Positions 1 through 64,000 of a DNA stretch of 64,000 bases are shown here, piece after piece. Each line of letters begins with the position of its first letter. The first letter of the stretch is position 1. The DNA comes from Geovibrio thiophilus (GTDB lineage: Bacteria; Chrysiogenota; Deferribacteres; Deferribacterales; Geovibrionaceae): assembly GCF_004087915.1 (NCBI RefSeq), contig NZ_CP035108.1, positions 992,001 through 1,056,000 on the forward strand, read 5' to 3'. The notes beneath the pieces are model-generated. The model worked only from the letters and a program-made list of their open reading frames with translations, was not told the DNA's origin and made no database searches. The translations under genes and the position numbers were made by a program.

Positions 1-2
1 TT

Positions 3-122
3 CCGCTGACTCTCCAGAGAAAAATGCAGGACTGGCTTGCGAATCACATCAGCAAGACAGACAGCATTCTGGGTGACTACGTTAACTCAGTTAAAAAAAC
101 CGGAGGCGGAACCGCAGGCTGA
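3..122 (+). CDS. Bacteriohemerythrin, C-terminal end (partial)
   Basis: Only the last 39 codons are in the window; the frame is open from the left edge to a TGA at 120-122. The peptide contains DWLANHISKTD, which matches the final helix of bacteriohemerythrins, where the His and Asp are diiron ligands. These proteins bind oxygen reversibly and act as O2 sensors or carriers, alone or fused to signalling domains. The tail after the motif is short (about 20 residues, ending GGGTAG), so nothing follows the hemerythrin fold. The N-terminus and any fused domain are outside the window. Confidence 0.6.
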   Translation, partial: PLTLQRKMQDWLANHISKTDSILGDYVNSVKKTGGGTAG

Positions 123-175
123 GAACCTGAGAAACAATAAGCGCACCCGCATGCTCTGAGTGCGCCGGAGACCGT

Positions 176-427
176 TTAGCTGCCCGCGGCAGCGGGGCAT
201 GAAGCGCATTTCGGGGATGATGAATCCGCAGACGCGCATGATGGAGCCTTTGAGTAGCCCTGATCGTGCCATCCTCCGCCTTTAAGCTGAAAACCGCTCA
301 CAGACATAATCCTTTCCGCCTCACCCTTACAGGCAGGGCATTCCTTTACTTTCTCAACGCTTGTGATGCTTTCCATCATCTCTGTAACTTTTCCGCATGA
401 CCTGCATCTGTACTCGTAAATAGGCAT
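176..427 (-). CDS. FmdB-family zinc ribbon protein
   Basis: Small protein of 83 residues starting MPIYEYRCRSCG, the hallmark of the FmdB/CxxC regulatory family. Two CxxC pairs about 20 residues apart (CRSC near residue 8 and CPAC near 30) would bind one zinc. The C-terminal half is low complexity (Ser/Ala/Cys) with two further Cys pairs. The frame is open five codons upstream, but MPIYEY is the universal family start and is used here. The biochemical role is unknown; FmdB was named as a putative regulator of a formamidase operon and many copies stand alone. It is convergent with the hemerythrin tail and divergent from uvrB. Confidence 0.85.
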   Translation of the reverse strand: MPIYEYRCRSCGKVTEMMESITSVEKVKECPACKGEAERIMSVSGFQLKGGGWHDQGYSKAPSCASADSSSPKCASCPAAAGS

Positions 428-450
428 TCCTGTCACCTTCAAAAAAGTTT

Positions 451-479
451 CAGGACACTTTTCAGTGCCCTGTTTTTTT
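451..479 (+). terminator. Hairpin followed by T-run
   Basis: Arms 451-459 and 464-472 pair with one mismatch around a TTTC loop and are followed by seven Ts at 473-479, the form of a rho-independent terminator on the plus strand. It lies in the leader of the minus-strand fmdB gene and before uvrB. It could stop antisense readthrough from the hemerythrin gene or act as an attenuator for fmdB. Which of these applies cannot be told from sequence. Confidence 0.45.
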
Positions 480-555
480 ATTCTTCCGAAACAAAATGAA
501 TATTACCGTATGCTGAAAAAATCAAGCTTTTATCTCGGGAAATATTAATTATTCA

Positions 556-583
556 TTGTACAGACGCCAAAAAAATATAGAAT
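556..583 (+). promoter_or_regulatory. Putative uvrB promoter (leaderless start)
   Basis: TTGTAC at 556-561 and TAGAAT at 578-583 are spaced by 16 nt. The implied start point (about 590) coincides with the uvrB ATG at 591. No Shine-Dalgarno sequence precedes that ATG, so the transcript may be leaderless. No LexA-type palindrome was recognised. Confidence 0.35.
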
Positions 584-590
584 AACTTTC

Positions 591-2564
591 ATGAGTTTTA
601 AGCTTAATTCGGATTATCTTCCGGCGGGGGATCAACCCGCCGCCATAGACCAGCTCACGGAGAATTTCCGTGACGGCGCAGATGCTCAGGTGCTTCTGGG
701 CGTTACAGGTTCCGGCAAAACGTACACAATGGCGAACGTTATCCAGCGTCTGAATGTTCCCACGCTGATAATAGCGCATAATAAGACCCTTGCCGCACAG
801 CTTTACGGAGAGTTTAAGAAGTTTTTTCCGGAAAACGCCGTGGAATATTTCGTCAGCTACTACGATTATTACCAGCCGGAAGCCTACGTTCCCTCCAGCG
901 ATACTTACATCGAGAAGGATTCCTCAATCAATGAGGAGATAGACAAGCTCCGTCACTCCGCCACAAGAAGCCTTCTTGAAAGGCGTGATGTAGTAATCGT
1001 CGCCAGTGTTTCCTGCATATACGGTCTCGGTTCGCCGGAAGCGTACAGCGGTATGCTTGTTGTCCTTGAGACAGGCGAACCAGCAGACATGGAAGAGGTG
1101 CTGGAGAAGCTGGTTGAGATTCAGTACGAACGCAATGACTATGATTTTCACAGGGGAACCTATCGTCTTAAAGGCGATACTCTGGAGGTTTTTCCCGCCC
1201 ATGAGGATTCTGTCGCCTACCGCATAGAGTTTTTCGGGGATGAGGTGGACAGGCTGTCCGAGTTTGACCCAATAACAGGTAAGACAATAAAGGAGCGCCT
1301 GAAGCTTGCCGTATATCCCGCCACTCACTACGTAACCCAGAAAGTAACAAGGGAAGACGCTGTTAAGAATATAAGAAACGAACTTCTGGAGCGCTGCCGC
1401 TTTCTTGAGGAGAACAACCGCCTTCTTGAGGCGCAGAGGCTCACTCAGCGCACCATGTACGATATAGAAATGATAATGGAGACGGGCTACTGCAACGGCA
1501 TTGAAAACTACTCCCGCTTTTTTGAAGGTAGGACGACGGGGGAAGCGCCGCCGACACTGCTCAGCTATCTGCCGAAGGACGCTCTTGTCATAATAGACGA
1601 GTCCCACATGACCGTTCCGCAGGTACGGGGAATGTACAACGGCGACCGCTCCCGCAAGACGACCCTTGTGGAGTTCGGTTTCCGCCTTCCTGCTGCGCTG
1701 GACAACAGACCGCTTAAGTTCGAGGAGTTCCGCAGCGCCGTTAACCGTGTGATGTACGTGAGCGCCACACCGGCGGACTATGAGCTTAATGACTCAAAAG
1801 GGATTATAGCCGAACAGATTATCCGTCCCACAGGGCTTATCGATCCGCTCATAGAGATCCGCTCAGCTAAAACTCAGGTGGATGATCTTCTTGCGGAGAT
1901 TCAGAAGATAACCGCACAGGGCGAGCGTGTGCTTGTCACTACTCTTACCAAGCGCATGGCGGAAGAGCTCACGAAGTATTATCAGGAGGTGGGCGTCCGT
2001 GTGGAATACCTTCACTCAGAAATAGACACGCTGGAGCGCATTAAGATAATCAGGAACCTCCGTCTGGGCAAATTTGACGTACTGGTGGGAATAAACCTGC
2101 TGAGGGAAGGGCTGGATATTCCCGAGGTAAGCCTTGTAGCCGTTCTGGATGCGGACAGGGAAGGCTTTCTCCGCTCAGAGAGGTCACTGATACAGACCAT
2201 AGGGCGCGCCGCAAGGAACGTGAACGGGCGGGCGATCTTCTATGCCGACAGGATAACTCCGAGCATGCAGTCCGCCATGGACGAGACGGAGCGCAGACGC
2301 CGGAAGCAGCTTGCCTACAATGCGGAGCACGGGATAACCCCTGAAACCATAAAGAACGAAATCTCCGATATAATGGAAAGCATCTACGAAAAAGACTATG
2401 TAACAGTTGATCTGCCGGATGAGGATGGTATAAGATTAACGGGCAATAAAGAAAAAGACATAGCACAGCTTAAGAAAAAAATGCAGGAATACGCAGAGGC
2501 ATTGGAGTTTGAAAAAGCGGCAAGGCTCCGTGACATGCTCTTTGAGTACAGCGTGAAAAAATGA
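591..2564 (+). CDS. uvrB: Excinuclease ABC subunit B
   Basis: UvrB is the damage-verifying helicase-like subunit of nucleotide excision repair; it takes DNA from UvrA and recruits UvrC. The 657-residue length is normal for the family. The Walker A motif GVTGSGKT is at residues 37-44. The beta-hairpin region rich in Tyr ([12 protein letters not shown]) lies near residue 92, and a DESH Walker B follows. The UvrC-binding UVR helix pair closes the protein ([21 protein letters not shown]). The start [16 protein letters not shown] aligns with the known UvrB N-terminus although no ribosome-binding site is visible. Its stop overlaps the next gene by 4 nt (ATGA), implying coupled translation with a cell-wall enzyme. 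Confidence 0.98.
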
Positions 2565-4852
2565 TAGACACAATAAAGGATTTCATAAGAAACGCCAGAC
2601 CTATGTATCTTGTCATAGGCGCGGCGCTTTTTATTATGCTGTTCACCTTCAGCAGCGTTCTGGGCTACATATACGTACTCAGCCGTCAGCTTCCGTCAGT
2701 TGAGCAGCTTAAGGATTTTCAGTACGACAGACCCACTATAATCTATGACCGCAACGGCGACCCCATATCCGAGCTGGGCACGGAAAGACGCTATCCTATC
2801 TCCATAAATGAAATGCCCGAATACATGTGGCAGTCTGTCATAGCTGTTGAGGATGCAAGATTCTTTGACCACGGCGGCGTGGACATGATGGGCATAATGC
2901 GTGCCTTTGTCAGCAATGTGAAGGCGGGCAGGGTTGTTGAGGGTGGCAGCACGCTTACTCAGCAGCTTGTGAAAATAATCTACCTTACTCCCGAGAAGAA
3001 GCTTAAGCGCAAGATAAAAGAGGCGATCCTCGCCTATCGTCTGGACAACTTCCTTGATAAGGAACAGATACTTGAGATGTATCTCAATCAGGTTTACTTC
3101 GGCAGGGGAGCATACGGCGTTGAAGCCGCCGCCGCAAACTACTTCGGCAAGAAGGCTTCCGAGCTTACTCTCGCCGAAGCCGCTATGATAGCGGGCATCC
3201 CCAAGGCACCGGGTATTTACGCCCCGCACATAAATATGGATAAGGCTGTAAGCCGCAGAAACCATGTTCTCTACAGGCTTTTTGAAACAGGCTACATAAC
3301 TGAAGACGCTTACAAAGACGCAGCAGATGACAAGGTTAAAATAATAGATAAAATCAAGCCGAAAAACTCCTACGCGGGATATTTTACGGATATGGTTGTC
3401 AGGTTCATCAGGGATGAGTTTAAGGATGAAGAGCCTGAAAACCGCGGATACAAAGTGTACACCACTCTTGATCTTGATTTGCAGAAAAATGCCGAAACAG
3501 CAGTAAAAAACAATATCCTTCGTCTTAGTAAGGAACTAGGTTACGCCGGCGTCATAACGGTTTTTGAAGAGAACAGGGGCGAAGGCGCGGAGGAGCGCAG
3601 GGCAAGGCTTGATGAAATCCTGAAGGAGGAGAGGCAGTATATTCTCTCCATGGGTTTTCAGCGTGCTCTTGTGACTAAGGTTGAAAAAAATCAGGCGGAA
3701 ATTCTGCTTGCCGACCGTTCAAAAGGGATTTTGCGTCTTAACGACAACAAATGGGCAAAACCGCGCGGCGGCAGCTATTCACGTCTCACTGATTTTGCCA
3801 CAATCATAAAAAAGAACTCGGTGATATATGTCTCCGTTCTTAATAAGGATAACGGCTACTATGAGATAGAGGCTGATCCTGATCTGGAAAGCGCCCTTAT
3901 ATCCATGGAACCTGATACCGGAGCAATACTCGCCGTCACTGGCGGGTTTGAATACTCCAAATCCATGTTCAACAGGGCTGTGCAGGCAAAGCGTCAGGTG
4001 GGCAGCCTTTTCAAGCCCATAGTCTATTCCGCGGCTCTTGAAAACGGCTACGACGTGATGACAGAAACCTACGATGCGCCCGTGGTGAAAGCCATGGATG
4101 AAGAGGGGGAATACTGGAAGCCGGAAAACTACTCCGGCAGATTTTACGGACTCACCACTCTTAAGGAAGCTCTCACACAGTCCAGAAATGTTGTGACAAT
4201 CAAAATAGCCGAAAAAATAGGCATAGGAACAATCCTTTCATACGCGAAAAAATTCGGAATGACCGAGCATCTCGCAAGGGATCTTTCGATCAGCATAGGC
4301 TCCGGCTCCGCTCCTCTCATAGAGATGGTCTCGGCGTTCAGTGTTTTTCCCAACCTCGGCTACAGGGTTCAGCCCTATTATGTAACGAAGATTGAGGACG
4401 GCAGAGGGAATCTGCTGAAGGAATACAAGCCGTCCGGAAAAACAGACGTTATCAAGCCCGAAACAGCGCAGATAATGATCGAGTTAATGGAAAATGTCGT
4501 GGAACAGGGAACAGGCAAGAGAGCCAGAATCCTCCACAGACCCACAGGGGGCAAGACAGGCACAACCAACGACTTTAAAGACGCATGGTTCGTTGGCTAT
4601 CTGCCTAATGTGGTAAGCGGCGTATGGGTCGGTTTTGACGATTTCAAGGTCATAGGTCACTCCATGGCGGGAGCAAGCGCCGCACTGCCCGCATGGGTGG
4701 ATTATATGAACACCTCTCTGCGCAAGTTTCCTTACGCGGTTTTTCCTGTTTCGGAAAACGTTATGTACTACAAGGTAGATTCCGGTACTCATAAAATCAC
4801 GGACAGCTACGCCACGGACTTCACTTTTGAACCCTATGACGTAACGGAGTGA
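2561..4852 (+). CDS. Penicillin-binding protein 1A (bifunctional peptidoglycan synthase)
   Basis: Class A PBP of 763 residues that polymerises glycan strands and cross-links peptides at the inner-membrane outer face. One N-terminal membrane anchor spans residues 17-40. The GT51 transglycosylase domain follows, with catalytic Glu97 in [11 protein letters not shown] and the GGSTLTQQ motif at 128-135. The transpeptidase domain has S482-x-x-K485 (SLFK), the SRN triad at 541-543 and KTG at 665-667, so both activities look intact. An insertion-like region between the domains (about 300-420) is typical of PBP1A. It is tied by 4-nt overlaps to uvrB upstream and a histidine kinase downstream. Confidence 0.96.
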
Positions 4853-4854
4853 TG

Positions 4855-5823
4855 ATGTCTCATAAAAAGTTTGAGGATGTTCCCTTTGCCTTCTTCTCAA
4901 TCACAAAGGAAGGCAAGGTAAAGTCCGCTAACTTTCAGGCTGAGCTGCTCATGGATGAAATGTCCGCCTTCGGCATACGCAAATTCGGCGAGTTCCTTCT
5001 CGGCAAAATCAATGGTGATAATCTTGTTTTCAAAACCCCCAGAGGGACTTACGGGATAAAAGTAATCTCTTCCCGCAAGGATTACGAGTTTTTTGTAATC
5101 GCTCTGGATGAGTTTAACCAGCCGCTCGGGGATATTATGGATATATCCTCTCTTCAGCATGAAATAAAAACTCCGCTTACAGTGATTGACGGTACGGCGC
5201 AGATCATCGCCGCCAAAGCGAAAAACGAATATATCGAAAAATGCGCCGGTATCATCCAGAAGGAGAGCGGCAGGATAAAATCGATCCTCGGCAATATACA
5301 CATGCTCAGTGAGATGACTGTAAAATTTGACGAAATCGATGTGGAAAGCTTCATAAGCGAACTGCGTGACGGCATAAAGATAGTCTATTCCCGTATTGAT
5401 TTGCGGTTCCGTGTGCTGCGCAACCTCAGAACGATCAAGGCGGACAGGGAAAAGCTGTTCATGGCTTTATCCAACATACTCAAAAACGCCTGTGAGGCTC
5501 AGGGTGAAGGGGATATTGAGGTGGAGGTAACCATTGACCCCACCATAAAATATATGGACAAGGAGATGGAGAAGGCATGCTCCATGCTCAGAATAGTGAT
5601 CTCCGACTCGGGTCCCGGGATGGAGGAGCAGGTTCAGGAAAGACTGTTCACGCCGTTTTTCACCACGAAGAACAAAGGCACGGGGCTGGGGCTCATCATC
5701 GCCAAGGAAGCCATAGACAAGCACCACGGGCGCATCGAGGTTAACTCGGTGAAGGGCAAGGGAACGGACTTTATAGTCTACATTCCCTCACGCATGCACC
5801 CCTCAAGCGAAAAGAGCGGCTAA
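4855..5823 (+). CDS. Soluble sensor histidine kinase (NtrB-like)
   Basis: About 322 residues without membrane segments. The N-terminal 100 residues look PAS-like (EGKVKSANFQAELLMDEM). The HisKA H-box is LQHEIKTPLTVIDG, followed by an N-box (SNILKNACEA), a G1 box (DSGPGM) and GTGLGL near the C-terminus, so it should autophosphorylate. No response regulator is adjacent. GTG 4849, ATG 4852 and ATG 4855 are all possible starts; GGAG at 4846-4849 best fits 4855. It overlaps the PBP1A stop region and is convergent with the Cache-CheW gene, sharing 4 nt at the stops. A role linked to envelope or repair stress is a guess from the operon. Confidence 0.88.
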   Translation: MSHKKFEDVPFAFFSITKEGKVKSANFQAELLMDEMSAFGIRKFGEFLLGKINGDNLVFKTPRGTYGIKVISSRKDYEFFVIALDEFNQPLGDIMDISSLQHEIKTPLTVIDGTAQIIAAKAKNEYIEKCAGIIQKESGRIKSILGNIHMLSEMTVKFDEIDVESFISELRDGIKIVYSRIDLRFRVLRNLRTIKADREKLFMALSNILKNACEAQGEGDIEVEVTIDPTIKYMDKEMEKACSMLRIVISDSGPGMEEQVQERLFTPFFTTKNKGTGLGLIIAKEAIDKHHGRIEVNSVKGKGTDFIVYIPSRMHPSSEKSG

Positions 5824-8420
5824 AGCATATCACGCAGTGCGGCTATTATGCCGTCCGGCTTCAGCACAAGCAGCATCTCCTTATGCCCTGATTTCGGGTC
5901 GGGCTTCACAATACATTCCGTATATTTTGAGTTCTCCAGTATATGCTCACTCCTGTCCACTCTTGAATTCGGCACTTCGGGTATCTCTCCCAGAGCGTCC
6001 ACAACAAGTCCGAACCGATCTTTTCCGGTGGTGAGTATGATTATCTGCGTTTCCGAATCCATCTCCTTCTCCGGCAGCTCAAGGAGCGAACGTATATCCA
6101 CCACAAGGAGCGGAACATCCTGATAAATAATGCGCCCCTTCACGAAGCGCCTGTTCCCCGGAACATGGGTCAGCCCGTCGGGATCGATAGCCTCAACTAC
6201 ATGCTTCACATCTATTCCCAGCCATTTTGTGCCTATGAAGAAGGTCGCCGCCTCAAGGCAGTCTGTTCCTGTTTTGTCGCTTGAGACCTGTATGTTCATA
6301 TCCCGCCTGCGTACCTTAACTGCGGAAGTCTCGGAGATCTTCGCCAGCGGCATGAAAACAAGCCCGACAACATCGTTCATGTAACCGTCCTTGGTTTTAT
6401 ACTCCCTGTAGCCGGATGAGGTGTGCGCGCCAACCGCATAGTAGTACCCGTTGTATTCAACTATTTTTGATGTTCCTTCTCCGGCGGGCATGGAGAAAAG
6501 GTCTTTCTCAAGGTTTATAATGCCGCCGGGCTTAAGCTCCGTATCGGTGGAGCTTATTATCATCCTCTGTCTGTCGGCGAAAACACCGAAACAGCCGTCC
6601 GGTATACGCCCCTTTTCATCTCTCGGGAGAGAGTCGTTCAGCATGCCCCTGAACTGAGGCTCGCTGTCGAAGACAATTCCTATGCCGCCCACAGTTTTTC
6701 TGCCGTTTTCGGGAGCGAGTACCGCCGCTCCGTAAATGTAAGTGTGCCTGTTTGAGTAAAGCTCACTGACAGCAAATGGTGAAACAATGTATTTCTGACT
6801 TTCCTTCAATGCCAGCGTCTGCCTTGCCCATTCCTTTGTGAGCACTGTGCCCACGAGGTATTCATCAGCCTGATTGGAGACGGCGATTATCTTTCCTGTT
6901 CCATCATAAACAAAAAGGTTTGAGTAAACCGTGTAGAGTCCGTTTATGTATGAGAGAATGGTGGCTATTCTTGCCCGATCCTCCGTGCTCGGAGACGGCG
7001 CAGCGCTTAATATGCGGCGGAAGGCGGAGGTGAGTGCCCACCAGCGGCAGTCGTTTGCGCGCTCGTAAAGGTTTCTGTCCATTATATCCACAGCCAAAGC
7101 CGCCCAGAACCACACATTGCCCAGAATGGAATCCACCACGGTTTCGTGAAGGTTGCCTATGGATTTCTCGAATACGCTTTTAGTGCGCGCGCCGGCGTCC
7201 GAAACGCTCCAGAGAAGTATCTTGGAGCGGGGATCGTTTCCCTTCACATTGCCGTTCCACACGGTGCGTTCAAGCTCGCCCTGTATTTTGTCCGCCTGAA
7301 CGGGGATGCTGCGGAGCTCTTCGGAAAAAAGCCTTGGGTCGCTCATCACCGCTTCCATTATTCTGCGGTCTATGCTTTCACGTTTCCCGTTTGCGGAGGA
7401 AAAGGCGTTTTCTATGGGCATCATCACATGCCCGTACCAGCCGAGCCCGAAGAAGCCCTGATACCCTTTTGTCGGGCAGGTTTTGGCAATATATTTTCTT
7501 CCCGCGAATTTGATTATGCCGTAGGAATCCTCGCTTACCATCTCAACGGGAGCACCGATGGGAAGCTGGTAATGGTCTGAGCTGGCTATGACCTTCCCTT
7601 CGCTGTCAAGGATTGAGATAACAGACCACTCGTCGCCGGTTTTCAGCTTGCGGAAGATCTCCTTCATCTCGTCCTGAAACTTGAAACAGAGACAGAGAAC
7701 ACCCAAATAACGGAGATTCGCTCCGTCAGTCACTCGGTAGGCATATATGAGAGATTTTTCATGAGCCGGAAGAATGTCTGAGTGTCTGAAAACCTCCACA
7801 AATTCGTCCTTGGTGGTGAGCGCTTCTTTTATCAGAGGATCGGCGGATTTCGTGATCTTATTGTTTTTATCAAGCTGAACAATGACCTGTCCGTCGGTAT
7901 CCAGAAGGACTATATTGAAATAAACGGAATATTTTGAAACATATTCGGCGAACCGCTCCTGAATGCGGGCGGTCATTTCTTCTTTTATGCGTGTGCGGTT
8001 TATCTGCTCCTCGTCTCCGGTGGGAAGTTTTCTGAGCTCTTCTGTTCTGATGATATATTCTCTTATGTCATCATCCGTGGCGAGGAAACCTATATCCGCC
8101 GTGCGCTCAAACAGGTTGCGTATGAGTATGTCAACGGCGACCTGCGCCTTTGAGCCTATCTCCTGCACAGTTTTATCAAGCAGCTCAAGCCCAAGCTGGC
8201 TGAGAAGCTCGCAGGTCAGATGCCTGAAGCCCTCACGGGTTCCCGTCATGTCTGTTCCTGTGCCGCTTATCTTGCCTAAAATACTCAGGAGATCCCACTG
8301 ACCGCCCAGTGTGCGCAGCTCTTCCCTGTATTCCTCAACCCCTGCCATGTAGCTTATTAAGCCCATCAGCTCTTTCGGGATGACAACATCCTTATAGGTA
8401 ACCGTATCTTGGACTGACAT
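5820..8420 (-). CDS. Soluble Cache-domain protein with C-terminal CheW domain
   Basis: 866 residues. The C-terminal 150 or so residues form a CheW-like domain (ATFFIGTKWLGIDVKHVVEAI, then VPLLVVDIRSLLELP), the scaffold that links receptors to CheA. The central part contains two stretches resembling Cache ligand-binding modules (VSKYSVYFNIVLLDTDGQVIVQLD near 180 and LYTVYSNLFVYDGTGKIIAVSNQ near 490). No signal peptide or membrane helix is visible and there is no methyl-accepting tip, so it is not a chemoreceptor. It probably couples an intracellular cue directly to a CheA array. The start MSVQDTV at 8420 has a weak GGGGA-type ribosome site. Confidence 0.75.
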   Translation of the reverse strand: MSVQDTVTYKDVVIPKELMGLISYMAGVEEYREELRTLGGQWDLLSILGKISGTGTDMTGTREGFRHLTCELLSQLGLELLDKTVQEIGSKAQVAVDILIRNLFERTADIGFLATDDDIREYIIRTEELRKLPTGDEEQINRTRIKEEMTARIQERFAEYVSKYSVYFNIVLLDTDGQVIVQLDKNNKITKSADPLIKEALTTKDEFVEVFRHSDILPAHEKSLIYAYRVTDGANLRYLGVLCLCFKFQDEMKEIFRKLKTGDEWSVISILDSEGKVIASSDHYQLPIGAPVEMVSEDSYGIIKFAGRKYIAKTCPTKGYQGFFGLGWYGHVMMPIENAFSSANGKRESIDRRIMEAVMSDPRLFSEELRSIPVQADKIQGELERTVWNGNVKGNDPRSKILLWSVSDAGARTKSVFEKSIGNLHETVVDSILGNVWFWAALAVDIMDRNLYERANDCRWWALTSAFRRILSAAPSPSTEDRARIATILSYINGLYTVYSNLFVYDGTGKIIAVSNQADEYLVGTVLTKEWARQTLALKESQKYIVSPFAVSELYSNRHTYIYGAAVLAPENGRKTVGGIGIVFDSEPQFRGMLNDSLPRDEKGRIPDGCFGVFADRQRMIISSTDTELKPGGIINLEKDLFSMPAGEGTSKIVEYNGYYYAVGAHTSSGYREYKTKDGYMNDVVGLVFMPLAKISETSAVKVRRRDMNIQVSSDKTGTDCLEAATFFIGTKWLGIDVKHVVEAIDPDGLTHVPGNRRFVKGRIIYQDVPLLVVDIRSLLELPEKEMDSETQIIILTTGKDRFGLVVDALGEIPEVPNSRVDRSEHILENSKYTECIVKPDPKSGHKEMLLVLKPDGIIAALRDML

Positions 8421-8591
8421 ATTGATTTTCCCCGTTTTGGAACAGATTTAACTTCATGGGGATAAGCAAAAAATATGCCTTTATAAATAAATCCAATAAG
8501 GTGAAAATTTCGTTACCTGACAACCTTTAAGAATAATTATCGATTGTGCTTGTTGAAACTGATTAAAAATAAGGCAAGCGTTGTGGATTAA

Positions 8592-9671
8592 TTAATCGCA
8601 GCTCCTGCTGCTTCCGCATGCTGAAAAAACCGCCGGAGCGCTGCTCTCTCTGGCATCCATCACCACTCTGCGGATAAACTCCAGCTTTCTGTAGACCATG
8701 TGTTTGATAACAAACGGATATGCGTCAAATTTGCCTACGCTCCTGTTTAGGGCGTTCATTGCCACTGTCAGCTCCATCCATTTGGCGAATATCTGGCGGA
8801 AGTTGTCTCTGCGGAATTCAAGCTTTATGATGTTGAAGGATACCGCAGTTTCAAGGGTGTCGTTCATGTGGAGGTAGTGCGCCCACGTTTCTGCCCAGTC
8901 CTCAAGGGGGTGCATGCCGGCATAGGCGCTTATATGATATTCCTGCCAATCGGTGCGGGGACCGTTTTCATAGTAGTTTTTGAGGGCGATGTCATAATCC
9001 CAGTAAGGGTTGCCGAAGATAGTGGTGAATTCCGGCTCCCAGCGGGTGTTCTGCACAAGGCGCATCCAGTAGTAGTGACCTATTTCATGACGGAAGTGAC
9101 CGAGATTTGTACGGTAGCGCTCATTCATCTCCTCACGCACTGCGACCCTGTATTCAGGGTCGGCTTCCGCTGCATTTACGGTTATCACGCCGCTGCTGTG
9201 CCCTGTGTATATATGCTCCTCCGCCACGAGGGGGTTTGAGCGCCTGTCCTCCAGAAAGTCAAAAACAAGCCCTTTTTCGGGGTCTTCCTCTCTGGTTTCA
9301 AAGGTGAGCCTGTTGTTGAGAAGGTTGTAGATCATTCGTCTTTTGGCATCTTCCAGTATGCGCCAGCGTTTTACGTTTTTCGGTATGCTCTGGTGCGGAA
9401 TAACTCTCGTAAGGCGGCAGCTTTGGCATTCTGCGTGCGGATCATCCTCTGTTATAAGCCAGTTGCAGGCAAGCACCTCTTCCGCCCTGTGCTTGCAGAG
9501 CCGGAAACGGGTGTCTGCTTCACCGGCTTCCGTGACCAGACCGCCTTTTACTTCCTGAAGGGTGAACATGCGCAGAGTAGCGGGGTCGAACCCCACATCC
9601 TGTCCGCAGTTAATACACTTTGTATTATCGAAAAAAATCTCCGAGCCGCAGGAGCAGTGAAATCTTTTCAT
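8592..9671 (-). CDS. Putative zinc-binding metallopeptidase (Peptidase_Mx type)
   Basis: 359 residues. The N-terminus is a zinc ribbon (CSCGSEI, CINCGQD) and a second CxxC-type set follows (CNWL, CQSC). A gluzincin-like signature HEIGHYYW lies near residue 195, with a conserved PLEDWAETWAHYLHM segment about 60 residues later that can supply the third ligand. This matches the family often annotated as putative zinc-binding metallopeptidase and found beside alpha-E and circularly permuted ATP-grasp genes. It is the last gene of that operon and overlaps the alpha-E stop by 4 nt. The substrate is unknown; a peptide made by the partner ligase is the natural inference. Confidence 0.8.
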   Translation of the reverse strand: MKRFHCSCGSEIFFDNTKCINCGQDVGFDPATLRMFTLQEVKGGLVTEAGEADTRFRLCKHRAEEVLACNWLITEDDPHAECQSCRLTRVIPHQSIPKNVKRWRILEDAKRRMIYNLLNNRLTFETREEDPEKGLVFDFLEDRRSNPLVAEEHIYTGHSSGVITVNAAEADPEYRVAVREEMNERYRTNLGHFRHEIGHYYWMRLVQNTRWEPEFTTIFGNPYWDYDIALKNYYENGPRTDWQEYHISAYAGMHPLEDWAETWAHYLHMNDTLETAVSFNIIKLEFRRDNFRQIFAKWMELTVAMNALNRSVGKFDAYPFVIKHMVYRKLEFIRRVVMDARESSAPAVFSACGSSRSCD

Positions 9672-10606
9672 CCGGCAAGCTCCGAGTTAAACCAAGTGGC
9701 GGATACCGCACTGTCTATGTCATAAACGGCAAGCTGTATTTCATCCATGAATTTGTGTATCTCCATTTCTCCCGCGTTATCCGGAGAAAAATCTTTTAAT
9801 CTCTGAAGCAGCAGGCTTGTTTTTTCCTTTACCGCTCCGCTGTTGGGAAGCCTTGAGGCGAAAACCGCCGCAGCCTCCGCACAGAAAGCCACAGAGCGGG
9901 GAAACTTAGTATCCTTAAGCAGGAAGCGTATTACCTCCGTGCCCACAATCTGTCTCTTAACCGCCTGTCTGTACATCTGATAGGCGCTGAGGGTTTTCAG
10001 CAGATTCATCCACACTATCCCCTCAAGGCTGCGCATCTTTTTCAGACTGCTTTCGGACAGAAGCAGCGCTCCGGCGTCCATTATTCTTGATGTGGTGTCG
10101 GCTCTTTCAAGCAGACGCCCCAAGTGAAGGAACGTGTGCGTATGGTTCCTGCTTAGACCTCCGGCGAGTATGCCCTCAAGCCTCTGACCGCCCTGTATCA
10201 CACGGGTGAGGAGCTGATAGCGTCCGCTGCGGGATAATATCGTATCTTTGTCCGTTTTCGCAAGGATATAAATCTCGTTGACCGCCTCCCACGCTTCTCT
10301 GGGGAGTATGTCCCTGCTTGTGCGCGCGTTTTCTCTCGCATAGGAGAGCGAACAGAGCATGGAGCCGGAGTTGCGCTGGTCGGTGAGAAGAAATGAGGTC
10401 ACATTCTGCTCACTCGCCTCATCGTACAGCCCGCTGAAATCCTCCTCAGAGCCGGTGATCTTCAGCAGACTGTGCCAGCCCACATCAGTCCCTTTAGGCA
10501 TATCAAGCAGAAGCCCCGTATACACATTCACCAGTTTTGCCGTGTTTTCCGTGCGCTCCATGTATCTTCCGAGCCAGTACACTCTGTTTGCGACTTTTGA
10601 CAGCAT
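9668..10606 (-). CDS. Alpha-E domain protein (DUF403)
   Basis: 312 residues beginning MLSKVANRVYWLGRYMERTENTAK, the conserved start of the alpha-E family, a predicted all-helical partner of circularly permuted ATP-grasp ligases. The open frame runs 38 codons further upstream, but GGAGGAGG sits 7 nt before this ATG and the family motif begins here. It starts 1 nt after the ATP-grasp stop and overlaps the peptidase start, so the three are co-translated. No catalytic motif is known; a structural or regulatory role in the ligase complex is inferred from consistent gene pairing. Confidence 0.85.
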   Translation of the reverse strand: MLSKVANRVYWLGRYMERTENTAKLVNVYTGLLLDMPKGTDVGWHSLLKITGSEEDFSGLYDEASEQNVTSFLLTDQRNSGSMLCSLSYARENARTSRDILPREAWEAVNEIYILAKTDKDTILSRSGRYQLLTRVIQGGQRLEGILAGGLSRNHTHTFLHLGRLLERADTTSRIMDAGALLLSESSLKKMRSLEGIVWMNLLKTLSAYQMYRQAVKRQIVGTEVIRFLLKDTKFPRSVAFCAEAAAVFASRLPNSGAVKEKTSLLLQRLKDFSPDNAGEMEIHKFMDEIQLAVYDIDSAVSATWFNSELAG

Positions 10607-10607
10607 A

Positions 10608-12056
10608 CTACGCCTCCTCCTCAATAACCCACGTGTCCTTGCTGCCGCCTCCCTGTGAGGAGTTGACAACGAGGGAGCCTTTTTTGAGCGCCACACGGGT
10701 GAGCCCTCCTGCGGTGACATAGGTTCCGGCGCCTTGCAGTATGAACGGGCGTAGGTCGATGTGGCGTCCGTCTATCCCGTCCTCTGTGAGGGTAGGCGTC
10801 ACGGAGAGGTTTAATGTCGGCTGTGCGATGTAGTTTCTTGGGTTCTGCTGTATCAGCCCGCGGAAAGTCTCAATCTGTTCCTTTGTGGAATGAGGACCCA
10901 CAAGCATGCCGTAACCGCCGGATTCGTTGGCGGGTTTCACCACAAGCTCGGGAAGATGCTCCAGCACGTATTTCATATGGTCTTCCCTGCGGCAGAGGAA
11001 GGTTTCCACATTTGGGATCAGCGGCTCCTCACCCAGAAAAAAGCGTATCATATCCGGCACATAGGCATAAACAACCTTGTCATCCGCCACCCCTGTTCCC
11101 GGGGCGTTCGCTATAGCGACATTCCCCGCCCTCCACGCGCGCATAAGCCCGGGAACGCCTAGGATCGAATCGCTCCTGAATACCTCGGGGTCGATGAAGT
11201 CATCGTCTATCCTCCGGTATATCACGTCCACAGGGGCAAGCCCCTCTATGGTTTTCATGTATACCCTGTTGTCATCGCTGACATGAAGGTCTGTCCCTTC
11301 CACAAGTTCCGCACCCATCTGCTGAGCAAGAAAAGCGTGTTCAAAGTAGGCGGAGTTGAATATTCCCGGAGTGAGCACTACTATCTCGGGGCTTGTCACC
11401 CCTGCGGGAGCGATGGACGTGAGCATATCGAACAGCTTGGAGGGGTAGTCGTCGACGGGGATAATATTTATATCTTTGAATAATTCGGGAAAAACTCTCT
11501 TTGTTATCTTGCGGTTCTCAAGCATGTACGAAACACCGGAGGGTACACGGAGATTATCCTCCAGAACGTACATTGTTCCGTGCTGATCCCGCACAAGGTC
11601 GCTTCCGCATATGTTTGCCCACGCGCCGTGAGCCGGCGTCATGCCTATACATTCCCTGCGGAAGTTGCGGGATGTGGTTATTACATCCTCGGGCACTACG
11701 CCTGCTTTGAGTGCTTCCTGAGAGTTGTACAGGTCGTTGATGAACATATTCAGCGCTTTCAGCCTCTGGGCGAGACCGTCTGAGATTTTTTTCCACTCAT
11801 CCCCGCACATGACACGGGGAATTATGTCAAAGGGCATGGCACGGTCTATGTTCGTGCCCTCTCCGTATACGGTGAATGTTATGCCCAGCTCTATTATTGC
11901 CGCTTCGGCTGTTTTTTTACGGGTGTATATGTCTCTGGATGAAAGTTTTCTCAGATGCTCGAAAAGCTCCCCGGAAGCCTTTCTGGGCGTTCCCTTCTTT
12001 TCCATTACTTCGTCAAAAAAATCCGACGGATCATAATCATTCCAGCCGATGGGCAT
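10608..12056 (-). CDS. Circularly permuted ATP-grasp protein (DUF404/DUF407)
   Basis: 482 residues from MPIGWNDYDPSDFFDEV, preceded by AAGGAGGAG; the frame is open further upstream without support. It shows the family landmarks YVLEDNLRVPSGVSYMLENR, DVIYRRIDDDFIDPEVF, NAPGTGVADDK and VVKPANESGGYGM, the last being nucleotide-binding segments of this permuted ATP-grasp fold. Relatives are predicted peptide or amide ligases encoded with alpha-E proteins, peptidases and often a transglutaminase-like protease; no transglutaminase gene is seen here. First gene of a three-gene minus-strand operon. Its leader would include the three-copy 157-nt repeat at 12197-12656 if transcription starts upstream of it. 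Confidence 0.88.
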   Translation of the reverse strand: MPIGWNDYDPSDFFDEVMEKKGTPRKASGELFEHLRKLSSRDIYTRKKTAEAAIIELGITFTVYGEGTNIDRAMPFDIIPRVMCGDEWKKISDGLAQRLKALNMFINDLYNSQEALKAGVVPEDVITTSRNFRRECIGMTPAHGAWANICGSDLVRDQHGTMYVLEDNLRVPSGVSYMLENRKITKRVFPELFKDINIIPVDDYPSKLFDMLTSIAPAGVTSPEIVVLTPGIFNSAYFEHAFLAQQMGAELVEGTDLHVSDDNRVYMKTIEGLAPVDVIYRRIDDDFIDPEVFRSDSILGVPGLMRAWRAGNVAIANAPGTGVADDKVVYAYVPDMIRFFLGEEPLIPNVETFLCRREDHMKYVLEHLPELVVKPANESGGYGMLVGPHSTKEQIETFRGLIQQNPRNYIAQPTLNLSVTPTLTEDGIDGRHIDLRPFILQGAGTYVTAGGLTRVALKKGSLVVNSSQGGGSKDTWVIEEEA

Positions 12057-12196
12057 GTCTCCTCCTTGGTGTGATTCAGATAATCGTTTCCGCCTCAGTT
12101 CATGAGGCGTTTTGGAGACCGTACGCAAAAAAATAAGTGATAAAAGATTATATTTATCCCTTATTCTACAGCTTTTTGTTCTTGTGTGTCAATATA

Positions 12197-12656
12197 TCAC
12201 GCAAATCCGCACATCCTGCCGTATTTGCGCACACGCTCGCAGCGGGATAAACCCGCTTTCGCTTCGCACGGCGCAGCCCCATCCATGGGACTGCTATGTC
12301 ACGCTATACTAAATGGCAGTATATATAAAAATAATCCGTACTTGCTGTCTTCATCACGCAAATCCGTACATCCTGCCGTATTTGCGCACACGCTCGCAGC
12401 GGGATAAACCCGCTTTCGCTTCGCACGGCGCAGCCCCATCCATGGGACTGCTATGTCACGCTATACTAAATGGCAGTATATATAAAAATAATCCGTACTT
12501 GCTGTCTTCATCACGCAAATCCGTACATCCTGCCGTATTTGCGCACACGCTCGCAGCGGGATAAACCCGCTTTCGCTTCGCACGGCGCAGCCCCATCCAT
12601 GGGACTGTTATGTCACGCTATACTAAATGGCAGTATATATAAAAATAATCCGTACT
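12197..12656 (-). repeat. Three tandem 157-nt repeats, each with a three-hairpin element
   Basis: Unit starts are at 12197, 12354 and 12511, an exact 157-nt period; copies differ at very few bases. In the minus-strand sense each unit has hairpin 1 (arms 12287-12293 and 12274-12280 in the first unit, loop with ATGGA), hairpin 2 (12241-12257, loop around TTTAT) and hairpin 3 (12199-12230, loop GCAGGATGTR). The core is about 95 nt and the remaining 62 nt is an AT-rich spacer with its own short palindrome. The sense strand is that of the downstream ATP-grasp operon. It belongs to the same family as 13285-13473 and 18801-19127. Confidence 0.9.
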
Positions 12657-12709
12657 TTACATATTGTGGGCGGCGGGTAAGAATATATAAAAGAGGGTAG
12701 GAGGAAATA

Positions 12710-13252
12710 ATGAAAAATGTTCTGGTTATGACGGGCAGCCCGAGAAAGGGCGGCAACAGCGATTTGATGGCTGACGCCTTTATTGAAGGGGTGAAATCTG
12801 CCGGACATTCAGTGGTAAAGTTTGAGACGGCATTTAAGAATATAAAAGGGTGCAGGGCTTGCAATTCCTGTTTTTCCAAAGGAAAGGCATGTGTTTTTGA
12901 TGATGATTTCAATGAACTCGCTCCTCATCTTGAAAAGGCGGATGTGCTTGTATTTGCCGCTCCTCTGTACTGTTTTTCTTTTCCGGCGCAGCTTAAAGCG
13001 GCTATAGACAAGTTTTACTCTTTTTACATAACAGAACACCCGCTGGCTGTTAAGGAGTGCTGTCTTCTCACATGCGGGGCGGATGAGGGGGAAGAGGTTT
13101 TTGAAGGGATGGTGAAGATGTATGAACATCTTGCCGCCTACAGCGGCTGGGTTGACAGAGGAAAGCTTCTAGTTGCGGGTGTTGCCGAAAAAGGGGATGT
13201 GAAAAACACTGACAGTCTCGGAAAAGCAAAGGAACTGGGTGCTGGCATTTAA
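12710..13252 (+). CDS. NADPH-dependent FMN reductase / flavodoxin-fold oxidoreductase
   Basis: 180 residues with a Rossmann-like flavodoxin start (VLVMTGSPRKGGNSDLM) whose SPRxGGNS loop binds FMN phosphate. CRACNSC near residue 48 resembles the Cys pattern of the iron-sulfur flavoprotein/multimeric flavodoxin group, but only three or four Cys are present, so a cluster is uncertain. AAPLYCFSFPAQLKAAIDKFYS is the family's flavin and dimer segment. AGGAGG lies before the ATG at 12710. The gene stands alone on the plus strand and ends in the hairpin repeat shared with the convergent peroxiredoxin. Confidence 0.85.
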   Translation: MKNVLVMTGSPRKGGNSDLMADAFIEGVKSAGHSVVKFETAFKNIKGCRACNSCFSKGKACVFDDDFNELAPHLEKADVLVFAAPLYCFSFPAQLKAAIDKFYSFYITEHPLAVKECCLLTCGADEGEEVFEGMVKMYEHLAAYSGWVDRGKLLVAGVAEKGDVKNTDSLGKAKELGAGI

Positions 13253-13284
13253 TCCTGCGTTCTGCTTGAACAGATTAAGGGAAA

Positions 13285-13473
13285 CGCTCCCATGGAAGGG
13301 AGCGCGCCGTGCGTAGCGAAGGGCGGTTGACCCGCCCGCGAGCGTGTGTAAACAATTTCCAAGGATGGGAAATTGTTTACAGGCAAGACAGAAGGGAGCG
13401 CGCCGTGTGCAGCGAAGCCCTGCTTAGCAGGGCGCGAGCGTGTGTAAAAATCCGGCAGGATGCGCGGATTTTT
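13285..13473 (+). repeat. Two copies of the three-hairpin repeat family
   Basis: Copy one (13285-13380) is complete: hairpin 1 13285-13304 (loop ATGGAA), hairpin 2 13321-13337, and hairpin 3 13348-13380 with a perfect 13-bp stem and loop AAGGATG. Copy two (13391-13473) keeps only the right arm of hairpin 1, then hairpin 2 (arms 13417-13423 and 13427-13433) and hairpin 3 (arms 13446-13454 and 13465-13473, loop GCAGGATGCG). Stem sequences differ between copies but pair in each. The last hairpin, with T-rich flank, sits between the two convergent stops and may also terminate transcription. Confidence 0.9.
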
Positions 13474-13477
13474 ATTG

Positions 13478-14074
13478 TTAAGACTGATGTCCCGCAGGGT
13501 TCTTTTTGAAGAACTCTTTTTTCTTTTCGGGATCGGGTATCATTGTGTCTTTTCCGGGTGTCCAGCCTGCGGGGCAAACCTCACCGTGCTTGGCAACGAA
13601 CTGAAGCGCGTCAAGGCTTCTGAGAACCTCATCAACGTTTCTGCCTATACCAAGAGCGTGGATAAGCTCAAACTGGACAACGCCTTCGGGATCGATGACG
13701 AAGGTTGCTCTGAGTGCCATTCCTTCGGGAAGAAGCACGCCGTAGTCCTCGGAGATTTTCTTAGTGAAATCCGCGACAAGGGGGTAGGAGATTTCGCCGA
13801 GACCGCCTTCTGTGCGGGGAGTGTTTATCCATGCGAGGTGTGAGAATTTGCTGTCAGTTGAAACTCCCACAATCTGCGCGTTTCTCTTCGCAAACTCGGG
13901 TGCTGCGTCTGAAAGTGCTGTGATTTCGGTGGGGCAAACAAATGTGAAGTCGAGGGGGTAGAAGAAAAGAACAACCCATTTTCCTCTGTAGCTTTCGAGG
14001 CTGACGTCTTTAAATTCTTTTCCCACAACGGATATTTCTTTAAAAAGGGGTGCTTGTTTTGTTACAAGGCTCAT
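13478..14074 (-). CDS. Typical 2-Cys peroxiredoxin (AhpC/Prx1 type)
   Basis: 198 residues. The peroxidatic Cys is in FYPLDFTFVCPTEI near residue 49, and the resolving Cys is in EVCPAGWTPG near residue 170, the arrangement of typical 2-Cys enzymes that reduce H2O2 and organic peroxides. A C-terminal tail with KKKEFFKKN is present. Two in-frame ATGs exist; AGGAGG directly abuts the first (14080), so the second at 14074 (MSLVTKQAP) with 6-nt spacing is preferred. A separate reductase subunit (AhpF) is not adjacent. It has its own strong promoter at 14108-14136. Confidence 0.95.
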   Translation of the reverse strand: MSLVTKQAPLFKEISVVGKEFKDVSLESYRGKWVVLFFYPLDFTFVCPTEITALSDAAPEFAKRNAQIVGVSTDSKFSHLAWINTPRTEGGLGEISYPLVADFTKKISEDYGVLLPEGMALRATFVIDPEGVVQFELIHALGIGRNVDEVLRSLDALQFVAKHGEVCPAGWTPGKDTMIPDPEKKKEFFKKNPAGHQS

Positions 14075-14107
14075 TGGCATCCTCCTGAGTGATGTAGTGT
14101 ATGTTTA

Positions 14108-14136
14108 AGGATATTCCATACCCGGGAGGTTGTCAA
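14108..14136 (-). promoter_or_regulatory. Sigma-70 promoter of the peroxiredoxin gene
   Basis: On the minus strand TTGACA (14136-14131) and TATCCT (14113-14108) are separated by 17 nt, 34 nt before the chosen ATG. This is one of the best promoter matches in the window. No convincing PerR or OxyR box was recognised around it. Confidence 0.6.
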
Positions 14137-14167
14137 TAGGATAATATCATTTAGCAAGTAATAATTT

Positions 14168-14623
14168 TTATTGCTTAGGTTCCTTAGTATTTTTTATCTC
14201 TTCAATGTGCTTATGCCATACGATTTTGGATATAACATTTCTATTGAAGTTGGAAAGCCTTATGTATTCCAGACCGCATCTGCTGCCCTGAGCCCAGACT
14301 ATGCGAACTGTAAGCGGCTGGAGCTCGATTTTTGAGCGCATATTGTAGTAATGATCGCATTTCATACATTTGGGGAAGGTTATCGCGTTTTTAGTTCTGA
14401 GCTCTACAATATCTCCGGGTTTTAGGCTGCCGTTATGAATTATCTGCATGCCGCCTTCGCTCATGTCTAAAGTTTTGCTCATGAAGCAGCCGCCGCTGTA
14501 AGCCCTTGAGCCATCGTCACCTTCTTCAAAGAAGAAGCCGCACATCTTTATTGCGACCTTGGCTCTGATGAAATTTCTCCGGTTAGTCATAACCGATTCG
14601 CTGGTTTCCTGAAGTTCTGTCAT
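14168..14623 (-). CDS. PilZ domain protein (c-di-GMP binding)
   Basis: 151 residues. The N-terminal RRNFIRAKVAI gives the RxxxR c-di-GMP motif and DMSEGGMQI the D/NxSxxG motif, in the correct order for a single PilZ domain. CMKCDHYYN in the middle is an unusual Cys pair inserted in the barrel. The tail is short and charged. PilZ proteins act as c-di-GMP readouts controlling motility or envelope functions; no partner gene is adjacent. The start is MTELQETS with AGG 8 nt upstream; a second Met at residue 12 is possible. Confidence 0.85.
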   Translation of the reverse strand: MTELQETSESVMTNRRNFIRAKVAIKMCGFFFEEGDDGSRAYSGGCFMSKTLDMSEGGMQIIHNGSLKPGDIVELRTKNAITFPKCMKCDHYYNMRSKIELQPLTVRIVWAQGSRCGLEYIRLSNFNRNVISKIVWHKHIEEIKNTKEPKQ

Positions 14624-14667
14624 AATAATACCTGTTAATCTATTGTATATATGTGTTAATATTTCTT

Positions 14668-14696
14668 CTGCAATAATTTTTGTAGTATTATTGCAG
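14668..14696. promoter_or_regulatory. Palindromic operator candidate between pilZ and nitronate monooxygenase
   Basis: Perfect 10-bp inverted repeat, arms 14668-14677 (CTGCAATAAT) and 14687-14696, centres 19 bp apart, in a 211-bp divergent intergenic region. A further 6-bp palindrome (GCACAA...TTGTGC) lies at 14780-14800. TTGTAA 14768-14773 and TATTTT 14791-14796 could be the plus-strand promoter. The regulator is unknown. Confidence 0.45.
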
Positions 14697-14834
14697 TATA
14701 TTTTGGTTTGTCAACTATAATACATAAGTTATATTTTTATCCTGCCAATGCAAGGGTTATATATTTCTTGTAAAATGCGGCACAATAATTTATTTTGTGC
14801 GGACTACAATTAATTTGCAATTTCGGAGTAAAAA

Positions 14835-16265
14835 ATGAGTCATCCACTTATTATACAAGGCGGAATGGGTGCTGCGGTCTCTAACTGGGTTCTCGCCGGA
14901 GAGGTCTCAAGACAGGGGCAGCTCGGTGTGGTTTCAGGCGTTGCCATGGATATTATTTTCGCCAGAAGACTTCAGGAAGGGGACAAGGGGGGGCATATGA
15001 GACGTGCTCTCGCTGCGTTTCCTTTTCAGGACGCCGCTGCGAAGATTCTGAAAAAATATTTCAGGGAGGACGGGCTGACGGCGCAGGGCAGATACATGAA
15101 CGTGCCCATGCACAGCGTGAATTCGTCCAAAGAGCTTATTGAACTCACTGTCGCCGCCAACTTCGCTGAGGTTTATCTCGCCAAGGAAGGTCACAGCGGC
15201 AAAGTGGGCATAAACCTGCTTGAAAAAATACAGCTTCCCAATCTCGCCTCTCTTTACGGAGCGATGCTTGCCGGAGTTGACTATGTCATCATGGGAGCAG
15301 GCATTCCCCGAGAGATTCCGGGCATACTCGATCGTTTTTCCGAAAACCTCAAGGGGGATATGAGGCTCAATGTGGAAGGCGCTCTCAAGGATGAAAGCTT
15401 TCATGTATCTCTTGATCCTAAGGAACTTTTCGGCGGCGGGCTCCCTTCGCTCAAGCGCCCCGATTTTCTCGCTATAGTATCCTCAAACGTACTCGCTACT
15501 ACTATGATCAAGAAGTCCACAGGCAAAGTGGACGGTCTTGTGGTTGAATACCCCATTGCGGGCGGGCACAATGCGCCTCCCAGAGGCGGTATAACTCTTG
15601 ATGATTCAGGTGAGCCTGTTTACGGAGAGAAGGACTTTATTGATCTTGAAAAGCTCAGGTCTCTTGAGGTTCCCTTCTGGCTTGCGGGCGCTTTCGGTGA
15701 GGCGCACAAGCTGAAAGAGGCTATAAAGAAAGGCGCGGCGGGCGTTCAGCTCGGAACCGCTTTTGCTTTCTGCAAGGAATCAGGGCTTGATGAAAAACTT
15801 AAAAAAGCTATTCTCTCCTTCGGCAAGTTTGAAGTGAAGACAGATATATTCGCCTCTCCCACAGGCTTTCCCTTTAAGGTGCTTAAGGTGCTCGGTACAC
15901 TTTCCGAGGCTTCCGAATACGCGGCAAGACCCAGAATCTGCAATCTTGGTTATCTGCGCACCCTGTTCAGAAAGGATGACGGAACAGTGGGCTACCGGTG
16001 CCCCGCCGAACCTGTTAAGTCATATATTGAGAAGGGCGGCAGGGAAGAGGACACAGAAGGGCGCAAATGCCTCTGCAACGGTCTTCTCGCCAATATCGGT
16101 CACGCCACGCAGTACATGAACGGCTATTTCGAGAAGCCTCTGGTAACAGCAGGCTCATGCTTCGCGACCGTTAAGGAGTTTCTCAGAAACGGCAACTGCT
16201 CCTTCAGCGCGAAGGAAATTATAGAGTATGTTTTGGGCGATCTCAAAACAGTTGAACAGGAATAG
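14835..16265 (+). CDS. Nitronate monooxygenase-family flavoprotein
   Basis: 476 residues. IIQGGMGAAVSNWVLAGEVS at the N-terminus, YPIAGGHNAPPRGG in the middle and AAGVQLGTAFAFCKESG later are the FMN-binding landmarks of the NMO/2-nitropropane dioxygenase TIM-barrel family. At 476 residues it is longer than simple NMOs (about 330). The extra C-terminal part contains Cys-rich segments (CNLGYLRTLFRK, CPAEP, KCLCNG) that set it in a distinct subfamily common in anaerobes, whose substrate is not established. GGAG precedes the ATG. Monocistronic, followed by a clear terminator. Confidence 0.85.
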   Translation: MSHPLIIQGGMGAAVSNWVLAGEVSRQGQLGVVSGVAMDIIFARRLQEGDKGGHMRRALAAFPFQDAAAKILKKYFREDGLTAQGRYMNVPMHSVNSSKELIELTVAANFAEVYLAKEGHSGKVGINLLEKIQLPNLASLYGAMLAGVDYVIMGAGIPREIPGILDRFSENLKGDMRLNVEGALKDESFHVSLDPKELFGGGLPSLKRPDFLAIVSSNVLATTMIKKSTGKVDGLVVEYPIAGGHNAPPRGGITLDDSGEPVYGEKDFIDLEKLRSLEVPFWLAGAFGEAHKLKEAIKKGAAGVQLGTAFAFCKESGLDEKLKKAILSFGKFEVKTDIFASPTGFPFKVLKVLGTLSEASEYAARPRICNLGYLRTLFRKDDGTVGYRCPAEPVKSYIEKGGREEDTEGRKCLCNGLLANIGHATQYMNGYFEKPLVTAGSCFATVKEFLRNGNCSFSAKEIIEYVLGDLKTVEQE

Positions 16266-16289
16266 AACTATTTCAAAGATAACAATGAC

Positions 16290-16323
16290 AAGCCCGCCGG
16301 ATACAAGCCTGCGGGCTTTTTTT
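16290..16323 (+). terminator. Rho-independent terminator after the NMO-like gene
   Basis: 8-bp stem AAGCCCGC (16290-16297) with GCGGGCTT (16311-16318), 13-nt loop, T-run to 16323, located 25 nt after the stop codon. Confidence 0.85.
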
Positions 16324-16457
16324 ATTGTATAGCTGATTGCTATGATTATATAAGACTAAATCAGTGTTAAATTTTTATTGAACATACGTCTGATCGGAGC
16401 TATTATTAAGGCTTAAACTCTATATCTGCTACACAATAAGAGTTCAGGGGCTGATTT

Positions 16458-18410
16458 ATGTTTGATATATCAATAAAAAAGAAACTCGCAGTTTTTGTTC
16501 TCGGTGCGTCGCTGGTTGTTTTTGTCGGTCTTTTCTTATATATGCTCAATCTTACCAGAGACATATCCAAGTCTGTATTCACAAAGACAGCCGATAATCT
16601 TGTTTATTCTCTTAATGAAAAGCTCGCGGCGAAGGACGATGTTGGGCTTACCAATGCTCTTGCCGTTGTAAACAATCAGGCTGTGGTTGAAGCTCTTGTT
16701 ACCGGAAACCGGGAGCTTGCCATAGAGCCGCTTCAGAAGCTTTCTGACAGCTTCAGGGAAAATACAAAGCTTAAGAATGTCCAGATTCATATACATACTG
16801 CGGATATAAAATCTTTTCTGCGTGCGTGGAATCCGAAGAAATACGGGGACGACCTCAGTTCCTTCCGCTATTCGCTGATTGAGATGAAGAAAACCCGCAA
16901 GCCCATGGTTGTTTTTGAAATAGGTGTAGCAGGACTTTCCCACAGGGCGATTGTGCCGATTTTCCATGAAGGCGCATACATCGGCTCAATGGAGTTTATT
17001 CAGGGAATCAATTCCATTGTCGATGAACTGAGTGAACGGGGAACTGATATGCTGATGCTTATGGATCAGAAATATCTTGATATAGCTGAAGAGGCGCGGG
17101 AAAACCCTAAAATGGGCAGGTATGTTGTTGCTCAGAAAAATTTCAGTGTTGAACTCGCGGACGCAGTCAAGGATATAGATGTCGCTGCCCTTGTGAATGA
17201 AGGATACTCCGAGATCGGAGGGTATTTTGTCACAGCAGTTCCAGCAAAAGGCTTAGGCGGTATGGAGATAGGTTACTTCCTGCTGGCGGAGAAAACCGAA
17301 AAGATTATGGGTGAGATAAACGAAGCAAATCACATGGTAAAGATATTTATGTTGGGTGCGGCTGCTCTGGTGGTCACTATCCTCATGGTAATGTTTGCCG
17401 TGCTTAATATTCTTGTTTTCAGACGTGTTAAGATCTTGGCGGAAATGTTTGAGGAGATCTCCAGAGGTGAAGGGGATCTTACCAGAAGAATAAACAGCAG
17501 GGTGCATGACGAGCTTGGCGTGCTCTGCGATCATTTTGACAGGTTTATATCGAAAATAAACGGGATCATTTCCGAAGTGAAGCTGAACGCCGCAGGAGTG
17601 GCATCGGGCAACTCGGAACTGGCTTCTACGACTGATCAGTTCAGCAGCACCTTTCAGGAGCAGGCGGCACAGGTTTCCGGCGTTGCCGCCGCACTGGAGG
17701 AGATGAGCGCCTCAGCGGGTGAAATTAACGCAAGCCTGACCGACGGCATAAGTTTTTCCGAAACTGCCTCCGAAACCGTTGAAAACGGACGCAGACAGCT
17801 CACGGAGGCTGTGGACAGGATTGAGGGGATCCGCATGGAGACGGGCAGACTCGCCGGCTCCATTGACAAGCTCGGTGAGGCATCTTCCAGAATAGGTGAT
17901 ATTATCAGTGTGATAAACGATATTGCGGATCAGACAAACCTTCTTGCGCTGAATGCCGCTATCGAAGCCGCAAGAGCAGGTGAGGCAGGCAGAGGCTTTG
18001 CCGTCGTAGCCGATGAGGTTCGTAAACTGGCGGAAAGGACACAGAACGCCACCAAAGAGGTAGGCAGTCTCATATCAAGTCTTCAGACGGAGACGAAAAG
18101 CGCTTCAGCTCATATGGGCAGCGCCGAGAAAACTGTGGACGAAGGTGTCGGGGCTATCAAGGAAGTTGACGGATATTTTAATAATATTGTAGAGGCGGTT
18201 AACGACATCCGCTCCGCAATGGCAGTGATAAGAACCGCTGTGGATGAACAGGGAAGGGCGATAGCCGGAACAAATGAGAATGTTCAGGTTATATCTGCGG
18301 GTGTCGAGGAGAGCTCATCCGGAATGACAGAGGTCAGCCGGACAGTCACCGATCTCCAGAGGCTCGCGGAAGAGCTTGATTCTCTGGTGAGAAAATTCAG
18401 AACAGAATAG
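16458..18410 (+). CDS. Methyl-accepting chemotaxis protein with periplasmic Cache-type sensor
   Basis: 650 residues. TM1 is about residues 10-31. A periplasmic sensor of about 260 residues follows with [20 protein letters not shown], resembling double-Cache sensors. TM2 is about 295-320, then HAMP and a long signalling coiled coil. The highly conserved tip [19 protein letters not shown] is present, so it should couple to CheA/CheW. No C-terminal NWETF-like tether is present. Flanked by terminators, so monocistronic. A weak sigma-28-like match precedes it. The ligand is unknown. Confidence 0.95.
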
Positions 18411-18425
18411 ACATGCAATACTCAA

Positions 18426-18457
18426 GCCGCTTTCCGCAAGGGTGAGCGGCATTTTTT
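18426..18457 (+). terminator. Rho-independent terminator after the chemoreceptor gene
   Basis: GCCGCT (18426-18431) pairs with AGCGGC (18445-18450) and is followed by ATTTTTT, 15 nt after the stop. Confidence 0.8.
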
Positions 18458-18682
18458 AACGCGGTTTTTATTCATCGCTTGATCTGAAAAGAATATTAAT
18501 TTAATATCAAATGTTTTGTTGTGCGTTGCCGTCGTGTGCGGTTTACGTATTTTCGATTATCGACTAACTCTTTCATAATTATTGTTATTTGTATCTGTAC
18601 AGTTTTCGGGAAGGCGGACATAAAACGTCTGAATCATAACGGATACAGGTCTGCCGATAGTTGGGAAACGGACTGGTGGGCG

Positions 18683-18776
18683 GTGATTGAAATCCCCCCT
18701 CGTTCCCCCTTTGTTAAAGGAGGATGGAGATTCTCCGGTTGCGCTTCAGAATGACACACCGAACGGCGTCACTCTG
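18683..18776. repeat. Two generic intergenic repeat motifs
   Basis: A C-rich/G-rich imperfect hairpin (arms 18705-18712 and 18716-18723) is followed by a CAGAATGAC...GTCACTCTG inverted repeat (18747-18755 and 18768-18776). Both look like the short dispersed intergenic repeats seen in many Gram-negative genomes. The rest of 18458-18800 shows no credible gene; the 77-codon frame at 18521-18754 runs into these repeats and has no ribosome site. Confidence 0.55.
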
Positions 18777-18800
18777 AGCTTATGCGAAGAGTCTCAATAA

Positions 18801-19127
18801 CCAGAGGTGCGCAGCGCAGCCGCATTTATTGCGGCGCGAGCGTGTACAATAATCCGACAGGATGTACGGATTACTGTTGTTGAGTAGAGATGTGCGTAAG
18901 TCATAAACGCTCCCATGGAAGGGAGCGCGCCGTGCGCAGCGAAGCCGCATTTATTGCGGCGCGAGCGTGTACAGTAATCCGACAGGATGTACGGATTACT
19001 GTTGTTGAGTAGAGATTGCGTAAGTCATAAACGCTCCCATGGAAGGGAGCGCGCCGTGCGCAGCGAAGCCGCATTTATTGCGGCGCGAGCGTGTATAAAA
19101 ATTTTCCAAGGATGGGAAAATTTTTAT
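18801..19127 (+). repeat. Three copies of the three-hairpin repeat upstream of uraA
   Basis: Copy 1 (from about 18801) lacks hairpin 1. Copies 2 (18908-19002) and 3 (19032-19127) are complete, with hairpin 1 at 18908-18927 and 19032-19051 (loop ATGGAA). Hairpin 2 arms GCCGCA/TGCGGC are at 18944-18949 and 18955-18960 in copy 2. Hairpin 3 of copy 2 is an 11-bp stem 18971-18981/18992-19002 with loop ACAGGATGTA. Hairpin 3 of copy 3 is a 13-bp stem 19095-19107/19115-19127 with loop AAGGATG. The spacing of copies is 124-125 nt. The last hairpin ends 8 nt before the uraA ribosome-binding site, in the same sense. Confidence 0.9.
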
Positions 19128-19146
19128 TATAAATTAAGGAGGTTAT

Positions 19147-20376
19147 ATGGAGACTATTTCGGGAGTAAAGAAGACCATTCTGGGGCTTCAGATGCTTTTC
19201 GTGGCATTCGGAGCACTGGTTCTCGTTCCCCTGCTGACGGGGCTTGACCCGTCTATCGCCCTGTTTACCGCAGGAGCCGGAACTCTGCTTTTTCAGGCTA
19301 TCACCAAAGGAAAAGTACCTGTTTTTCTTGCAAGTTCATTCGCATTCATCGCACCTATTCAATACGGAATGCAGAATTTCGGCGTTGCCAAAACCCTCGG
19401 CGGTCTTACCTGCGCAGGGTTCACATACATTCTCTTCAGCTTTCTCGTGAAGCAGGGCGGAATCAAGGCTATCGAAAGATACCTGCCCCCGATAGTCACC
19501 GGACCGGTTATAATGGTAATAGGTCTTAACCTCGCCCCTGTCGCGGTGGGTATGACAAAACATTTCGGCGACGGTCAGTATAATATTCAGGCGGTCATAC
19601 TCGCGGGAATCACTCTTTTCACCGCTGTAATCGTTGTAGCGTACGGCAAAAGAATTTTCAGCCTCATTCCCATACTCACCGCAATCTGTGTGGGTTATGC
19701 CGCCGCTCTGATAATGGGGCATGTAAGCTTCGAACCGATCATGCAGGCGGCGTGGATCTCCATCCCGTGGGTCGAGGCTTCCAGAAACGGCTCCTTCGCA
19801 TTTCCCCAGTTCGATATAGAAGCAATTATCTTCATCCTTCCTGTCGCCATAGCTCCGGCGATTGAGCATGTGGGCGATATTCTCGCAATAAGCTCAACAA
19901 CAGGGAAGGACTATCTCAAGGATCCCGGTCTCCACAGAACACTCCTTGGTGACGGTCTCGCCACAAGTATGGCAAGCGTTCTCGGCGGACCTCCCAATAC
20001 CACTTATTCCGAAGTTACAGGCGCCGTTGCGCTCACTAAAGCCTTTGATCCCATGTATATGCGCATAGCGGCGGTATTCGCCATATGCCTTGCCTTCTTC
20101 GGAAAGCTTGGCGCTGTGCTCAAAACAATACCCGTTCCCGTAATGGGCGGAATCATGTTCCTCCTTTTCGGCATGATAGCGGGCATAGGCATCAACTCTC
20201 TGGTGAGAAGCAAGGTCGATATGTCCAAACCGAGAAACCTGATTATATCATCTGTTATCCTTGTGTGCGGCATAGGCGGGGTAAATCTTTCCATGTGGAA
20301 GGTGACACTCGGCGGCATAGGGCTTGCGGGCATAGTCGGCGTTCTTCTCAACCTTATTCTTCCTGAGGATAAGTAA
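19147..20376 (+). CDS. uraA: Uracil permease (NCS2/UraA family)
   Basis: 409 residues, almost entirely hydrophobic with about 12-14 membrane spans. [16 protein letters not shown] near residue 60 and [19 protein letters not shown] near 235 are NCS2 landmarks, the latter with the substrate-binding Glu. [17 protein letters not shown] follows. It should import uracil with H+. AAGGAGG precedes the ATG by 4 nt. The stop overlaps the upp start by 1 nt (TAATG), so transport and salvage are coupled. The leader contains three hairpin repeats with GGA loops immediately upstream of the ribosome site, a possible post-transcriptional control region. Confidence 0.95.
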
Positions 20377-21014
20377 TGGGAGAGTTCAAAAATCTGACTG
20401 TAATCAGCCACCCGCTGATTCAGCATAAGCTGCGCTACATCAGGGACAAAAAAACCTCAAAACGGGATTTTAAGGAGCTCGTGGATGAGGTGGCTATGCT
20501 TATGGCATATGAGATTACCAAGGACTTTCCCTTAAGGAAGGTTAAGATAAAAACACCCATCTGCGAGATGGAAGCCCACGAGGTTTCCGGCAAGAAGGTT
20601 GTGCTGGTGCCGATCCTCCGTGCGGGGCTCGGCATGGTGGAGGGAGTGCTTAAGCTCATGCCTTCCGCCCGTGTGGGGCATATCGGGCTTTACAGGGATC
20701 ACGAAACCCTCCAGCCCGTGCAGTATTACTTCAAGGTTCCGCAGAACTGTGAAAAGAGGGATTTCATATTGATAGATCCCATGCTAGCCACAGGCGGTTC
20801 GGCGATCGCGGCAGCGCAGATGCTTAAGGATAAAGGCGCTGAATCCATCAAGTTTATGAGCCTGATAGCCGCACCCGAGGGTGTGCGTGCGTTCTGCACC
20901 GCGCACCCCGACATAAAGGTGTACACTGCGGCTCTTGATGAAAAGCTTAATGAGCTGGGCTACATTGTCCCCGGTCTCGGCGATGCCGGAGACAGGCTTT
21001 TCGGAACAAAGTAA
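20376..21014 (+). CDS. upp: Uracil phosphoribosyltransferase
   Basis: 212 residues. Converts uracil and PRPP to UMP in pyrimidine salvage. The PRPP loop [14 protein letters not shown] near residue 130 and the C-terminal [16 protein letters not shown] uracil-binding segment are intact, and [11 protein letters not shown] and [11 protein letters not shown] are characteristic. Normal length. Translationally coupled to uraA. Confidence 0.98.
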
Positions 21015-21022
21015 GACTTTAA

Positions 21023-21556
21023 ATGAATAAAATTCTTATGGTGTTCGGTCACCCCAACCCTGAGAACTCCTTTGTTAACAGTATAATAACAGACGAGCTC
21101 AGTAAAACGGAAGGGGTGTCCGTGCGCTGCCTGAGTTCCGCGGCCGGATGCTTTGACGTTGAGGCGGAGCAGAATGCGCTTGCGGAAGCGGATATAATAA
21201 TCTTCCAGTTCCCTCTTCAATGGTTCAATATGCCGTGGATATTCAAGAAATGGCTTTCGGACGTGTTCACGGACGGCTTTGCCTTGGGTGAGGGCGGAAA
21301 CAGGCTGAAAGGGAAAATTCTCATCGCCTCCGCCACTATGGGAGGCGGGGTTGACGACGCCTCATCGAAGCCCGTTTTTAATCTTCTGAATGATATTAAA
21401 GAATTTGCCGAATACACAGGCATGGTTTATGCCGAACCGGTGGTGAGCGGCAGTTACCTGTTTGTGCCTTACCTCGCAGGTGATAAGGAGGACATAAGGA
21501 GGCGGGCTCTTGAACACGCGGAGGAATTAAAGAGAAGAATAGCCTCGTTCATTTAG
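21023..21556 (+). CDS. Flavodoxin-like NAD(P)H:quinone oxidoreductase
   Basis: 177 residues of the Flavodoxin_2 family. The N-terminal ILMVFGHPNPENSFVN is the phosphate loop; FQFPLQWFNMPWIFKKWLSDVF is the flavin/quinone segment seen in KefF and MdaB. It probably reduces quinones by two electrons with an FMN or FAD cofactor. It begins 8 nt after upp and is likely in the same transcript, although its function is unrelated to uracil salvage. Convergent with padR. Confidence 0.85.
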   Translation: MNKILMVFGHPNPENSFVNSIITDELSKTEGVSVRCLSSAAGCFDVEAEQNALAEADIIIFQFPLQWFNMPWIFKKWLSDVFTDGFALGEGGNRLKGKILIASATMGGGVDDASSKPVFNLLNDIKEFAEYTGMVYAEPVVSGSYLFVPYLAGDKEDIRRRALEHAEELKRRIASFI

Positions 21557-21570
21557 GGAAAAGAAACGTC

Positions 21571-21870
21571 TTACTCCTCATTAAGCTCTTCGTGCAGCTC
21601 CTCAACTTTCGTCTTCATTTCAGCAAGAAGGTGTCTGCCGTTTTCCGTTATTCTGTAATATTTTCTCTGCTTGCCGCCAACATTTTCCGTACGGCAGGAG
21701 ATCAGATCCTGCTTCTCCATTTTGGCTAGGGCTGGGTACATTACCCCCGCTCCGATCCTGTAGCCGTGTCGGGCAAGTTCCTCCATCAGTCCGGCTCCGT
21801 AAACTTCCTCTTTCGCCGCGTGGTGCAGTATATGCAGTTTTATAAATGCCAGCTCGGTTTCCCTTTGCAT
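21571..21870 (-). CDS. PadR-family transcriptional regulator
   Basis: 99 residues. Winged-helix segment EVYGAGLMEELARHGYRIGAGVMYPALAKMEKQDLI, wing GGKQRKYYRITENGRHLL, then a short C-terminal helix, as in compact PadR proteins (PadR-s1). Divergent from chrA across 85 bp that contain a near-perfect 12-bp palindrome over the chrA -10 region, so it is the obvious repressor of chrA and perhaps of itself. GGAG precedes the ATG. Confidence 0.9.
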   Translation of the reverse strand: MQRETELAFIKLHILHHAAKEEVYGAGLMEELARHGYRIGAGVMYPALAKMEKQDLISCRTENVGGKQRKYYRITENGRHLLAEMKTKVEELHEELNEE

Positions 21871-21898
21871 ATATTCTCCATAATATCAGATTACGATA

Positions 21899-21939
21899 TT
21901 GACACACGATATTGCTATGTTATATTGATAATATAGCAA
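21899..21939 (+). promoter_or_regulatory. chrA promoter overlapped by a palindromic operator
   Basis: TTGACA (21899-21904), 16-nt spacer, TATATT (21921-21926). An inverted repeat with 12-nt arms (21912-21923 and 21928-21939, one mismatch, 4-nt centre) covers the -10 and the start region. Binding there would block RNA polymerase. A direct repeat CGATATTG also occurs at 21894 and 21908. The PadR-family gene alongside is the likely binder. Confidence 0.65.
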
Positions 21940-21955
21940 CAGCGGAGAAGATTCA

Positions 21956-23134
21956 ATGGGCGGAATGAAAAATATAATGGGAGTATTCACAGTGTTCCTT
22001 CGGCTGGGGCTCACATCCTTCGGGGGACCTGTGGCGCATCTGGGTTATTTCAGGGATGAGTTTGTAGTCCGCAGAAAATGGATGAACGAACAGGAGTATG
22101 CTGATCTTGTGGCATTGTGCCAGTTCCTGCCGGGCCCTGCGAGCAGTCAGGTCGGGTTTGCCGTGGGGCTTAAACGGGCGGGGAAAGCCGGAGGACTCGC
22201 AGCGTGGCTTGGCTTCACAATACCTTCAGCGCTTATTATGATCGCTTTTGCCTACGGAGTCGCCTCATTCAGCGGAGCTCTTGACTCAGGCTGGCTTAAG
22301 GGGCTGAAAGTGGCGGCTGTGGCTGTTGTTGCCCACGCTGTGTGGGGAATGGCGGTGAAGCTCTGCCCTGACAGACTGAGGGCGGTGATTGCGGTAATAT
22401 CAGCCTGCGCTGTGCTGGCTTTTTCATCAGGTATTATGCAGATAGGCGTTATAATAGCGGGCGGCGGCGCGGGGTATTTTCTTATAGTGCGTCAGCAGGG
22501 CGAAGCCGTTGCGCAGAAACGCTTTTCCGTGAGGAGCGGGGCTTTTTATCTTATTCTGTTTTTGGCGTTTCTTATTCTTCTCCCTTTCGCTGCCGCATAT
22601 ACCGATCTGCATGCGGTCAGGCTTGCGGACAGCTTTTACAGGGCGGGCTCGCTGGTTTTCGGCGGCGGTCATGTGGTTCTGCCGCTGATTCAGGCGGAGG
22701 TTACGGCAGGGGGCTGGCTGGGCAGAGATGAGTTTATGGCGGGCTACGGGGCTGTTCAGGCGGTACCCGGACCTTTGTTCACATTTGCCGCTTATCTGGG
22801 TGCTGCGTCTCATGCCGCACCCAACGGTTTTGCGGGCGGTATGATCGCTCTTGTGTTTATATTTCTCCCCTCCATGCTGCTTGTTATGGGAGTTTTGCCT
22901 TTCTGGGAGAAGCTGCGCAGCCTGCCCGCCGCTCAGAGTGTGCTTGCGGGAACGAATGCCGCAGTGGTGGGGCTTCTTCTTGCCGCCTTCTACGATCCGG
23001 TCTTCACGGAAGGAATAAAAGGACGTGCGGAAGTGATAACAGCACTCTGCGCATTCGGTTTGCTTCAGTTCATGAAAACTCCGTCATGGGTCGTGGTTGT
23101 GCTCTCCGCCGCTGCGGGCTTTGTTCTGCTGTAG
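21956..23134 (+). CDS. chrA: Chromate transporter, two-domain ChrA
   Basis: 392 residues with two homologous halves, the bidomain form of the CHR family. Half one has LRLGLTSFGGPVAHLGYFRDEF and CQFLPGPASSQVGFAVG; half two has FGGGHVVLPLIQAEV and VQAVPGPLFTFAAYLG. About ten membrane spans. It exports chromate, probably using the proton gradient. Its start is MGGMKN with GCGGAG upstream. Regulated by the adjacent PadR-like gene (inferred from the operator). Ends directly against the gspF stop. Confidence 0.93.
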   Translation: MGGMKNIMGVFTVFLRLGLTSFGGPVAHLGYFRDEFVVRRKWMNEQEYADLVALCQFLPGPASSQVGFAVGLKRAGKAGGLAAWLGFTIPSALIMIAFAYGVASFSGALDSGWLKGLKVAAVAVVAHAVWGMAVKLCPDRLRAVIAVISACAVLAFSSGIMQIGVIIAGGGAGYFLIVRQQGEAVAQKRFSVRSGAFYLILFLAFLILLPFAAAYTDLHAVRLADSFYRAGSLVFGGGHVVLPLIQAEVTAGGWLGRDEFMAGYGAVQAVPGPLFTFAAYLGAASHAAPNGFAGGMIALVFIFLPSMLLVMGVLPFWEKLRSLPAAQSVLAGTNAAVVGLLLAAFYDPVFTEGIKGRAEVITALCAFGLLQFMKTPSWVVVVLSAAAGFVLL

Positions 23135-24337
23135 TTATTTTATCCCGCTGATAAGGCTGAAAACGGGACTTAAAAGCCCTATGAATATTATCAGCATGAA
23201 TATTCCCACAAATCCGATTACTGCGGGTTCAAGAACCTTTGACACGGTTTTTGCGGTGCGTTCGGCCTTGTCGAGGTAGTGCTCTGCCGCTGTTTCAAGC
23301 TGCTCCGTGAGATGTCCCGTCTGTTCTCCTATACTTACCATCCTAACGAGAAGAGGCGGGAAGAGCTTCTGTTTTGCCATGGACACCGAAAAGGACTCTC
23401 CGCCGCTGACTGATTCCCGAATACCTTTGACAGCCCGTGTGAAGACTGTGCTGGAGAAGCTGTTTTCCATAACGGACAGCGAGCGGTACAGGGGCAGACC
23501 GGAGCCTGTCATAAGTCTTATGTATTCTGCGAAGAAGGCGAGATTGAACAGATGCACCAGACTGCCCGCAACGGGTATTTTGAGTATAAGTTTATCTGTT
23601 TTCAGGCGGAAGCCGGCATCGGATCGGCGGAAATAGGAAAACAGAACGGCAGAAGCGCAGGAAACCATGAGAATGAACAATCCGTATGAACCGAGAAAAC
23701 CGGATACCCCGATTATGCCCATGGTGACAGGGGGCAGCTCCGCCTCAAACACACGGAAGGTTTCCGCCATCTGAGGCATTACGTAAACAATCCAGAAGAG
23801 CAGGGCGCCGAGCAGAGAGAAAAAGGCAAACGCCGGATACATAAGCGCCTGACGTATACCCGCCTTGAGGTCGGTTATCCTTTGCACATGGTTTGAGGCG
23901 TCTTTCAGCGTCTTGTCCAGCCTGCCTGTCTCCTCCCCGATGCGGACAAGGCTCAGCACTGTCTCACCGAATGCGCTCCCGCAGGATTCGCATGCCTTAG
24001 AGAAAGAATCGCCCGATGCCGTGCGGAATGATACCCGGTTGAGGATGCTTTCCACAGCCGGACTGTCCGTGTCCTCAGTAAGCTCTTTCAGTCCCATGGT
24101 GAGGGGGATGCCTGATTTTATCACAAGATGCAGGCTCTCCAGAATTTCCGTGAGCTCGGCGGGGGATATTCTGTCTTTCCTGCGGAAACGGCGGGAAATA
24201 TTAGAAGCCTCCTTAACTGTTATGGGTTCAAGCCCGCAGTGGGCAAGATATGCCGACAGCTCCTGAGAACCGGAAGCCTCAAGCGTGAGGCGCAGCTTTT
24301 TCCCCGCCGAATTGAAAGCCCGCACCGAGAAAATCAT
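23135..24337 (-). CDS. Type II secretion / type IV pilus inner-membrane platform protein (GspF/PilC)
   Basis: 400 residues with two T2SSF domains (about 65-190 and 270-390; IKSGIPLTMGLKEL in the first, MTGSGLPLYRSLSVMENS in the second) and three membrane segments around 170-195, 215-235 and 370-395. The N-terminus is the usual short SpF-like region. It would anchor the assembly ATPase encoded just upstream, whose stop overlaps its start by 4 nt. No pilin, secretin or minor pilin gene is near, so whether it serves secretion or pili is open. Confidence 0.92.
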   Translation of the reverse strand: MIFSVRAFNSAGKKLRLTLEASGSQELSAYLAHCGLEPITVKEASNISRRFRRKDRISPAELTEILESLHLVIKSGIPLTMGLKELTEDTDSPAVESILNRVSFRTASGDSFSKACESCGSAFGETVLSLVRIGEETGRLDKTLKDASNHVQRITDLKAGIRQALMYPAFAFFSLLGALLFWIVYVMPQMAETFRVFEAELPPVTMGIIGVSGFLGSYGLFILMVSCASAVLFSYFRRSDAGFRLKTDKLILKIPVAGSLVHLFNLAFFAEYIRLMTGSGLPLYRSLSVMENSFSSTVFTRAVKGIRESVSGGESFSVSMAKQKLFPPLLVRMVSIGEQTGHLTEQLETAAEHYLDKAERTAKTVSKVLEPAVIGFVGIFMLIIFIGLLSPVFSLISGIK

Positions 24338-25989
24338 TTTACAGCTACTCTGCGGATTTCGCCGAGGGTGGTTATGCCCTTTGCCGCCTTGAGGAATCCG
24401 TCGTCAAGCATGGTGAGCATCCCTTTTCTGACTGCGTTTTCGTGTATTTCGTTGGGGGTTGCTCCCTTGATTATCATATCCTGAATCTCAGCGTCTGTTT
24501 CCAGAAACTCGGAGATTACCGTTCTGCCGGAATATCCCGTCTGCCCGCAGCGGGGGCAGCCCTGCGGTTCGGGGAGAAGGATTTTTCCGTTCATCCCGTG
24601 CCTTGCCGCGATTTCCGGATCAATGCCGTATGATGAGAGAGCTTCGACGTCCGTCTCCCTCTGCTCCGCGCAGAAGCGGCAAACCTTGCGGACGAGCCTC
24701 TGCGCCATAATTCCCGAAACGCCCGAGGCTATGAGATAATTCTTTATTTTCAGATCCAGCAGTCGGGGGATGGCGGTCACCGCATCGTTGGTGTGCATGG
24801 TGGAAAGAACCAGATGTCCGGTTATTGCGGCTCGCATGGCTATTTCCGCCGTTTCTCCGTCTCTCATCTCACCGAGGAGAATCACGTCCGGATCCTGTCT
24901 GAGAAATGCCCTCATGGCGGAGGCGAATCTGTAACCAGCCTTTTCGTTAACCTGAGTCTGCTTTATGAATGGAAATCTGTACTCAATAGGATCTTCCACC
25001 GTGAGTATCCGCCGTTCAAGGGCGTTTATCCGTCTCAGGGCGGAGTAGAGTGTCGTTGTTTTGCCTGAGCCTGTGGGACCGGTTACCAGAAAGATCCCGT
25101 GGGGCTTGGCGAAACATTTCTCAAGCCTTTGCCTGACCTGTTCATCAAACCCGAGGCTCTCAAGACTGAACATCGAGAGGTTCTTTCCCAGAAGTCTCAG
25201 CACGGCGTTTTCGCCGTACGCCGTGGGGATAGTCGAGACACGGATGTCATATTCCTCACCGAAAAACCCGGCAGTCATGGAACCGTCCTGCGGGAGGCGT
25301 TGTTCCGCAATGTCAAGCTGGGAGAGTATTTTGATTCTGGAGATAAGCGAGGAGTGCACTGAGGCGGGCACAGCGAAGCAGTGGCGCATTATGCCGTCCG
25401 TACGGAAGAAAATGTGCGCTCCCACTGCTTCCGGCGAGATGTGTATGTCCGTTGCCCGCTCGGTGACGGCGTATTTCATTATATTATCCAGCAGGGCGGG
25501 GGTGTCCGTTCCCGTCTGCTGCGTGAGGGAGCGGGAGATCTCTTCCCTCACAGGTTTTTCTATGAGGTAGAAGTTCATCTCAATGCTTCTGAGGATGCTT
25601 TCCCTGTCCGCCACGTGGATTTCAGTTCTGAAGCCGGTCTTCCTGCGTACCGTGTCCGCCACGTTTATGTCAAACGGGTCTGCGGCGGCTATGCGGACTG
25701 TGTCCGCGTTTTTGTCAAAGGGGATGAAGGAGAGGTCTTTCAGAGTATTCATGCCGAACAGACTGAGCAGCTCCTTATCCGGCTTGATGTCCGATATGTC
25801 GGTATATTTTTTACCCGCCTGCTTGGCGACAGCCATCGCCGTTTCAGCAGAAGAAACGAACGCAAGGGAGGTCAGCACATCCCCCAGCACGCCTGAGTGC
25901 ACACGCTGAACATCAAGGGCGACCCCGAGCTGTTCCTCCGTGAGGTATCCCATCTCTATAAGTAGCTGTCCGAGCTGTTTATCGTGCAT
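24334..25989 (-). CDS. Type II secretion / pilus assembly ATPase (GspE/PilB)
   Basis: 551 residues from MHDKQLGQLLIEMGYLTEEQLG; the frame opens 12 codons earlier but AAGGGGAC supports this ATG. The N-terminal MshEN/GspE_N domain ends near 150. The ATPase core has Walker A GPTGSGKTTTLY, the Asp box region LTVEDPIEYRF, Walker B DVILLGEMRDGET and the His box GHLVLSTMHTND. A zinc-binding tetra-Cys (CRFC and CPRC) is present. It powers polymerisation of pseudopilins or pilins. Operon partner is gspF. Confidence 0.95.
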   Translation of the reverse strand: MHDKQLGQLLIEMGYLTEEQLGVALDVQRVHSGVLGDVLTSLAFVSSAETAMAVAKQAGKKYTDISDIKPDKELLSLFGMNTLKDLSFIPFDKNADTVRIAAADPFDINVADTVRRKTGFRTEIHVADRESILRSIEMNFYLIEKPVREEISRSLTQQTGTDTPALLDNIMKYAVTERATDIHISPEAVGAHIFFRTDGIMRHCFAVPASVHSSLISRIKILSQLDIAEQRLPQDGSMTAGFFGEEYDIRVSTIPTAYGENAVLRLLGKNLSMFSLESLGFDEQVRQRLEKCFAKPHGIFLVTGPTGSGKTTTLYSALRRINALERRILTVEDPIEYRFPFIKQTQVNEKAGYRFASAMRAFLRQDPDVILLGEMRDGETAEIAMRAAITGHLVLSTMHTNDAVTAIPRLLDLKIKNYLIASGVSGIMAQRLVRKVCRFCAEQRETDVEALSSYGIDPEIAARHGMNGKILLPEPQGCPRCGQTGYSGRTVISEFLETDAEIQDMIIKGATPNEIHENAVRKGMLTMLDDGFLKAAKGITTLGEIRRVAVK

Positions 25990-26129
25990 AGCGTCCCCTT
26001 CACCCGTACTTGAACTATAGCCCAACGGGAAGGGCAGATCAAAACAATTATGGTAAAAGTACCCGTTGATTTATGTACCGAATAATTGTAACCTTTTTCG
26101 GATATTCAATCATCATTTTCGGAGGCGGC

Positions 26130-27839
26130 ATGAGATTAACAAAATATTTTATCCCCACGCTCAGAGAGATTCCCGCGGAAGCGGAAGTTGTAAGCCATAA
26201 GGCTATGCTCAGGGCGGGGATGATCAAAAAACTCGCTTCAGGCATATATGATTATCTTCCCCTCGGACTCAAAGCGATCCGCAAGGCTGAAAATATAATA
26301 AGAAAAAACATGGACTCATCAGGCGCTATAGAGATTCTCATGCCTTCCGTTCAGCCCGCCGAAATGTGGGAGGAATCAGGACGCTGGAGCTACTACGGCA
26401 AGGAGCTTCTCCGCATCAAGGACAGGCACGACAGGAACTTCTGCTTCGGTCCCACCCATGAGGAAGTCACGACAGATATAGTAAGAAGCTTCATCACGTC
26501 ATACAAGCAGCTTCCCATAAATCTCTACCAGATACAGACAAAATTCCGTGACGAAGTGCGCCCCAGATTCGGGCTGATGAGAGGCAGGGAGTTCATCATG
26601 AAGGATGCCTATTCCTTTGATGTGGATGACGCGGGCGCAAATGTGAGCTACGGCAAAATGCGTGACGCATACCGCCGCATATTCGACGACTGCGGTCTGA
26701 GATATACAATGGTTGAGGCTGATTCCGGCGCCATAGGCGGCTCATACTCCCATGAGTTTATGGTTCTCGCCGACACGGGGGAGGACAGCGTTATCAGCAG
26801 CGACAGGGGCGGCTATGCGGCAAACCTTGAAAAGGCTGTATGCGCCGACAACTGGGAGGAATGGAACGAAGTTGTTCTCCCCGCTGAGGAGAAAGAGACT
26901 CCCAACACCAGAACAGTTGAGGAGCTTGCCGCTTTCCTCGGCGTTCCGGTTATAAAGATACTCAAGGCTATGATTGTCAATGTGGACGGCAGATTCTACT
27001 GCTTTCTCGTGAGGGGTGATCATGAGCTTAACCTTGCCAAAGTCAAAAACTTTTTCGGAGCACCTTCCGCTGAGCTGGCTTCCTATGACGACATAGCGGA
27101 GCAGACAGGCGGCGCTCCGGCGGGTTTCATCGGTCCTGCCGGGCTGAAAATCGAAATTTACGCGGATTATGCGGTGCGCGCCATGAAAAACGTTGTAATG
27201 GGCGCTAACATTAAGGATCTGCACATCATAAACGCCAACCTCGGGAGGGATTTTGAGGTCAAAGCCTTCGGCGATTACAGAAACGCCATAGAAGGGGATA
27301 CCTGCCCCGCTGACGGCGGAAAGTATGTGCTCACCAGAGGAATTGAAGTCGGACACATTTTCAAGCTAGGCACCAAATATTCCGAAAGCATGAACGCCGT
27401 TTACCTTGACAGGGAAGGCAAAAGGAACCCGATGATAATGGGCTGCTACGGAATAGGCGTAACAAGGGTTGTAGCTGCTTCTATAGAGCAGAACCACGAT
27501 GAAAAAGGGATAATATGGCCTGTTCAGCTTGCGCCCTTCGAGGTCGTCATAGTCTCACTCAACCCTAACGAGCAGGCGGTTGCAGATCTTTCCGAAACAA
27601 TATACAAAGAGCTTTCCGGTCTCGGTCTTGATGTTATGTACGACGACAGGGACGAAAGGGCGGGTGTTAAATTCACCGATGCCGAACTTGTGGGATACCC
27701 CGTGCGGGTGGCAATAGGCAAAAAGTCGCTGTCAGAGGGAAATGTCGAGGTAACTGTGCGCAGAACAGGGGAAACCGTTGCTGTTAAAAAAGAAGACTGC
27801 ATTTCGACAGTTATGGAAATTCTTGAAAAGCTGCGATGA
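26130..27839 (+). CDS. proS: Prolyl-tRNA synthetase (bacterial type)
   Basis: 569 residues. The class II motifs include FGPTHEEVTTDIV and FRDEVRPRFGLMRGREFIMKDAYSF (motif 2). The editing INS domain (about 230-390, with FLVRGDHELNLAKV) marks the bacterial form, and YGIGVTRVVAASIEQNHD is motif 3. A C-terminal anticodon-binding domain follows. The frame extends 19 codons upstream, but GGAGG before MRLTKYFIPTLREIP sets the start. Attaches proline to tRNA-Pro and clears mis-charged alanine. Confidence 0.98.
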   Translation: MRLTKYFIPTLREIPAEAEVVSHKAMLRAGMIKKLASGIYDYLPLGLKAIRKAENIIRKNMDSSGAIEILMPSVQPAEMWEESGRWSYYGKELLRIKDRHDRNFCFGPTHEEVTTDIVRSFITSYKQLPINLYQIQTKFRDEVRPRFGLMRGREFIMKDAYSFDVDDAGANVSYGKMRDAYRRIFDDCGLRYTMVEADSGAIGGSYSHEFMVLADTGEDSVISSDRGGYAANLEKAVCADNWEEWNEVVLPAEEKETPNTRTVEELAAFLGVPVIKILKAMIVNVDGRFYCFLVRGDHELNLAKVKNFFGAPSAELASYDDIAEQTGGAPAGFIGPAGLKIEIYADYAVRAMKNVVMGANIKDLHIINANLGRDFEVKAFGDYRNAIEGDTCPADGGKYVLTRGIEVGHIFKLGTKYSESMNAVYLDREGKRNPMIMGCYGIGVTRVVAASIEQNHDEKGIIWPVQLAPFEVVIVSLNPNEQAVADLSETIYKELSGLGLDVMYDDRDERAGVKFTDAELVGYPVRVAIGKKSLSEGNVEVTVRRTGETVAVKKEDCISTVMEILEKLR

Positions 27840-27920
27840 ACAAAGGTTATTCTTGCTAAAGAGAAATTTATTATGTAAAACAATCATGAATTGATTCTCT
27901 CTTAAGCGTTCGGAGGTACG

Positions 27921-28859
27921 ATGAAGAAACGCTATACCATTATGATATTTGACGAATCCCGTTTGGGTGAGGTTAAGACCAAAAAGCTCAGCCTTTCTAC
28001 AATCAAATTCGTTATGATGCTGGTGGCATTTTACGCCGTTATTTCTTTTACAGGTTTTTTCTTTTTAACCAGCCTTTACTCCGAGCGTCACGATATGCTG
28101 GTTTTCAAGCACGAGAATGAGAAGCTTAAAGAGAAAATCGACGGTTACGCCATGCAGCTTGAGGAGATCGAGAAAAAGATCGCCAGTGTTGATGAGCTGG
28201 AGTACAAAGTTCGAAATCTTGCCACCTATGCCAACGGTCCTGTTCCTCAGAAGCAGCTTGCCATAGGCGGTAAAGAGGTCGACATCATTCAGGACCTTTC
28301 AGCCGTGAGCGAAAGGAAGGAAAAAGAGTTCTTTGAGGAGCTTAACGAAAACCTCGTTACCCTCGGTCTGGAGCTTGAGAAAAGGGCGGCAAGCCTTTCG
28401 GAACTGTCCGATTTTCTTGAGGAACACAGACTCATAATGAGCTCAACACCCTCTATCTGGCCTACCAAAGGCTGGATCTCAAGCAGCTTCGGCTACCGCA
28501 TATCCCCCTTCACGGGAAGACGCGTTTTCCACGAAGGGCTTGATATAGCAAACAAAATGGGCACACCCATCAGATCCGCCGCCAAGGGCGTTGTTATCTT
28601 CTCCGGAAGAAAAGCAGGCTACGGCAATGTGATAACAATAGACCACGGCTTCGGCTACGTAACAAGATACGCCCACTGCAACAAACTCTTTATGAAAGAA
28701 GGGGACAATGTAGAGAAAGGGCAGGTTATAGCCGAAGTGGGCAACACCGGCAGAAGCACAGGTCCGCACCTGCATTACGAGGTTCTCGTGAACGGCGTGC
28801 AGGTTAACCCGATGAAGTTCATCATCGGAGAGACAGATCTGGCGGCGAACATTCAGTAA
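27921..28859 (+). CDS. M23-family murein endopeptidase-like protein (membrane anchored)
   Basis: 312 residues. One N-terminal membrane segment (about 30-55), a coiled coil (about 60-165), then a LytM/M23 domain. Zinc-binding residues are visible in HEGLDIANKMGTP (H and D) and GPHLHYEV (HxH), so it looks catalytically competent, unlike EnvC-type activators. SSFGYRISPFTGRRVFHEG is the typical entry to the fold. It probably cuts peptide cross-links or guides cell-wall turnover at the periplasmic face. GGAGG precedes the ATG. Followed by a terminator. Confidence 0.93.
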   Translation: MKKRYTIMIFDESRLGEVKTKKLSLSTIKFVMMLVAFYAVISFTGFFFLTSLYSERHDMLVFKHENEKLKEKIDGYAMQLEEIEKKIASVDELEYKVRNLATYANGPVPQKQLAIGGKEVDIIQDLSAVSERKEKEFFEELNENLVTLGLELEKRAASLSELSDFLEEHRLIMSSTPSIWPTKGWISSSFGYRISPFTGRRVFHEGLDIANKMGTPIRSAAKGVVIFSGRKAGYGNVITIDHGFGYVTRYAHCNKLFMKEGDNVEKGQVIAEVGNTGRSTGPHLHYEVLVNGVQVNPMKFIIGETDLAANIQ

Positions 28860-28892
28860 TACAAATCAAACCAAAGTCAGAAAGACACACCG

Positions 28893-28918
28893 CCCGCCTC
28901 CAAAAAGGCGGGTTTTTT
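28893..28918 (+). terminator. Rho-independent terminator after the M23 gene
   Basis: CCCGCC (28893-28898) pairs with GGCGGG (28907-28912) around an A-rich loop, followed by six Ts. Confidence 0.85.
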
Positions 28919-29028
28919 GCTGACAAAGAATCTGAGACTGCCGCGTATCAAAACAGTTTTTTTGCGCATTGCCGCCAGTGAGTTTTTGTTTCAACAAATA
29001 ATTCTTTGTCTGTTCTCTTCACTTTGAG

Positions 29029-29056
29029 TTGCTTATGCCGTGATATGCCTTATACT
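29029..29056 (+). promoter_or_regulatory. Sigma-70 promoter candidate for a small RNA
   Basis: TTGCTT (29029-29034) and TATACT (29051-29056), 16-nt spacing, in the 335-nt gap between the M23 gene and a minus-strand PAS gene. No open reading frame of normal size follows; structured sequence and a terminator do. Confidence 0.45.
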
Positions 29057-29062
29057 TTAATT

Positions 29063-29190
29063 ACAGACACGGTTATAAGCGGCGGCGCCGTTCAGAAAGA
29101 AACTTTAAAAAAAGATCATGCACGGCACAGGTTGCCGCCGCTTAAAGAATAGATGAAGCCGTTCCGGTATTGTGCCGGAGCGGCTTTTTA
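29063..29190 (+). ncRNA. Candidate structured small RNA with terminator
   Basis: Begins at the start point implied by the promoter at 29029-29056. An 11-bp G/C-rich stem (29076-29086 with 29134-29144) continues after a 7-nt bulge into a 5-bp stem (29087-29091 with 29122-29126) with a 30-nt A-rich loop. A 12-bp intrinsic terminator (29156-29167 with 29175-29186, one G-U pair, then Ts to 29189) ends it. Total is about 128 nt. It does not resemble 4.5S, 6S, tmRNA, RNase P or a riboswitch I know. Only a 12-codon frame without ribosome site (ATG at 29119) lies inside. Confidence 0.5.
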
Positions 29191-29194
29191 ATGA

Positions 29195-29554
29195 TCAGCT
29201 GCCGGATTTTGTGAACATTTCTTCTTTGGCGTATTCAGTTATGTCATTGCCGAAATGAATGAGGTAGTCTTCCCCCACCGGCAGCCAGAAGCCGTCATAG
29301 ACAATTCCTCTTTCTTCAATATAACAAACGTTTCTCACAGCCTTTCCCGAATTGAGAGCCGTCGCGGCTTTACAGTATTTCGCATGGGAAGCGGAATCGC
29401 CCAGACTGTGGCATTTGACGCCTGTAGGCATTCCGTACTGCTCACCCGCCTTATTAAGCGCCAGTATATCGTGCTTTCTGCTCAGAAGCATAACCGGGCT
29501 GGGGTACTCCGCCCATGTAAGCTTAAATGCTTCTATAACTTTTTCTTTGTCCAT
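29195..29554 (-). CDS. Small single-domain PAS-like protein
   Basis: 119 residues. PSPVMLLSRKHDILALNKAGEQYGMPTG and GFWLPVGEDYLIHFGNDITEYAKEE match the first and last strands of a PAS fold. The middle is Cys-rich for its size (CHSLG, YCKAAT, NVCYIEE) with a His nearby, which might bind a metal or heme, but no known motif is met. No output domain is attached, so it would act through a partner. GAGGAGG supports the start. Function not recognised. Confidence 0.6.
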   Translation of the reverse strand: MDKEKVIEAFKLTWAEYPSPVMLLSRKHDILALNKAGEQYGMPTGVKCHSLGDSASHAKYCKAATALNSGKAVRNVCYIEERGIVYDGFWLPVGEDYLIHFGNDITEYAKEEMFTKSGS

Positions 29555-29646
29555 AATCTGCCTCCTCTCTGTGTTTTATTATAATAATGATTCAGACTGA
29601 GGAATGCTTTTCAGATTTATATTGATTTGTAACAGAGTGTACTCTC

Positions 29647-30942
29647 TTACTGTTCAACCGGAAAATAAAGGCAGGCTTCCGTTTCTTTATGCAGAACGCT
29701 CTTGATCTCCAGCTTTCCGCCGTGTGCCTCGGCTATCTGTTTGCATATATCCAGTCCGATACCGTAGCCGCCTGTTTTTTTGCTTCTGGAGATGTCTGTC
29801 CTGTAAAATGGTTCGGTTATGAATTTAAGTTCATCTGCGGGTATGCCTATTCCTTTGTCTGTAACTTTTATGAAGGTGAATCCGTTCACGATGCCGCTTT
29901 CCACCGTAACAGGCTCACTGGATTCCTCAGAATATTTGAGAGCGTTGTCTATAAGGTTTCTGACGGCGTGCTCAATAGCTTTCGCGTCAATGTTCAGTTC
30001 AATGGGATAAGGGTGGGGAACAAAAACAACTCTTCCGGTTTTTTCTTCATAAGGGGCACATATTTCCCCTGTCAGTTTATTAATGTCGGTGTGTTTTTTC
30101 TTTAGTGCCCCGTGCTTTATCCTCGCTCCTTCCATAAGATAATTTATCAGCGTATCCATCTGTTTTATGTCGTCAGTCATGTCTTTACGCAGAAACTCAT
30201 CCTTTACCATTTCAGCGGCAATACGAAGACTTGTCAGAGGAGTGCGCAGCTCATGGCTTATACCTGTGAGCAGTTTGTTTTTATATTTGATTGAGCGGGA
30301 GATTTCCGATGTGAGAGAGTCAAACATATTGCAAAGGTGTGCCAGTTCATCGCTGCCGCACCTGTTAATTTTATAGTCATAGTTTTCCTTCTTAACCTCT
30401 GCTATGGCGGCGGAGAGATAGTTAATAGGCTTAAGGATCTGTCTTATCAGCATGTACACTGCCCCCATGAGCAGTGAGACGGCGCCGATCATGAACCAGC
30501 CGTACATGCTGAGGCGCTCCATCTCTCCGGTCAGAGGCCAGAACTTAAATTTTATGCTTGAATCACCCTCGGTAATTTCAGCGGTCTGATACCCGTGAAG
30601 TGTTCCCAGAGTGAGGTTTTCGTCTATTGTTCTGTAGTGCAGCTTATCCTCGGGGAATCTTCCTTCGGTTCTTCCGGTTGCCCAGCTCTCCTCGGGTGAT
30701 GAATAAATTACCGTTATGCCTGTTCTTTCGGACAGAGCTTCGGCTTTTCGTACATCAGGCGGATAGCCTATTTCGTCACGGAGAAACTGAATATAGATAA
30801 CTCTGTGTCTGTTGAGGCTTGTTTCCGAGTTTTCCACATAATGGGTAAAGATTCCGAATAGGATTATATTCAGCAGGACGGCGGAGCAGACAACAATGAA
30901 CAGAAGCTTGGTGAAAACCGAGCTGAGGAGCTTTTTAATCAT
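29647..30942 (-). CDS. Membrane sensor histidine kinase (CpxA/EnvZ-like)
   Basis: 431 residues. TM1 about 12-33 and TM2 about 147-168 enclose a small periplasmic region of about 110 residues. HAMP follows. The H-box is ISHELRTPLTSLRIAAEM; the N-box RNLIDNALKYSEE, G1 DKGIGIP and G2 GGYGIGLDI are intact. Its start overlaps the response regulator stop by 8 nt. Third gene of an operon: small membrane protein, regulator, kinase. The signal is unknown; the compact sensor suggests an envelope cue. Confidence 0.93.
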   Translation of the reverse strand: MIKKLLSSVFTKLLFIVVCSAVLLNIILFGIFTHYVENSETSLNRHRVIYIQFLRDEIGYPPDVRKAEALSERTGITVIYSSPEESWATGRTEGRFPEDKLHYRTIDENLTLGTLHGYQTAEITEGDSSIKFKFWPLTGEMERLSMYGWFMIGAVSLLMGAVYMLIRQILKPINYLSAAIAEVKKENYDYKINRCGSDELAHLCNMFDSLTSEISRSIKYKNKLLTGISHELRTPLTSLRIAAEMVKDEFLRKDMTDDIKQMDTLINYLMEGARIKHGALKKKHTDINKLTGEICAPYEEKTGRVVFVPHPYPIELNIDAKAIEHAVRNLIDNALKYSEESSEPVTVESGIVNGFTFIKVTDKGIGIPADELKFITEPFYRTDISRSKKTGGYGIGLDICKQIAEAHGGKLEIKSVLHKETEACLYFPVEQ

Positions 30943-31639
30943 TGCCGCGCTCTCCTATGAACATATAGCCCGTTCCCCATACTGTTTTTATGAACAGGGG
31001 CTCTTTTGGATCGTCTTTGAGCTTGTTTCGGAGACGGCTTACCGTGACATCCACCGTGCGGTTGAAGGCGTCACAGTCTATCCCTTTGAGTTCGTTGAGT
31101 ATTTTATCTCTGTCCAGCGTAACGAAGGGGTTTCTTACAAGAAGATGCAGAATACCGAATTCGCTTGTGGTCAGATCCAGCCTGACGCCGTCAAGCGTTG
31201 CGGTATATTTAGACGGCTCAACGATGAGTCTTCCGAAGCTGTACTGCGGCGGTTTTCTCTCTCCGGCAGGCATAGGTTCTCTCCGCTTTATCACCGCCTG
31301 AATCCTTGCCACCAGCTCTCTGGGTTCAAATGGCTTGGGCAGGTAATCATCAGCGCCTATCTCAAGTCCGACTATCCTGTCCTCGACTTCTCCCCGCGCG
31401 CTCAGCATTATTACCGGAATGTCGGAAAATTTACGTATGCGCTTGCAAACCTCAAAACCGTTTATTTTAGGCATCATTATATCCAGAATGACCAGCGCGG
31501 GGGAGCGTTCATCAAACTTTTCAAGAGCTTCTTCGGGATCATCGAAGGCATCAATGATGAACGAGTACTCAGAGAGATATTTTTTGAGCATTTTGATCAG
31601 CTTGAGATCATCATCGATGATCATTATTTTTGTCTGCAT
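30935..31639 (-). CDS. OmpR/PhoB-type response regulator
   Basis: 234 residues. Receiver domain with DDD near residue 9-11, phospho-acceptor Asp in LVILDIMMP (about 53) and Lys in LPKPFEP. A winged-helix DNA-binding domain follows with TVDVTVSRLRNKLKDD as recognition helix and TVWGTGYMF as the wing. AGAGGA precedes the ATG. Partner of the overlapping histidine kinase. Confidence 0.95.
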   Translation of the reverse strand: MQTKIMIIDDDLKLIKMLKKYLSEYSFIIDAFDDPEEALEKFDERSPALVILDIMMPKINGFEVCKRIRKFSDIPVIMLSARGEVEDRIVGLEIGADDYLPKPFEPRELVARIQAVIKRREPMPAGERKPPQYSFGRLIVEPSKYTATLDGVRLDLTTSEFGILHLLVRNPFVTLDRDKILNELKGIDCDAFNRTVDVTVSRLRNKLKDDPKEPLFIKTVWGTGYMFIGERGND

Positions 31640-31649
31640 ACAGTTCCTC

Positions 31650-31736
31650 TCAAAAAAAGACTGTGATTAACGCCCAAGTCATTACAACTATAAAAATGAC
31701 CGTAATACCGAACAAGAGAATATCGCCGAGCTTCAT
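31650..31736 (-). CDS. 28-residue single-span membrane protein
   Basis: Short frame starting ATG at 31736 with AGGAG five nt upstream, stop TGA at 31650-31652, ending 10 nt before the response regulator start. It begins MKLGDILLFGITVIF and continues with a hydrophobic run to a Phe-rich end, giving one membrane helix with a charged N-terminus (Lys2, Asp5). The good ribosome site, tight operon spacing and coherent membrane character argue for a real gene. It could modulate the kinase, as MgrB or SafA do for PhoQ, but there is no sequence similarity to either. Confidence 0.6.
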   Translation of the reverse strand: MKLGDILLFGITVIFIVVMTWALITVFF

Positions 31737-31793
31737 TGCTTACTCCTGTACATACTATAAATATAAACGCTAAAAACGGATTTCAGCAGAGAA

Positions 31794-31812
31794 ACAAATT
31801 GTAACAATTTGT
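31794..31812. promoter_or_regulatory. Perfect palindrome upstream of the two-component operon
   Basis: ACAAATTG (31794-31801), TAA, CAATTTGT (31805-31812), 58 bp upstream of the small membrane protein start. Fits an operator for a dimeric regulator; OmpR-type regulators usually use direct repeats, so a different protein may bind here. Confidence 0.5.
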
Positions 31813-31824
31813 ACAGGAGAAGCG

Positions 31825-31859
31825 AAAAAAGCCCCCGCCGAAGATATAACGGCAGGGGC
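31825..31859 (-). terminator. Rho-independent terminator after nfnB
   Basis: Arms 31850-31859 and 31831-31840 pair on the minus strand with one mismatch around a 9-nt loop and are followed by six Ts (31830-31825). Located just past the nfnB stop. Confidence 0.8.
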
Positions 31860-31867
31860 ACAGAGAT

Positions 31868-33355
31868 CTATTCTTCCGCAAGAAGCTTGTTTATGGCGGC
31901 TGCCGCGCGCCTGCCTTCGCCCATGGCAAGGATTACTGTTGCCGCGCCGAGTACAATATCTCCGCCGGCGTAAACTCTGTCCATGGACGTTTTGCCGTCT
32001 TCATCAACAGTGATGTTGCCCCATTTGTTTACGCCTATTTCCGGCGCCGTCTGGCTGATCAGCGGGTTTGAGGAGTTGCCCAGAGCCATGATCACCGAAT
32101 CCATCTCAAGGATGAACTCGCTCCCTTTAACAGCAACGGGCTTTCTCCTGCCGGAATCATCCGGCTCGCCGAGTTCGTATTTCAGGCACTCTATGCCTTT
32201 GACCTTGCCTGTTTCATCACCGAGGATGCGCACAGGGCTTGAGAGAAAGCTGAATATTATTCCCTCTTCCCGGGCGTGTACTATCTCCTCACGGCGGGCG
32301 GGCATCTCTTTCTCCGTGCGCCGGTAGATTACATAAACCTCTTCCGCGCCCACACGCAGAGCCATTCTGGCTGCGTCCATCGCCACGTTTCCGCCGCCGA
32401 TGACTGCTGTTCTCTTCCCTGTGAAAATAGGCGTGTCTGCCTTGTCGGGGTTGTATGCCTTCATCAGGTTTGCCCTTGTGAGAAATTCGTTCGCGGAGGA
32501 CACTCCCACAAGGTTCTCTCCCTCTATATTCATGAAATTCGGCAGTCCTGCGCCTGTTCCTATGAACAGAGCGTCAAAGCCGTCTTTCTCAATGAGGTCT
32601 TTTACCTTTCTTGTTCTGCCTACCAGAAAGTTCTTTTTGATCCGCACTCCCATGGAGAGCAGGTTTTCTATTTCCTTATCAAGAATTTCCTTTGGCAGGC
32701 GGAACTCAGGTATTCCGTATATCATAACTCCGCCAAGCTTGTGGAACGCCTCAAAAAGCACCACTTCGTGTCCGGACTTGCGCACGTCCGCCGCTGCGGT
32801 GAGCCCTGCGGGACCGGAGCCGACTATGCCGACCTTCTTTCCTGTGGCGGGGGCGATTTCGGGTATGGACATTTTGCCCTTTGCCCTTTCCCAGTCCGCA
32901 ACGAAGCGTTCAATGCGACCGATAGCTACGGATTTATCCATATCTTTCAATGATTTGCCCACGGTGCACTCAGCCATGCACTGTGTCTCCTGCGGGCAGA
33001 CCCTTCCGCATATGGCGGGCAGCATGCTTGATTTCTTTATGATGTTGACAGATTTCTGGTAATCACCCTCTGCCGCGGCTTTTATGAATCCGGGAATGTC
33101 GATGGCGACCGGACAGCCTTTGACGCAGGGGGCGTTTTTACATTGCAGACAGCGTTCAGCCTCAAGCTTAACCTGTTCCTCATAATAACCTATTGCCACT
33201 TCCTGAATATTTTTAGCACGGGCTTTAGGCTCCTGCGCGGGCATCTCCTGCATGGGGATTTTCAGCCTGTCCTTAGGCTTAAGGCTTGAGAAATCTATCT
33301 CTTTAACGAGGTTTTCGGCCTCTTTTTTTAATGTGTCAGCGGGAATATATGACAT
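31868..33355 (-). CDS. nfnB: NfnB: NAD(P)H-dependent ferredoxin oxidoreductase large subunit (GltD-like)
   Basis: 495 residues. N-terminal domain with two [4Fe-4S] sites (CLQCKNAPCVKGCPV near 80 and CGRVCPQETQC near 125). FAD-binding GSGPAGLTAAADV and NADPH-binding GGGNVAMDAARMA follow. The fold is shared with the glutamate synthase small subunit, but no large subunit is near and the partner is a PyrK-like protein, so this is the NfnAB (also SudAB) pair. NfnAB couples NADH and NADPH to ferredoxin by flavin-based bifurcation. The start MSYIPADT is set by GGAGG; the frame opens 8 codons earlier. It follows nfnA by 4 nt. Confidence 0.9.
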   Translation of the reverse strand: MSYIPADTLKKEAENLVKEIDFSSLKPKDRLKIPMQEMPAQEPKARAKNIQEVAIGYYEEQVKLEAERCLQCKNAPCVKGCPVAIDIPGFIKAAAEGDYQKSVNIIKKSSMLPAICGRVCPQETQCMAECTVGKSLKDMDKSVAIGRIERFVADWERAKGKMSIPEIAPATGKKVGIVGSGPAGLTAAADVRKSGHEVVLFEAFHKLGGVMIYGIPEFRLPKEILDKEIENLLSMGVRIKKNFLVGRTRKVKDLIEKDGFDALFIGTGAGLPNFMNIEGENLVGVSSANEFLTRANLMKAYNPDKADTPIFTGKRTAVIGGGNVAMDAARMALRVGAEEVYVIYRRTEKEMPARREEIVHAREEGIIFSFLSSPVRILGDETGKVKGIECLKYELGEPDDSGRRKPVAVKGSEFILEMDSVIMALGNSSNPLISQTAPEIGVNKWGNITVDEDGKTSMDRVYAGGDIVLGAATVILAMGEGRRAAAAINKLLAEE

Positions 33356-33359
33356 GGCA

Positions 33360-34208
33360 TTACCTCCGGAGTTCGTCAATGGCAGCCTGAAGGCGGCATG
33401 CGTGGTTGGCGTCCTGTTCCTGCGGCTTGTAGGAGCGCAGGCGCAGCATCATATTGTCGAAATCCACCAGATGAGCGTCAAACTCCGGTCCGTCCACACA
33501 GACGAACTTGGTTTCGCCGCCGACTGTTACCCTGCATCCGCCGCACATGCCTGTTCCGTCAACCATGATTGTGTTGAGGGAGGCATATGTCTTCACTCCG
33601 AAGGGGCGTGTGGTTTCGGCGCAGAACTTCATCATTATCGCCGGACCTATGGCAACGGCGAGGTCAACGCCGCCCTTTTCGCATATCTCTCTGAGAGGCT
33701 CGGTCACAAGGCATTTACGACCGTATGAGCCGTCATCCGTGCAGACTATCAGTTCATCCGCAATGGCGCGCATCTCGTCTTCAAGAATAAGAAGCTCCTT
33801 GTTTCTGGCGCCTATTATGGTGATTACCCTGTTGCCTGCCTTCTTCATAGCCTGAGCTATGGGGTGAAGCGGCGCAACACCTATGCCGCCGCCGACACAG
33901 ACCACTGTACCGACCTTTTCTATGTGTGTGGGCTTGCCGAGAGGTCCCAGCAGGTTTTCCACATGATCGCCGACATTTTTCTGCGCCAGTTTCAGAGTGG
34001 ACTTGCCCACTATCTGGAATATTATGGTAATACTGCCCTTTTCCGCATCAGCGTCAGCAATTGTGAGCGGTATGCGCTCGCTGAAATCGGAATCGACCTG
34101 AATTATGATAAACTGTCCCGCCCGCCGCTCAAGAGCTATTTCCGGTGCGAGAAGCTTCATCTGCACCACGTCTCTTGAGAGCAGCTTTTTATCTAAAATT
34201 TTACTCAT
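33360..34208 (-). CDS. nfnA: NfnA: ferredoxin-NADP reductase small subunit (PyrK-like)
   Basis: 282 residues. FAD domain with RIPLTIADAD, NAD-binding VVCVGGGIGVAPLHPIA, and a C-terminal [2Fe-2S] site built from DGTGMCGGCRVTV plus a later CVDG. Matches NfnA/SudB and dihydroorotate dehydrogenase electron-transfer subunits; the pairing with the adjacent large subunit identifies it. First gene of the operon. It marks the right edge of ordinary chromosomal content before the accessory region. Confidence 0.9.
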   Translation of the reverse strand: MSKILDKKLLSRDVVQMKLLAPEIALERRAGQFIIIQVDSDFSERIPLTIADADAEKGSITIIFQIVGKSTLKLAQKNVGDHVENLLGPLGKPTHIEKVGTVVCVGGGIGVAPLHPIAQAMKKAGNRVITIIGARNKELLILEDEMRAIADELIVCTDDGSYGRKCLVTEPLREICEKGGVDLAVAIGPAIMMKFCAETTRPFGVKTYASLNTIMVDGTGMCGGCRVTVGGETKFVCVDGPEFDAHLVDFDNMMLRLRSYKPQEQDANHACRLQAAIDELRR

Positions 34209-34605
34209 CAGCTTCCCTCGTTTTATTTTTCACTTTAACTTTGTAGTATTATCCGCCTAATTTCAACTTAATTTTTTTCTTCTGTTATCATGGTCTTAAG
34301 GCGTAGTGTTTTATTTTATTTAATGTTAGTTATCGGACAATTTAATAGAGCGACTGTGCTTAACGATAACATTTTAAGTATTAATATAAAAGCCGGGGAT
34401 AAAATTTCAACAGAGTTCAGAAAAGTGTTATATGAGGCGGAAAATCATTATATTAGATTTAATTTTCCAGAATCGCATTCTTGTCTATTGAAAATAAACC
34501 GATAGATTTATTCATACGAATCAAGTGCACCTGCCGGAAACGAAATTGTTCTTCATTTTGTTTCCAAACTTTATATAATGCTAAAACAAATTTCAGGAGC
34601 ATCAC
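34209..34605. other. AT-rich junction between core chromosome and left restriction cassette
   Basis: About 400 nt with no firm gene. A 71-codon plus-strand frame (34290-34505) has no ribosome site or recognisable domain. No tRNA fragment or inverted repeat marking an element end was found. A promoter candidate for the cassette is TTCATT 34552-34557 with TATAAT 34574-34579, 16-nt spacing. Confidence 0.5.
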
Positions 34606-34767
34606 ATGTCAGCATTACCAAACATTCTTGATACATTCCGCAGGGAAGCGAAGACAGAGCGGGAGACAGGCACTTATTTTGAAGAGCTTATATCTGATCT
34701 TGAAAAACGCCCTGAAATCGGTGTTGAGGAAGAGGATTTGTTTACTATAAGATGGTGGATATTATGA
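34606..34767 (+). pseudogene. Chimeric deletion remnant: two helicase gene ends fused
   Basis: 53-codon frame with AGGAG six nt upstream. The first 28 or so codons (MSALPNILDTFRREAKTERE and on to TYFEEL) look like the start of the large type ISP-like restriction helicases. The rest (LISDLEKRPEIGVEEEDL, then FTIRW) is nearly identical to the last 25 residues of the SNF2 helicase ending at 50152. The join falls in GAAGAGCTTATATCTGAT, shared with the SNF2 gene, as expected after a large internal deletion. It may still be translated, leading into the next gene by an ATGA overlap. Confidence 0.75.
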
Positions 34768-35333
34768 AGTTCTTAAAGCAATTTATTCAATTCATTCTAG
34801 GATTGATATTCCTTGGGTTGATTATTTGGGGTGCAGTTGCTCTTACTGATTGGTTTTTTAACTTAGATATTGATAAAGAGTTTAAATTGACATTTATAAG
34901 TGCAACTTCAGCGTTGTTCATGTTTATATGGTCAAATTATTTGAATAAAAAACGTGAGATTGAAGCACGTTTGTTTGAAAAAAAAGCAGAGGCATATTCT
35001 AGAATATTTGAAAAAATATTAGATGGTCTAACTATTCCCGGTTACAAGCTTGTTCTTGCAGATGTATATGATATACAAAAAGACATTCTCGTGTGGGGCA
35101 ATGCAGAAATGATCAAGTTTTGGAACAAGTTTACTGACCTTGACTTTGATAATCTCCAAATGAGCGAGAAAAAAATGAAAGATTTTTTCAATAGTTATGA
35201 AACTTTATTAAAAATTATGAGAAAAGATTTAGGGCATAATGACTCTGAACTTAAGCATGGAGATGTTATAAAGTTTTTTCTTGATAAAAAAGGGAAAGAA
35301 GATTTTGATGATCTTTTTAGGAGCAAAAGCTAA
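34764..35333 (+). CDS. Two-span membrane protein in the cassette accessory slot
   Basis: 189 residues from ATG 34764 (an ATG at 34752 is also in frame). Two hydrophobic spans (about residues 5-30 and 45-62) are followed by a long charged helical domain of about 125 residues (KKREIEARLFEKKAEAYSR). No catalytic motif seen. It occupies the place held by the KAP NTPase in the right cassette, directly before the methyltransferase, and overlaps that gene by 1 nt. A membrane-linked effector or regulator of the restriction cassette is an inference from position only. Base composition is AT-rich. Confidence 0.65.
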   Translation: MKFLKQFIQFILGLIFLGLIIWGAVALTDWFFNLDIDKEFKLTFISATSALFMFIWSNYLNKKREIEARLFEKKAEAYSRIFEKILDGLTIPGYKLVLADVYDIQKDILVWGNAEMIKFWNKFTDLDFDNLQMSEKKMKDFFNSYETLLKIMRKDLGHNDSELKHGDVIKFFLDKKGKEDFDDLFRSKS

Positions 35334-36904
35334 TGTCAAAAAAGCAGAGATTGGAGCTGATGTGGATCGGGAAGGGGGAAAAGGATAATCCTCGACTTGA
35401 GCCACGGATACTTATTGAAGACCCTGAAAGATCATATGGGGATAAAGACACAGAGAATATTTTGATTCATGGTGACAACCTGCTTGCGTTAAAAGCGTTG
35501 GAACAGGATTACGCAGGAAAGGTTAAATGTATTTATATAGATCCGCCTTATAACACCGGTAACGCTTTTGAGCATTATGATGATGGACTTGAACATTCAG
35601 AATGGCTCAACTTGATGAGTATAAGATTAAGGTTATTGTATAAACTGTTATCAACGGATGGAGTACTATTTATCAATATTGATGAAATAGAACATGCCTA
35701 TCTGAAAGTTCTTTTAGATGAGATTTTCGGAAGAAAGAATTTTATTGGTGATTTGATATGGAAAAAACGTAAAGGAGGCGGAAACGACTCAAGATTCATC
35801 GCATTAGATCATGATTATATATTAGTTTATGTGAAATGTAGTGATAAAGAAATCCACAAGAAAAAATGGCGTGTTTCTTATGAAATTGAGTATTTACAGC
35901 GATACAAAGAAGTCGATGACACTGGCAGATATTACTGGGATACTTTGGCACGAGATGGACTTCAAAACCCAATTAAAATTGTGATAAAATGCCCTGATGG
36001 TTCTGTACTTAATATAAATTCTCAGAAATCAAAGGAAACGATACTTGGCGGTATAAAAGCTGGTACAATCCGATTGACACAAGTAAAAGGCAAGTGGACA
36101 TTACACCATAAAGTTTATATGCCAGAAGGGAAAGTTCTTCGCTCTATTCTTGATGACCATGGAACGAATAAAATCGCAGGAGATGAACTCAGAGTACTTT
36201 TCAGAGACAATGACTTTGATTATCCAAAACCAGAAAAACTCATTCAAACTTTATTAGAGCTTAATACTAAGCATGGTGACATCGTTCTTGACTCCTTTCT
36301 CGGTTCCGGCACAACTGCTGCTGTTGCCCACAAAATGGGGCGTAATTGGATTGGCGTTGAGCTTGGGGAACATTGCAATACGCACTGTGTGCCACGCCTG
36401 CAAAAAGTTATAGACGGAACAGACCAAGGCGGAATATCAAAAGCTGTGGACTGGCAGGGCGGCGGCGGTTTCCGTTATTATACTCTTGCGCCAAGTCTTC
36501 TGAAAAAAGACTCCAATGACCGTTGGGTTATATCCGAAGAATACAACGCTGAACAGCTTGCCGCAGCAATGGCAAAGCAGGAAGGGTTTAAGTATTATCC
36601 CGATGAAACAGTATACTGGAAGCAGGGTTATTCAACAGAAACTGACTTTATCTACACTACAACACAGTTTCTCACAGTGGATATTATAGACAAGATACAT
36701 GAAGAAATGAAACCCGAAGAAAGTCTGCTTATCACTTGCAAAGCATTTCAGGATGCTTGTGTGAAAAGGCATTCAAACATAACCGTCAAAAAAATTCCGC
36801 ATGTTCTTCTTGGTAGGTGCGAATTCGGAAAAGATGATTACAGTCTGAACATTATCAACGTTCCTGTGGTTGATTCCGAAGACGAAGAAGAGGAGGACTG
36901 CTGA
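35333..36904 (+). CDS. Type III-like DNA methyltransferase (Mod), left copy
   Basis: 523 residues. Amino-methyltransferase of the beta class: the catalytic DPPY motif (70-73) comes before the AdoMet motif DSFLGSGTT (about 318-327), with a target-recognition region between. A C-terminal domain of about 200 residues follows. The first 75 and last 200 or so residues are almost identical to the copy at 51566, whereas residues about 77-310 differ fully (KRKGGGNDSRFIALDHDYIL here). It should therefore methylate a different site. Overlaps the 2-TM gene and res by 1 nt each. Confidence 0.93.
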   Translation: MSKKQRLELMWIGKGEKDNPRLEPRILIEDPERSYGDKDTENILIHGDNLLALKALEQDYAGKVKCIYIDPPYNTGNAFEHYDDGLEHSEWLNLMSIRLRLLYKLLSTDGVLFINIDEIEHAYLKVLLDEIFGRKNFIGDLIWKKRKGGGNDSRFIALDHDYILVYVKCSDKEIHKKKWRVSYEIEYLQRYKEVDDTGRYYWDTLARDGLQNPIKIVIKCPDGSVLNINSQKSKETILGGIKAGTIRLTQVKGKWTLHHKVYMPEGKVLRSILDDHGTNKIAGDELRVLFRDNDFDYPKPEKLIQTLLELNTKHGDIVLDSFLGSGTTAAVAHKMGRNWIGVELGEHCNTHCVPRLQKVIDGTDQGGISKAVDWQGGGGFRYYTLAPSLLKKDSNDRWVISEEYNAEQLAAAMAKQEGFKYYPDETVYWKQGYSTETDFIYTTTQFLTVDIIDKIHEEMKPEESLLITCKAFQDACVKRHSNITVKKIPHVLLGRCEFGKDDYSLNIINVPVVDSEDEEEEDC

Positions 36905-39582
36905 TGAATCAGACGGCTAATATCATTAAAAACCGCCTAAGCCTTCGCCCTCCGCAGGAAGAGAGCCTTAATATTCTTGCTCAACTGGCAGATATTCTCA
37001 CACTTAGAAAAGATGCCGATTTGACCGCAGAATTGGAAAAAGTCAGAGAACTGTACCCAACCTGCACTGATTTTGAACGGAATTTCCCTTCACTCTGCTT
37101 CTCCCTTGCAACAGGCGTGGGGAAAACAAGGCTTATGGGAGCTTTTGTAACGTATCTTTTTCAGAAAAAAGGGATAACAAATTTCTTTATTCTTGCTCCT
37201 AACCTTACTGTTTATAACAAGCTGATTGATGATTTCTCCAATACGCATAGCCCGAAATATGTATTCAGAGGCATAGCCGATTTCGCCGTAAGGCAGCCCA
37301 AAATCATTACTGCTGACAACTATACATGGGAATTTTCTGCTATTGAAAGAGCGAGAGAAGAAGGCGAAGTTTGCATTAACTTCTTTAATATTTCTAAAAT
37401 AAACGCAGAAACAAGAAAAGGGCAGCAACCGCAAATCAAAAGACTTTGGGAATACATAGGCGATTCATATTTCAACTATCTTACCAATCTTGAAGATCTT
37501 GTTCTTATTATGGATGAATCCCATCATTATCGTGCGGATAGAGGCATGACGGTTCTTAATGAACTTAACCCGATCTTGGGTCTGGAAGTTACCGCAACTC
37601 CGCAGGTAGAAAAGAGCGGACGAACCATTAAGTTTAAAAATGTTGTTTATGAATACTCACTGGCAAAAGCGATCAGGGATGGTTTTGTCAAAGAACCTGC
37701 TGTTGCCACAAGGGAAGATTTTGATCCTGACAGATACAGCAACAATCTTCTGGAGCTTGACCAAATTAAGCTTGAAGATGGAATCAGGCTGCATGAAAAA
37801 ACAAAAGTCGAGCTTGATATATACGCCAGAGATAACAAAAAAGAGCATGTTAAACCTTTTGTCCTTGTTGTTGCTAAGGACACTCAACATGCAGCACAGT
37901 TGAAGGAGATTATATGTTCTCCCGGTTTCTTTGACGGTTACTATACCGATAAGGTAATGGAGATTCACTCCAATCAGACAGGAACAGAAAAAGAAGAGAA
38001 TATTCAAAACCTTATTTCGGTTGAAGATCCTGACAACCCTATTGAGATAGTTATTCATGTCAATATGCTGAAAGAAGGCTGGGACGTAACCAATCTTTAT
38101 ACAATAGTTCCGCTCCGTACCGCCGCTTCAACTACTCTTCGAGAGCAGACAATAGGACGTGGGCTGCGTTTGCCTTACGGCAGGAAAACAGGCAACTCTT
38201 CCGTTGATAAGCTCACAATCATGGTACATGATAAATTTCAGGAGATTGTTGATGCAGCAAATAAGCCGGATTCGATAATCAGACTTGAGAATATTATTAC
38301 TATCGATCCTGATGAACTGGAAAAACAACGACCGGAAGTGGCAGTTTCTCTTTCAAATATTGAGAAAGCTGTCCAAGAAAAAAGAGCAGAGATAGCCACT
38401 ATTTCTGACGAAACAGTCAGGCAAAAAGAAGAAGTCAGACTGGAAGTCAGAGAAAAAATACTTAGCTACATGCCCAAAATGGGTAAAGAAGTTACTTCTG
38501 TTTCTGAATTAAAAAAGCCGGAAGTTAAAAAGTCCATTATTGAAAGAATACGCAGAGAAGCTGATGAATCCCCTCAATACAGACTGTTTGTTGAAGAAGA
38601 GATCAAGGAAGTTGAACAGGCTTATGATGATACTATAGAATATTTCTCTGCAAATATTATAGAAATTCCACGCATTATGCTTCAACAGGGAAGTGCTGAC
38701 TTCGGATTCCATGATTTTGATCTTGATGTTGCCCCATTCAATTATCAGCCTGTATCTGAAGACCTGCTTATTCAGGCTTTGCAATCAAATACCAGAGAGA
38801 TTGTTACTGCGGAACGCAGGATAAGACACGAAAAACCTGAAGATATAATAATTAACGAACTTGTGAACTTCGGGGAAGTCGACTATGATTCTCAATCAGA
38901 TTTATTATACAAGCTGGTTTGTCAGTTGATTGAGCATTTCAAATCATATCTTAATGATGAAGATGTTTTAAATGTTGTTCGCTATCACAAAATGCAGATC
39001 GGAAGGGCAATCTACAGCCAGATGATGGAACATTTTTATCTTGTTTCCACTGAGTATGAAAAGCCACAGGTTCACTCATTTACTGTGATACATCCCCATA
39101 ACTATATAAAGCTGAAGCATGACAAGATTTACTATTTTACTGAAACAATTGAACCCGCAAGGTCTATTCCGTCTAAAATATTTACAGGATTTAAGAAGTC
39201 ATGCCATTCTGAATATAAGTTTGATTCCAAAACAGAGAAAGACTTTGCAATCATTCTGGAAAGTGATAATGCTGTGCAAAAATGGTTAAGACCTGCTAAA
39301 GAACAGTTCCATATCTACTGGAAACACAACTCAAAACGTTATGAACCCGATTTTATTGTTGAAACTGCCGATGGTCTTTATATGGTTGAAACAAAAAAAG
39401 AAGCAGACGTTGATACTGATGATGTGCAGGAAAAGAAAAATGCGGCACTCGTGTATTGCAAACATGCAACAGACTTTACAACTGCAAACGGCGGTAAACC
39501 GTGGCACTATCTTCTTATCCCACACGATGTTGTTAAACCAAATATGACTTTTGCAAGATTCGCAACTGAGTTTAAACAATAA
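36904..39582 (+). CDS. Type III-like restriction subunit (Res), left copy
   Basis: 892 residues. SF2 helicase core with Walker A LATGVGKTRLMGAF (about 68-80), DEAD-like box LIMDESHHYRADRG, motif III VTATPQ and motif VI EQTIGRGLRLPYG. A C-terminal PD-(D/E)xK nuclease shows YEPDFIV and MVETKKE, so Asp, Glu and Lys are present. Translocates on DNA and cuts when two unmethylated sites meet, in type III fashion. About 25-30 residue differences from the copy at 53158. Starts at the mod stop (TGATG). Confidence 0.93.
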   Translation: MNQTANIIKNRLSLRPPQEESLNILAQLADILTLRKDADLTAELEKVRELYPTCTDFERNFPSLCFSLATGVGKTRLMGAFVTYLFQKKGITNFFILAPNLTVYNKLIDDFSNTHSPKYVFRGIADFAVRQPKIITADNYTWEFSAIERAREEGEVCINFFNISKINAETRKGQQPQIKRLWEYIGDSYFNYLTNLEDLVLIMDESHHYRADRGMTVLNELNPILGLEVTATPQVEKSGRTIKFKNVVYEYSLAKAIRDGFVKEPAVATREDFDPDRYSNNLLELDQIKLEDGIRLHEKTKVELDIYARDNKKEHVKPFVLVVAKDTQHAAQLKEIICSPGFFDGYYTDKVMEIHSNQTGTEKEENIQNLISVEDPDNPIEIVIHVNMLKEGWDVTNLYTIVPLRTAASTTLREQTIGRGLRLPYGRKTGNSSVDKLTIMVHDKFQEIVDAANKPDSIIRLENIITIDPDELEKQRPEVAVSLSNIEKAVQEKRAEIATISDETVRQKEEVRLEVREKILSYMPKMGKEVTSVSELKKPEVKKSIIERIRREADESPQYRLFVEEEIKEVEQAYDDTIEYFSANIIEIPRIMLQQGSADFGFHDFDLDVAPFNYQPVSEDLLIQALQSNTREIVTAERRIRHEKPEDIIINELVNFGEVDYDSQSDLLYKLVCQLIEHFKSYLNDEDVLNVVRYHKMQIGRAIYSQMMEHFYLVSTEYEKPQVHSFTVIHPHNYIKLKHDKIYYFTETIEPARSIPSKIFTGFKKSCHSEYKFDSKTEKDFAIILESDNAVQKWLRPAKEQFHIYWKHNSKRYEPDFIVETADGLYMVETKKEADVDTDDVQEKKNAALVYCKHATDFTTANGGKPWHYLLIPHDVVKPNMTFARFATEFKQ

Positions 39583-39591
39583 GGAACCCTA

Positions 39592-39916
39592 ATGCTAGAT
39601 AAAAAGCTAATCCGCAACAGCACAGCAGAATTTTTGATATTCACCGGACAATCAGGCGAACAGAGCATTGAAGCCAGATATGAGGATGAAACAATATGGC
39701 TGTCGCAGAAGCTGATGGGACAGCTTTTTGATGTGTCTGTACCCACCATAAACGAACACCTGAAAAATATCTTTGACGGCGGGGAGCTTGACGAAAATTC
39801 AGTTATTAGGAAATTCCGAATAACTGCCGCCTACAGTAAAACTACAATACCAATATCGCTTATTCGAGAGCGATTTTGACAAGATGATCAAAGGGATAGA
39901 AAAAAAGGAGGAGTGA
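39592..39916 (+). pseudogene. RhuM-family gene, internally deleted and frameshifted
   Basis: The first 50 codons match the intact gene at 55846, then the sequence changes to another RhuM allele (VPTINEHLKNIFDGGELDEN, typical of the family). After IRKFRIT it jumps out of frame into the last 80 nt of the gene. About 700 nt are missing compared with the right copy. A stop arises at 39877-39879. The remaining tail up to the mrr start is still recognisable, including the GGAGGAG that serves mrr. Confidence 0.85.
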
Positions 39917-40827
39917 TGAGCGTACCATCATACGACAAGATAATGTATCCGCTGTTAAAACTTATTGAAGACAAACAGGAACATACCGTCAAAGAACTCC
40001 TGCCGGAACTCTCCGCATATTTTGCTCTGTCTGAAGCCGACTTGACTCTTACTCTCCCAAGCAATAAAATTCCGATGTTTTATCACAGAGCGCAATGGGC
40101 GAAGACTTATCTCTCAAAAGCCAAGCTGATTGACGTTACCAGAAGAGGATATTTCAGGATAACTGACCGTGGCATAAAAACCCTTAAAGAACAGAAAGGA
40201 TATATCAGCAAAGATTATCTGATGAAATTTCCGGAGTTTGCCGAATTTGTTTCGCCTTCAAAAAAGAATGATGTTCAGGAGATTGCAGAAGATGACACAT
40301 CTTTCACGCCTTCGGAGCAGTTCCAGAGCGCTTATAAGGATTTGAGAAACACACTCATTTCCGACCTTCAGGAGCAGATTTCAAAATGCACTCCATCATT
40401 TTTTGAGCAGCTCGTTGTTGATGTCCTTCTGGGGCTTGGCTACGGCGGCTCTGTGGAAGATGCCGGACGTGCAATCGGGCGCTCCGGTGATGAAGGCATA
40501 GACGGAATCATTAAGGAAGACATCCTCGGTCTGGATGAGATCTATATTCAGGCAAAAAAATGGGAAGGCAAAGTGGGGAGACCTGAAATCCAGAAATTTG
40601 CCGGAGCATTACTTGGCAAAAAAGCGCACAAGGGAGTGTTTATAACTACTTCAGAGTTCAGTGCAGAGGCTGTCAGATATGCCGAAAACCTTGAAAGAAA
40701 AGTCGTCCTTATTGACGGGCGGAAACTGGCGGAGCTGATGGTAAAACATAATATAGGCGTATCGGTGAAGGATACATACGAAATCAAAGAGATCGATACG
40801 GATTATTTTAACGAAAATATGCTGTAA
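39916..40827 (+). CDS. Mrr-like restriction endonuclease, left copy
   Basis: 303 residues. N-terminal winged-helix Mrr_N domain (1-90, YDKIMYPLLKLIED), linker, then an Mrr catalytic PD-(D/E)xK domain with FEQLVVDVLLGLGYGG, DEGIDGIIKED and IYIQAKKW (the D...QxK pattern of Mrr), ending in a typical IDGRKLAELM segment. Mrr enzymes cut methylated DNA (type IV), so this gene beside a methylating cassette is notable. GTG 39913 is also in frame, but ATG 39916 fits GGAGGAG better. Differs from the right copy mostly within residues 35-60. Confidence 0.9.
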   Translation: MSVPSYDKIMYPLLKLIEDKQEHTVKELLPELSAYFALSEADLTLTLPSNKIPMFYHRAQWAKTYLSKAKLIDVTRRGYFRITDRGIKTLKEQKGYISKDYLMKFPEFAEFVSPSKKNDVQEIAEDDTSFTPSEQFQSAYKDLRNTLISDLQEQISKCTPSFFEQLVVDVLLGLGYGGSVEDAGRAIGRSGDEGIDGIIKEDILGLDEIYIQAKKWEGKVGRPEIQKFAGALLGKKAHKGVFITTSEFSAEAVRYAENLERKVVLIDGRKLAELMVKHNIGVSVKDTYEIKEIDTDYFNENML

Positions 40828-40890
40828 CAATGAAGCGCAGTATTTGGAAGTTTTCCGAACCAAATGTACTCAAATCATTTGTTTAAAGAG

Positions 40891-40946
40891 TGCCGAAAGG
40901 GGGACTCGAACCCCCACGCCCTTGCGGACTGCGGATTTTGAGTCCG
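40891..40946 (-). other. 3' fragment of tRNA-Leu(CAA): element attachment site
   Basis: On the minus strand the sequence runs from the anticodon stem-loop (loop CTCAAAA, anticodon CAA) through a long variable arm (GCAGTCCGCAAGGGCGTG), a T arm with GGTTCGAGTCC, and the 3' acceptor strand TTTCGGCA. The D arm and 5' acceptor strand are missing, and pairing fails at the fifth anticodon-stem pair, so homology stops there. A 3' tRNA fragment next to a tyrosine recombinase is the classic mark of an integrated element end. Core DNA would be to the left, the element to the right. Confidence 0.88.
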
Positions 40947-41121
40947 TTTCAACGGTTTTTTGTCTATTTATATGCTTTTTTGAATATTTTGATTTATTTT
41001 GTATTATTAAATATTTATCCTGATTTTTGCAAAAATATTTTTCTTGATTTTTTCGCCTTTTTTGGTGTATTTTGGGGGGTAATGTTAGAAAAAACGTTAG
41101 AAAAAAACAGGTGTTAAGTCT

Positions 41122-42195
41122 ATGGCTCTCATGGTTAAATGCTCCGCATGTCATAAAAAAGTCTCCGTGAAAAACTCTGTATGCAAATGCGGCAATGATC
41201 TGAGAGAAGATAAAAATAAGCTCTATTATATTGTCTATGTGCTTAATGGGAAACATGTTTGGGAAGCGGCGGGTCATAGTTACAAGCTCGCTAAAGAGCT
41301 TGAGCTTAAAAAACGTGTAGATGTGATTGATAAAAAGATCGGCATAGTCAACAGACAGCTCAAAAATATGTCTTTTGGAGAGTTTATAGACAATCATTTT
41401 TCCCCTCATTACATGATGAAAAATAAGTCTTTTGAGAAGGAAAAGCGGCGTTTCAAAATCGTCAGGGAATATCTCGGCAGCATACCGATTAAAAACCTCA
41501 GTGAGTTTGACATAGACCAGTTCTTCAAATACCTGTTTGCTGAAAGGAAAATTTCAAAAAGCACCATCAACAGGTATATCGCAACGGTTAAACGGATGCT
41601 GAATTATGCAGTGGAGCTTAATATCATTGCGGTGAATCCGGCAAAACATCTGAGGCAGATGTTTGTTGATAACGTCAGAGTGAAATGCCTCACTGAGGAA
41701 CAGATTGAGAAGCTCTTGGAAGCATCGAAAGAAAACCGTAATAAAAAGCTCTATTACATTATCCAGATTGCTCTGCGGACAGGTATGCGGCTTTCTGAGA
41801 TATTATCCTTGAAAGCATCAGATATTCACCTGACAGAGAGATACATTTTTGTGAATCAGACAAATACCAAAAACAGCAAGCAGAGGCATATTCCGATAAG
41901 TGACACTCTTTATGAGTGCTTTATCGAGTTTTTTAATCAATACAACCTTCAGGATGATGAGGATTTGTTTGAGTCCAAAAGTGTAAAAAGCAGCTATAAT
42001 TCGTCACTTGCAAAGGCAGAGATTAAAGATTTTACTTTCCATGACTTAAGGCACACTTTCGGAAGCAGGCTTGTCTTAAACAGCGTTGATCTCTATACCG
42101 TGTCAGAGCTTCTCGGTCACAGTGATTTGAGCGTAACAAGGCGATACGCCCACCTGAACCAGCCGCACCTTCGTGAAGCCGTGGCGAAGATATAA
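41122..42195 (+). CDS. Tyrosine recombinase / integrase
   Basis: 357 residues. Starts with a small zinc-ribbon-like segment (CSACHKKVSVKNSVCKCG), then an Arm/SAM-like core-binding domain, then the catalytic domain. Arg is in LRTGMRLSEIL, His-x-x-Arg-His in FHDLRHTFGSR, and the Tyr nucleophile in LSVTRRYAHL. Placed 175 nt from the tRNA-Leu fragment, so it is the likely integrase for this site. Two 11-nt direct repeats GTTAGAAAAAA at 41084 and 41096, just upstream, may be arm sites or a repressor site. Confidence 0.93.
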   Translation: MALMVKCSACHKKVSVKNSVCKCGNDLREDKNKLYYIVYVLNGKHVWEAAGHSYKLAKELELKKRVDVIDKKIGIVNRQLKNMSFGEFIDNHFSPHYMMKNKSFEKEKRRFKIVREYLGSIPIKNLSEFDIDQFFKYLFAERKISKSTINRYIATVKRMLNYAVELNIIAVNPAKHLRQMFVDNVRVKCLTEEQIEKLLEASKENRNKKLYYIIQIALRTGMRLSEILSLKASDIHLTERYIFVNQTNTKNSKQRHIPISDTLYECFIEFFNQYNLQDDEDLFESKSVKSSYNSSLAKAEIKDFTFHDLRHTFGSRLVLNSVDLYTVSELLGHSDLSVTRRYAHLNQPHLREAVAKI

Positions 42196-42208
42196 GATAC
42201 ATGGGTTG

Positions 42209-43111
42209 TCAGTATCTTCCTAATACCTGCTCCAATGCCTTTAGTTGAAGAGTGAACTTATTTATATCCTTATTTCTGAGAATTTCCAAATTTTGCATTT
42301 TCCAGCGTATTGACGGAAATTCAGAAAAATCATACAGCGTCCAATCGGGAGTTGTTTTATTGAAAGATAAGATGAATTCTTTATCCTGTTCGCTCAGGCT
42401 TTGGTTTATTGCTTCAACTAATTTTACTCTTGTCTGCTCATAATCCTCATAGGAAAATGCTTCTATGCTCATGCCTGAAAAATGATTTTCAAATGCCGCA
42501 CTTTGGTCTGATAAATTAGGCGCAAGCAGTTCATTTATCGGTCTGTCACTGCTTAGAAGTGAATACAGAAAGCCTTTCTTGATTTCATCTGTTATGCCGA
42601 TATTATTGAGTAAGTATCTGACATCAAACAAGTCTCTGGGATGCTGGCGGTCAAGAGCCGCACATATTTTGCCGCCGTAAAGCTGACCAAGTGAAACAAT
42701 CTGAATTTCAGCAAAGGCATTAAACTCCTGTTGAGCATGACTGCATAGCGGCACAAGGACTGCTTCCGATATAAGCCCACGGGCGACTAGATTTACTTCA
42801 AGCTTTATGGCTGCTGTTTCTGAAGAGATGAGCAGCTTGCCTTTTTCCTGCAAATGCTGAACCTTTATGCGGGGAAAAGCGGAAGTTACGGAGCTTTTGA
42901 TTCTTATCAAAGCCTTGCTGATGTTTTGCAGGGTGGTTACTCTGTCTTCGATATTTACATAGGTAAGATCAATATCGACCGATAGTCTGGGCATATCTCT
43001 GACAAATAAGTTTATGGCAGTTCCGCCGTGCATAGCAAAAGATTTCTCCTTCGCAACTTCGGGCAGTATATTCAAAAGCAGTGAGACCTGATTTTTATAT
43101 GTCTGATTCAT
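42209..43111 (-). CDS. AbiEii-type nucleotidyltransferase toxin
   Basis: 300 residues. The nucleotidyltransferase signature FAMHGGTAINLF with LSVDIDLTY (the DxD-type metal-binding pair) is near the N-terminus, and QLYGGKICAALDRQHPRDLFDVRYLL follows, the standard second motif. Members transfer nucleotides to targets such as tRNA and stop growth during phage infection. ATG 43111 is preferred; a TTG at 43123 is in frame. It overlaps the antitoxin stop, so translation is coupled. Confidence 0.9.
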   Translation of the reverse strand: MNQTYKNQVSLLLNILPEVAKEKSFAMHGGTAINLFVRDMPRLSVDIDLTYVNIEDRVTTLQNISKALIRIKSSVTSAFPRIKVQHLQEKGKLLISSETAAIKLEVNLVARGLISEAVLVPLCSHAQQEFNAFAEIQIVSLGQLYGGKICAALDRQHPRDLFDVRYLLNNIGITDEIKKGFLYSLLSSDRPINELLAPNLSDQSAAFENHFSGMSIEAFSYEDYEQTRVKLVEAINQSLSEQDKEFILSFNKTTPDWTLYDFSEFPSIRWKMQNLEILRNKDINKFTLQLKALEQVLGRY

Positions 43112-43877
43112 TGTTTTCTTCAAGCTCTCTCGGTACTGTGATCATATATTTTTTCACATAAGCCCCGTTTTTTACAATACTTCTTTTCCCTGAACCCAAG
43201 TCTATTTTGTTAAGGTTAAGATATTTTACCCATGAGTGCCCTGCCTTGTCCGCCATGTACATGAAAAGCCTTTTGACCTTTACTGATGAGCATTGCTCCA
43301 GCAACTCCTGAACAGAATCAGGACGCAGGTTATTGAGCGATTCCATTATCTGATAACACTCAACCAAATCCTGCTTATCAGTGGCAAGATACAGGCATTC
43401 CATTATCGCTCTGGCGGCAGAAGATATTTTTATCGTGAAATTGTCGACCTTGATTTCTGTTAAGCCCGTATCATGTGGCAAAAAGTCGGTGGTGTGGTAT
43501 TCCCACTCCGTTTCCCATGAATAATTCCGAAACCAAGCGGGGAGTTTTTTGTTCTTTTGACCGAACAGGATTGCTTTTTGTACGCCAAGTTCAAGATAAT
43601 GACTTCGGCCAAGCAAGGATAATGCGGTTTTGTCCCCGAAATGTATTGGCATTTCTGCCTGAATCTGCAATGTTGACACGCCGCTGATAAGGCTGACATC
43701 ATCGTTATATCTGGCAACTGCGCCAGTGCCGATAGACTTTACCCATTTGCTTTTTTTGTACTGGCTTAATAGTTGATCAGAGATACCGCGCTTTTTCAAA
43801 TAGGAGTTGAGATACACAGCTCCTACAGACCAGTCTAAAAACAGTCGGTTTATTTTTGCATCTCTTTCTATAGCCAT
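43095..43877 (-). CDS. AbiEi-type antitoxin
   Basis: 260 residues. The N-terminal winged-helix segment (LNSYLKKRGISDQLLSQYKKSKWVKSIGTGAVARYNDD) binds DNA; the C-terminal domain includes FTIKISSAARAIMECLYL, typical of AbiEi_3. Neutralises AbiEii and represses the operon in characterised type IV systems. First gene of the pair, on the minus strand, against the reading direction of the integrase. Confidence 0.88.
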   Translation of the reverse strand: MAIERDAKINRLFLDWSVGAVYLNSYLKKRGISDQLLSQYKKSKWVKSIGTGAVARYNDDVSLISGVSTLQIQAEMPIHFGDKTALSLLGRSHYLELGVQKAILFGQKNKKLPAWFRNYSWETEWEYHTTDFLPHDTGLTEIKVDNFTIKISSAARAIMECLYLATDKQDLVECYQIMESLNNLRPDSVQELLEQCSSVKVKRLFMYMADKAGHSWVKYLNLNKIDLGSGKRSIVKNGAYVKKYMITVPRELEENNESDI

Positions 43878-44056
43878 GCTTTATAGATAAGATATAATTT
43901 AAACCATGTCAAGGGTTGGTTTATTTTGATTCTTTAATATATAGTTAGACTTGATAGGTATTATTGAAAATAAACTGATAACTATTCCCGGTCTTTATTT
44001 TGTGTATGCCTTTAGCATGTTAATCAATTATTGAAATGTTTTCAGAAGTATATAAT

Positions 44057-47029
44057 TTAGAGATACTTAGCACCTCTTTTGGTAAATGCTTCTCGAGTTC
44101 CTTCTAATATATCTAATGAGTGTTTATTAATTATTTTTGATTCAATTGAACCTGTGTTGTATGACACTTTATTATTATCTTGTTTGTTAATGTTAGAGAC
44201 AACAATTTGTTCTGCATCACAGGCAATTGCTAGGTTTGGATTATGTGTTACTATTATAACTTGTCTTGTATCACGTGCTTTCTTGATACATGGCATTAAT
44301 ACTCTGTATACAGATTGGTTGTCTAAGTTGTCTTCTGGTTGATCGATAATAATAGGAATGTCACTTTTATCAATGATTAAATAGAAAATCATTAACATTT
44401 GTCCTCTTTCACCTGGTGAAAGCTCACTAAGTTCTTTACCATCCCATTTTAGTTTATAACGAGCAGTTAGGTAGTTCATTGAATATATATAATTTAGCAC
44501 ATCGCTTTCTTTTCTTTCGCTCCTAAGTTGCGATTGTAAACGCATTTCTTTCTTTTGATTCCTGTGATCGAAATATAACCGATTACAAACTTCTTCGAGA
44601 AATTTCACAGTTGAGTCTGCTTGATTAAAATCCGTGTTAGAAATCAATTCTGTCAATACGGTGTCACTTTCATTGATCCCATAAAAGCTCCCAACTGCTC
44701 CTCTATCAATGAATTCTAAGAAATTCTTTTTAAAGTCTCTGTTTTCAACTTCAGTAGAAAATTCCATTTTAAAATCTTTTTTAGGCACGATTGTGTTGGT
44801 TTCAAGAAATAAAGCTACTGGTTGAAATAATTTTGCCAATTCGTTCTTTAAAAAAACTTTTAGCTGGTGTATTTCTTGTGATTTGCTTATCCTCCTCTTT
44901 TTTAATTCAGGAATATTAAGTCTATAGTTATCTAATTTCTTTAATTCTATTCTATAAAAATTGTAAGAATTTTCAGTCGGTTCTGATTTGCTTCCATACA
45001 AATCTCGGAATTTATTTTTCCAATCAGTTTTCAAACTTAAATAGTTTTGATAATTTTGCTCATTTTCATTTAGTTTTGCTTTTAATTTCGTATATTGTAC
45101 TTTTAAGATATTGATTTTATTCTTTACACTTCCAGCAAGACTTTCATCCAAATCTTTCGAGATCTCACTCTTCCTTAAAGTTAGGTCATTTTTTAATTTA
45201 TCTAAATCACCTTTTTTCGTAGTAAACTTCACAATATCTGAGTTTCTTAAGCCTAATAATTGGAAATATTCACCAAGTTTTGAAAGCTCAATTTGAATAT
45301 GTTCTTTCAATATATCAATGGTGTTATTAATATTTTTTATCGCTGTTAATTTTTTGTTGATATTGGTTTGTTCATTTATCATCTCGTCAATCTGTTTCTT
45401 CAGCTTTTCTCCTTTTATATTAACAGTGTCTAATTCATCCAATATTTTTTTCATTTCAGGTGACTGTTCTTGTTCTATAGGTTTTTTCACCTGAGCTGGT
45501 TTGAGTTTTAAGTGATCAATTATTTCAATCTTTTTATCATCTTTTAAATTGTTTAACTTGTTGATGTTCTCGGTAAAAAGTGATTTCTCATAAAAAATTA
45601 TTTGTTCATTAATAGCTTTAATTTCTTCAAATTTTTGTCTGATCTGTTTTTGAATTGAATTTGTTTTGGCAGTAATCAACTCTGCTAAACTATTGCATTT
45701 TTCTCTTTCTTCTTTGGATAAGTGAGAAAAAATAACTTTATGTATTTCATTCTCGAAGATCGTGTCATCTACATTCTCACATATTTTTTCTATTATGTTT
45801 TGCGAAAGCAAATGCACTTTTGGTACATTTTCATGGTTAGGCTTAGAGTCTAATGTTTTTGAGTCTGTGAGCTCATTGTGCCATTGAATTTCAGCACTAA
45901 ACTTATGACCATTCTTTAACTTGAGAAATTTGTTATTATTTAAAAAACTAAAATCAGTACGCTGTGAATTGCCAAGCAATCCAATAATATCAGCTAAGGC
46001 ACTTTTACCACTTCCTTTATTTCCGATAATTGCTACCAATGATGGGTTTAACTTTATTTCAAAATCAAACCAACTCGTTTCAGATTGAATAGGCTTAACA
46101 GAGATGCGATCAATATATTTTCCTCCCCGACCTTCCATGTTTTTTAATAATGGAGGCATATCTCCAACAAATACTCTTTCATAAGGTTCATTAACTATTT
46201 GCTTTAATCCTTCGAAAGTGTGATCAGCCTTAATCCATGTCATACAGCAATAATTATTTGTTTTCTTATCTAAAGTATCAAGGAAATTAAAATCATGAAT
46301 ATCACCTGAATGGATTAATGGTTTATCACCAAATTCATTGAGCCATCTTTTGTTACTCTCGTAATTAATATGGTTACTTGTTAAAAATGCATCAACTTTG
46401 TCATATAGCCATTCTTTGGTATCTTTTAATTGTTTATTTTTATCTAAATTTGACCATTCTTTATAGCCTAAAAACGTAAATATCCTATCGTTCCATGTTG
46501 TTGAATTTAATGTTTCAAAGACTTTCTTTGTTGGAGGAATAAGATTTGCAAACCCTTTTTGCAAATTGCCACAAATTTCTATAAAATTATTTTTGGTTAA
46601 CATCTTAGTTGAATATTTGTCATTCCCCGAAATGGGGATTACTTCAATAAATTCTTTCTTAATTAAATCTATTTCTGTATTAATTTTACTTTCATCAATA
46701 TTGAACAAAATATGCAGGTTGATTTTGCTAAGAGTATTTTCATTTGTGCTACCAAATGTATCAATTCTGAACTCAAGTATTGGGAAAATTTTTAGGATAT
46801 TATTTAACCGTCCTTGATTCAGTTTATAGTCCATAATCTTTTCGTAGCCATCAATAAAATAGTAATCTGTTATGCCCAAAACTTTTACATTTTCCGGAAG
46901 ATTTTCAAGAGAGGAAATAAACTTTTCCCACGCGTTTTCTCCACCATAATTTTGGTTAATTGATGCTGGAGTATGAATGTGTAGATCCCATTTACGCCAT
47001 TCAGAACCACGTGTATTTATATGTTCCAT
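44057..47029 (-). CDS. PHP domain-SMC-like ATPase (TrlF-like)
   Basis: 990 residues. N-terminal PHP phosphoesterase-like domain (WDLHIHTPAS at 14-23, GITDYYF at 52-58, HSGDIH at 240-245). A P-loop GNKGSGKS follows at 336-343, then a long coiled coil (about 430-720). The second half of the ATPase head has LSELSPGERGQ, PIIIDQPEDNLD and VTHNPNLA. The fold is that of RecF/SMC-type heads joined to PHP, seen in defence islands. Much more AT-rich than its neighbours, suggesting a separate origin. Stands alone. Confidence 0.85.
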   Translation of the reverse strand: MEHINTRGSEWRKWDLHIHTPASINQNYGGENAWEKFISSLENLPENVKVLGITDYYFIDGYEKIMDYKLNQGRLNNILKIFPILEFRIDTFGSTNENTLSKINLHILFNIDESKINTEIDLIKKEFIEVIPISGNDKYSTKMLTKNNFIEICGNLQKGFANLIPPTKKVFETLNSTTWNDRIFTFLGYKEWSNLDKNKQLKDTKEWLYDKVDAFLTSNHINYESNKRWLNEFGDKPLIHSGDIHDFNFLDTLDKKTNNYCCMTWIKADHTFEGLKQIVNEPYERVFVGDMPPLLKNMEGRGGKYIDRISVKPIQSETSWFDFEIKLNPSLVAIIGNKGSGKSALADIIGLLGNSQRTDFSFLNNNKFLKLKNGHKFSAEIQWHNELTDSKTLDSKPNHENVPKVHLLSQNIIEKICENVDDTIFENEIHKVIFSHLSKEEREKCNSLAELITAKTNSIQKQIRQKFEEIKAINEQIIFYEKSLFTENINKLNNLKDDKKIEIIDHLKLKPAQVKKPIEQEQSPEMKKILDELDTVNIKGEKLKKQIDEMINEQTNINKKLTAIKNINNTIDILKEHIQIELSKLGEYFQLLGLRNSDIVKFTTKKGDLDKLKNDLTLRKSEISKDLDESLAGSVKNKINILKVQYTKLKAKLNENEQNYQNYLSLKTDWKNKFRDLYGSKSEPTENSYNFYRIELKKLDNYRLNIPELKKRRISKSQEIHQLKVFLKNELAKLFQPVALFLETNTIVPKKDFKMEFSTEVENRDFKKNFLEFIDRGAVGSFYGINESDTVLTELISNTDFNQADSTVKFLEEVCNRLYFDHRNQKKEMRLQSQLRSERKESDVLNYIYSMNYLTARYKLKWDGKELSELSPGERGQMLMIFYLIIDKSDIPIIIDQPEDNLDNQSVYRVLMPCIKKARDTRQVIIVTHNPNLAIACDAEQIVVSNINKQDNNKVSYNTGSIESKIINKHSLDILEGTREAFTKRGAKYL

Positions 47030-47284
47030 GATCAGCCTCGTTGGAAACTTTTATTTTGCACATAATCTACTATAGCTTACTTGTTGTTTTCAATATGAAA
47101 AATACCTAAGAGTGCATATACTGTACTTAACTCTTTTTTTATTATTTTAATAGTCATAACAGGATATAGCAAAGATTGATTTTTAAATATTTCATTCTAT
47201 TAGTATAAAAATACTCTGATTAATCTTATTAGATTTTCATTCTTAAATTTTTTTCATATAATGAAAACACCAGAAGAGGGAAAT

Positions 47285-50152
47285 ATGGGAATAACAGATT
47301 ACCATGCAAAGTATTTTGCACATGAGCTTACTAAGCAGCTTGCTTCCGGCGATCCTGAAAAACTTGCGGCTACTCTCATTGATGCACAGGTTGAGATAAA
47401 GCCCCATCAGGTGGATGCGGCACTGTTTGCTTTCAAATCGCCATTTTCTAAGGGTGCGTTGCTTGCTGATGAAGTCGGCCTGGGCAAAACTATTGAGGCT
47501 GGGCTTGTTATTTCGCAGAAATGGGCAGAGCGTAAGCGGAATATCCTGATCATCACTCCTTCAAACCTCCGTAAGCAATGGAATCAGGAGCTTGCTGACA
47601 AGTTTTTTATCCCCACTGTTATTCTTGAGAAGCAATCATTTGAGTCGGAAATCAGGAGAGGCAATCTTAATCCGTTTATTCAGGATAGTGCTGTCATATG
47701 CTCATATGAATTTGTGAAGTCAAAAGAGCCATATGTGCAGAATGTTTCTTGGGATTTGATAGTTATTGATGAAGCGCACCGCCTGAGAAATGTCTATAAG
47801 CCTGCAAACAGGATAGCCAATTCGATTAAGCGGGCTGTTGAGGGAAGACCGATCATACTACTGACAGCAACTCCGTTGCAGAACAGCCTGCTTGAGCTGT
47901 TCGGGTTAGTTTCGATTATTGATGAGTATACATTCGGGGATCTCAAGAGCTTTAAAAGCCAGTTCTCACGCCTGAACGGTGAAGACGATTTTACTGATCT
48001 CAAAGAAAGGATTTCGCCGATATGCAAGCGAACTCTCCGAAAACAGGTGCTTGAATATATAAATTACACTAAACGTATTCCACTTACTCAGGAATTTTAC
48101 CCGAAGGAAGATGAACAAAGACTTTATGATCTGGTTTCGGCTTATTTGCAGAAAACTAAGCTCTATGCGCTTCCTCCAAGTCAGAGAAAGCTGATGACGC
48201 TCATTCTCCGCCGTCTTCTCGCTTCTTCCACATACGCCATTTCCGGCACATTTCAGGGATTGGCGGATAAGCTTACTGACAAGCTGGAGAAAAGAGAACG
48301 ATATGAAAATGATGATTTTCTGCGAGAGAACTTTGAATCTTTTGACTCAGTGAGCGAAGATTGGAGCGAAGACGAAGGGGACTACTCCGATGTTGAGAAC
48401 CTTACCGAAGCTGACATGGAAGCGATAAAGGAGGAGCGGGCGGAACTTCTTGAGTTTAAACGTATTGCGGATGGAATCGGGGAAAACTCAAAGGGTGCGG
48501 TTATGCTTACCGCTCTGGAAAAAGGGTTTGAGGCAACGGAGCGTATTGGCAGTAATAAAAAGGCATTGATATTCACAGAATCCACCCGCACACAGGAATA
48601 TCTGCGGGACATTCTGGAAAACACAGACGCTTATAAAGGCAAAGTTATTCTGTTTAACGGCTCTAATAATGACCCGCTCTCAAACAGAATATACAAAGAC
48701 TGGGTGGAGAAACACAAAAACACGGATAAGGTGACAGGCTCTCCCACTGCGGATAAACGTGCGGCACTTGTGGAGTATTTCAAGACCGATGCGACAATAA
48801 TGATAGCAACCGAAGCCGCCGCAGAGGGGTTAAACCTTCAATTCTGCTCTCTCGTGGTGAACTATGATTTGCCGTGGAACCCGCAGAGAATAGAACAGAG
48901 GATCGGACGCTGCCACAGATACGGGCAGGAGCATGATGTTGTTGTGGTGAATTTCCTTAATAAAAAGAACGAGGCGGATCAGCGTGTCTATCAGCTTCTG
49001 AATGAAAAATTCAAACTGTTTGAAGGGGTTTTCGGCGCAAGTGACGAGGTGCTGGGGGCTATAGAATCCGGTGTGGATTTTGAAAAGCGTATTGCGGAGA
49101 TTTATCAGACCTGCCGCACCGCAGATGAGATTAACGCCAGCTTTGATGCACTTCAGACGGATATGACAGTTGAAATTGATGAAAGAATGAAAAACGTCAA
49201 ACAACAGCTTCTGGAAAACTTTGATGAAGAAGTTCATGAAAAACTGAGAGTACGTGCAGCTGAGAGTGAAAGCTATTTGAATAAGTATAACAACTGGCTC
49301 TGGAGTATAACCAGACTTTACCTAGAGGAATATGCGGAATTCAGCGAGAGTGATTACACATTTTACCTAAATAAAAACCCTTTCGCCGGAGAGACAATAC
49401 ACAGAGGTCCATACCGGATGGGCAGGGCGCAGGATGATGAAAACACATACAGGCTTGGTCATTCGCTGGCTCAAAGGGTTGTTGAATATTACAGAAAACT
49501 TGAGCTTGCACCGCATGAGGTTGTTTTTGATTATTCCGATACTCCGTCAAAAATAAGCATTATAGAAAACCTGAAAGGAAAATCCGGCTGGTTAAGGGCT
49601 GTTAAGCTGCGTGTAAGCTCTGTTGATACCGAAGAGCATATCTTCCTATCCGGCATTACAGACGAAGGCGATGTTGTGGATAATGACTGCCTGTCCAGAT
49701 TTTTTTCGTTAAAAGCATCGGTCAGCGATTCGGCACAGGTGGATGAATCAGTATCAATTGCCTTAGAATCGGTCTTTGACCGCCAGAAACAGACTTTTGA
49801 GGAAGATATTGCAAAAAGAAACTCCGACTATTTTGACATTGAAATGCAGAAGATTGATAAATGGGCGGATGACTTGAAGCGAAGCTTGGAGATCAAGTTA
49901 AAAGATTTGGATCAGGAGATCAAGCAACTCAAGGCGGAAGCGAAGAAGATACTTAAATTGGAAGATAAACTGCAAGCTCAAAGAGAAATAAAAGAGCTTG
50001 AGGTCAAAAGAAACAATATGCGCCGCACATTGTACGATTCACAGGACGCAGTGGAACACCAGAAAGAAGAGCTTATATCTGATATTGAAAAACGCCTTGA
50101 AATCGGAGTTGAGGAAGAGGAATTGTTTACTATAAGATGGAAAGTAGTTTAA
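47285..50152 (+). CDS. SNF2-family helicase of the restriction cassette
   Basis: 955 residues from MGITDYHAKYFAHELTKQL, supported by GAGGG; the frame opens 8 codons earlier. SF2/SNF2 core: Walker A DEVGLGKT (62-69), DEAH (162-165), TATPLQN, and motif VI QRIEQRIGRCHRYGQ. The C-terminal 120 residues form a highly charged coiled coil. Related ATPases occur in DISARM-like and restriction loci. Its last 25 residues recur in the remnant at 34606-34767, proving that the left cassette once had the same gene. 10 nt before the KAP gene. Confidence 0.88.
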   Translation: MGITDYHAKYFAHELTKQLASGDPEKLAATLIDAQVEIKPHQVDAALFAFKSPFSKGALLADEVGLGKTIEAGLVISQKWAERKRNILIITPSNLRKQWNQELADKFFIPTVILEKQSFESEIRRGNLNPFIQDSAVICSYEFVKSKEPYVQNVSWDLIVIDEAHRLRNVYKPANRIANSIKRAVEGRPIILLTATPLQNSLLELFGLVSIIDEYTFGDLKSFKSQFSRLNGEDDFTDLKERISPICKRTLRKQVLEYINYTKRIPLTQEFYPKEDEQRLYDLVSAYLQKTKLYALPPSQRKLMTLILRRLLASSTYAISGTFQGLADKLTDKLEKRERYENDDFLRENFESFDSVSEDWSEDEGDYSDVENLTEADMEAIKEERAELLEFKRIADGIGENSKGAVMLTALEKGFEATERIGSNKKALIFTESTRTQEYLRDILENTDAYKGKVILFNGSNNDPLSNRIYKDWVEKHKNTDKVTGSPTADKRAALVEYFKTDATIMIATEAAAEGLNLQFCSLVVNYDLPWNPQRIEQRIGRCHRYGQEHDVVVVNFLNKKNEADQRVYQLLNEKFKLFEGVFGASDEVLGAIESGVDFEKRIAEIYQTCRTADEINASFDALQTDMTVEIDERMKNVKQQLLENFDEEVHEKLRVRAAESESYLNKYNNWLWSITRLYLEEYAEFSESDYTFYLNKNPFAGETIHRGPYRMGRAQDDENTYRLGHSLAQRVVEYYRKLELAPHEVVFDYSDTPSKISIIENLKGKSGWLRAVKLRVSSVDTEEHIFLSGITDEGDVVDNDCLSRFFSLKASVSDSAQVDESVSIALESVFDRQKQTFEEDIAKRNSDYFDIEMQKIDKWADDLKRSLEIKLKDLDQEIKQLKAEAKKILKLEDKLQAQREIKELEVKRNNMRRTLYDSQDAVEHQKEELISDIEKRLEIGVEEEELFTIRWKVV

Positions 50153-50162
50153 GGAGTTCTAT

Positions 50163-51566
50163 ATGCTGAAAAGACCCAAGCCCATTGAGATCAATCCTGA
50201 TGATATTTTCGCAAATGATATGTTGGGACGTGAGCAGATTATAATAAATCTTACAGAAATTATTAAAAACGCTGAAGAAGGTTTTGTCCTCTGTGTTAAT
50301 GCTCCATGGGGGAACGGCAAAACCACATTTATCAATCTTTGGAAAGTTTTTTTAGAAGGAAATAGTTTTAAAACTATATATTTTAATGCTTGGGAAAACG
50401 ATTATTCAAAAGAACCGCTATTGTCTATTCTGAATGCTATAGGTACGGAGTTTGAAGAGAAAAGTACTGGAACATTGGCAAAAGTTAAGAAGGCTGGTTT
50501 TAAATTATTAAAAGCTGGAATTCCCATTGCTGTTCGCGCAGCCACGATGGGTATTATAAACTATAAAGAATTAAAAGATGTTATGTCCGATGATACGGAC
50601 ACTGCTGTTGCAGAACTTGTTGCTAAGGCAGTTGAAAACAAAATGAATGAATTAGCCGCAGATAAAGGAATACATGAACAATTCAGAGCGGTACTAACAG
50701 AATATACAGCAGAAACTATAAATGAGGGTGGGCAGAGCAAACTTGTTTTTTTCATAGATGAATTAGATAGATGCCGTCCTACCTATGCTGTAGAGTTACT
50801 TGAAGTTGTTAAACATTTTTTTAGCATAGATAATATTGTTTTCATTTTAGCAGTTGATAAGAAGCAATTAGGCGATTCGATTAAAACCATGTATGGAACT
50901 GATATGGACATCGAAGGTTACCTCAAAAGATTTTTTGATATTAGCTTTAATCTGCAATTACCTTCAAGGGGAAAATATATTAAATACCTTTATCAAAAAT
51001 ATAATTTTGAAGAGTTTTTTGAAAGCCGCAAAGGCTATGAAGGACGTCAGTATGAAAAAAATGAAATCATTGATACAATTATTTTTTTAGCAGAACTTTG
51101 GGAGCTGAGCTTAAGGGAAATTGATCATATTTTTACCACTCTTTCAACGGCTTTTTTAATGACAGAACAAAATAAAAAACTTTTCCCCCAGTTTTTTGCG
51201 CTTCTGATAGTATTGAAACAAAGAGCCCCTAGCTTCTATTATCGATTATCAACTGACATATCGTGCATTGATGAAGTGGTTCTAATGTTGAAAAACGCAG
51301 CTACTAAGAAAAAGGTTGATTCTCATCTTCTACTATTATTAGAAGCCTATCTTAATGTCGGATGTAGAGATGAAGAGAGCTGCTATACGTGGTTAGAAAA
51401 CTTAAAAAAGAATGAGAGTAGTGAACAAAGTGGTTTTACAACCCCAAATCTTTCTAAGGTAGCATCTATGCTGATGAATAGATTTGATTATGGAGCTATA
51501 GGATCTTATCAGTTTATATCAAATAAGATAGAATTTCTTGAGAACATAGATTGGAGCAAAAGCTAA
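50163..51566 (+). CDS. KAP-family P-loop NTPase
   Basis: 467 residues. Walker A NAPWGNGKT (46-54) and Walker B LVFFIDELDR (194-203) with the KAP-specific DELDRCRP. VFILAVDKKQL and YLKRFFDISF are further family landmarks. A hydrophobic stretch (about 112-135) lies between the Walker motifs, where KAP proteins often carry membrane helices; here it is weak. KAP NTPases are associated with the membrane and with phage exclusion (PifA group). It fills the slot that holds a two-span membrane protein in the left cassette. Overlaps mod by 1 nt. Confidence 0.88.
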   Translation: MLKRPKPIEINPDDIFANDMLGREQIIINLTEIIKNAEEGFVLCVNAPWGNGKTTFINLWKVFLEGNSFKTIYFNAWENDYSKEPLLSILNAIGTEFEEKSTGTLAKVKKAGFKLLKAGIPIAVRAATMGIINYKELKDVMSDDTDTAVAELVAKAVENKMNELAADKGIHEQFRAVLTEYTAETINEGGQSKLVFFIDELDRCRPTYAVELLEVVKHFFSIDNIVFILAVDKKQLGDSIKTMYGTDMDIEGYLKRFFDISFNLQLPSRGKYIKYLYQKYNFEEFFESRKGYEGRQYEKNEIIDTIIFLAELWELSLREIDHIFTTLSTAFLMTEQNKKLFPQFFALLIVLKQRAPSFYYRLSTDISCIDEVVLMLKNAATKKKVDSHLLLLLEAYLNVGCRDEESCYTWLENLKKNESSEQSGFTTPNLSKVASMLMNRFDYGAIGSYQFISNKIEFLENIDWSKS

Positions 51567-53158
51567 TGTCAAAAAAGCAGAGATTGGAGTTGATGTGGAT
51601 AGGTAAAGGAGAGAAGGACAACCCTCGACTTGAACCACGGATACTTATTGAAGACCCTGAAAAATCATACGGGGATAAAAACACAGAGAATATATTGATT
51701 CATGGGGATAACCTACTTGCGTTAAAAGCGTTGGAACAGGATTACGCAGGAAAGGTTAAATGTATTTATATAGATCCGCCTTACAATGCTAAGAATGCAA
51801 ATCCTCATTATGAGGATAATGTTGAACACTCGGAATGGTTATGCCTGATAAAGCCTCGTCTTGTTATACTCCGTAAACTTTTAAGTGATGACGGCAGCAT
51901 ATGGATTTCTATAGATGATGATGAAAGCCATTACTTGAAGGTCTTGTGTGATGAGATTTTTGGAAGGAATAATTTCGTTGCAAATGTGATATGGGAAAAG
52001 AAGTATTCACCACAGAATGATGCGAAATGGCTTTCAGACAGCCATGATCATATACTTGTTTATGCAAAGAATAAAGAAACTTGGAGACCAAACCTTTTGC
52101 CAAGAACAGAGGAGATGGATAAGAGATATAAAAATCCTGACAATGATCCGAGAGGAAATTGGAAACCTGCTGATTTTTCAGTAAAAACTTATAATGAAGT
52201 GTGTGATTATGAAATTGTTCTGCCCTCTGGTCGTCGGGTACAGCCACCAACAAGCCGTTGTTGGGTAACTTCCAAAGAAAGGTATCTTGAATTAGTTGCT
52301 GATAATAGGATATGGTTTGGAAAAGATGGCAATAATATTCCGTCTCTAAAGAAGTTCCTTTCAGAAGTTCAGCAAGGTTCTGTTTCAAAAACAATATGGT
52401 TCAGAACCGAAGTCGGAGATAATCAAGACGCAAAGAAAGAAACAAAAGCTTTTAACTCTGACGATGTATTTGCTACTCCGAAACCAGAAAGACTTGTTGA
52501 GCGCATCTTGACACTTGGCAGTAATAAGAATGACATCGTTCTTGACTCCTTCCTTGGCTCCGGCACAACCGCCGCTGTAGCCCATAAAATGGGGCGTAAA
52601 TGGATTGGTGTTGAGCTTGGGGAGCATTGCAATACTCACTGTGTGCCACGTCTGCAAAAGGTTATAGACGGAACAGACCAAGGCGGAATATCAAAAGCTG
52701 TGGACTGGAAAAGCGGCGGCGGTTTCCGTTATTATACCCTTGCGCCAAGCCTTCTTAAAAAAGATTCCAATGACCGTTGGGTTATATCCGAAGAATACAA
52801 TGCTGAACAGCTTGCCGCAGCAATGGCGAAGCAGGAAGGGTTTAAGTATTACCCTGATGAAACAGTATACTGGAAGCAGGGTTATTCAACAGAAACTGAC
52901 TTCATCTACACCACAACACAGTTTCTCACTGTAGATATTATAGACAAGATACATGAAGAAATGAAACCCGAAGAAAGTCTGCTTATCACCTGCAAAGCAT
53001 TTCAGGATGCTTGTGTTAAAAGGCATTCAAACATAACCGTCAAAAAAATTCCGCATGTTCTTCTTGGCAGGTGCGAATTCGGAAAAGATGATTACAGCCT
53101 GAACATTATCAACGTTCCTGTGGTTGATTTCGAAGACGAAGAAGGGGAGGACTGCTGA
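51566..53158 (+). CDS. Type III-like DNA methyltransferase (Mod), right copy
   Basis: 530 residues, same layout as the left copy: DPPY near residue 70 and DSFLGSGTT near 325. Recognition region (about 77-305) unlike the left one (WEKKYSPQNDAKWLSDSHDHIL, then NLLPRTEEMDKRYKNPDNDP). The C-terminal 200 residues differ from the left copy at only a handful of positions. The frame opens five codons upstream at a TTG, but ATG 51566 overlaps the KAP stop just as the left copy overlaps its upstream gene. Confidence 0.93.
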   Translation: MSKKQRLELMWIGKGEKDNPRLEPRILIEDPEKSYGDKNTENILIHGDNLLALKALEQDYAGKVKCIYIDPPYNAKNANPHYEDNVEHSEWLCLIKPRLVILRKLLSDDGSIWISIDDDESHYLKVLCDEIFGRNNFVANVIWEKKYSPQNDAKWLSDSHDHILVYAKNKETWRPNLLPRTEEMDKRYKNPDNDPRGNWKPADFSVKTYNEVCDYEIVLPSGRRVQPPTSRCWVTSKERYLELVADNRIWFGKDGNNIPSLKKFLSEVQQGSVSKTIWFRTEVGDNQDAKKETKAFNSDDVFATPKPERLVERILTLGSNKNDIVLDSFLGSGTTAAVAHKMGRKWIGVELGEHCNTHCVPRLQKVIDGTDQGGISKAVDWKSGGGFRYYTLAPSLLKKDSNDRWVISEEYNAEQLAAAMAKQEGFKYYPDETVYWKQGYSTETDFIYTTTQFLTVDIIDKIHEEMKPEESLLITCKAFQDACVKRHSNITVKKIPHVLLGRCEFGKDDYSLNIINVPVVDFEDEEGEDC

Positions 53159-55836
53159 TGAATCAGACGGCTAATATCATTAAAAACCGCCTAAGCCTTC
53201 GCCCTCCGCAGGAAGAGAGTCTTAATATTCTTGCTCAACTGGCAGATATTCTCACACTTAGAAAAGATGCCGATTTGACCGCAGAATTGGAAAAAGTCAG
53301 AGAACTGTACCCAACCTGCACGGATTTTGAATGGAATTTCCCATCTATCTGCTTTTCTCTTGCAACAGGCGTGGGAAAAACAAGGCTTATGGGGGCTTTT
53401 GTAACATATCTTTTTCAGAAAAAAGGGATAACAAATTTCTTTATTCTTGCTCCTAACCTTACTGTTTATAATAAGCTGATTGATGATTTCTCCAATACGC
53501 ATAGTCCGAAATATGTATTCAGAGGTATCGCCGATTTTGCCGTCAGACAGCCTAAAATCATTACTGCTGACAACTATACATGGGAATTTTCCGCTATTGA
53601 AAGAGCAAGAGAAGAAGGCGAAGTCTGCATTAACTTCTTTAATATTTCTAAAATAAACGCAGAAACAAGAAAAGGGCAGCAACCGCAAATCAAAAGACTT
53701 TGGGAATACATAGGCGATTCATATTTCAACTATCTTACCAAGCTTGAAGACCTTGTTCTTATAATGGATGAATCCCATCATTATCGTGCGGATAGAGGCA
53801 TGACAGTTCTTAATGAACTTAACCCGATCTTGGGTCTGGAAGTTACCGCAACTCCACAGGTAGAAAAAAGCGGAAAAACCATTAAGTTTAAAAATGTTGT
53901 TTATGAATACTCACTGGCAAAAGCGATCAGGGATGGTTTTGTCAAAGAACCTGCCGTTGCCACAAGGAAAGATTTTGATCCTGACAGATACAGCAACAAT
54001 CTTCTGGAACTTGATCAAATTAAGCTTGAAGATGGAATCAGGCTGCATGAAAAAACAAAAGTCGAGCTTGATATATACGCCAGAGATAACAAAAAAGAGC
54101 GTGTTAAGCCTTTTGTTCTCGTTGTTGCTAAGGACACTCAACATGCAGCACAGTTGAAGGAGATTATATGCTCTCCCGGTTTCTTTGATGGCTATTATAC
54201 CGATAAAGTAATGGAGATTCACTCCAATCAGACAGGAACAGAAAAAGAAGAGAATATTCAAAATCTTATTTCGGTTGAAGATCCTGACAACCCTATCGAG
54301 ATAGTTATTCATGTCAATATGCTGAAAGAAGGCTGGGACGTAACCAATCTTTATACGATAGTTCCGCTCCGTACCGCTGCTTCAACTACTCTTCGTGAGC
54401 AGACAATAGGACGTGGACTACGTTTGCCTTACGGCAGGAAAACAGGCAACTCTTCCGTTGATAAGCTCACAATCATGGCACATGATAAATTTCAGGAGAT
54501 TGTTGATGCAGCAAATAAGGCGGATTCGATAATCAGGCTTGAGAATATTATTACTATCGATCCTGATGAACTGGAAAAACAACGACCGGAAGTGGCAATT
54601 TCTCTTTCAAATATTGAGAAAGCTGTCCAAGAAAAAAGAGCAGAGATAGCCACTATTCCTGACGAAACAGTCAGGCAAAAAGAAGAAGTCAGGCTGGAAG
54701 TCAGAGAAAAAATACTTAGCTACATGCCCAAAATGGGAAAAGAAATTACTTCTGTTTCTGAATTAAAAACGCCGGAAGTTAAAAAGTCTATTATTGAAAG
54801 AATACGCAAAGAAGCTGATGAATCCCCTCAATACAGACTGTTTGTTGAAGAAGAGATCAAAGAAGTTGAACAGGCTTATGATGATACTATAGAATATTTC
54901 TCTGCAAATATTATAGAAATCCCACGCATTATGCTTCAACAGGGAAGTTCTGACTTCGGATTCCATGATTTTGATCTTGATGTCTCAGCGTTCAATTATC
55001 AGCCTGTATCTGAAGACCTGCTTATTCAGGCTTTGCAATCAAATACCAGAGAGATTGTTACTGCGGAACGCCGAATAAGACACGAAAAACCTGAAGATAT
55101 AATTATTAACGAACTTGTGAACTTCGGGGAAATTGATTATGACTCTCAATCGGGCTTGTTATACAAGCTGGTTTTTCAGTTGATTGAGCACTTCAAGTCA
55201 TATCTTAACGATGAAGATGTTTTAAATGTTGTTCTCTATCACAAAATGCAGATCGGAAGGGCAATCTACAGCCAGATGATGGAACATTTTTATCTTGTTC
55301 CTGCGGAATATGAAAAGCCGCTGGTTCACTCATTTACTGTGATACATCCCCATAACTATATAAAGCTAAAGCATGACAAGGTTTATTATTTTACTGAAAC
55401 AATTGAACCCACAAGGTCTATTCCGTCTAAAATATTTACAGGATTTAAGAAATCATGCCATTCTGAATATAAGTTTGATTCCAAAACAGAGAAAGACTTT
55501 GCAATCATTCTGGAAAATGACAACGCTGTACAAAAATGGTTAAGACCTGCTAAAGAACAGTTCCATATCTACTGGAAACACAACTCAAAACGTTACGAAC
55601 CCGATTTTATTGTTGAAACTGCCGATGGTCTTTATATGGTTGAAACGAAAAAAGAAGCAGACGTTGATACTGACGATGTGCAGGAAAAGAAAAATGCGGC
55701 ACTCGTGTATTGTAAACATGCAACAGACTTTACAACTGCAAACGGCGGTAAACCGTGGCACTATCTTCTTATCCCACACGATGTTGTTAAACCAAATATG
55801 ACTTTTGCAAGATTCGCAACTGAGTTCAAACAATAA
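53158..55836 (+). CDS. Type III-like restriction subunit (Res), right copy
   Basis: 892 residues, same motifs as the left copy (LATGVGKTRLMGAF, DESHHYRADRG, EQTIGRGLRLPYG, nuclease YEPDFIV and MVETKKE). No disabling change is visible in either. Substitutions between copies are scattered, mostly conservative, and denser in the region 560-700. Because both Res are nearly the same, either may serve either Mod. Confidence 0.93.
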   Translation: MNQTANIIKNRLSLRPPQEESLNILAQLADILTLRKDADLTAELEKVRELYPTCTDFEWNFPSICFSLATGVGKTRLMGAFVTYLFQKKGITNFFILAPNLTVYNKLIDDFSNTHSPKYVFRGIADFAVRQPKIITADNYTWEFSAIERAREEGEVCINFFNISKINAETRKGQQPQIKRLWEYIGDSYFNYLTKLEDLVLIMDESHHYRADRGMTVLNELNPILGLEVTATPQVEKSGKTIKFKNVVYEYSLAKAIRDGFVKEPAVATRKDFDPDRYSNNLLELDQIKLEDGIRLHEKTKVELDIYARDNKKERVKPFVLVVAKDTQHAAQLKEIICSPGFFDGYYTDKVMEIHSNQTGTEKEENIQNLISVEDPDNPIEIVIHVNMLKEGWDVTNLYTIVPLRTAASTTLREQTIGRGLRLPYGRKTGNSSVDKLTIMAHDKFQEIVDAANKADSIIRLENIITIDPDELEKQRPEVAISLSNIEKAVQEKRAEIATIPDETVRQKEEVRLEVREKILSYMPKMGKEITSVSELKTPEVKKSIIERIRKEADESPQYRLFVEEEIKEVEQAYDDTIEYFSANIIEIPRIMLQQGSSDFGFHDFDLDVSAFNYQPVSEDLLIQALQSNTREIVTAERRIRHEKPEDIIINELVNFGEIDYDSQSGLLYKLVFQLIEHFKSYLNDEDVLNVVLYHKMQIGRAIYSQMMEHFYLVPAEYEKPLVHSFTVIHPHNYIKLKHDKVYYFTETIEPTRSIPSKIFTGFKKSCHSEYKFDSKTEKDFAIILENDNAVQKWLRPAKEQFHIYWKHNSKRYEPDFIVETADGLYMVETKKEADVDTDDVQEKKNAALVYCKHATDFTTANGGKPWHYLLIPHDVVKPNMTFARFATEFKQ

Positions 55837-55845
55837 GGAACCCTA

Positions 55846-56871
55846 ATGCCAGATAAAAAGCTAATCCGCAACAGCACAGCAGAATTTTTGATATTCACCG
55901 GACAATCAGGCGAACAGAGCATTGAAGCCAGATATGAGGATGAAACAATATGGCTGTCGCAGAAGTTGATGGGACAGCTTTTTGATGTGGGGATCAACAC
56001 CATAAACTATCATCTCAAAGAGATTTTTGAGAGTGGAGAAATCAGCCCTGAAGCAACTGTTCGAAAATTTCGAATAGTTCAAACAGAAGGCAGCAGAAAC
56101 GTTGCCAGACAAGTTGAATTTTATAACCTTGATGCAATAATCTCTGTCGGCTACAGGGTAAATTCTGTTCGGGCTACGCAGTTCCGCCAATGGGCAACGG
56201 GCGTGCTGAAAGAATTTGCCATAAAGGGCTATGTCCTTGATAAAAGACGACTGGAAAACGGCAGCTTTCTGGGGGAAGATTACTTTGAGCGTTTGCTTGA
56301 GGAAATCAGGGAAATACGCCTTAGTGAGAGACGTTTTTATCAGAAAATAACCGATATTTACGCAACCAGCGTTGATTACAACAAAGACGCACCCACCACC
56401 AAAACCTTTTTCGCAAAGGTGCAGAACAAGCTTCATTACGCAGTGCACGGCAGCACGGCGGCGGAGCTAATCATGAACAGGGCAGACAGTACCAAAGAAC
56501 ACATGGGGCTGACTACTTGGGAAAAAGCACCGGACGGAAAAATAATCAAATCTGATGTATCGACAGCAAAAAACTATCTCACCAAAGATGAACTTCAGTC
56601 GCTGGGCAGAATCGTGAACGCTTATCTTGACTTGGCAGAGGAAAGAGCGAGGCGCAAAATTCCCATGACAATGGAAGACTGGTCAAAGCGGATAGATATG
56701 TTTTTGGAGTTTGACGACCGTGCAGTCTTGCAGGATTCCGGAAAGATAACCGCTCAGATTGCCAAAGAACACGCCGAAAGTGAATTTGAAAAATACCGCA
56801 TTATTCAGGATCGCTTATTCGAGAGCGATTTTGACAGGATGCTCAAAAGGATAGAAAACAAGGAGGAGTGA
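55846..56871 (+). CDS. RhuM-family (virulence protein-like) protein
   Basis: 341 residues. Starts with EARYEDETIWLSQKLMGQLFDV, a KilA-N/RhuM-like DNA-binding start, followed by YNLDAIISVGYRVNSVRATQFRQWATGVL, the defining RhuM block, and a C-terminal helical domain (FERLLEEIREIRLSERRFYQ). RhuM proteins are often found with restriction genes and on islands. Their biochemical role is not known. The family was named from a Salmonella pathogenicity island. ATGA overlap with mrr suggests a shared function. Confidence 0.85.
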   Translation: MPDKKLIRNSTAEFLIFTGQSGEQSIEARYEDETIWLSQKLMGQLFDVGINTINYHLKEIFESGEISPEATVRKFRIVQTEGSRNVARQVEFYNLDAIISVGYRVNSVRATQFRQWATGVLKEFAIKGYVLDKRRLENGSFLGEDYFERLLEEIREIRLSERRFYQKITDIYATSVDYNKDAPTTKTFFAKVQNKLHYAVHGSTAAELIMNRADSTKEHMGLTTWEKAPDGKIIKSDVSTAKNYLTKDELQSLGRIVNAYLDLAEERARRKIPMTMEDWSKRIDMFLEFDDRAVLQDSGKITAQIAKEHAESEFEKYRIIQDRLFESDFDRMLKRIENKEE

Positions 56872-57782
56872 TGAGCGTACCATCATATGACAAAATAATG
56901 TATCCGCTGTTAAAACTTATTGAAGACAGGCAGGAACATACCGTCAAAGAACTCCTGCCGGAACTTTCTGCATATTTTTCTCTGTCTGAAGCGGATTTAT
57001 CTATTATGCTGCCAAGTAACAAAAAACCGCTTTTTTATGACAGAGCGCAATGGGCAAAGACATATCTCTCAAAAGCCAAGCTGATTGACGTTACCAGAAG
57101 AGGATATTTCCGGATAACTGACAGAGGCATAAAAACCCTTAAAGAACAGAAAGGATATATCAGCAAAGAGTATCTGATGAAATTTTCTGAGTTTGCCGAA
57201 TTTGTTTCGCCTTCAAAAAAGAATGATGTTCAGGAGATTGCAGAAGATGACACATCTTTCACGCCTTCGGAGCAGTTCCAGAGCGCATATAAGGATTTGA
57301 AAAACACACTCATTTCCGACATTCAGGAGCAGATTTCAAAATGTACTCCATCATTCTTTGAGCAGCTCGTTGTTGATGTCCTATTGGGGCTTGGCTACGG
57401 CGGCTCTGTGGAAGATGCCGGACGTGCAATAGGACGCTCCGGTGATGAAGGCATAGACGGAATTATCAAGGAAGACGTTCTTGGTTTGGACGAAATCTAT
57501 ATTCAGGCAAAAAAATGGGAAGGTAAGGTGGGGAGACCTGAAATCCAGAAGTTTGCCGGAGCATTACTTGGCAAAAAAGCGCACAAGGGAGTGTTTATAA
57601 CTACTTCAGAGTTCAGTGCAGAGGCTGTCAGATATGCCGAAAACCTTGAAAGAAAAGTCGTCCTTATTGACGGGCGCAAGCTGGCGGAGTTGATGGTAAA
57701 GCATAATATAGGCGTATCAGTGAAGGATACATATGAAATAAAAGAAATCGATACGGATTACTTTAATGAAAATATGTTGTGA
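56871..57782 (+). CDS. Mrr-like restriction endonuclease, right copy
   Basis: 303 residues, intact, same domains as the left copy (Mrr_N then DEGIDGIIKED and IYIQAKKW). Differences cluster at residues 38-60 of the winged-helix domain (SLSEADLSIMLPSNKKPLFYD here), a possible site-recognition surface. Last gene of the cassette; faces the coupling-protein gene across a hairpin. Confidence 0.9.
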   Translation: MSVPSYDKIMYPLLKLIEDRQEHTVKELLPELSAYFSLSEADLSIMLPSNKKPLFYDRAQWAKTYLSKAKLIDVTRRGYFRITDRGIKTLKEQKGYISKEYLMKFSEFAEFVSPSKKNDVQEIAEDDTSFTPSEQFQSAYKDLKNTLISDIQEQISKCTPSFFEQLVVDVLLGLGYGGSVEDAGRAIGRSGDEGIDGIIKEDVLGLDEIYIQAKKWEGKVGRPEIQKFAGALLGKKAHKGVFITTSEFSAEAVRYAENLERKVVLIDGRKLAELMVKHNIGVSVKDTYEIKEIDTDYFNENML

Positions 57783-57815
57783 TACTGTTTTGAATAGAAC
57801 TGTATTCTTAGAGGC

Positions 57816-57835
57816 TTAGGGCATTTTTGCCCTAA
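57816..57835. terminator. Bidirectional terminator-like hairpin between cassette and transfer genes
   Basis: Perfect 7-bp stem TTAGGGC (57816-57822) with GCCCTAA (57829-57835), loop ATTTTT, extendable by two more pairs after a mismatch. No long T-run, so termination is only likely. It sits between two convergent stop codons (57782 and 57847). Confidence 0.55.
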
Positions 57836-57846
57836 ACCATATAATT

Positions 57847-59628
57847 CTAGAATTTCTCTATTTCAGCGACACCTTTTCCTCCCCGTGCTTTTAAATTCAG
57901 TTCGCTAAGAATTTCCCTGCATTCCAGAAAGATGTTATCCAGAGACAAATCCGGCCGCATGAGGAAACTGGGCTGAACTTCCATGTATGATTTGGGCTTC
58001 AGGGTTGTTACGCTGCCGGAAAAGTTTGGAAAGCGGACAAAGCATTTTAAATCGGGCAGCTGCATTATTTCTGAGGAAATCATCAGCGGCTCTTTGACTC
58101 TCTGTTTGTTCAGGGAGAGGGCGTTCCTTTCATCGGCAGATCCAACCGTAAAGCCGGAATAAGGAGTTTTATATTCCCTGTCGCCTATTTTCCGGCTGAG
58201 GAAATCCGCCGTGTCAGGGTCATTTACTCCGAAAATGACATTTGTGCCGCAAGCATTGATTATGCTGCTCCTCAACTCTTTGCCGTAAATATTGTCTATC
58301 TGACCAATATCCTGAATGCCGAGAAACACCGCACCGCCTTTACTTCGCGAGAGATTCAGCAGTTCAATAATCTTCTGCATTTTCTGGAGCGTGCCGAATT
58401 CATCAATCATCAGGAAAAGCCTGTTGGCTGTGTTCTCCGGCTGTGCCAGCAGGTTTCTGGCGATAGTGTCTATAAACACAGTCAGAATAGGGCGCAGTGT
58501 CTCCTTCAGCTCTGCATAGTTGGATATGAAGAGTATCCCCGAACCGTTTTTAATCCAGTCACCGATGCTGAAACCTTTCTCGCTGTCCTGCATATACTCA
58601 AAGATCTTTGAATACAGGTGCAGGGTTGACATAACAGAGCCTGTCTGCTTGTTTGCCGGATCAGCGATGTGTATTGCTCCGGCAGTGCCGCCCTTGGTAT
58701 TTTTGAGAATTTCAGAAAGTTCTTCGGGAGCTTTGCTGATGACCTCCCAAAGAGCGGCATAGCTTTTCCTTTTTGTGCTGTAAAGATAGCTGAATGCCCC
58801 GTTAAGAACATCTTTGGCGGCAAGATTGAAGAAAGGCTGCGAAGTGTGTGGAAGCTCAGGTATCAGGGATGATGTCATGGATGTTATATCCATCGGGGTG
58901 TGCATATCAGCAAAAATGTTCCAGCTGACAGAGCGGCTGTCCAGAGGATTGAACAGCAAATCTTTTTCCGGATCATAAAATCTGCTGACATAATCACCTT
59001 TGAAGTCGTAGATGACTGCCTTATCGCCTCTGGCTCTTATCTGTTCAATTAGTGCGCTGGTCAGAACAGTTTTGCCAGTACCGGGGCGGCCGACTATGAA
59101 GCAATGCTTGTTTTCGGCGGAAACAGGCATATTGATTTCACCGATTTTCAAATAGCATTTTTCTTTCTTTGTCAGCTTATTAAGCTGTTTCGGAGTGAGT
59201 ATTTCAGTTCCTCGCCTGAAATCCTCAGCGGAATGCTCATTCGCTTTCTTTTTAAAGAACCATATTGCCGGAAAATAGCCCAGATAAACCAGCAAAGATT
59301 TGACAGCAAACGTCTTCAGCATGTTTATATGCTCTATGCCGATTTCATAGAATATTTCGTAATATCTCGCTGCGGTCACTTTGAATATTTCACCCTCATG
59401 GACAAGGTTAAACGGGTATTTGGGAAGAAAGTGTGCCCAAAATGCTGATGCCGTCCATTTCGCTAAAATTTTAATTTCTTCCGTATGATATTTCAGCAGA
59501 ATGTATGCGCCTATAAATCCCAGATAAACAGCCGTCAGGGCTAAAAGTATGAATAGTCTCATTCTCAGTGACATTTTCAGGTTATATTTCCAAGACTCAA
59601 AGCCTGTGTATGCTTTACCATTTGACAT
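57847..59628 (-). CDS. Type IV coupling protein (TraD/TrwB-like)
   Basis: 593 residues. Two N-terminal membrane spans (about 24-46 and 108-125), then a VirD4/TraD-type ATPase: Walker A VGRPGTGKTVL near 185, Walker B LFLMIDEFG near 405, and SRSKGGAVFLGIQDIGQID. It would bring the relaxase-DNA complex to a secretion channel. It follows the ribbon-helix-helix gene by 9 nt, the same order as trwA-trwB in R388. No mating-channel genes are in the window. Confidence 0.92.
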   Translation of the reverse strand: MSNGKAYTGFESWKYNLKMSLRMRLFILLALTAVYLGFIGAYILLKYHTEEIKILAKWTASAFWAHFLPKYPFNLVHEGEIFKVTAARYYEIFYEIGIEHINMLKTFAVKSLLVYLGYFPAIWFFKKKANEHSAEDFRRGTEILTPKQLNKLTKKEKCYLKIGEINMPVSAENKHCFIVGRPGTGKTVLTSALIEQIRARGDKAVIYDFKGDYVSRFYDPEKDLLFNPLDSRSVSWNIFADMHTPMDITSMTSSLIPELPHTSQPFFNLAAKDVLNGAFSYLYSTKRKSYAALWEVISKAPEELSEILKNTKGGTAGAIHIADPANKQTGSVMSTLHLYSKIFEYMQDSEKGFSIGDWIKNGSGILFISNYAELKETLRPILTVFIDTIARNLLAQPENTANRLFLMIDEFGTLQKMQKIIELLNLSRSKGGAVFLGIQDIGQIDNIYGKELRSSIINACGTNVIFGVNDPDTADFLSRKIGDREYKTPYSGFTVGSADERNALSLNKQRVKEPLMISSEIMQLPDLKCFVRFPNFSGSVTTLKPKSYMEVQPSFLMRPDLSLDNIFLECREILSELNLKARGGKGVAEIEKF

Positions 59629-59637
59629 AACTATCTC

Positions 59638-60015
59638 CTAATTCTCAAAAATTGATTTGATTTCTTTTGCAGTATGAGGATTTGAACCTGCAAGAAGATA
59701 TAGAGCCTTTTTCAGCTTATTCATATCTTCCCACTCATTGCGCCCATGCCTGTTCAGCAGAATTGACAAGCCTTTATTGATATTCACCATTTCATCAGTA
59801 AGTCTTCTGACGGCGTCATTATCGCCGTTTCCCGCTCCAAGCTCAGACTCGATCTTCTTCATAAATTCAATCAGTCTGGCTTCAAATGCTTTCTGTTTTC
59901 CGATGCTTCGGATCAGCTCTCTCATGGCTTCGCTGACGGTCATATTTCTTGAATCAGCAAAGTCTTTCAGAACAGCAAAATCCTGAAAGGAAATTCTGAA
60001 AGTGACATTTTTCAT
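59638..60015 (-). CDS. Ribbon-helix-helix relaxosome accessory protein (TrwA-like)
   Basis: 125 residues. The N-terminal MKNVTFRISFQDFAVLKDFAD and NMTVSEAMRELIRSIGK form a ribbon-helix-helix DNA-binding domain; the rest is helical and probably oligomerises. Position between an oriT-like palindrome and the coupling gene suggests it binds the origin of transfer and represses its own operon, as TrwA does. GGAGG precedes the start. Confidence 0.75.
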   Translation of the reverse strand: MKNVTFRISFQDFAVLKDFADSRNMTVSEAMRELIRSIGKQKAFEARLIEFMKKIESELGAGNGDNDAVRRLTDEMVNINKGLSILLNRHGRNEWEDMNKLKKALYLLAGSNPHTAKEIKSIFEN

Positions 60016-60050
60016 CGTATGTCCTCCGTATTGTTTTTGTTGTGCGTTAT

Positions 60051-60105
60051 TAGTGCATTGTCTGGCCAGACTTTCAGCTTATTAAGTGCACCTTCTGCAA
60101 TGCAT
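60051..60105. other. Candidate origin of transfer
   Basis: 190-bp gap between the relaxase stop and the accessory gene start. GTGCATTGTCT at 60053-60063 resembles the nick region of R388-type MobF plasmids (TGCGTATTGTCT). It runs into a perfect 12-bp palindrome GTCTGGCCAGAC (60060-60071). The arms TGCATTG (60054-60060) and CAATGCA (60098-60104) form a further inverted repeat. Location next to MobF and TrwA-like genes supports the call; the exact nick site is not provable here. Confidence 0.5.
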
Positions 60106-60205
60106 TCCGCATGGCAGAACTCTTTATATAAATCTTTAATGTATTAGCATTTACCCTAACTCCTCAAAGCAACATGGTTGCGTGGAGTATCCCCCCTTAT
60201 CCGAG

Positions 60206-62893
60206 TCAGATTTCCATCTGAGCGGTGTTTTCATGTGCTTGCGATTTGTCGTTATCCAGCATTTTGTGGAGTGAGTGTTCGTTCTCATGAAGTTCCGCAC
60301 GTTCGGCGAGCTTATCAGCATTGTCGGTGTATATGCGGATGTCGTCTTTGGCTCTGGTCATGGCAACGTAGAAGCCTTCGGTATTGATCATCCTGTCGTT
60401 GCCCTCTGTGACGTACTGAACCGTATCGCAGGTCTGCCCCTGCGCCTTATGGACAGTCAGGGCATATCCGTGATCCAGATAGTTGTATGTTTCCGGTTTG
60501 AAGCTGATGCTTTCGCCGCTGTCCTTCGTGACGGTGAGTATGCCGTTTTCAAAGCTGTCAATGCTGCCTGTCTGACCGTTTTTTACGCCTAGAAGATGGT
60601 CATTCTTTTCAAAGACTATTCTGTCTCCGGCGGCAAACTCCTTTGTCTGCTCGCTGAAGGCGGAAATGCTCTGTCCATGTTCATGCAAATCTATGTCGGC
60701 ATTGAATCCTTTTGAGTTTGTAAGGCTTAAGGAATTATTTTCATGATCAATAGATGCAATTTTCCATTCGGAACCGGCTCTGAGATTTTCTGTTGAAGAA
60801 TTTAAAAAGACAGACTGTCCTTCCTGATAGCTGTGAGAACTGAATTTGTCAGTCCTGTTGATATTTAACTGCTCTCTGACATTCAGATCAAAGTGCTGCG
60901 CATTCAGCGGCAATATTTCATTTCTGATTTGTGAATAGAGAATATCTTTGATCTCGTTCCTGTGGGTGATGAGAAGAGGATATTTGCCTTCCTCGGTGCT
61001 TTTGATGTAGTCCTCCGCAGCTTTTTCTATGACTTCACTGAAGGAAGCGTTTTCATATATTTTTGAAGCCGATTTCAGAGAGTCGATTGCATCCTTTATT
61101 CCTTCATCATTCAACCCTTCGGCATATTGCTTAACATATTCAACTGCCTGCTGGGCTATTTCTGTCTTCTGGCGCATATTTTCCGTCATAACAGCGTCTG
61201 CCCCGAACCGCTCAACGGCATCCTTAAAAATCTGTCCCGCCTGCACTGGCTGAAGCTGTTTTGTATCGCCGATAAAGACGATTTTAACATCAGTCGCTTC
61301 GGCTAAGTTAATAATGCTGCTGAACTGTTTGGAGCTTATCATAGACGCTTCATCCACAATCAAAAGGGTGTCTTTTGTTGTGATATGCGCATCAGAGTTG
61401 TTCAAAAGGCTGTGAAGAGTATGCGCCTTAATTTTGCCTGACGTTTTGGATTCTATTTCGGCAGCGGCTTTTCCTGTGTAACCTGCGCCTATTATGTTCG
61501 TTGATGGTGATTCCTCAAACAGTATGTCAGCGAGCTTTTCCAGAGCATATGTTTTTCCCGTTCCTGCGTCACCCTGAACGAAAATGAATTGTTTGTCCGA
61601 AGTGAGAACGCTTTTAATCAGGTCATTTTGACCGCTGGTCAGAGAGCTGTTTTCCTGATATTTATCAATAACGGTTTGACCGGACAGGGGCTGTTGGTGC
61701 TGCTGATTTTCCAGCTTGTTCATGATCGTTCTTTCAAGCTCAAGGACTTTCGATGTGGTATATAGTTGGGTTTCAAGACTGATGGATTTTGTGCCTATTC
61801 GGGTATTTACAACGCCGACAGGCACAATCACATTTTCAGACTGCATTTTTCTGAATTCTTTGTCAAAGTCATCAATGGTTTTAGTGCCGATATTGAGCTT
61901 CAGGTACTCAAGAGCAAGCTGTTCTTTGCTGAAAAGCGATTGGGATTCGGTAACCAATACCGCAGCCTTCTCCAAATCAAAATCCTTAAAGTGCTGCTGC
62001 TCCTTCCCATTGGTGTGTTCGATTATCAAGTCTTTGGAAACTCTCGATTCCCAGTTTTTATGGAGTTCCTCGGCTGTTACCTGATGATCTTTTGAATCTC
62101 TGCTCGCTAGCCTTGCGATGTCCACCAGCTCTTCATGGGAGGCATTGGGGTATTGCTGCTTCAGCGTTTCAAGATTGTCTGTAAGATATTTAGTAACTTC
62201 TTCTGAACGTTTGGAAAACTCCTTTATCCATTCATCTTTGTATCCGGCTATTTCAAATGAACCGTTTTTGCGTTCAATGGAGTAGCCTGCCTCCATAAGA
62301 TAATGTGCCAGATAGTTCTGATAGACCTGATTAATGTTGTTTTGTTGCAGGAATAATGATTCGTTAGTGATTGCCCGCCAGCCGTCATTAGTATGTGTCA
62401 TGTTTGCCACAACAACATGGGTATGCAGTTGAGGGTCGTTTGCCCTTGATGTGGAGTGATGAAAGGCGGCGGCAACTATATTGCCGGATTTCTCGTATGT
62501 TGTCTGCCCGTCTTCTGTGGAGCGGTATGTGACAATAGATTCCATATATGTTACCGCTTCTTTTACAGCCTTGTTGTGGGCTTCGGTAACCCCTCTTTCC
62601 TGAAGATAGATGCCATGTATAGAAATAGATTTCGGAGCGGAGAAAACAAAATCCATCCCCGCACGGTGCGGGCTGTTTACTCCACGCTGAATAAGCTCTT
62701 CTTTGCTCATCGGGTGCAGTCCATGAAGTATATTTGCAAACTCCTGTTTTCTGATTTCGCCGCTTAATTTCAGGATCTTGCTGCCTCTGCCCAGCCATTC
62801 TGAGTTGCTTCTTTCATCTTTTGAGAAGATAGGATCGTCCTCATAGTAATAGTTGATTGCATTAGCAACGGATACCGGACGCATGAGGCTCAT
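60206..62893 (-). CDS. MobF relaxase-helicase (TrwC/TraI-like)
   Basis: 895 residues. The N-terminal relaxase domain has the Tyr cluster NAINYYYEDD and SEWLGRGSKILKLSGE near the start, FVFSAPKSIS, and the three-His metal site in FHHSTSRANDPQLHTHVVV (about 165-183). The C-terminal half is a RecD-like helicase: VQGDAGTGKTYALEKL, LLIVDEASMIS, FIGDTKQLQPVQAG and ALTVHKAQGQT. Nicks oriT and unwinds the transferred strand. GAGGAG sets the start at MSLMRPVSV; the frame opens 13 codons earlier. Overlaps the HTH gene by 4 nt. Confidence 0.95.
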   Translation of the reverse strand: MSLMRPVSVANAINYYYEDDPIFSKDERSNSEWLGRGSKILKLSGEIRKQEFANILHGLHPMSKEELIQRGVNSPHRAGMDFVFSAPKSISIHGIYLQERGVTEAHNKAVKEAVTYMESIVTYRSTEDGQTTYEKSGNIVAAAFHHSTSRANDPQLHTHVVVANMTHTNDGWRAITNESLFLQQNNINQVYQNYLAHYLMEAGYSIERKNGSFEIAGYKDEWIKEFSKRSEEVTKYLTDNLETLKQQYPNASHEELVDIARLASRDSKDHQVTAEELHKNWESRVSKDLIIEHTNGKEQQHFKDFDLEKAAVLVTESQSLFSKEQLALEYLKLNIGTKTIDDFDKEFRKMQSENVIVPVGVVNTRIGTKSISLETQLYTTSKVLELERTIMNKLENQQHQQPLSGQTVIDKYQENSSLTSGQNDLIKSVLTSDKQFIFVQGDAGTGKTYALEKLADILFEESPSTNIIGAGYTGKAAAEIESKTSGKIKAHTLHSLLNNSDAHITTKDTLLIVDEASMISSKQFSSIINLAEATDVKIVFIGDTKQLQPVQAGQIFKDAVERFGADAVMTENMRQKTEIAQQAVEYVKQYAEGLNDEGIKDAIDSLKSASKIYENASFSEVIEKAAEDYIKSTEEGKYPLLITHRNEIKDILYSQIRNEILPLNAQHFDLNVREQLNINRTDKFSSHSYQEGQSVFLNSSTENLRAGSEWKIASIDHENNSLSLTNSKGFNADIDLHEHGQSISAFSEQTKEFAAGDRIVFEKNDHLLGVKNGQTGSIDSFENGILTVTKDSGESISFKPETYNYLDHGYALTVHKAQGQTCDTVQYVTEGNDRMINTEGFYVAMTRAKDDIRIYTDNADKLAERAELHENEHSLHKMLDNDKSQAHENTAQMEI

Positions 62894-63075
62894 TGGTGTC
62901 TCCTCACATTGACTTTTTTTCCTTCTAACCATTTCTCAAGATCATTAGGATCGAACAGAAGCTTTCCGCCTAGTTTGATATGCGGAATCTGTTGCATGTG
63001 CGTCATCTGATAGATTGTTGCCTTTTTGATTTTCAGGAATTCTGCCGTTTCATCGATGTCTAAATATTTTTGCAT
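62890..63075 (-). CDS. Excisionase-like helix-turn-helix protein
   Basis: 61 residues from MQKYLDIDETAEFLKIKKAT, preceded by AAGGAG; the frame opens 24 codons upstream without support. It is a single MerR-like HTH_17 domain (ETAEFLKIKKATIYQM, IPHIKLGGKLLFDPNDLEKWL), the kind used by excisionases (Xis) and small regulators. Its stop overlaps the relaxase start (ATGA), so it is expressed together with transfer functions. An Xis role would couple excision with transfer; a repressor role is equally possible. Confidence 0.8.
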   Translation of the reverse strand: MQKYLDIDETAEFLKIKKATIYQMTHMQQIPHIKLGGKLLFDPNDLEKWLEGKKVNVRRHQ

Positions 63076-63166
63076 ATTTTTCTCCTTATTTTTCTTGTCT
63101 TTATCAGAAATAATTAATAAAAATAACATAGTTACTTTCTTATGCAAAAAGGAGGCAAGTACATCA

Positions 63167-64000
63167 TGACTAAAAGGAAAAAAAGTGAGTGTAGTTTTTC
63201 TGAATATGAAAAAACGACAATTATCAAATACCTTATTTCATTTAAATCTTTTGTTACTGAAAAACATCCTGAAGCTGTTGTCGCCTTGGCGAGGATAAGT
63301 AAACTTATTGATATATATGAAAAATCAGGTAATATTGTAAGGGTGTCTCAGAAGATGTTTTATGATACAGTAAAATCTTCAGCCATAAATAATAAAGAAT
63401 ATGATGAACCTAAATCTGGAAACCCTTCCAATGCTGTCACCAGAGGATTTGTAATCATTTCATCATATATCGATGAGTTCAATAAATTCTATGAAGCTTC
63501 CAATGAATATCAAATTGTTTTAGATGGTCTTATTGTCTCTATAAAACCAAATAGAAAATCGATCTCTTCATTAAATACTAGTTCTCAAAAAGAATTAGGA
63601 TGTGAGTCATTTTTGAATAAAAGAGATGTAAATAATTTTATTAATAATTTTTTGCTTGCGTTAAAATATGTAGTTATTAATCCATCTAAACTTCATAAGT
63701 TGCATGTTTCAAATAAACAATGGCATGCCAACTTGATATTACTGTTTTTGGTTTTATCTTCAATTTTTATAGTATCTCTTATAACCAATTTTGCTCATTT
63801 ATTTATGGCATCTGAGCAAGAAATAATTACAATGATATTATCAAGTGGATTTGCCCTATATATACATATGTTAGCCAGGTATTTGTTTCTAATGGTTCTC
63901 TTATGCATTCCCTTCAAATATTTCTTTAAATCAAAATTTAATCTTGGAATGCTTGGATTTGCAAACGTGCTATCTGCCTTTTTTGTTTCGATGGTTCTCA
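63167..64000 (+). CDS. Multi-span membrane protein, N-terminal part (truncated by window end)
   Basis: Open frame from ATG 63167 to the right edge (277 full codons), with AGGAGG ten nt upstream. The first 185 residues are soluble and helical (starts MTKRKKSECSFSEYEKT), followed by at least three hydrophobic spans (about 193-212, 225-250 and 262-278). No domain recognised. Strongly AT-rich. Divergent from the HTH-relaxase operon. Might be a Yip1-like or mating-related membrane protein, but nothing in the sequence decides this. Confidence 0.6.

Follow-up and report, generated by a model that had tools for sequence, protein, structure and literature searches.

A conserved 28-residue single-helix membrane protein encoded next to an OmpR-type response regulator in Geovibrio thiophilus, a possible modulator of the co-encoded sensor kinase

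Most known small kinase modulators stem from enterobacteria, and genes as short as 28 codons are usually skipped by annotation. MgrB, a protein of 47 aa, is a feedback inhibitor of PhoQ, and KdpF, a single-helix peptide of about 30 aa from the kdpFABC operon, heads an operon for a transporter. Binding to sensor kinases through the membrane defines an established class of small single-helix proteins, to which MgrB belongs (PMC2789325, PMC8534201). Expression of mgrB is controlled by PhoP (PMC2789325), and SafA, UgtL and MzrA are small membrane connectors of OmpR-type systems that act on PhoQ or EnvZ (PMC8534201). For KdpF, interaction with KdpD has been found in two-hybrid experiments (PMC3618439).

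We analyzed a stretch of 64,000 nucleotides from the genome of Geovibrio thiophilus (contig NZ_CP035108.1, positions 992,001 to 1,056,000), referred to as the window. On its minus strand, the reading from 31736 to 31650 consists of an ATG, 28 codons and a TGA (MKLGDILLFGITVIFIVVMTWALITVFF), and sequence and conservation point to an ORF for a small membrane protein of 28 aa at 31650..31736. The plus-strand reading of the same interval was ruled out by an internal stop. An AGGAG ribosome-binding site (31743..31747, minus strand) is read directly 6 nt from the ATG, both congeners feature AGGAGG as the corresponding ribosome site, and an in-frame stop immediately 5' of the ATG renders a longer start impossible. 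Ten nucleotides separate the TGA from the ATG of the response regulator gene at 31639. The product yields a top 18-residue Kyte-Doolittle mean of 2.70, indicating a clear single transmembrane helix. The preliminary description of this ORF had pointed at precisely these three properties, a good ribosome site, a membrane helix in a product of 28 residues and a 10-nt spacing to the regulator gene, and all three hold. A single transmembrane helix and a size below about 70 aa, by which small kinase modulators are recognized, are thus both present; the protein has neither a soluble domain nor a cysteine, and its N-terminus is probably cytoplasmic. Searches of Pfam, NCBIfam, PHROGs and PDB returned no usable match. 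Assignment to the MgrB family was rejected (no Pfam/NCBIfam match, no sequence relation, no cysteine pair), as were assignment to the KdpF family (no Pfam/NCBIfam match at usable significance, no kdpABC linkage) and identity with a CpxP/Spy accessory protein, given a length of 28 aa without the exported LTXXQ/Metal_resist domain. We located no prior report of the gene in the open-access literature, which is a weak negative.

The genes that follow on the minus strand encode an OmpR-family response regulator of 234 aa (30935..31639; PF00072, PF00486) and, overlapping it by 8 nt, a membrane sensor histidine kinase of 431 aa (29647..30942). Pfam detects Response_reg and Trans_reg_C in the regulator and HisKA and HATPase_c in the kinase, the latter with a HAMP domain below the cutoff; this is the domain set that defines two-component systems of the OmpR/PhoB family. 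The kinase is EnvZ/ArsS-like, and its C-terminal half is closest to EnvZ. It matches the ArsS family over its full length (residues 7-412) with 132 bits, below the NCBIfam cutoff of 250 bits, and membership in ArsRS was therefore rejected. A single-domain PAS protein of 119 aa (29195..29554, minus strand), recognized by conservation and its predicted fold, completes the set. In the genus of the window the gene order is small gene-RR-HK-PAS. In Seleniivibrio and in G005, which we take to be Denitrovibrio acetiphilus, the order is HK-PAS-small gene-RR, such that the adjacency of small gene and regulator gene is maintained despite a permuted operon. The earlier proposal that the small gene heads a two-component operon is hence true of the genus of the window only; in the Seleniivibrio and Denitrovibrio-type genomes the gene is internal. 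In congener G001 (L032 7270-7600) no PAS gene follows the kinase gene, and none was found in the rest of the genome. Elsewhere in the window, two neighbouring ORFs (523 and 892 aa; 35333-39582, plus strand) resemble Mod and Res, the two parts of a Type III restriction-modification pair, as judged solely from reading the translations.

Comparison of the window species with its congeners G001 and G002 makes it virtually certain that the small ORF is a real protein-coding gene. The frame is free of indels and stops in all three species, while the spacer 3' of it differs (10-12 nt). Nei-Gojobori pS values are 0.59, 0.81 and 0.89 and pN values 0.12, 0.20 and 0.20, i.e., synonymous differences are close to saturation and replacements are few, similar in kind to the response regulator in the same trio (pS 0.62-0.70, pN 0.09-0.13). 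Variable columns of the alignment fall on codon positions 1, 2 and 3 in 7, 8 and 19 cases, respectively. When the alignment columns were shuffled, the observed amino-acid conservation was matched in none of 20,000 trials, with 24 amino-acid differences observed vs. a shuffle mean of 46. Identities to the two congeners amount to 79 and 64% for the small protein, 82 and 60% for the kinase and 85 and 81% for the response regulator, so that the small protein diverges at a kinase-like pace.

The response regulator was searched in 40 relatives. Its orthologues share 57-85% identity and are clearly separated from the next level at about 40%. Apart from the window, they occur in the two congeners, in four members of the sister genus (G004, the Seleniivibrio woodruffii MAG G006, the Seleniivibrio sp. 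MAG G010 and UBA6793, G011) and twice in G005, and thus nine were found in the phylum, from eight species and three genera. All nine are directly preceded by an ORF of 28-33 aa with a single helix (hydrophobicity 2.67-2.97), which either ends 7-12 nt before the regulator gene or overlaps its start by 19-20 nt. Among 20 other response regulator loci, which served as background, only one has a borderline candidate (hydrophobicity 1.62). In three Seleniivibrio genomes (L033-L035) the small ORF extends 19-20 nt into the regulator gene and thereby carries a fixed tail, CRTGY/F, that is set by the start of the regulator; one of the three overlapping ORFs starts with GTG. When a family profile was run against 51 genomes of the phylum, the nine regulator loci alone gave strong matches (E 3e-11 or better). 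Since these loci supplied the profile sequences, their matches are partly by construction, and it is the lack of strong matches at other loci that is informative; the next match (E 0.009) lies inside a long frame. Similarity between the genera is weak but present: a profile built without the genus of the window ranked the small ORF first among 1756 frames of the window, weakly (E 0.18), and a profile of that genus finds the small ORF of G010 at E 2e-5 among 1920 frames. The suggestion of a hidden gene has therefore stood up to the comparison with relatives that was proposed along with it: neither congener has a stop or an indel in the frame, which is under purifying selection there, and the ORF recurs before the orthologous regulators of two further genera. 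Judged by sequence, the small protein may constitute a new family within a known class, specific to one bacterial family.

A conserved element with two half-sites 10 bp apart, TACAAwyTGTTACAATT, lies upstream of the small ORF (31797..31813, minus strand; TACAAATTGTTACAATT) and, by its sequence pattern, is a likely operator for the response regulator. Both layouts have it where the operon begins: it directly precedes the small gene in the genus of the window and the kinase gene in the other arrangement. A second, weaker operator-like site with two mismatches precedes the PAS gene (29625..29641, minus strand), and a weaker copy is present at the same place in copy 2 of G005. The window contains three matches where 0.02 are expected; two of the three come from one near-palindromic site, counted once per strand. 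The position of the element ahead of the operon in either layout, together with the repeat before the PAS gene, suggests that the response regulator autoregulates the operon through this element. When 12 genomes were searched for the pattern with up to two mismatches, matches outside the locus remained at or below the level of a reversed-pattern control, and no further targets of the regulator can thus be named. A possible -10 region (TATATTTATAGT; 31754..31765, minus strand) was picked by eye and is absent from the results of a scan for sigma-70 consensus sequences, in which promoter-like sites occurred at chance level; the AT-rich block at this position is present in all three congeners. Between the operon and the convergent-order upstream glutamate synthase-like gene (31868-33379) lies a terminator-like hairpin (31835..31852, minus strand), weak on its own, in a setting of six terminator-like sites found vs. 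3.1 expected overall. A leader RNA or riboswitch was rejected after a search of 29000-32000 against Rfam yielded no hit at E values up to 1. An inverted repeat seen by eye, formed by the ribosome site TGTACAGGAG and the upstream sequence CTCCTGTACA, was dropped because neither congener has it and because one of its arms, the upstream one, overlaps the operator region.

The PAS protein consists of a lone PAS domain (AlphaFold pLDDT 89.5) with invariant C48, H57 and C61 and an HFGNDIT motif. It belongs to no Pfam or NCBIfam family, and its PDB matches include the PAS domains of a halophile HTR-like protein, NifL, FixL and Dos. It resembles a soluble partner that senses redox state, a metal or a cofactor for the system, and it is a more promising guide than the small ORF to the signal that the system senses. 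Relatives are present in 28 of 141 genomes from the order of Geomonas and in G042, a distant member of the phylum. The response regulator profile finds its best match, in Geomonas as well as in a Desulfuromonadaceae MAG and in G042, in the very regulator that adjoins the PAS gene. CpxP/Spy-like exported proteins of 140-155 aa with weak Metal_resist and LTXXQ matches are encoded in these PAS clusters (in five of 30 PAS loci by profile, plus G042). This pairing of PAS and CpxP/Spy-like genes (L071 3200-4400, L072 3300-4400 and L046 1000-2582 in Geomonas, the Desulfuromonadaceae MAG and G042) suggests a role in envelope or metal stress. The small ORF has no match in the PAS clusters of the order of Geomonas or of G042. 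As the related clusters contain a CpxP/Spy-like protein and lack the small ORF, the small protein would be an addition or a replacement that arose in one bacterial family.

As a whole, these observations are in our view best explained, with moderate confidence, by an autoregulated, lineage-specific membrane modulator of the co-encoded kinase, which would operate along the lines of MgrB or SafA without being related to either. The small ORF would be translated into a small single-pass inner-membrane protein, and the response regulator would bind the TACAAwyTGTTACAATT element before the operon. With the system switched on, the levels of the small protein and the regulator, and in the genus of the window also those of the kinase, would rise together. 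The helix of the small protein would then pack against the transmembrane helices of the kinase, and this contact may set the balance between kinase and phosphatase activity. As to the sign of the effect, we tentatively favour a feedback inhibitor or set-point modulator. The kinase is the most economical target for such a contact, because it is the sole conserved membrane protein of the unit, and the small protein probably belongs to the sensor as a minor accessory component. What speaks for modulation of the kinase is strict linkage, the common likely operator, the kinase-like rate of divergence and the analogy to MgrB and SafA. Two findings count against it: the small gene is linked more tightly to the regulator gene than to the kinase gene, and in copy 1 of G005 the small ORF and the regulator are intact although the kinase is broken. 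In that copy (L037 782-4602), an insertion of about 2.5 kb with an IS21-type transposase splits the kinase gene and leaves the small ORF, PAS and regulator genes all intact; the insertion may be recent.

Other readings have to be weighed against this one. That the ORF is spurious and has no product is hardly credible: short ORFs are common, and 3% of the column shuffles leave the frame open in each of the three species, yet the excess of pS over pN, the linkage to the regulator, the shuffling result, the profile matches limited to nine loci and the matches across genera speak against it, and codon-level conservation refutes it to a high degree. The gap of 7-12 nt or overlap of 19-20 nt with the regulator start, which is a property of every member, would also fit a cis-acting leader cistron whose translation couples and sets that of the regulator and whose peptide has no target. 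For such a leader an open frame suffices and a conserved hydrophobic helix is superfluous; strongly depressed replacements and hydrophobicity maintained across genera, along with the missing Rfam match in the region, make this improbable.

It is conceivable, though still rather unlikely, that the protein is real and that its partner in the same stress response is a membrane target other than the kinase, e.g., a transporter, a protease or the membrane as such, with the gene carried as a co-regulated passenger in the manner of KdpF for KdpABC. Small single-helix proteins are often subunits of other complexes; KdpF bound not only KdpD but also other membrane proteins in two-hybrid experiments, and kdp regulation was not clearly affected (PMC3618439). 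The persistence of the small ORF beside the broken kinase gene in G005 would be in line with this. On the other hand, the neighbourhood contains no further membrane protein gene that is conserved between genera, and the small ORF occurs only with orthologues of the regulator of the present system. It is very improbable, finally, that the small protein is what remains of, or a degenerate substitute for, the membrane-anchored CpxP/Spy-like accessory protein of Desulfuromonadales and G042 and retains its role at the kinase. The best regulator match and the shared PAS protein identify the same two-component system there, and the related cluster has the CpxP-like gene where it lacks the small ORF; no sequence homology between the two proteins was shown, however, and the CpxP-like gene is absent from some Desulfuromonadales clusters. 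Such descent would be compatible with a kinase modulator and would describe its evolutionary origin. An extended version, in which the 28-33-aa one-helix family is an obligate component, the third or fourth, of a PAS-RR-HK system in one bacterial family and the bare helix took the place of a soluble periplasmic CpxP/Spy-like modulator, appears doubtful.

The locus provides a case from the Deferribacterota with unusually clean comparative evidence, i.e., the same neighbour at nine loci, retained through rearrangement, and protein-level selection on 28 codons. If modulation of the kinase holds true, it would offer a minimal one-helix model of sensor tuning by nothing more than a transmembrane helix. 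With respect to described systems, the small protein resembles KdpF in size, in its single helix and in being operon-encoded, and differs in that its operon lacks a transporter. It shares with CpxP/Spy proteins the accessory slot adjoining a related PAS-RR-HK cluster (Desulfuromonadales, G042), whereas those are exported proteins of 140-155 aa and the small protein is one helix. Like SafA, UgtL and MzrA it is a membrane protein that would be accessory to an OmpR-type system; these, in contrast, are induced by a different two-component system or use a periplasmic part, which the operon-encoded small protein does not possess. As in the case of MgrB, the protein is small, spans the membrane once and is linked to a single two-component system, and the likely operator implies that expression of the small gene may be under its own response regulator just as mgrB is under PhoP. 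The present protein differs from MgrB in its 28 aa and in lacking a periplasmic domain and MgrB-type cysteines, and its gene resides inside the operon of the two-component system, whereas mgrB is located elsewhere in the regulon.
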